Part shown: positions 1-20,007 of the stretch, one piece after another
Numbering within the stretch: position 1 is the stretch's first letter
How the letters are laid out: each line of letters opens with the position of its first letter
From: a virus
Length of the DNA stretch: 20,007 nt
Direction: 5' to 3' (one strand)
IMG/VR virus record: IMGVR_UViG_3300008459_000554
Location: 1 to 20,007 of that record
Position numbers and translations under genes: made by a program
The notes under the pieces: model-generated
What the model was told of the DNA's origin: nothing
The model's database searches: none
The model's input: the letters and a program-made list of their open reading frames with translations, nothing else

Positions 1-2
1 AG

Positions 3-500
3 GGCTGTGGTACCTTTGTTAGCGGTCTTTACGCTCACGGTGAAGGTCAAGGTTCAACAGCTACCGGTACTGGATCGCACGCTGAAGGTATTACAACATG
101 CGCGTGCGGAACTGGTAGCCATTCAGCTGGTTATTCAACTCTAGCACAAGGTAATTATTCGTACGCTAGCGGGTCATTTAATTTTGCGTGTGGTATAGGA
201 TCACATGTCAGTGGTTCGACTAGCTCCGGCGTATATGGTAATTACGCATCTATTTTAGCGGGTCAAGGTCATACTAATTCTGGTCAATACTCTAGTATTA
301 TAGCTGGAGATACTAATACTATTTGCCCTACTGCAATAGGTTCTTCTATCTTAGCAGGTACTTCAGTAACAGCTCTATCAGCAGCTACAGCCTATACACC
401 ATGCTTGGTTCTTACAAATGTTCCTACCACCTCGGCTGGGAAGGGATCTGGAACAATTTGGAGATGTACAACCAATAATATACTCTATATTGTGCCTTAA
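3..500 (+). CDS. Tail fibre/adhesin with YadA-like beta-roll repeats (3' part only)
   Basis: The reading frame is open from the left edge to a TAA at 498-500, giving 165 residues of a longer protein whose start is outside the window. The visible part is rich in Gly, Ser, Thr and Ala. It shows degenerate repeats of the SHAEG / YASG / SHVSG kind, spaced about 7 or 14 residues apart, as in the left-handed parallel beta-roll of YadA-type trimeric adhesin heads. Phage fibres and host-range proteins often use such repeats. The last 50 or so residues are less repetitive and end in a compact segment (WRCTTNNILYIVP). Several cysteines are present, which is unusual for this fold. It lies directly upstream of the sugar-modifying genes and near the tailspike, which supports a role at the virion tip. 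The repeat type is seen in the sequence; the virion location is inferred. Confidence 0.7.
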   Translation, partial: GCGTFVSGLYAHGEGQGSTATGTGSHAEGITTCACGTGSHSAGYSTLAQGNYSYASGSFNFACGIGSHVSGSTSSGVYGNYASILAGQGHTNSGQYSSIIAGDTNTICPTAIGSSILAGTSVTALSAATAYTPCLVLTNVPTTSAGKGSGTIWRCTTNNILYIVP

Positions 501-536
501 TACTTGATTACTAGCAAAATTAACCTATCTATATTG

Positions 537-1421
537 ATGAGTGATTTTGCTATTTTTCATATTGAAGGTGGTATTGGTAAGCATGTAGCAGCAACAGCTG
601 TAGTAGAATGTTATAAAAAAAACCACCCTGATACGCAAATCATTGTTGTTTGTGCATGGCCTGAGGTTTTTTTACTAAGTCCGTTTATTCATAGAGTCTA
701 TAGAATAGGTTCTGCTCCTTACTTTTATCAAGACTATATCTATAATAAAAAGGTAAAAGTATTTGCACAAGAGCCGTATAAACAAACATCTCATTTAACT
801 AAACAAAAACACCTTATTGAAACATGGTGTGATATGATTGGAGTAGAATACGGTAACGAAAGACCAAGAGTGTTTTTTAATTTTAGAGAGAAAGAGGTAG
901 GGTGTAAGTTGTTTGCGAAACTAGACAAACCTCTCCTCCTGTTTCAACCTTTTGGTGGGCCAGGTAAGGAACATCAACAACACCCATACTCTTGGACTAG
1001 AGACATTCATCCAGAAATTGCTCAACAATTGGTTAATAAACTATCTACTAAATATGATATTATCCATATCTGCTACGAGTTTCACCCTACGCTTCAAAAT
1101 TGTACTAGGTTTGATCAGATAGTTTCAAAGAAAGTACTATTTAACCTACTAGGTATTTCAGATGCACGCTTACTTATTGATTCGTCTCTACAACATGCTG
1201 CAGCTGCAATGAATCTACCTTCTACAGTGGTTTGGGTAGCTACAGAGTCAAAATTATTTGGTTACAGTATTCATAAAAACGTAGAGCCTGAGACTAAACA
1301 TTTGCAAGGTACTATCGACTCCTACTTGTTTGATTATAATTTTACAGGTACTATTCATGAATGTCCTTACAGTAGTCCTAATGAAATATTTAACATTGAT
1401 AAAATTCTAAGTACATTATGA
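537..1421 (+). CDS. GT9-like (heptosyltransferase-type) glycosyltransferase
   Basis: A protein of 294 residues. The N-terminus (FAIFHIEGGIGKHVAAT, residues 4-20) resembles the opening strand and glycine loop of ADP-heptose:LPS heptosyltransferases (GT9, GT-B fold). The stretch DARLLIDSSLQHAAAAMNLP (residues 209-228), followed by a valine/tryptophan strand and FGY, resembles the family's C-terminal donor-side motif with its conserved Asp, Ser, His and Ala residues. The predicted role is transfer of a sugar from a nucleotide donor to a surface glycan or protein; donor and acceptor cannot be read from the sequence. An in-frame TTG at 504 would add 11 residues. I chose ATG 537 because the family motif begins right after it. 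Neither candidate has a Shine-Dalgarno site or a late-promoter octamer. The stop overlaps the next start by 4 bases (ATGA), so the genes are probably co-transcribed. Confidence 0.6.
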   Translation: MSDFAIFHIEGGIGKHVAATAVVECYKKNHPDTQIIVVCAWPEVFLLSPFIHRVYRIGSAPYFYQDYIYNKKVKVFAQEPYKQTSHLTKQKHLIETWCDMIGVEYGNERPRVFFNFREKEVGCKLFAKLDKPLLLFQPFGGPGKEHQQHPYSWTRDIHPEIAQQLVNKLSTKYDIIHICYEFHPTLQNCTRFDQIVSKKVLFNLLGISDARLLIDSSLQHAAAAMNLPSTVVWVATESKLFGYSIHKNVEPETKHLQGTIDSYLFDYNFTGTIHECPYSSPNEIFNIDKILSTL

Positions 1422-2236
1422 AGAAGCTATTTTTTAATTCTTCCCTACCAAGAGCTGGTTCTACTCTACTACAAAATATCTTTGCTCAAAATCCTCAGTT
1501 TTACTGTACACCCACTTCAGGTACACTGGAGTTAATCTACGGTGCTAGAGCTAACTATAGTACCGATCCTACTTTTAAAGCTCAAGATCCTGTATTAATG
1601 GAGAAGGGATTCAGACAGTTTTGCTTTGATGGCTTACATGGATTCTATAATGCTATTACTGATAAACCTTATGTATTAGAGAAATCTAGAGGTTGGGGAA
1701 TTCACTATAAATTATTAGAATTTGTATTACAAGAGTCTCCTAAGGTAGTGTGCATGGTGAGAGACATAAAGCAGATTATATCTTCTATTGAATTAAAATT
1801 TAGAGAAAATCCTCAGCTTGACTCAGGTATAGTAAACCACGGGCAGTTAAAAAATACTACTACCCCTAAACGAGTTGATCACTATTTACAAACACCGCCT
1901 TTAGGAATTGCTATAGAAAGGATATCAGAAATTTTTAGACAAGGATTAAATGATAAAATATTTTTTATAAAATACGAGGATCTATGTAGTACGCCTGATA
2001 AAGTTATAAAAAATATCTACAACTATTTAAATGTACCTCCTTTTCTTTATCATAATTATAATTACATTGAGCAATCTACCCAGGAAGATGATAGTGTTTA
2101 TGGCGTGATTGGTGATCATAAAATTAAACCTGTACTTAAACTTACTGATAATACCCCTGAAAAAGTTTTAGGTAAAGATGTTTGTAATTGGATAGATAAT
2201 CATTTTAGATGGTATAATGAAATCTTTGGATATTAA
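1418..2236 (+). CDS. Sulfotransferase (PAPS-dependent family)
   Basis: A protein of 272 residues. PRAGST at residues 11-16 matches the 5'-phosphosulfate loop of PAPS-dependent sulfotransferases. VRD at 114-116 followed by SS at 122-123 matches the 3'-phosphate-binding Arg...Ser motif. KYEDL at 185-189 is the usual later family motif. EKSRGW (88-93) sits where the family often carries a substrate-side segment. The length is normal for the family. The enzyme should transfer sulfate from PAPS to a hydroxyl or amine, here most likely on a glycan given the flanking glycosyltransferases. It overlaps the upstream gene by 4 bases and the downstream gene by 20, so translation is probably coupled. No signal peptide or membrane segment is evident, so it should act in the host cytoplasm. 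The family call rests on motifs; the acceptor is unknown. Confidence 0.78.
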   Translation: MKKLFFNSSLPRAGSTLLQNIFAQNPQFYCTPTSGTLELIYGARANYSTDPTFKAQDPVLMEKGFRQFCFDGLHGFYNAITDKPYVLEKSRGWGIHYKLLEFVLQESPKVVCMVRDIKQIISSIELKFRENPQLDSGIVNHGQLKNTTTPKRVDHYLQTPPLGIAIERISEIFRQGLNDKIFFIKYEDLCSTPDKVIKNIYNYLNVPPFLYHNYNYIEQSTQEDDSVYGVIGDHKIKPVLKLTDNTPEKVLGKDVCNWIDNHFRWYNEIFGY

Positions 2237-2852
2237 TAATTTTTTTGATAGAGTCTATTACATTAACATGTGGAAGGATTATGATAGAAATCTCCACATA
2301 TTAGATCAATTTAAAAAATTCAATATTACTAATTATGAGAAAGTAGAAGGAGTAGAGGTAAAGGATATACCTAATATCTCACTTTACAGAAATTTCATTA
2401 AAAGAGATGAGTGTTACATTCAAGGAGCATTAGGATGTAGAGCAGCACATCTCAATATTATTAAAGATGCTATAGCTAAAGGTTATGAGAAAATATGCAT
2501 ATTTGAAGATGATGTAGAGTTCAGGGTAGATCCTAATATATTAATCCATCATAACTTTCTTAGTATAGAGAATTTTGATTTACTTTACTTTGGTGGCTTA
2601 CAGGAACAGGTTTTTAATAATCAAATAGTTCAGACTCATGCTATGGGTATTAATAGTAGAATATTTCAAGATATTCTCTATATGGCTGAAGCTTCAGGTA
2701 TGGAGATAGATAATTTTTATGCCAAAATTATTCAACAGATGAGTAAGAATAATAGAATTGGTGGTAAGTGTTTAGTTAAGAAAGTGGAACCTTTTAACTC
2801 AGTGATTCAATCTCCTAAATTTAATTCCAATATCAGAAAAGAACAGCACTAA
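2217..2852 (+). CDS. GT25-like glycosyltransferase (LPS/procollagen galactosyltransferase type)
   Basis: A protein of 211 residues. The start VYYINMWKDYDR (residues 13-24) matches the GT25 opening pattern of a hydrophobic strand, I-N, and a later D-R. ALGCRAAHLNI (71-81) matches the family's G-x-x-G-C-x-x-S/A-H motif. IFEDDV (95-100) gives the EDD metal/nucleotide-sugar site of this GT-A family. The C-terminal third is shorter and less typical than in bacterial LPS GT25 enzymes. It should add a sugar, classically galactose or glucose, to a glycan or hydroxylated side chain. It overlaps the sulfotransferase by 20 bases and is the last of three overlapping sugar-modifying genes. A late promoter for the next gene begins just past its TAA. 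The family call is fairly secure; substrates are unknown. Confidence 0.75.
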   Translation: MKSLDINNFFDRVYYINMWKDYDRNLHILDQFKKFNITNYEKVEGVEVKDIPNISLYRNFIKRDECYIQGALGCRAAHLNIIKDAIAKGYEKICIFEDDVEFRVDPNILIHHNFLSIENFDLLYFGGLQEQVFNNQIVQTHAMGINSRIFQDILYMAEASGMEIDNFYAKIIQQMSKNNRIGGKCLVKKVEPFNSVIQSPKFNSNIRKEQH

Positions 2853-2853
2853 C

Positions 2854-2861
2854 TATAAATA
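2854..2861 (+). promoter_or_regulatory. T4-type late promoter octamer TATAAATA
   Basis: A perfect TATAAATA lies 2 nt past the GT25-like stop and 5 nt (atgat) before ATG 2867. With T4 geometry (octamer at -13 to -6) transcription would start at the A of the ATG. Confidence 0.75.
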
Positions 2862-2866
2862 ATGAT

Positions 2867-3220
2867 ATGAGCCTATTAAACTTTGATCAACTCACACCAC
2901 CAACAAAAGAACAGCAGTTAGCTAGCTTAGCTGCGCGTATTAAGGAAATGTCTAAGCAAACTTTTAGACAGTTAGTAGACACCCAAAAGAGAGGTATTGA
3001 AATGGTCTGGGAAAATAGAAATTTTACACCTCAGGAAGTAATTGATGCTTTAGGTGCTGATGCGGTTAAGGTATTCCAATATCACGGAGCTCTCACTACA
3101 TTTATAAATGAATTGATTGCACTTGATGGTGCTAATGTAGATGTCAAATTACCAACCAATGAGTTTACAGTAAGTAATGGTAAGATCACTGTTGGTACTG
3201 GTCCATACACTGGTAGCTAA
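2867..3220 (+). CDS. Small hypothetical protein, probable virion or tail component
   Basis: A protein of 117 residues that I cannot assign to a named family. Residues about 15-50 are predicted helical and mixed-charge (KEQQLASLAARIKEMSKQTF). A FTPQEVIDALGADAVKVFQ segment follows, then a short beta-like C-terminus (LPTNEFTVSNGKITVGTG). The pattern recalls small uncharacterised proteins of marine T4-like phages, but that is from memory and untested. It has its own late promoter and is followed by a strong terminator, so it appears to form a one-gene late transcription unit. It sits between the glycosyltransferase island and the fibre/tailspike genes, which suggests a late structural or assembly role. 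No signal peptide, membrane segment or catalytic motif is visible. Confidence 0.6.
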   Translation: MSLLNFDQLTPPTKEQQLASLAARIKEMSKQTFRQLVDTQKRGIEMVWENRNFTPQEVIDALGADAVKVFQYHGALTTFINELIALDGANVDVKLPTNEFTVSNGKITVGTGPYTGS

Positions 3221-3250
3221 GTTAACTACTAGTAAAAAGCTGATCTCAAT

Positions 3251-3286
3251 AACAGAGAGAGTCCTAGGACTCTCTCGCTCTGTTTT
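3251..3286 (+). terminator. Rho-independent terminator with 22-bp perfect palindrome
   Basis: Bases 3255-3276 form a perfect inverted repeat centred on CCTAGG. An alternative outer pairing joins AACAGAG (3251-3257) to CTCTGTT (3278-3284). The hairpin is followed by TTTT at 3283-3286. It lies 31 nt after the stop at 3220 and immediately before the next late promoter, so it separates two transcription units. Confidence 0.8.
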
Positions 3287-3294
3287 AATAAATA
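3287..3294 (+). promoter_or_regulatory. T4-type late promoter octamer AATAAATA
   Basis: The octamer AATAAATA ends 5 nt (atagt) before ATG 3300. It begins directly after the terminator's T-run, giving a terminator, promoter and start codon back to back. It supports ATG 3300 over upstream in-frame codons that would read through the terminator. Confidence 0.72.
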
Positions 3295-3299
3295 ATAGT

Positions 3300-3935
3300 A
3301 TGGCTGATACCAAGATCTCACAACTACCAGTTGCCAATACGGTAGCACAATCAGAGTATATTATAATAGACGATGGAGTAGTAACTAGAATCACCCCTGT
3401 AATAAATCTATCTTCTCTGTTTACCCCTAATACAATTTTTAATAATTTAAGTACATCTAACTGGAACAGTACATATACAACGGTTAAGGCAAACAGTGGT
3501 TATTGGAACTCCGTATATTCTTCGTTTATAACTTTAAGTGCTCAATTAATAACAGATGTTACAACTCTTAGTACAGAACTTACTACAGATGTACTAGAGA
3601 TAAGCTCATTTGTAAATGATAAATTCAACAAAGTAACTCTAGGTACTGCATCAACCAATATAGTATTAACCGGTGCTGATAGTGGTAAGCTTATAACCTA
3701 TTCCAACACTTCTAACATAACAGCATACATAACGCCTGGTATTAATACTACAGGTTATACTGCATCATTAGCTCAGCTCTCTTCTGGTACTATAAAAATA
3801 GCAGTAAGCGGAACATATACCACGGGAAATCTTATAACCTACGGCGGGTTAGTAGAAACAGCGGGTGTCGGAGCAACTGCAAATATAACAAGAGTAGCAG
3901 ATAATACATTCTTACTTACAGGTCTATTACAATGA
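3300..3935 (+). CDS. Tail fibre-type structural protein (TKISQLP N-terminus)
   Basis: A protein of 211 residues beginning MADTKISQLP, an N-terminal motif (xTKIS-LP) common in phage tail fibre and tail-tip proteins. Residues about 50-110 are rich in Ser, Thr and Asn with regularly spaced hydrophobics, including two related segments (TSNWNSTYTTVKAN, SGYWNSVYSSF), and look like a trimeric fibre shaft. Residues about 115-211 are beta-rich and Gly/Thr-rich. The reading frame is open upstream to 3177, but that region holds the terminator and promoter, so ATG 3300 is the start. The stop overlaps the tailspike start by 4 bases (ATGA), so this protein may be the linker or first subunit that carries the tailspike. 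No enzymatic motif is seen. A structural role is likely; its exact place in the tail is inferred. Confidence 0.65.
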   Translation: MADTKISQLPVANTVAQSEYIIIDDGVVTRITPVINLSSLFTPNTIFNNLSTSNWNSTYTTVKANSGYWNSVYSSFITLSAQLITDVTTLSTELTTDVLEISSFVNDKFNKVTLGTASTNIVLTGADSGKLITYSNTSNITAYITPGINTTGYTASLAQLSSGTIKIAVSGTYTTGNLITYGGLVETAGVGATANITRVADNTFLLTGLLQ

Positions 3936-6900
3936 TACCAGCACTTACTATAGTACCGAAGAGAGATATTAACGGGCCTGGATCACGTGATTATTCTTCA
4001 CGTGATACAATCTATGTATCTCCTACAGGTAAAGATGGGTATCTCGGATATACACCTGAACTACCTACCAAGACTTTAGATAATGTAAAAGAAATTACTC
4101 AAAAATTAAAAACCGGGCCATCAAAAGATCTAAAGGTGGAGTTTTTAGGTGGTAAGTATACTGCTAGAGACTTCTTCTTTAAGAATGATAAATTTACCTA
4201 CTTTAAGCATTATGAAAATGGTAATAATAACTATTCATTGACATTTAAACCATATAGTAATCAGTATGTTGAATTTGATAATTCAACTTCTTACACAGGC
4301 TTTGTAAGTGCGGGTAGTTTATGGAAGATTAAAATAAACGAAAGTGATATTCGTAAGTGTAACATGTTTGGATTTGTAAATGGTATTAGATCAGTACCTG
4401 CTAGATTTCCTAAATATGGAAACTTATCTGAATATACAAAAGTAACATACGGAGGTCAGCAATATATTAAAATACCAGATTCCTCAGGATTTCTAAAGTG
4501 CATGCAGTCGTATTTAACTGCAGGAAATAATCCAAATTCGTTAGGAGGATTTTATACTCTTGGATTCGAGTATTTTGGAAATACCTATTTACAAACTATT
4601 ACAGCTAATCCCCCAGGCTCTACTTTTGAAGAAAATGTATTTTATATAAAACCTTCTGTATCTAATTTAAGCTACTCTTATCAATTCTTTGCTAATCAAT
4701 CATCTATATATCAGCCTCGGTACTCTCCTTATGAATACTATTCTTTTAATACAGATATAAGGTATTACCAGCTTACTGCAGCTCCTGATTTTATCATAAA
4801 TTACCTTGGATATGCTACTGTTCAGGATTATGTTAATGATATAGAAACTCTTGGAATAGTTAATGATATATATAATTATGAAAATACTACACCTGACGGT
4901 GGCACTATATATTATTTTAATAATACACCTCTACAAACAACAATTGATCTAAATCCACCTGGTACTAATTGGTTTACATCAATAGCTGAAGGTAATGTTA
5001 TACTATTAGATCCTTATCTATATAAACCATCAAATTTAGATCCATATATAGTTTGTACTGTAAAGGGAGAAAATACTATTATATTAGAAAATAATGAATA
5101 TTGGTTTTATTATAAACCTAGTACATTCGATGTAACTGTAGGTATACAGAATTCTATACTAGAAACTTATGACGCTGGTAATACTTCACAATGGTTAAAT
5201 TCAGGATCAACGAGAACGAGTAATAGTCCTACAAACGGCGCCTTTAAATACGGTCTAAAAACTGCAGACGGATATTCTTATACAGAAGGAGATAATTTTG
5301 AAGGTGCAAATAGTGTAGGGTTTAATTTTACATCGCCTCAAAACATTAAGTTATTAAATCTTAACTTTAAGCATTGCTTAGTACCAATTACTCTTAATAC
5401 ACCTAGTAGCGCGTATAGTACTGGCGCAGCATCTATAGATAATTTTATAAGTGAGTTTACGGGTAATATATCTATTACTGGTTGTAACATGTATTATAAC
5501 TTTGGTTCAGCGTTAGTAGCTAGAAATCTTAAAAATACATCCATTAGTAAGAATTTAATTTATAGTGCGGAAAATAATGGCTTATCGCTCATGTGCGGTA
5601 GAGATATTGTTATTGAAAATAATATCGTAAAAAATACACAACATGTAAATACCACATTTAATGGAGAAAATGGGATAGGCCTAGGTAACATTCGCGTAAG
5701 CGGTGAGTACTTTAATAATACTCATGATTCTCGTACCTTAACAGGTGCTAAGGTATCTAATAACGACCTTAGTTACGGAGGAAACAATCTATGTATGGGT
5801 GCGATGAGAAGTGTTTCTGCATTCAATAACAGAATTAGATATGCTGGATTCGGTGCTAATAATGATATGGGAGCTATGTACGATGGCTTCTCCTATGTAG
5901 GTGGAGAAGAAACTAGAAACAAATACTATAACAACTTTGTAAGTTATGCGCGCGCAGCAACTAATAATAGCTTTTTAGGAAACCTTGTATACCTTGATGG
6001 TAATACAAATGGACCGTATTTTTATAATAATATATTAGCCTTCGGTCAAACTGGCATACAGCATACTAGTACAGATTCTCCATATATTTCTAATAATATT
6101 ATCTACAATACTCGTGTTGATAGCATTGTAAATAAATCTAATTTTGGTAATTTACCTTCTAACGTTAAATTTACTAAAAATATTTTTGTACCAGGTCTAG
6201 GGTATGATAACAATATATCATATGCATTTTACGGTTGGAACGGTAATAGCGTAAATTCTAGAACAATATCTACTCAGCCTTATAACTGTGATTATGCATA
6301 TGGTAGTTCTTCTGTTAGAAGCCTAGTTCCCATATCGCCTTGGAAAGGCAAAATTAGGTATTCAGCAATAGATGGAGGTGGAGTATACACTATTTCTATT
6401 GATGCTCCAATGGTATTATTCGATGGTAGTAATTGGATAGTTGGTAACTATGCTCCAAATAATGTAGGACCTTCTTTTATTGATGGTGTATACTTAACAT
6501 TATCTTCTTCAGGTACAGGTAGCTATGAAAATCCGTGGGATGTACCGGTAGAAAAGTGGGTATATGTAAGAGGTGGAAACTTTTATAATAATTTTATAGG
6601 TATAACTAGAAGTACAACAAGAAGAAGCAATACAGCTTCCCCAGCACTATCATCAGATAACAATCTTTTCTGGTCTCTAGCATCACCAGTAGCAAATCCT
6701 GAAATTACTAATACATTTTTTAAATACAGTCATTTTAATGGAACCTCTTTTAAAGAGATATCTTCAATAGCTGCTATTCCAGATCCAATAAAAATAAACG
6801 ATAATTCCGTACCTAGTGTATTTGGAGATGTTCAAATATTAGAGAAAAATTCAAAACTATCAGACCCTCTATTTACAGACCCTGTTAATTTAGACTTTAC

Positions 6901-7120
6901 TCTTCTACCTGGTTCACCAGCTTACGATATAGGGTTCCAAGATATTGATATGAGTAATCTAGGTGTATACAATACATCGGATGATCCTTACTGGACATTA
7001 TCAGCTGCTAATCTTATAGGTCAGCCAGTTATCAACGGCAATAAATACTGGGCAGATTATACGACTATACCTTACCCATACAATCACCTAGTTGAATACA
7101 ATGCTCCACAGGTGAATTAA
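3932..7120 (+). CDS. Tailspike with right-handed parallel beta-helix (pectate-lyase-like)
   Basis: A protein of 1062 residues. Residues about 26-75 (IYVSPTGKDG, then GYTPELPTKTLDN, then VEFLGGKYT) match the entry segment of pectate-lyase-like and DUF1565-type beta-helix proteins. Residues about 500-780 contain many short strand/Asn-turn repeats (NNGLS, ENNIVKN, YNNFVS, YNNILAF, SNNIIYN), the typical signature of a right-handed beta-helix. Near the C-terminus DPLFTDPVNLDFTLLPGSPA matches the closing segment of many polysaccharide lyases and related repeats. It probably binds or cleaves a surface polysaccharide of the host. The catalytic residues cannot be identified by eye, so lyase, hydrolase or binding only remain open. 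It is co-transcribed with the upstream fibre-type gene and converges with the neck gene, the two stops overlapping by 4 bases. Confidence 0.78.
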   Translation: MIPALTIVPKRDINGPGSRDYSSRDTIYVSPTGKDGYLGYTPELPTKTLDNVKEITQKLKTGPSKDLKVEFLGGKYTARDFFFKNDKFTYFKHYENGNNNYSLTFKPYSNQYVEFDNSTSYTGFVSAGSLWKIKINESDIRKCNMFGFVNGIRSVPARFPKYGNLSEYTKVTYGGQQYIKIPDSSGFLKCMQSYLTAGNNPNSLGGFYTLGFEYFGNTYLQTITANPPGSTFEENVFYIKPSVSNLSYSYQFFANQSSIYQPRYSPYEYYSFNTDIRYYQLTAAPDFIINYLGYATVQDYVNDIETLGIVNDIYNYENTTPDGGTIYYFNNTPLQTTIDLNPPGTNWFTSIAEGNVILLDPYLYKPSNLDPYIVCTVKGENTIILENNEYWFYYKPSTFDVTVGIQNSILETYDAGNTSQWLNSGSTRTSNSPTNGAFKYGLKTADGYSYTEGDNFEGANSVGFNFTSPQNIKLLNLNFKHCLVPITLNTPSSAYSTGAASIDNFISEFTGNISITGCNMYYNFGSALVARNLKNTSISKNLIYSAENNGLSLMCGRDIVIENNIVKNTQHVNTTFNGENGIGLGNIRVSGEYFNNTHDSRTLTGAKVSNNDLSYGGNNLCMGAMRSVSAFNNRIRYAGFGANNDMGAMYDGFSYVGGEETRNKYYNNFVSYARAATNNSFLGNLVYLDGNTNGPYFYNNILAFGQTGIQHTSTDSPYISNNIIYNTRVDSIVNKSNFGNLPSNVKFTKNIFVPGLGYDNNISYAFYGWNGNSVNSRTISTQPYNCDYAYGSSSVRSLVPISPWKGKIRYSAIDGGGVYTISIDAPMVLFDGSNWIVGNYAPNNVGPSFIDGVYLTLSSSGTGSYENPWDVPVEKWVYVRGGNFYNNFIGITRSTTRRSNTASPALSSDNNLFWSLASPVANPEITNTFFKYSHFNGTSFKEISSIAAIPDPIKINDNSVPSVFGDVQILEKNSKLSDPLFTDPVNLDFTLLPGSPAYDIGFQDIDMSNLGVYNTSDDPYWTLSAANLIGQPVINGNKYWADYTTIPYPYNHLVEYNAPQVN

Positions 7121-7995
7121 TAATAACCACCGTAAATATCGGTATTATTTACATCCATATCAAGTACTTGATCCTTAGAGTCTTGATCAACATTACCAGG
7201 GTATGATTTCGATTCCGATGGGAAAGTAATATCTGGTATATTGGATGATAGTTTGCCAGAGAAAGAGTTCTCGAACACTTGCTGATTCTGCGGCTCTTGC
7301 GGTGCTCCTGGCTCGTAAGAATATTCGTAACGCTTAGCTCTCAATCTATATACATAGTGTCCAAGCATAGGGTTAAGCGCTGCTACATCTTGATCTGTTC
7401 TTTCTGTAATTTCAAAAATCTTAGCTCCTCTGCCATTAGGTCTATCACATCCTAGCGGTGATACTTGAATTAGATCTCCGGATTTAGGTTCTATTGCTTG
7501 ACCATTACTAATATATGTATTCTTAAAAATGTAATCTCCTCCCTCGAGATACGGAATATCACCACTCGATAGAAGTTCATCATAAGTTAAAAAGTCTCCA
7601 GATTCCGTTCTTAAGAAGAAATCAGTACCTGAAATTGCTGCAGCAAAAGTACCAATATGGACAAATCCAGTAAGCTCGTCATCTGATGCAAAACCAAATT
7701 TACTTAGGTTGATCGCATTTTCATTAAGTTCTATATACATCATTAAACTTAGCGGTCCACGGAACACAGAAGTTGGATGCTCACCATAAAAATTATCAGC
7801 AGAAGAAAGGTTGTAAGTGTGAATATAATAGTTAACAGGTATACCAAACCCGTTAATAAGATCTTTAAATGCAGTATCATAAATTAACTGTTCTGCTTGA
7901 AATTGATCAGGGTTAAAGAATTGACTACACGGTGTTGATGCAACACTTGCAAACACTCCTTCTATAGAACAGTTTCTATTAGTATTACACGCCAT
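7117..7995 (-). CDS. T4 gp14-like neck (head-to-tail connector) protein
   Basis: A protein of 292 residues; T4 gp14 is about 256. The pattern matches T4 gp14: an N-terminal QAEQLIYDTAFKDLINGFGI helix followed by a tyrosine-rich strand (VNYYIHTY), an FYGEHP segment where T4 has a similar IFGED, a middle barrel, then a GDLIQVSPL segment like T4's GDLIYFP, followed by an IFEIT strand. The C-terminal 70 residues (QEPQNQQVFENSF to the end) are polar and probably extended, as in gp14. gp14 works with gp13 to complete the packaged head so the tail can join. The gene is the second in a minus-strand pair, overlapping its upstream neighbour by 11 bases and lacking its own late promoter. No gp13 is visible in the window. 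The call rests on remembered family features and is not proven. Confidence 0.65.
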   Translation of the reverse strand: MACNTNRNCSIEGVFASVASTPCSQFFNPDQFQAEQLIYDTAFKDLINGFGIPVNYYIHTYNLSSADNFYGEHPTSVFRGPLSLMMYIELNENAINLSKFGFASDDELTGFVHIGTFAAAISGTDFFLRTESGDFLTYDELLSSGDIPYLEGGDYIFKNTYISNGQAIEPKSGDLIQVSPLGCDRPNGRGAKIFEITERTDQDVAALNPMLGHYVYRLRAKRYEYSYEPGAPQEPQNQQVFENSFSGKLSSNIPDITFPSESKSYPGNVDQDSKDQVLDMDVNNTDIYGGYY

Positions 7996-8335
7996 TTTCT
8001 CGTCTACTTAATTTACCTTGTAATCTACCATTTTTTTCCAAAGTAATTTTTACCTGTACCTTTGAATTACCTAATACCTTTACTCCAGGCTCAGGTCTTA
8101 TATCATATTTTTTTAATAGTAACATTAATCTATTATAAGGTACAATAACATTATTAACTCTCCCTAAAGCTACATCCTTAACTAATGAATCTTTGTAATC
8201 TTCTTCTTTCTTAAGAGTAGTAGCAGTTTTAGTCTTACCTGTAATTACTCGATTGGGATTCTTCCTATTAGGTTCAACCCTTAAAATAGGATTACCTTTG
8301 AAGTACTCTAAAAAGAAGCTTTTAAAAGAAGTCAT
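7985..8335 (-). CDS. Small basic hypothetical protein upstream of the neck gene
   Basis: A protein of 116 residues, not recognised. It starts MTSFKSFFLEYFKG. A short F-x-x-F-L-type amphipathic N-terminus of this kind is common in T4-like virion proteins. The remainder is strongly basic: Lys/Arg-rich through residues 20-60, then helix-like (IVPYNRLMLLLKKYDI) and then strand-like (VQVKITLEKNGRLQGKLS). It could bind nucleic acid or another virion protein; neither can be shown. It follows a terminator and has its own late octamer 6 nt before the ATG, and it overlaps the gp14-like start by 11 bases, so the two genes are probably one unit. The context suggests head completion or neck assembly. Confidence 0.6.
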   Translation of the reverse strand: MTSFKSFFLEYFKGNPILRVEPNRKNPNRVITGKTKTATTLKKEEDYKDSLVKDVALGRVNNVIVPYNRLMLLLKKYDIRPEPGVKVLGNSKVQVKITLEKNGRLQGKLSRRENGV

Positions 8336-8387
8336 TATTATTATTTATGAAAAAAGCCTGATAGATTGCTCTATCAGGCTTATTCAT
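8322..8387 (-). CDS. Possible 21-residue leaderless micro-ORF across the terminator
   Basis: On the minus strand an ATG at 8387 lies exactly 5 nt after a late-type octamer (8400-8393) and opens a 21-codon frame, MNKPDRAIYQAFFINNNNDF and one more F. The frame runs through the terminator hairpin and the next promoter, ending at 8322 inside the following gene. If the hairpin terminates well, most transcripts from this promoter would be under 40 nt and could not encode the full peptide. Read-through would allow it. It may equally be a chance frame beside a second promoter. No similarity is recognised. Confidence 0.2.
   Translation of the reverse strand: MNKPDRAIYQAFFINNNNDFF
8342..8349 (-). promoter_or_regulatory. 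T4-type late promoter octamer CATAAATA (minus strand)
   Basis: On the minus strand CATAAATA is followed by a 6-nt spacer (ataata) and ATG 8335. It sits immediately downstream of the terminator that ends the preceding minus-strand gene. It is the only copy here with a 6-nt rather than 5-nt spacer. Confidence 0.7.
8350..8381 (-). terminator. Rho-independent terminator, minus strand
   Basis: A perfect 11-bp stem: AAGCCTGATAG (plus strand, 8354-8364) pairs with CTATCAGGCTT (8371-8381) around a 6-nt loop. Read on the minus strand it is followed by a run of Ts (complement of the A-run 8350-8355). It should end the transcript of the acidic protein gene 8404-9240. The plus-strand exit lacks a T-run, so it is probably one-directional. 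Confidence 0.82.
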
Positions 8388-8392
8388 TTAAC

Positions 8393-8400
8393 TATTTATT
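8393..8400 (-). promoter_or_regulatory. Extra late promoter octamer AATAAATA between two minus-strand genes
   Basis: On the minus strand AATAAATA is followed by gttaa and then ATG at 8387, the same geometry as the gene-start promoters. It lies just beyond the stop of the acidic gene and before the terminator hairpin, so its transcript would meet the hairpin within about 40 nt. Confidence 0.45.
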
Positions 8401-8403
8401 TTA

Positions 8404-9240
8404 TTATTGTTCGAACAAAGACTTACCTGGCTTGAGCGAGCCAACTTTGTTGCTCTTGCCCATATTAGGCTGTTTAGCATTTACTAAAGCGTGTCCGTAG
8501 TCACCGTCGTTGCCAACCTTATCTGTGTACTTAGAAACAGCACCACCTGATTGAGGCTTAAGGTTACCTACCTTGTTATTCTTACCCATATCTGGTTCCT
8601 TAGCATTTACTCCTGCATGGCCGAGTTCTTCTTCATCTTCATCTTCCATATCATACTCATAATCTTCTTCAGTCTCGGTTTCGGTCTCCATTTCATCTTC
8701 ACCTTCACCTTCGTCGCCACCTAGAACAGTCATAAGCACGTCATGAAGCTTTTGTGCAGTTTCGCGATCAAGAGTAAAGGTTACTTCATCTCCACCTTCG
8801 TCTTCACCACTCTCAATGCCAAGAGCATCAAGTTCAGCAGTGTCGCCCATAGGTTCTTCTTGACCAATAACATTTTCGTAAAGTCTATCAAATATAGATT
8901 TTTTGCTCATAAAATTATTTAGGCTTTCTCGTGCAATTTTTCTACTTTCTTGAGGAATTTCTTCTTCATCTTCCTCCTCATTGTCACCTTCAGCGCTATA
9001 AGAAAGATCTTTAATATTGTATAGGTTATCTTCTAATTCTTTTTTTGATAGCTTGTTTCTATCAATCTTAGAAGGTACGAATCCGCCCTTTTCATCAGGA
9101 CCTCCTTTGAGTAAAGGAGCTTCTCCAATCTCACCTTCTTTAACCTTGGACTCCTTTACTATACTACGCTTAATACCATTAAGCATATCACCGTAAATAT
9201 CACCTAAACTATTTAAGTCTTTCTTTTTTGCTGTAGACAT
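8404..9240 (-). CDS. Acidic hypothetical virion/head protein with duplicated C-terminal motif
   Basis: A protein of 278 residues, no family recognised. Residues 1-70 are mixed-charge and helix-rich. Residues 80-100 and 143-206 are very acidic, with long Glu/Asp runs. A short ordered segment (VTFTLDRETAQKLHDVLMTVL, 153-173) lies between them. The C-terminus carries two copies of a 23-residue motif beginning GHA-VNAK (207-229 and 249-271; 18 of 23 identical), separated by 19 residues. The frame is open 12 codons further upstream, but ATG 9240 lies 5 nt after a perfect TATAAATA and avoids overlap with the divergent terminase, so I chose it. Acidic, low-complexity proteins beside head genes in T4-like phages often act as prohead core or DNA-mimic/internal proteins. 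That role is inference. EIGE|A (about residue 40) would fit the T4 prohead protease rule. Confidence 0.62.
   Translation of the reverse strand: MSTAKKKDLNSLGDIYGDMLNGIKRSIVKESKVKEGEIGEAPLLKGGPDEKGGFVPSKIDRNKLSKKELEDNLYNIKDLSYSAEGDNEEEDEEEIPQESRKIARESLNNFMSKKSIFDRLYENVIGQEEPMGDTAELDALGIESGEDEGGDEVTFTLDRETAQKLHDVLMTVLGGDEGEGEDEMETETETEEDYEYDMEDEDEEELGHAGVNAKEPDMGKNNKVGNLKPQSGGAVSKYTDKVGNDGDYGHALVNAKQPNMGKSNKVGSLKPGKSLFEQ
8428..8496 (-). repeat. C-terminal protein motif repeat, copy 2
   Basis: Encodes residues 249-271 of the acidic protein (starts GHALVNAKQPNMGK). It matches copy 1 at 18 of 23 residues; substitutions are mostly conservative (E/Q, D/N, N/S). Confidence 0.85.
8554..8622 (-). repeat. 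C-terminal protein motif repeat, copy 1
   Basis: Encodes residues 207-229 of the acidic protein (starts GHAGVNAKEPDMGK). It follows the longest acidic run and is separated from copy 2 by a 19-residue linker. Confidence 0.85.
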
Positions 9241-9245
9241 ATAAT

Positions 9246-9253
9246 TATTTATA
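9246..9253 (-). promoter_or_regulatory. T4-type late promoter octamer TATAAATA (minus strand)
   Basis: A perfect minus-strand TATAAATA, 5 nt (attat) before ATG 9240, inside the 16-bp gap between divergent genes. Read on the plus strand the same gap contains TATAAT (9240-9245) and TATAATTA (9240-9247), a one-mismatch late octamer that might serve the terminase. The plus-strand reading is speculative. Confidence 0.75.
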
Positions 9254-9256
9254 CAA

Positions 9257-10966
9257 ATGCCTGCAAACTCTAGCAAAAACGAGTATTATCTTGGTAATCC
9301 TAATCTTCCCAATAAACACTGGAAGGGGGAGTATACCAAAGACATGGTACACCATCTTAAGAAGTCAAAGCAAAATCTTCTCCATTTTGCAGAAAACTTT
9401 TTCTATATTATTGATCCTGATGCAGGTAAAGTATGCATTGAGCTGTTCCCATATCAAAAGAGATGTCTAAGAACTATTAGAGATAACAGAAAGGCTATTC
9501 TACTAGCATCTCGACAGGTAGGTAAAACTACTGTTCTCACAATCTATGCTTTATGGATCGCCTGTTTTAATGATTACCAAAACATTGTTATTGTAGCTAA
9601 CAAAGAAGCTACAGCTATTGAAATTTTTAGACGTGTGAGATTAGCATACGAAGAGCTACCTAACTGGATTAAGCCTGGTGTAAAAGAGTACGGTAAAACA
9701 TCTTGCGAATTTGAAAATGGATCTCGTATTAGTATTAGTACAACAACTGGATCTGCAGCTCGTGGTGCCTCTATTAACTGCATTATCATTGACGAGATGG
9801 CATTCATTGAACCTGAGTCAATCTTAGAAGATTTCTGGAGATCGGTTTTTCCTACTATCTCGAGATCCAAGAAATCTAAAGTTTTAATAGCTTCCACTCC
9901 AAATGGTACAGGCAATCTATTCCACAAGCTTGTCGATGGAGCTGAAAAGGGAGACAATGGGTTCGTGTATGAGCGTGTGATCTGGTCGGAGGTTCCAGGT
10001 AGAGATGAGAAGTGGAAGCATGAACAGCTTAGAGCTCTAGGTAGTATGGAATCATTCTTGCAGGAGTATGAATGTCAATTTCTATCACTCGGCGATTCTT
10101 CTATTGATGAAGAACTGTTTTACGATTTGTCTCAAAAATGTACAGAACCTAAAATTGTATTAGACGAAGGGCATTACAAAATTTGGGAAGAGCCAGATGC
10201 ATCTAGAACTTATGTTGCTGGGGTTGACATCTCCGAGGGTGTAGGTATTGATGCTTCTGTTATTCAGATATTTGATATAACCGATCTTAAAGAAATTAAA
10301 CAAGTAGCTGTATACCATAACAATCAAATACCTCCGCTAGAGTTTACTAATAAACTACACTCCATTTTACGTAATTGGGGATCACCGTTAGCTCTTATTG
10401 AGCGTAATAATTGCGGAGCGCAAGTGGTTGATAGACTTGCTTTTGATATAGGTTACGAGAAAGTAGTGTCGTATGGCGCTAAAGTTGCTAATAGAGTAAG
10501 ACCGCAAATGGGTATGATTGCTCATACTAACACCAAATACAAAGGTGTTATGAATATGAGATACTTTATCAATGAAATGAGAGTAGTTGAATTTAGAGAC
10601 ATTCAAACTCTTAAAGAGCTTAAAGACTTTGTTCGCTACCCTAACGGTGTTTGGAAAGCCAAGGGAGGTTCACATGATGATAGAGTAATGTCGTTAATCT
10701 ATGCTTTGTATATCTTAGAAAAGGAGCTTACAGAAAGATATTTTGAAATTCTTGAGGTAGACGAACAAGGTAAGCCCTCTGCTATAGCTCCAATGGATTT
10801 TGGGATCGCGATGTTTGAGAATCCCACTTCAATCTATCTAGATAATGAAGTAGTAGGATTAAATACAAATAGCATTAACCCTATTGTTTTTGGTGGTAAT
10901 GGAACAGAACAGATATCAGAAATGGACGGTTTAATAGCAGAAGGATGGTCAATATATGGCACTTAA
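9257..10966 (+). CDS. Terminase large subunit (T4 gp17-like packaging motor)
   Basis: A protein of 569 residues; T4 gp17 is 610. N-terminal ATPase: Walker A SRQVGKTT at 85-92, Walker B CIIIDE at 175-180 with the catalytic Glu at 180, and coupling motif IASTPNG at 211-217. C-terminal RNase H-fold nuclease: GVDIS with Asp324, IERNN with Glu382, and SHDD with Asp474/475, the expected acidic triad. It docks on the portal, cuts concatemeric DNA and pumps it into the head using ATP. The gene diverges from the acidic protein gene across 16 bp and has no good late octamer or Shine-Dalgarno site of its own. Its 3' end overlaps the next gene by 11 bases. No small terminase subunit, portal or capsid gene is visible in the window. 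Confidence 0.95.
   Translation: MPANSSKNEYYLGNPNLPNKHWKGEYTKDMVHHLKKSKQNLLHFAENFFYIIDPDAGKVCIELFPYQKRCLRTIRDNRKAILLASRQVGKTTVLTIYALWIACFNDYQNIVIVANKEATAIEIFRRVRLAYEELPNWIKPGVKEYGKTSCEFENGSRISISTTTGSAARGASINCIIIDEMAFIEPESILEDFWRSVFPTISRSKKSKVLIASTPNGTGNLFHKLVDGAEKGDNGFVYERVIWSEVPGRDEKWKHEQLRALGSMESFLQEYECQFLSLGDSSIDEELFYDLSQKCTEPKIVLDEGHYKIWEEPDASRTYVAGVDISEGVGIDASVIQIFDITDLKEIKQVAVYHNNQIPPLEFTNKLHSILRNWGSPLALIERNNCGAQVVDRLAFDIGYEKVVSYGAKVANRVRPQMGMIAHTNTKYKGVMNMRYFINEMRVVEFRDIQTLKELKDFVRYPNGVWKAKGGSHDDRVMSLIYALYILEKELTERYFEILEVDEQGKPSAIAPMDFGIAMFENPTSIYLDNEVVGLNTNSINPIVFGGNGTEQISEMDGLIAEGWSIYGT
10941..10945 (+). promoter_or_regulatory. Shine-Dalgarno-like AAGGA inside the terminase 3' end
   Basis: AAGGA lies 10 nt before ATG 10956 (preceded by CAG). 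It is the clearest canonical ribosome-binding site in the window, and it belongs to a gene that overlaps its neighbour and has no late octamer. Confidence 0.5.
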
Positions 10967-11534
10967 TACACTACAGCAATCTATACTTAACAAGTCAAGA
11001 GTTGATAAATTTAAATTGGTTTTTCAACTCCCTAATGCTTTAAAAGAAATTGATAAAAAACTTGAGAGGGGTAATTTTGTAGTTAATCAAGATTCAGTTC
11101 AGTTCTCTGTCTACGGTTCTGTAGTGCCTAGAATTACAGTACCTGCAATTGAAATTAGATACGGAGGAAGTACATTATATAATACCTCACATTCCAAAAA
11201 TTCTTACCCACCTGTAACTGTAAATTTTAAAATTGATAACCAGTATAACAACTACTGGACAGTTTATCAGTGGTTAAATTTATTACATGATCAAACTACT
11301 GGTTTGTTTGATGCTAATGATCTAATTGAAGATGATGTATTTAAAGATTATCAAACTGATATTACCATTTATGGTCTTAATGAGTTTGATAAAGAAACTA
11401 TTGCCTTCAAATACACTAAAGCATTTCCAACAGATTTAACAGAAATTAATTTTAATTATAGAGATGGTGGAGAGATTGAATCTGGCTTTACTTTTGTATA
11501 TTCACAACTTCATATTTCAGTTTTAAATCCATAA
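10956..11534 (+). CDS. Tail-tube-fold protein (gp19/gp54-like), tail or baseplate
   Basis: A protein of 192 residues. The pattern is that of the T4 tail-tube family: DKFKLVFQLP at 17-26, a PRITVPAIEIRYGGSTLYNTS segment (the tube loop region), a strand/helix section with DNQYNNYWTVYQWLN, and a closing AFPTDLTEINFNYRDGGEIE followed by an aromatic strand, as in gp19 where a hydrophobic 'P-x-x-I/L' segment leads into the last two strands. T4 uses this fold in gp19 (tube), gp48 and gp54 (tube initiators). Its place between terminase and sheath differs from the main tube gene, so an initiator or terminator role at one end of the tube is plausible. It overlaps the terminase by 11 bases and is translated from an AAGGA site. 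The next gene has its own late promoter. Confidence 0.6.
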   Translation: MALNTLQQSILNKSRVDKFKLVFQLPNALKEIDKKLERGNFVVNQDSVQFSVYGSVVPRITVPAIEIRYGGSTLYNTSHSKNSYPPVTVNFKIDNQYNNYWTVYQWLNLLHDQTTGLFDANDLIEDDVFKDYQTDITIYGLNEFDKETIAFKYTKAFPTDLTEINFNYRDGGEIESGFTFVYSQLHISVLNP

Positions 11535-11548
11535 TTTTTCCGGAAAGC

Positions 11549-11556
11549 CATAAATA
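11549..11556 (+). promoter_or_regulatory. T4-type late promoter octamer CATAAATA (sheath)
   Basis: CATAAATA followed by attac and then ATG 11562. There is no Shine-Dalgarno site near the sheath start, although the sheath must be one of the most abundantly made late proteins. Confidence 0.75.
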
Positions 11557-11561
11557 ATTAC

Positions 11562-13856
11562 ATGGCTAAACGTACAATACAATCTCCAGGTGTTGAAATT
11601 AGAGAGAGGGATTTATCTTTAAGAGTACCAACACCTGCTGGCACAAATGTTTATATTACCGGGTTTTCTGATCAAGGTCCAACTGATGAAGTTGTCGACA
11701 TTACTTCTATTACAGAATTCGAAAACATCTACGGTACTCCAAGAACACCAGCAGAGAGATACTTCTACCACACAGTAAAATCAACCTTAAATTCTACAGC
11801 AAGACTAAAAGTAAATAGACTTCCTTATGGTGGTGGTTCAGGTCAAGGTTTCGGCGCTTTTTATTCAGTTTTAGCATACCCTGTATCAACAGTAGGTAGT
11901 TCACAGTTTGAAGCTAACTCTGGTACTTATCTTATAGGTAAGCCAAAACAATTTAATGTTACAGAACAACAATATCTAGACATTGTAAATGGAACTGCAT
12001 TTAACTGGTCAAATAATGTAGTAACAACATTCAACAGCATAGCTGCTCTTTCATCTGCAGGTATTATTGTTATTAACAAAGCTCAATCAGTTATTGATGG
12101 TAAGTTTCAAGGCTACTATATTGGTATCTCAGATAATACCAATATCAACCCATCAAGTGCTTTTGATGCTATCTTAAGCGTACAAACCGTTACACAATCC
12201 GCTAATTCAGGTGGTTTACTGAATTATGTAACGGTACCTACAACAAGACTTGACTTCTCATTAACTGCTACTCCAGCATTTGGTAGTAATCCAGCTACTA
12301 ACTCCATATCACAAATTATGGAAGAGAAGATCACTAACTATGATACTTCTACTAGAGACTTTGATGATACACTTAACTTAGGTATCTTTAAGCTTAGACA
12401 ATCGGTCTTCTCGAACGATGTTAACAATCTTGACTATCTTTTAGAGGAAGGTTACAATGGATCGATTGGTTATTATAGACAAATTAATAGTGAAGACGGT
12501 GGTCAGCCAGTTAACTTCTTCTTAGAAAATGTTGAAAATAACTCACGCAATACAGTAATTCTTGTTAACCCGTATATCTCTGACCTATTCAGTGGTATTA
12601 AGTTAAATCCAGATGGTACACCAGCTAAAAAGATAAGAGTTGTTTCTAAACAATTAGAGAACTACTTAACTGATGGTGGTTCAACAGATATAGCTGGTGT
12701 TACATTAGCTCAGTTCAATGCTGCTAAAACAACTCTTGGATATGGTGATTCGCTATTCCCTCTAGGTGCTTATGGTGAAACCAAGTTAGATCAAAAGAAT
12801 GTAGGTAATCTTCCACAGAAAATTACTAGAGCTTTAGAAGGTATCAAAAATGACGAAATTTTCGATATCGATATTATTGCAGAGGGTGGTCTAGGAACTA
12901 TCTGGACTACAGTATGTGCAACGGGGCAACCATACTTTGATGATACTAAGACAGCTACAGCTATTGAAGCTCTTAGAACTTCTAATGAGTTAGCAAATAC
13001 CGATGCTAGAACATACTACACTACAATTGCTAATCAGTTCGTAACATTCTGCGGTCCTATTAAGGATGGTGGTAGAGGTGACTGCTTATTCATTGCTGAC
13101 CCAATCAGACAAATCCTTGTCACTGGTAAGCAATCAAAAGTAATAAACGACCCGTCTAAGAACTTCTCGATTGACATCTACTGGGCTCTTAGACACCAGT
13201 TTGAGAATATTAACTCATCTTACGCTACAACATATGCTAACTATATGCAAGTCTATGATGATTATAGCGGTATGTATGTTTATGTTCCACCTTCTGGTTT
13301 TGCAGCAGCTAAAATGGCTTCAACAGATTCAGATGTTGGTCCATGGACTGCTCCAGCAGGCTTCAATAGAGGCATTATTACAGATGCGGTAGATCTTGCT
13401 ATATCTCCTAACCAAAGACAAAGAGATGAACTATACAAGGTAAATCTTAACCCAATCACAAGATTCCCTGATCAAGGTCAGATTATCTTCGGTCAAAAGA
13501 CTCTACTTAAGAAGCCAAGTGCCTTTGATAGAATTAATGTTCGTAGAAACTTCTTATATCTTGAGAAAGTTACTAAGTCAGTAATGAAGTTCTTCTTATT
13601 CGAGAACAACACACTCTTCACAAGAACAAGAGTACTTAACAGACTTGTACCATTCTTCGAGAGAGTTAAAGTTGCTGACGGTCTATATGACTACCTCATT
13701 GTTTGCGATGAAAGAAATAATACTCCAGAAGTTATCGATAATAACGAGTTGGTTGTTGACATCTATCTCAAACCAGTTAAGTCTGCAGAATTCATTCTTG
13801 TTAACTTCTATGCAACAAGAACTGATACTAACTTCCAAGAGTTAGTGGGAGGCTAA
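11562..13856 (+). CDS. Contractile tail sheath protein (T4 gp18-like)
   Basis: A protein of 764 residues; T4 gp18 is 659. The N-terminus SPGVEIRERDLS (8-19), followed by GTNVYITGFSDQGP, is the standard sheath opening that forms the intersubunit handshake. The C-terminal domain is well conserved: a long aromatic helix (FLYLEKVTKSVMKFF), then CDERNNTPEVIDNNELVVDI (715-734), a KPVKSAEFI strand and an NFYATRTD ending. The middle (about residues 90-350) is the variable, outward-facing insertion domain and accounts for the extra length. Hexamers stack around the tube and contract to drive it through the host envelope. Codons here favour C-ending forms for Asn, Phe, Tyr and Asp more than in neighbouring genes, as expected for a very highly expressed gene. 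It has its own late promoter. Confidence 0.95.
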   Translation: MAKRTIQSPGVEIRERDLSLRVPTPAGTNVYITGFSDQGPTDEVVDITSITEFENIYGTPRTPAERYFYHTVKSTLNSTARLKVNRLPYGGGSGQGFGAFYSVLAYPVSTVGSSQFEANSGTYLIGKPKQFNVTEQQYLDIVNGTAFNWSNNVVTTFNSIAALSSAGIIVINKAQSVIDGKFQGYYIGISDNTNINPSSAFDAILSVQTVTQSANSGGLLNYVTVPTTRLDFSLTATPAFGSNPATNSISQIMEEKITNYDTSTRDFDDTLNLGIFKLRQSVFSNDVNNLDYLLEEGYNGSIGYYRQINSEDGGQPVNFFLENVENNSRNTVILVNPYISDLFSGIKLNPDGTPAKKIRVVSKQLENYLTDGGSTDIAGVTLAQFNAAKTTLGYGDSLFPLGAYGETKLDQKNVGNLPQKITRALEGIKNDEIFDIDIIAEGGLGTIWTTVCATGQPYFDDTKTATAIEALRTSNELANTDARTYYTTIANQFVTFCGPIKDGGRGDCLFIADPIRQILVTGKQSKVINDPSKNFSIDIYWALRHQFENINSSYATTYANYMQVYDDYSGMYVYVPPSGFAAAKMASTDSDVGPWTAPAGFNRGIITDAVDLAISPNQRQRDELYKVNLNPITRFPDQGQIIFGQKTLLKKPSAFDRINVRRNFLYLEKVTKSVMKFFLFENNTLFTRTRVLNRLVPFFERVKVADGLYDYLIVCDERNNTPEVIDNNELVVDIYLKPVKSAEFILVNFYATRTDTNFQELVGG

Positions 13857-13864
13857 TACATCTA

Positions 13865-13872
13865 ACTAAATA
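13865..13872 (+). promoter_or_regulatory. Late promoter octamer variant ACTAAATA (tail tube)
   Basis: ACTAAATA followed by ataat and then ATG 13878, within the 21-bp gap after the sheath stop. It differs from consensus at the first two positions but keeps TAAATA and the 5-nt spacing. Confidence 0.65.
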
Positions 13873-13877
13873 ATAAT

Positions 13878-14423
13878 ATGCCAGTTAATCAAAACATTCA
13901 ACAGTTCTATAGGCAAGCCGCTGCTAGAGACTTCTCTAGAGATTTCTTATTCAGAGTTACAGAACTCGTACTTCAAGGGGTTAATCCCCTTGGAGACGGG
14001 GACCTTGTATACGCTCGTACAGCTGCTCTTCCAGGAAGAAGCATTACTAACGTAGCAGTGCCTTACATGGGGCTTAATATCAATGTTCCAGGTACTGCTA
14101 CCTATCCTGGTTCAGATTCTTATTCTATAGCATTTTATCTTGATGCTGCTAGTAACTTAAGAAATTATTTTGAAACTGCTTCAAGAACACTATTTGATGA
14201 TCAGACTTCTACTGGTGGATACGGTACTCCAGGTAGAGAAAGCTATATCTTATTAGAACAACTTGATAAGCAGCTTAACCCTATAGCAGGTGGTAAGTAT
14301 AAGTTAAATGGTGCTTCTATTAGAGGTATTGAAAATATTGGCTACAATATGGCTGAAGGTACTGGTAATATCGTTCCATTTAACGTAACATTTGCCTACC
14401 ACTACTATACTGTTGAGGGTTAA
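13878..14423 (+). CDS. Tail tube protein (T4 gp19-like)
   Basis: A protein of 181 residues; T4 gp19 is 163. It follows the sheath directly, as in T4. Visible family features: FLFRVTEL strand at 24-31, AALPGRSITNVAVPYMGLNI (48-67, the loop and strand that line the tube), a DSYSIAFYLD strand, a helix (ASNLRNYFETASRTLF), and the closing YKLNGASIRGIENIGYN with the final VPFNVTFAYHYYT strand. Hexameric rings stack to form the inner tube through which DNA and the tape measure pass. Codon choice resembles the sheath gene, consistent with high expression. It has its own late promoter, with the octamer 5 nt from the ATG. A GC-rich hairpin lies about 95 nt into the coding region. Confidence 0.88.
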   Translation: MPVNQNIQQFYRQAAARDFSRDFLFRVTELVLQGVNPLGDGDLVYARTAALPGRSITNVAVPYMGLNINVPGTATYPGSDSYSIAFYLDAASNLRNYFETASRTLFDDQTSTGGYGTPGRESYILLEQLDKQLNPIAGGKYKLNGASIRGIENIGYNMAEGTGNIVPFNVTFAYHYYTVEG

Positions 14424-14429
14424 TAAATA
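14422..14429 (+). promoter_or_regulatory. Late promoter octamer AATAAATA overlapping the tube stop codon
   Basis: AATAAATA shares its first two bases with the TAA at 14421-14423 and is followed by attac and then GTG 14435. The fixed spacing supports GTG as the true start of the next gene. Confidence 0.72.
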
Positions 14430-14434
14430 ATTAC

Positions 14435-15130
14435 GTGTCCACAGGTCCGTTAAGTGAAAGAATTAACCTCTTAACAGAGGAATGGTCTTCTGACTTACCC
14501 TTAAAGTTTTTATGGGCTGTTGATATCTACGGTGTTACACCCGAAAATATTAATGCCATTAATGATAAGTATGAAGTAAGAAGACCCGGGAGAGAGTGGG
14601 TTACGCCTAATTCTGCTACACTTGATTACTATACATCTAATAAAATAGGATTTTTATTAGCACAGAATGTAAACTTTCCTCAGGATTCATTTAATGTAAG
14701 TAATTCTGGTCCTAACAACGGTGGTTTTTTACCAGGTTATATAGGTGGTGTTAGATCAGGTTACGGTGGGGAGAATAACTTAGGAATTACATTCTTAGAA
14801 ACTAATATAGACTTTATTGATTATTTTGTTAGACCTTGGATAATCGCAGCCTCTCATAAAGGACTAATAGATGATGGTGATGACGAGACTAATATAAAAT
14901 GTAAAATAGATGCTTATTATTTTTCTAGAGATGCTTTAAGTTCAACGGTGTCTCCTAGGTTAGCAGATAGAAAGCTTAAACTTCGCAAGCATTTTACTTT
15001 TGAAAATTGTGTACCTTTTCAAGTTGAAGGCGACTCCTTGAAATATGATGGAATGGACTATAATGATTTACTGAAAAGAGTTTCATTTGCGTTCACCCAC
15101 TACTATACCAATGCAATTATCAACCAATGA
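14435..15130 (+). CDS. Second tail-tube-fold protein (gp54/tube-terminator-like)
   Basis: A protein of 231 residues starting at GTG 14435, a start fixed by the 5-nt promoter spacing. The layout matches the tube family: LPLKFLWAVDIYG near the N-terminus, a Gly-rich loop (SGPNNGGFLPGYIGGVRSGYG), an LGITFLETNIDFIDYFVRPW strand-helix segment, and a closing RKHFTFENCVPFQ...VSFAFTHYYTN, close in pattern to the end of the main tube protein. It is longer than gp19 by about 50 residues, mainly in the loop and mid-region. Likely roles are tube initiator on the baseplate (gp54-like) or tube terminator; the sequence alone cannot separate these. It overlaps the next gene by 20 bases, so the two are probably translated together. 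Confidence 0.62.
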   Translation: MSTGPLSERINLLTEEWSSDLPLKFLWAVDIYGVTPENINAINDKYEVRRPGREWVTPNSATLDYYTSNKIGFLLAQNVNFPQDSFNVSNSGPNNGGFLPGYIGGVRSGYGGENNLGITFLETNIDFIDYFVRPWIIAASHKGLIDDGDDETNIKCKIDAYYFSRDALSSTVSPRLADRKLKLRKHFTFENCVPFQVEGDSLKYDGMDYNDLLKRVSFAFTHYYTNAIINQ

Positions 15131-15947
15131 GTTCACAATACCGATTACTACACCTTCTGGTAAGAGTGTTCGTATTCCAGGTATAAACAATAAACAATAT
15201 CAAGAGATATTAAAGTTTTGCGCTAATAGAGATTATGAAGGTCTCGAGGCATTATTTCAAAATATAATCTTTAGCAAGATACCTGTTCACTTAGATTGCT
15301 TAGATAAGTTTTACATTCTCATAGTAGTTAGAATATTCTTTGTAGATGAGAATATAATGCTTGAAGCAGGTGATAAAGAAGTTACTGTTTCTCTTCATAG
15401 AGTACTGCGTAATTTAGATGAGTTAGATATATCTAGTAAGTTTTATAAAGTTGATGATATCACTATAGAACTTGGAATGCCTAGTAGGTTATATTACGCT
15501 GATTTAGATGATTATCTTTCTAACATTATTATTTCTATAAGTATAGAGGGTAAAAGTAATATAAACTTCTCTGAGATTACAGAAGACGAAAAAGTAAAGA
15601 TATTAGAATTTTTACCAAATAAAACTCTTAGTGTTATATATAACCATTTTAATAATCTTGTAGATACGTTTAAAGACTTTACTATAGTAGAAGAAAATAA
15701 GGTATTTGATGTAGAGAGATTATCTTTCAATCTTATCTCTTCTAACTTAATAGGCTTTATAGGTTCTATATATGGATTCAATTTAGTTTCATTTTTTGAG
15801 ATGTTATATGTCTTTGTAAACAAGATGAATTGCGATAGTAATCTTTTTTATTCATTATCACCTATTGATAGTAAAGTACTGTTAAATATGTTTAGAGAAG
15901 AAGTTAAAAAACAAAATGATAGTTTAAATCAGAGTGAACATGGATAA
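15111..15947 (+). CDS. gp26-like baseplate/tail assembly protein, copy A
   Basis: A protein of 278 residues from ATG 15111. A TTG eight codons earlier is less likely because the FTIPITTPSGKSVRIP strand that opens the family begins right after MQLSTNE. The order is an N-terminal strand, NNKQYQEILKFC helix, a helix with ALFQNIIFSKI, LDKFYILIVVRIFF, and a long helical C-terminal half with few motifs. This layout resembles the T4 gp26 baseplate family (and tail assembly chaperones of similar shape), which help form the hub and load the tape measure. The next gene shares the same opening plan, so the two look like diverged tandem relatives. It overlaps the upstream gene by 20 bases and has no late octamer. 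The assignment is by pattern and is moderate. Confidence 0.5.
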   Translation: MQLSTNEFTIPITTPSGKSVRIPGINNKQYQEILKFCANRDYEGLEALFQNIIFSKIPVHLDCLDKFYILIVVRIFFVDENIMLEAGDKEVTVSLHRVLRNLDELDISSKFYKVDDITIELGMPSRLYYADLDDYLSNIIISISIEGKSNINFSEITEDEKVKILEFLPNKTLSVIYNHFNNLVDTFKDFTIVEENKVFDVERLSFNLISSNLIGFIGSIYGFNLVSFFEMLYVFVNKMNCDSNLFYSLSPIDSKVLLNMFREEVKKQNDSLNQSEHG

Positions 15948-15950
15948 ATA
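15943..15950 (+). promoter_or_regulatory. Late promoter octamer GATAAATA containing a stop codon
   Basis: GATAAATA includes the TAA stop (15945-15947) of the gene upstream and is followed by gctgt and then ATG 15956. Stop, promoter and start span 14 bases. Confidence 0.7.
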
Positions 15951-15955
15951 GCTGT

Positions 15956-16678
15956 ATGAGTGATGTAAGTAGTTTCATTTCAGACCTTAAGAGCGTCTCA
16001 CAACAAAACACTGTAAAGATTACAGTGCCTTCAATTAACAAAGTAGTAGAGTTTAAATCACTCACAGTAAAGCAACAAAAAGATGCTTTAAAAGCCAGTT
16101 TATCTGGACCTCAAGGCACACTATTATTTTTTAATACACTTAACAATATTATTGAGGAAAATAGCCAAGAAAAAATTAACTTTACAATTCAGGACAGAGT
16201 TTATATTATAATTCAACTTAGAAACTACTCTCTCGGTGCATCTTATAAGAAGAATGATAAAGTATATGATCTATCTACTTCCTTTAAGGAGCTTACCCCT
16301 GTAAAAGGATTAACAGTAAATTATAAAGGTATTGAGGTTACTTTAAGTATTCCCACACTAGCTAAGGACACTACTATCAATAGTAAATGTGTACAAGAAA
16401 TTAAAAATAAACAAGCAGAGGATATTGCTGATGTAATTGATGTTCTCTATGCTTATGAGATTATTAAGTTTATTAAAGATATTGAACTTAATGAAGTTAA
16501 GGTAGATTTTGAAGCTCTTTCCTTCAAGGAGAAAAGATCACTAGTAGATGAACTTCCACTAGCTCTAAACAAAGAGATACTAACAGCTATTACTCAGATT
16601 AAATCATATGATGATAACTATCTGCAGATTGATGGTGAAGATCTAGTATTAGATGTAAGTCTTCTGACTAGTGATTAA
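15956..16678 (+). CDS. gp26-like baseplate protein, copy B (T4 baseplate family)
   Basis: A protein of 240 residues; T4 gp26 is 208. The opening NTVKITVPSINKVVEFKSLT followed by VKQQKDALKAS (residues 18-48), then FFNTLNNIIEEN and FTIQDRVYIIIQLRNYSLG, matches the T4 base-plate protein family (gp26): a strand carrying the conserved 'P-S-x-x-K/G' turn, a 'L-T-x-x-Q/E' helix, then a hydrophobic helix ending in R-N/R-x. The C-terminal part (EALSFKEKRSLVDELPLALNKEILTAI) matches the family's 'F-x-x-L-P' helix pair. It likely assists baseplate hub assembly. It has its own late promoter and lies directly before the tape-measure candidate, a usual place for hub and assembly proteins. Confidence 0.62.
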   Translation: MSDVSSFISDLKSVSQQNTVKITVPSINKVVEFKSLTVKQQKDALKASLSGPQGTLLFFNTLNNIIEENSQEKINFTIQDRVYIIIQLRNYSLGASYKKNDKVYDLSTSFKELTPVKGLTVNYKGIEVTLSIPTLAKDTTINSKCVQEIKNKQAEDIADVIDVLYAYEIIKFIKDIELNEVKVDFEALSFKEKRSLVDELPLALNKEILTAITQIKSYDDNYLQIDGEDLVLDVSLLTSD

Positions 16679-16681
16679 ATA
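16674..16681 (+). promoter_or_regulatory. Late promoter octamer variant ATTAAATA containing a stop codon
   Basis: ATTAAATA contains the TAA stop (16676-16678) of the previous gene and is followed by ataat and then GTG 16687. The 5-nt spacing selects GTG over the out-of-frame ATG at 16685. Confidence 0.65.
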
Positions 16682-16686
16682 ATAAT

Positions 16687-18210
16687 GTGGAAGATAGTCT
16701 GGCTAAACCAATAGAACTCTTAAGTAAGCAAATTGCTTTCTTGGGTGAGAAAATTAAAGGTACGCAGAGTATCGTACCTTCTGACGGTGGTAGTAGCTTT
16801 AAAGATAAAGAAGTTCTTACGCCTAATCTTACCCCTACGGAGACAAATAGGGAAAAGCAAAAAGCTATAATATTTGGTAAAGCTTTAGGTATTGGTGTTT
16901 ATACACCGAAAGGTAAATTAGAGGATCTTACTCCAGATGCAATAAAAGCAGTAACAGCATCAGCCACAGTAGCTAAACAGCAAGAAGCTGGTATGGGAAT
17001 ACTTAAACTAATAGGAGGTATTCTTGGAGTAGGTGCTAATCTATTGGCCCTTACCAGCGCATATAAGTTTCTTAGAGAGTGGATACCGAAGATATTTGGT
17101 CCAGGTTCAAAGGGCATATTTGATACCCTAGATACATTTTTTCAACCAATAATAGATTTTGTTGATGAAATGAAAAAGCAGTTTATGGATTGGTTCAAAG
17201 AGACCTTTCCTAAAACATATAAATTTTTGAATGATACTTTCAATACTGTAAAACAATTTTTCGTAGATGTTAAAGAGAGTGTTAAACAAAATATTAACTG
17301 GGTTTTATATGATAAGGATAGTCCGTTATCTGATTCTATGAAAATGTCATTACGAAGATTAAAAATACAGTTTGAAAAATTGTATGATTGGTTTATCGAA
17401 GGTGATAGAAGCATGGATAGAAAACCCTGGATAGTAGCGTGGCTAGACGGTTCAAATAGTAAATTTAAAACTCCTATATTTGAATTATGGACAAATATTA
17501 CAGACAATCTAAAAATAATAACTGATAATCTTGTAATGATGGTTACTCGACCTAAAGATTATGCATATAACTTATTAATGTACGGTAAAGGCATGCCTAC
17601 AGCTGATGAAATGGCTGCTGAAAGAGCTAAACCTATTGCTCCATCGCGTGGATCTAAAGTTGATGTAGCTATGAATATGGTCCCAGGTGGTACCTTTACT
17701 TTACAAGCTCTAAGATTTTATGATTGGTTAAAATCCGATGATATACCAGCAAGAAATTTACTTATGAATCAAACCCGGTCATATCAAAATAGAATGCTTG
17801 AACTACAGTCAGGTAAATTAAAAAATAGTAAACGCGAAGTGCCTGCGTTTTATGAAAATTATAAAGGACCATACAACGATGCTGTCTTTAAAAATGGTAA
17901 AGTTTATGGTATTAGTAATGATGACGACATTATGGCTCTTAAATCAGGAGGTCCTCTAGATCGCATTTTTAAGAAGCAAGATAATATGATGGTATCGTAT
18001 TCTAGATCACTTCTAGAAGCTACTATGAGACAAATTGAATTATTAGCGAAGATCGAAACCAACACCGCGATGTCTAATCAATTTCTTAGCAAGCAAAAAC
18101 CTACAATTGTTCAGACAGGAGGTAACGACTCTAGTAAGCAGAGAATTTTTAATAGAAAAGCTTACGATGTAGATACAACACCATTATTTGATTACAAACT
18201 TTTAGCTTAA
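16687..18210 (+). CDS. Tape-measure / hub protein candidate (T4 gp29-like)
   Basis: A protein of 507 residues from GTG 16687; T4 gp29 is 590. Residues 5-25 are a heptad-like helix. Residues 104-125 (GILKLIGGILGVGANLLALT) form a hydrophobic, membrane-segment-like stretch typical of tape measures. Residues about 145-210 are amphipathic helix rich in Phe and Lys (FFQPIIDFVDEMKKQFMDWF). Near residues 398-425 the FKNGKVYGISNDDDIMALKS segment followed by GGPL resembles the C-terminal motif of gp29-like and other tape-measure proteins. Such proteins set tail length from inside the tube and may contact the host membrane during injection. At a T4-like ratio of residues to length this would give a tail somewhat shorter than T4's. 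It follows a gp26-like gene and precedes tube-cap and gp53-like genes, which fits. Confidence 0.62.
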   Translation: MEDSLAKPIELLSKQIAFLGEKIKGTQSIVPSDGGSSFKDKEVLTPNLTPTETNREKQKAIIFGKALGIGVYTPKGKLEDLTPDAIKAVTASATVAKQQEAGMGILKLIGGILGVGANLLALTSAYKFLREWIPKIFGPGSKGIFDTLDTFFQPIIDFVDEMKKQFMDWFKETFPKTYKFLNDTFNTVKQFFVDVKESVKQNINWVLYDKDSPLSDSMKMSLRRLKIQFEKLYDWFIEGDRSMDRKPWIVAWLDGSNSKFKTPIFELWTNITDNLKIITDNLVMMVTRPKDYAYNLLMYGKGMPTADEMAAERAKPIAPSRGSKVDVAMNMVPGGTFTLQALRFYDWLKSDDIPARNLLMNQTRSYQNRMLELQSGKLKNSKREVPAFYENYKGPYNDAVFKNGKVYGISNDDDIMALKSGGPLDRIFKKQDNMMVSYSRSLLEATMRQIELLAKIETNTAMSNQFLSKQKPTIVQTGGNDSSKQRIFNRKAYDVDTTPLFDYKLLA

Positions 18211-18214
18211 TTAT

Positions 18215-19309
18215 ATGCCAGGACCATACTACGCATCTGTAACAGAACAATCTACTACACCATTATATAAAATAGGTGCAGTAGAAAAAGCATACGTATC
18301 CAACACGGATGATGTTGTTAAGCTTATACCACGGGGATATATTGATGTTAGAAGAGATTTTTCTTGGACAGTATCACCTAAAAATCAAATCTTAGATAAA
18401 ATACCTGCTGTATATCTAGTAGAAAGAGAGCAACTTCAAAACTCTCTCATATCTTCAGCATTATATTACGTAAATGCTATTATATCATCATCCTGGTTAG
18501 ATGATAGTATAGATGAAGTTTTAGATAAGATTACATCTTTATTAGCTAAGTTTGATCAATGCGCTGATACTTCAAATAAAAACGCTAAGCAAAAATTTAA
18601 CGATTTTAAAAACAATATTAGAAAAATAGCAGCTACATCTAACGACCAAGCAATACTAGGTGATAGGTTAAAGTCGTATATAGGTATATACTATACACAA
18701 CCAACAGGATTCAAATACGTATTACCGTATCTTGATAATTCATTTATAAAACAAAGCAATTCATTTGGAAGTTCGCAACAAAATAGACCTTTGTTTTCTA
18801 ATTTAATTACAGATACTATGATAGGAGCTGCAGATACCATAGCATCTGGCATTAACTTTTTTACTCCTGGTACATATATTGAAAAACCTAAATATTTCCA
18901 ATATCCTGAAGATGGCGATACTTTTGATATATCTTTTCCTCTTTTAAATACCTTTACAAGTAATAATTACTTACCATATGTTCAAAACTATGAACTATTA
19001 TGGATATTATCCTATCAAAATAAACCTTACAGAACTTCATTCTCGCGTATTTTACCTCCTAAATTATATTCAATTTACATTCCGGGGGTAAAATATATAC
19101 CGTACGCATATATCAATAATATGTCAGTTGATTTTGTTGGAACCAAAAGATTACTAGATGTAACTCTACCTACCGGTCAGACAGTAAAAGCACCTATTCC
19201 AGAAGCATATCAAGTATCCCTTACAGTAAAAAGCTTACTAGCTGATACAGGTAATGCAATGGTAGATAATGGGTTCACCTCATCAGTTATACAAACCTCA
19301 GTAATATGA
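18215..19309 (+). CDS. Baseplate tail-tube cap candidate (gp48-like)
   Basis: A protein of 364 residues, the same length as T4 gp48. The C-terminal 150 residues carry a tube-fold-like pattern: GDTFDISFPLLNTF strand pair, a helix with NYELLWILSYQNKPYRTSF, a PPKLYSIYIPGVKYIPYAYI segment resembling the gp48/gp54 'G-P-x-x-I-x-x-I' strand, then a MSVDFVG strand and the closing EAYQVSLTVKSLLADTGNAM. The N-terminal half is mostly helical with a Lys/Asp-rich coiled segment (about 115-145). gp48 sits on the hub and starts tube growth with gp54. It begins 4 nt after the preceding stop, has neither Shine-Dalgarno nor late octamer, and overlaps the gp53-like gene by 4 bases. It should ride on the promoter at 16674. 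Other baseplate roles cannot be excluded. Confidence 0.5.
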   Translation: MPGPYYASVTEQSTTPLYKIGAVEKAYVSNTDDVVKLIPRGYIDVRRDFSWTVSPKNQILDKIPAVYLVEREQLQNSLISSALYYVNAIISSSWLDDSIDEVLDKITSLLAKFDQCADTSNKNAKQKFNDFKNNIRKIAATSNDQAILGDRLKSYIGIYYTQPTGFKYVLPYLDNSFIKQSNSFGSSQQNRPLFSNLITDTMIGAADTIASGINFFTPGTYIEKPKYFQYPEDGDTFDISFPLLNTFTSNNYLPYVQNYELLWILSYQNKPYRTSFSRILPPKLYSIYIPGVKYIPYAYINNMSVDFVGTKRLLDVTLPTGQTVKAPIPEAYQVSLTVKSLLADTGNAMVDNGFTSSVIQTSVI

Positions 19310-19686
19310 TAGATTACGGAAATTTACAAAATAATATTTCAGAACTACCTTCGCTAGATCTAGAAAGGTATGAAAGTATATTTAAAGTCTATCAAGTTGA
19401 AAAAACTTCAGATAACTTTTATTACTATTATAATATACTTAAAAAGGTAATTATACCTGAAACCATAGATAAATCTTTGTTGGGGTCTTTTGATTTAAAT
19501 AGAGATTTACCTTGGACTACTCTATCATATAAATTATACGGTACGCAGTTTTTATGGTGGTTAATTTTCTTAATTAATAAGCCAGAAAATATCTTTTATG
19601 CAAAAGCAGGTATAGAGGTAAAATATATATTACCACAGTATGTAGAAAATGTCTTAAACAGTATATCTAAGCAAGTTAACCTATGA
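19306..19686 (+). CDS. gp53-like baseplate wedge protein
   Basis: A protein of 126 residues; T4 gp53 is 196, so this is a short version. The core PWTTLSYKLYGTQFLWWLIF (residues 69-88) followed by LIN matches the hallmark of gp53 and its LysM-like relatives: W-x-x-L/I-A/S, then YG, then WWLI and N, with a C-terminal 'G-I-E-V-K-Y-I-L-P' segment (102-110) where the family has G-x-x-L-x-I-P. In T4 gp53 joins the gp6-gp7-gp10 wedges around the hub to complete the baseplate. The N-terminal 60 residues are polar, tyrosine-rich and not conserved in an obvious way. It overlaps both neighbours by 4 bases (ATGA on each side), so all three genes are tightly coupled. Confidence 0.7.
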   Translation: MIDYGNLQNNISELPSLDLERYESIFKVYQVEKTSDNFYYYYNILKKVIIPETIDKSLLGSFDLNRDLPWTTLSYKLYGTQFLWWLIFLINKPENIFYAKAGIEVKYILPQYVENVLNSISKQVNL

Positions 19687-20007
19687 GTAACAACATTGTA
19701 ACTATCAATAACAGCACGTATGAGTTTAATGTTTACATGGGTAATAGAAAAGCGTGTAAATCTTGTGTACTACCAATTACAAAAGGTAGTATAGAATATC
19801 TTGAGATAGAAGATAACTTATCATTTCCAGGGGTTCAAGGTGTCATTAGTATATCTAACTTTGATGGCATACTACAAAAGTTAAATATTTTTGATATAAA
19901 CACGGGTATTAATGTTATAGGTTTTGATATTACTAATAAAGACTTTCTAGCTTTTAACTCTAGACCTCAAAAATTATCTTTTCAAGCTATTTTAAGTCAA
20001 GCGGGTG
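19683..20007 (+). CDS. Start of a baseplate/hub-type structural protein (cut by window edge)
   Basis: The ATG at 19683 overlaps the gp53-like stop by 4 bases and opens a frame of 108 codons that runs off the right edge. The visible N-terminus (MSNNIVTINNSTYEFNVYMG) is beta-rich and continues with GSIEYLEIEDNLSFPGVQGV and a strand/loop alternation. This is compatible with the first barrel of a hub or baseplate protein, where 'I-E-I-x-D-N-L-x-x-P' segments are common, but no family can be named with confidence. Two cysteines close together (KACKSC) are notable. Its place in the tail operon supports a baseplate role. Confidence 0.6.
   Translation, partial: MSNNIVTINNSTYEFNVYMGNRKACKSCVLPITKGSIEYLEIEDNLSFPGVQGVISISNFDGILQKLNIFDINTGINVIGFDITNKDFLAFNSRPQKLSFQAILSQAG

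Follow-up and report, generated by a model that had tools for sequence, protein, structure and literature searches.

The window analysed here, a 20,007-base virus fragment that is also the whole record, belongs to an aquatic T4-like phage whose terminase is nearest to those of Pelagibacter phage HTVC008M, phiM9 and cyanophages (~35-40% identity). Three transferase genes, encoding a GT9-fold glycosyltransferase, a PAPS-dependent sulfotransferase (ST) and a GT25 glycosyltransferase, come after the 3' part of a beta-roll fibre gene (Table 1). All three lie on the plus strand, and their coordinates bear out the overlaps reported in the initial annotation, 4 bases between GT9 and ST and 20 bases between ST and GT25; the GT9-like frame has its ATG start at 537 and an in-frame TTG at 504.

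Table 1. Genes in and around the transferase trio (positions in the window)
Feature	Position	Strand	Product	Remarks
Beta-roll (YadA/UspA1-like) fibre gene, C-terminal part	3..500	+	165 aa	cut by contig start; proposed acceptor
GT9-fold glycosyltransferase	537..1421	+	294 aa	model, fold search
PAPS-dependent sulfotransferase (ST)	1418..2236	+	272 aa	Pfam, model
GT25 glycosyltransferase	2217..2852	+	211 aa	Pfam PF01755
Small conserved gene	2867..3220	+	117 aa	homologues in other phages
Possible fibre or baseplate adaptor	3300..3935	+	211 aa	context only
Spike-like protein, weak beta-helix match	3932..7120	+	1062 aa	context only

The trio had been described as lying between a YadA-like fibre gene and a tailspike operon. 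The fibre side of this description stands: the fibre fragment, for which no Pfam match over cut-off was found, is 44-46% identical to fibre ends in L002-L005, and the full-length fibre of L003 matches the trimeric-adhesin repeat UspA1_rep (PF18792) at 1e-38. On the spike side, two small genes intervene and the beta-helix match of the spike-like frame (PF13229, E 0.007) is below cut-off. The product of the first small gene has homologues at 39-47% identity in L015, L016, L018, L022, L028, L048-L050 and L081, which come after the cassette in several phages, including some with other gene orders; the gene may be part of the module, or of a head-completion block. The product of the second is 27% identical to those of same-position genes in L002-L004 and L006. 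Two long proteins encoded in the tail-gene region of L003 (7746-9491 and 9518-12814) have, by eye, a trypsin-type and a subtilisin-type protease look (GDSGTP and GTSFACP motifs).

Families and folds of the three enzymes

The GT9-like protein gave no match in its own Pfam search, and 21 of its 40 homologues matched Glyco_transf_9 (PF01075) weakly (best E 8e-4); its PHROGs match, PHROG 8954, is a family without annotated function. A profile search of the family against solved structures gave no match, and it was the fold search that placed it: the structure closest to the AlphaFold model (pLDDT 92.9) was 3tov (VIA-align Z 23.4, rmsd 3.1 over 268 residues), followed by WaaF (1psw, Z 20.3), TibC (4rap, Z 19.5) and WaaC (2h1h, Z 19.5). 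The model superposes full-length on GT9 structures, while other GT-B folds reach only Z ~10. In hhalign the family aligned with WaaF/WaaC at E 3.5e-5 over DSSLQHAAAAMNLPS, with a C-terminal donor-site motif common to both. The GT-B fold and the C-terminal donor motif (DSG..H.AAAL) place the protein in GT9. We did not, however, assign it to the heptosyltransferases WaaC, WaaF and TibC, because their catalytic base is not conserved: at the place of Asp13 (Asp110 in TibC) stands an invariant Lys15, an equivalence read from sequence by setting GGIGKH ungapped against WaaF SWVGDM, the hhalign match being without the N-terminus. The extra parts of TibC, an N-terminal beta-barrel and an iron-finger insertion (PMC4358343), are missing, which sets the protein apart from the TibC-like BAHT enzymes; the 294-residue model is the GT core, with which TibC aligns from its residue 95 onward. 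For P0001, no relatives were found among the plasmid collection.

The ST matched Pfam PF13469 (E 1e-12) and PF00685 (E 1e-9), both over cut-off, and its model has a pLDDT of 91.9. It carries the 5'-PSB loop and the 3'-PB Arg/Ser of PAPS sulfotransferases (Sulfotransfer_3), and the PAPS-site residues P11, R12, S15, T16, R115 and S123 are invariant in 33 homologues. The nearest structures were human and tick tyrosylprotein sulfotransferases (Z 19.4-19.9, TPST1 highest at 19.9; the next class reached 15.5), and the profile was likewise nearest to TPST1/2 (E 1e-14). The catalytic Glu of TPSTs, which we take to lie in their CGEET segment, is nevertheless not conserved, the aligned column being a nearly invariant Pro32, and for this reason we did not place the ST in the TPST subfamily. 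It is TPST-like in fold but, as judged from this alignment, without the TPST catalytic base.

The GT25 protein matched PF01755 over cut-off (E 2e-11) and has the acidic EDD motif of the family, E97, D98 and D99 being invariant in 21 homologues. Its profile is nearest to procollagen galactosyltransferase 1 (E 1e-9) and also to Mimivirus R655, a proximity that is no proof of the acceptor, because solved GT25 structures are few. The three family calls of the initial annotation were thus upheld: GT9-like by the structure search, PAPS-type sulfotransferase by PF13469/PF00685 and the fold search, and GT25-like by PF01755.

Linkage to beta-roll fibres, adhesins and sulfate activation

Viral-contig relatives from divergent phages show at least seven arrangements of the trio, differing in gene order or orientation: GT9>ST>GT25 (the window, L007, L023, L026), GT9>GT25>ST (L010-L014, L019, L021, L024), GT25>GT9>ST (L022), ST>GT25>GT9 (L202), <ST GT25> GT9> (L015, L016, L018), <ST GT25> <GT9 (L009) and GT25> <ST <GT9 (L020). 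That the trio is reshuffled without being split favours joint function over an inherited operon order. The close GT25 clade has 33 loci, of which 19 contain both partners and several of the others are truncated contigs; none of 13 loci with distant GT25s contains both (p 2e-4), a control that rules out the idea that any GT25 shows the linkage. The divergences of the GT9, ST and GT25 proteins correlate (Spearman 0.54-0.66 over 17 loci, Mantel p 5e-4), and in two large phages with GT25 apart (373 and 207 kb) ST and GT9 still lie within ~2 kb of each other, adjoining repeat-rich or beta-roll genes. GT9 is the core of the cassette and GT25 is optional: many marine relatives have the fibre and GT9 alone (L030-L046, L052-L053), L002-L006 and L060 have the fibre, GT9 and ST, and other relatives carry all three enzymes. 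Many phages have GT9 but no ST, which shows the sugar step to be independent. Conservation as a unit, the synteny check set beforehand, was therefore found, though with shuffled order and an optional GT25.

Further genes accompany the cassette in some relatives. Beside the trio of L008 are two more sulfotransferase-like genes (2243-3820 and 4100-5158) and a radical-SAM-like gene (CNARCPMC). In L015 (282-2850), L029 (366-2926), L030 and L040 the fibre/GT9 block is preceded upstream by genes that by eye resemble those of dTDP-sugar synthesis (RmlA-, RmlB- and reductase-like), possibly a donor supply.

All 24 GT9-like clusters (70% identity) have a beta-roll-like gene in the flank, within ~6 kb, directly adjacent in 12 and at most two genes off in 16. 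Genes near the cassette were beta-roll-like more often than genes further away (21/70 versus 11/114, p 6e-4), by a loose blastp criterion with the low-complexity filter off, which Pfam backs for only some of the fibres tested; in several cassette-linked fibres Pfam found trimeric-adhesin repeats or the S74 chaperone domain. A cultured Pelagibacter phage, HTVC112P, has a GT homologue whose gene overlaps that of a beta-roll tail fibre (S74 domain) by 1 base; in L068, L071, L026 and others a fibre-like gene is 5-7 genes off. A first adjacency test of the viral ST alone against repeats (7/60 near, 55/263 far) was uninformative, since the gene between ST and fibre is usually GT9. Linkage within phages can also reflect the clustering of late genes.

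The ST-bearing loci also bear on the supply of sulfate. An APS kinase (PF01583) occurs in the fetched stretch of 21 of 51 ST-bearing viral loci and in none of 31 loci without ST, a difference whose p of 1e-5 is overstated, the sequences not being independent, and with five weak matches among the 21 (L020, L071, L075, L076, L080; E about 1e-6 to 1e-4). The kinase is generally accompanied by a CTP-transferase-like nucleotidyltransferase, which could be an unrecognised ATP sulfurylase, and a DUF2061 membrane protein; this unit lies beside ST/GT9 in L243 (9305-10385), L024 (8085-9095) and L242 (6486-7563), and also in L056, L057, L061-L063, L065, L066 and L068. It was not found in the window, itself a fragment. 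The co-occurrence supports real PAPS-dependent sulfation. Viral cysC is routinely counted as a sulfur-cycle auxiliary metabolic gene (AMG) of assimilatory sulfate reduction (e.g. PMC9789665); for the APS kinases found here, provision of PAPS for sulfation seems the simpler reading.

In cells, ST homologues adjoin YadA-type adhesins in Synechococcus (L089) and in a second cyanobacterial genome (L190), and a bacterium with a 0.6-Mb genome (L091) has two GT9-like genes and an ST near a beta-roll-like protein; across 287 genomes of its phylum, GT9-like genes were found in this one only. Over 65 cellular loci, repeat-rich products made up 38 of 94 larger genes next to ST and 14 of 167 further away (p 1e-9), and more distant sulfotransferases directly adjoin giant DUF4347/Ig-like or RTX proteins. 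The adhesin linkage in bacteria is the strongest argument for the repeat protein as substrate.

Two patterns recur among the bacterial loci. In L098, L111, L142, L123, L139 and ~30 more, an ST-superfamily gene precedes that of a giant repeat protein by a few tens of bases, some of these proteins having DUF4347 and Ig-like domains, which suggests that adhesin sulfation is widespread in Proteobacteria. In the cyanobacterial loci L193, L195, L198 and L157, RTX-type repeat proteins come before or after the ST; they form a family whose members have an N-terminal region in common.

A putative modification cassette for the fibre

We propose, with a probability of roughly 60%, that the trio is a post-translational modification cassette that glycosylates and sulfates the neighbouring beta-roll fibre. 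This proposal builds on the families and folds, the recurrent linkage, the co-occurrence with an APS kinase and the adhesin linkage in cells; from these we infer that the fibre accepts the modification, in which order the enzymes act, which sugar they use, where the sulfate lands and what the phage gains. The GT9-fold enzyme would most likely work in the host cytoplasm, while the virion is being assembled or earlier, and transfer a sugar to repeated Ser/Thr (or another hydroxyl) along the trimeric beta-roll shaft. GT25, where present, would probably add a further sugar or serve a second kind of site, and the ST would use PAPS to sulfate either the sugar or the protein itself, for example at tyrosine. 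The phage might gain a stiffer or more soluble shaft, shielding from proteases, or altered adsorption or diffusion; this benefit is a guess.

The best reading of the cassette takes TibC/TibA plus a sulfotransferase as a working model. TibC, a GT9-like enzyme, glycosylates Ser of the beta-solenoid adhesin TibA (PMC4358343), and we regard the pair as the closest working analogue of GT9 and fibre, without claiming membership. As with TibC/TibA and AAH/AIDA-I, the bacterial autotransporter heptosyltransferase systems (PMC4358343), a GT9-like GT-B enzyme would be dedicated to a repeat-built surface adhesin; unlike TibC, the 294-aa enzyme has no N-terminal beta-barrel, has Lys15 at the Asp110/Asp13 place, and is phage-encoded with ST and GT25 alongside. 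RaxST and the eukaryotic TPSTs (PMC6637879; PDB 3ap1, 5wri) are PAPS sulfotransferases of the same fold, and the gene of RaxST adjoins that of its protein substrate (PMC6637879); the phage ST differs in its catalytic Glu column, and its target is apparently the fibre or adhesin, possibly its sugar. Phage glycosyltransferases that modify virion proteins are known from mycobacteriophages (Freeman et al. 2023, via PMC12619734), where the targets are capsid and tail tube; neither a sulfotransferase nor an APS kinase is mentioned there.

A compatible variant of the cassette would have the ST sulfating shaft tyrosines directly, independently of any glycan. TPST1/2 are its nearest relatives by both fold and profile, tyrosine makes up 4-5% of the fibres, and in the Synechococcus draft genome, where the ST is paired with the YadA adhesin, no GT9-like gene was found, which favours protein sulfation or a glycan made by other enzymes. 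Pro32 in place of the TPST catalytic Glu argues the other way, as does the constant company of GT9 in the ST-anchored viral scan, and we consider the variant rather unlikely.

The initial annotation had left the choice between a sulfated glycan on fibre or tail proteins and a remodelled host surface that blocks superinfection or keeps the tailspike from trapping progeny. On the second reading, the enzymes would extend and sulfate the LPS or capsule of the infected cell, either against superinfection or so that freed virions do not adhere to debris. Some of the closest solved structures belong to enzymes that modify proteins (tyrosylprotein sulfotransferase, procollagen galactosyltransferase, and TibC among the GT9 folds). 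The GT9 fold, however, also spans the LPS heptosyltransferases WaaF and WaaC, WaaF tying with TibC; GT25 contains LPS biosynthesis enzymes (Pfam description); and sugar-nucleotide synthesis genes seem, by eye, to lie upstream in some relatives. Remodelling leaves unexplained why GT9 and ST are linked to beta-roll fibres in varied phages and to adhesins in cells, it sits poorly with the invariant Lys15 at the Asp13 place, and no membrane anchor was noticed. Superinfection exclusion in particular is demoted as the leading idea because the cell-encoded homologues pair with adhesins, where exclusion is irrelevant. The modified-fibre alternative has thus gained strong contextual support and the host-surface one none; we judge the latter improbable.

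T4-like phages are known for DNA glucosylation, and the PHROGs match of the GT25 protein is labelled glucosyltransferase; that the trio modifies phage DNA (e.g. glycosylated bases) or another virion part, with the fibre a mere neighbour, is nonetheless very improbable, since a PAPS sulfotransferase accompanied by an APS kinase of its own is unsuited to DNA glucosylation and the cell-encoded versions adjoin adhesins.

The sulfotransferase genes reported from cyanophages and an OM43 phage (S-SRM01, S-SKS1, S-SCSM1) are homologous to the ST at 25-31% identity, and their report, a 2023 paper that calls phage sulfotransferase function unclear, describes no module with GT9, GT25, fibre or APS kinase (PMC10580990). 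The S-SRM01 gene sits in a glycosyltransferase/epimerase cluster; no fibre or glycan context was found around those of S-SKS1 and S-SCSM1, so the linkage belongs to the closer clade. In the limited literature set, no paper was found that links a phage sulfotransferase with a glycosyltransferase and a fibre, in line with the initial statement that no T4-like pathway with this exact trio is known to have been described, and the papers found include no sulfated phage virion protein. Phage virion glycosylation is already known; a module that both glycosylates and sulfates tail fibres and brings its own PAPS step would be a new form of it.

More tentatively, and at somewhat less than even odds, we suggest a mobile, self-supplied protein-sulfation system, in which APS kinase, the nucleotidyltransferase and the DUF2061 protein would provide PAPS, ST with GT9/GT25 would furnish beta-roll tail fibres with a sulfated glycan or sulfotyrosine, and the same superfamily would act on giant bacterial adhesins. 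In that case, part of the viral cysC genes at present taken for sulfur-assimilation AMGs would work for fibre sulfation. If the proposed fibre modification is true, it would give phage sulfotransferases a role, offer another reading of viral cysC and point to a pairing of sulfotransferase and adhesin that is wide in bacteria; the cultured HTVC112P, with a glycosyltransferase and a fibre, carries its simplest version.
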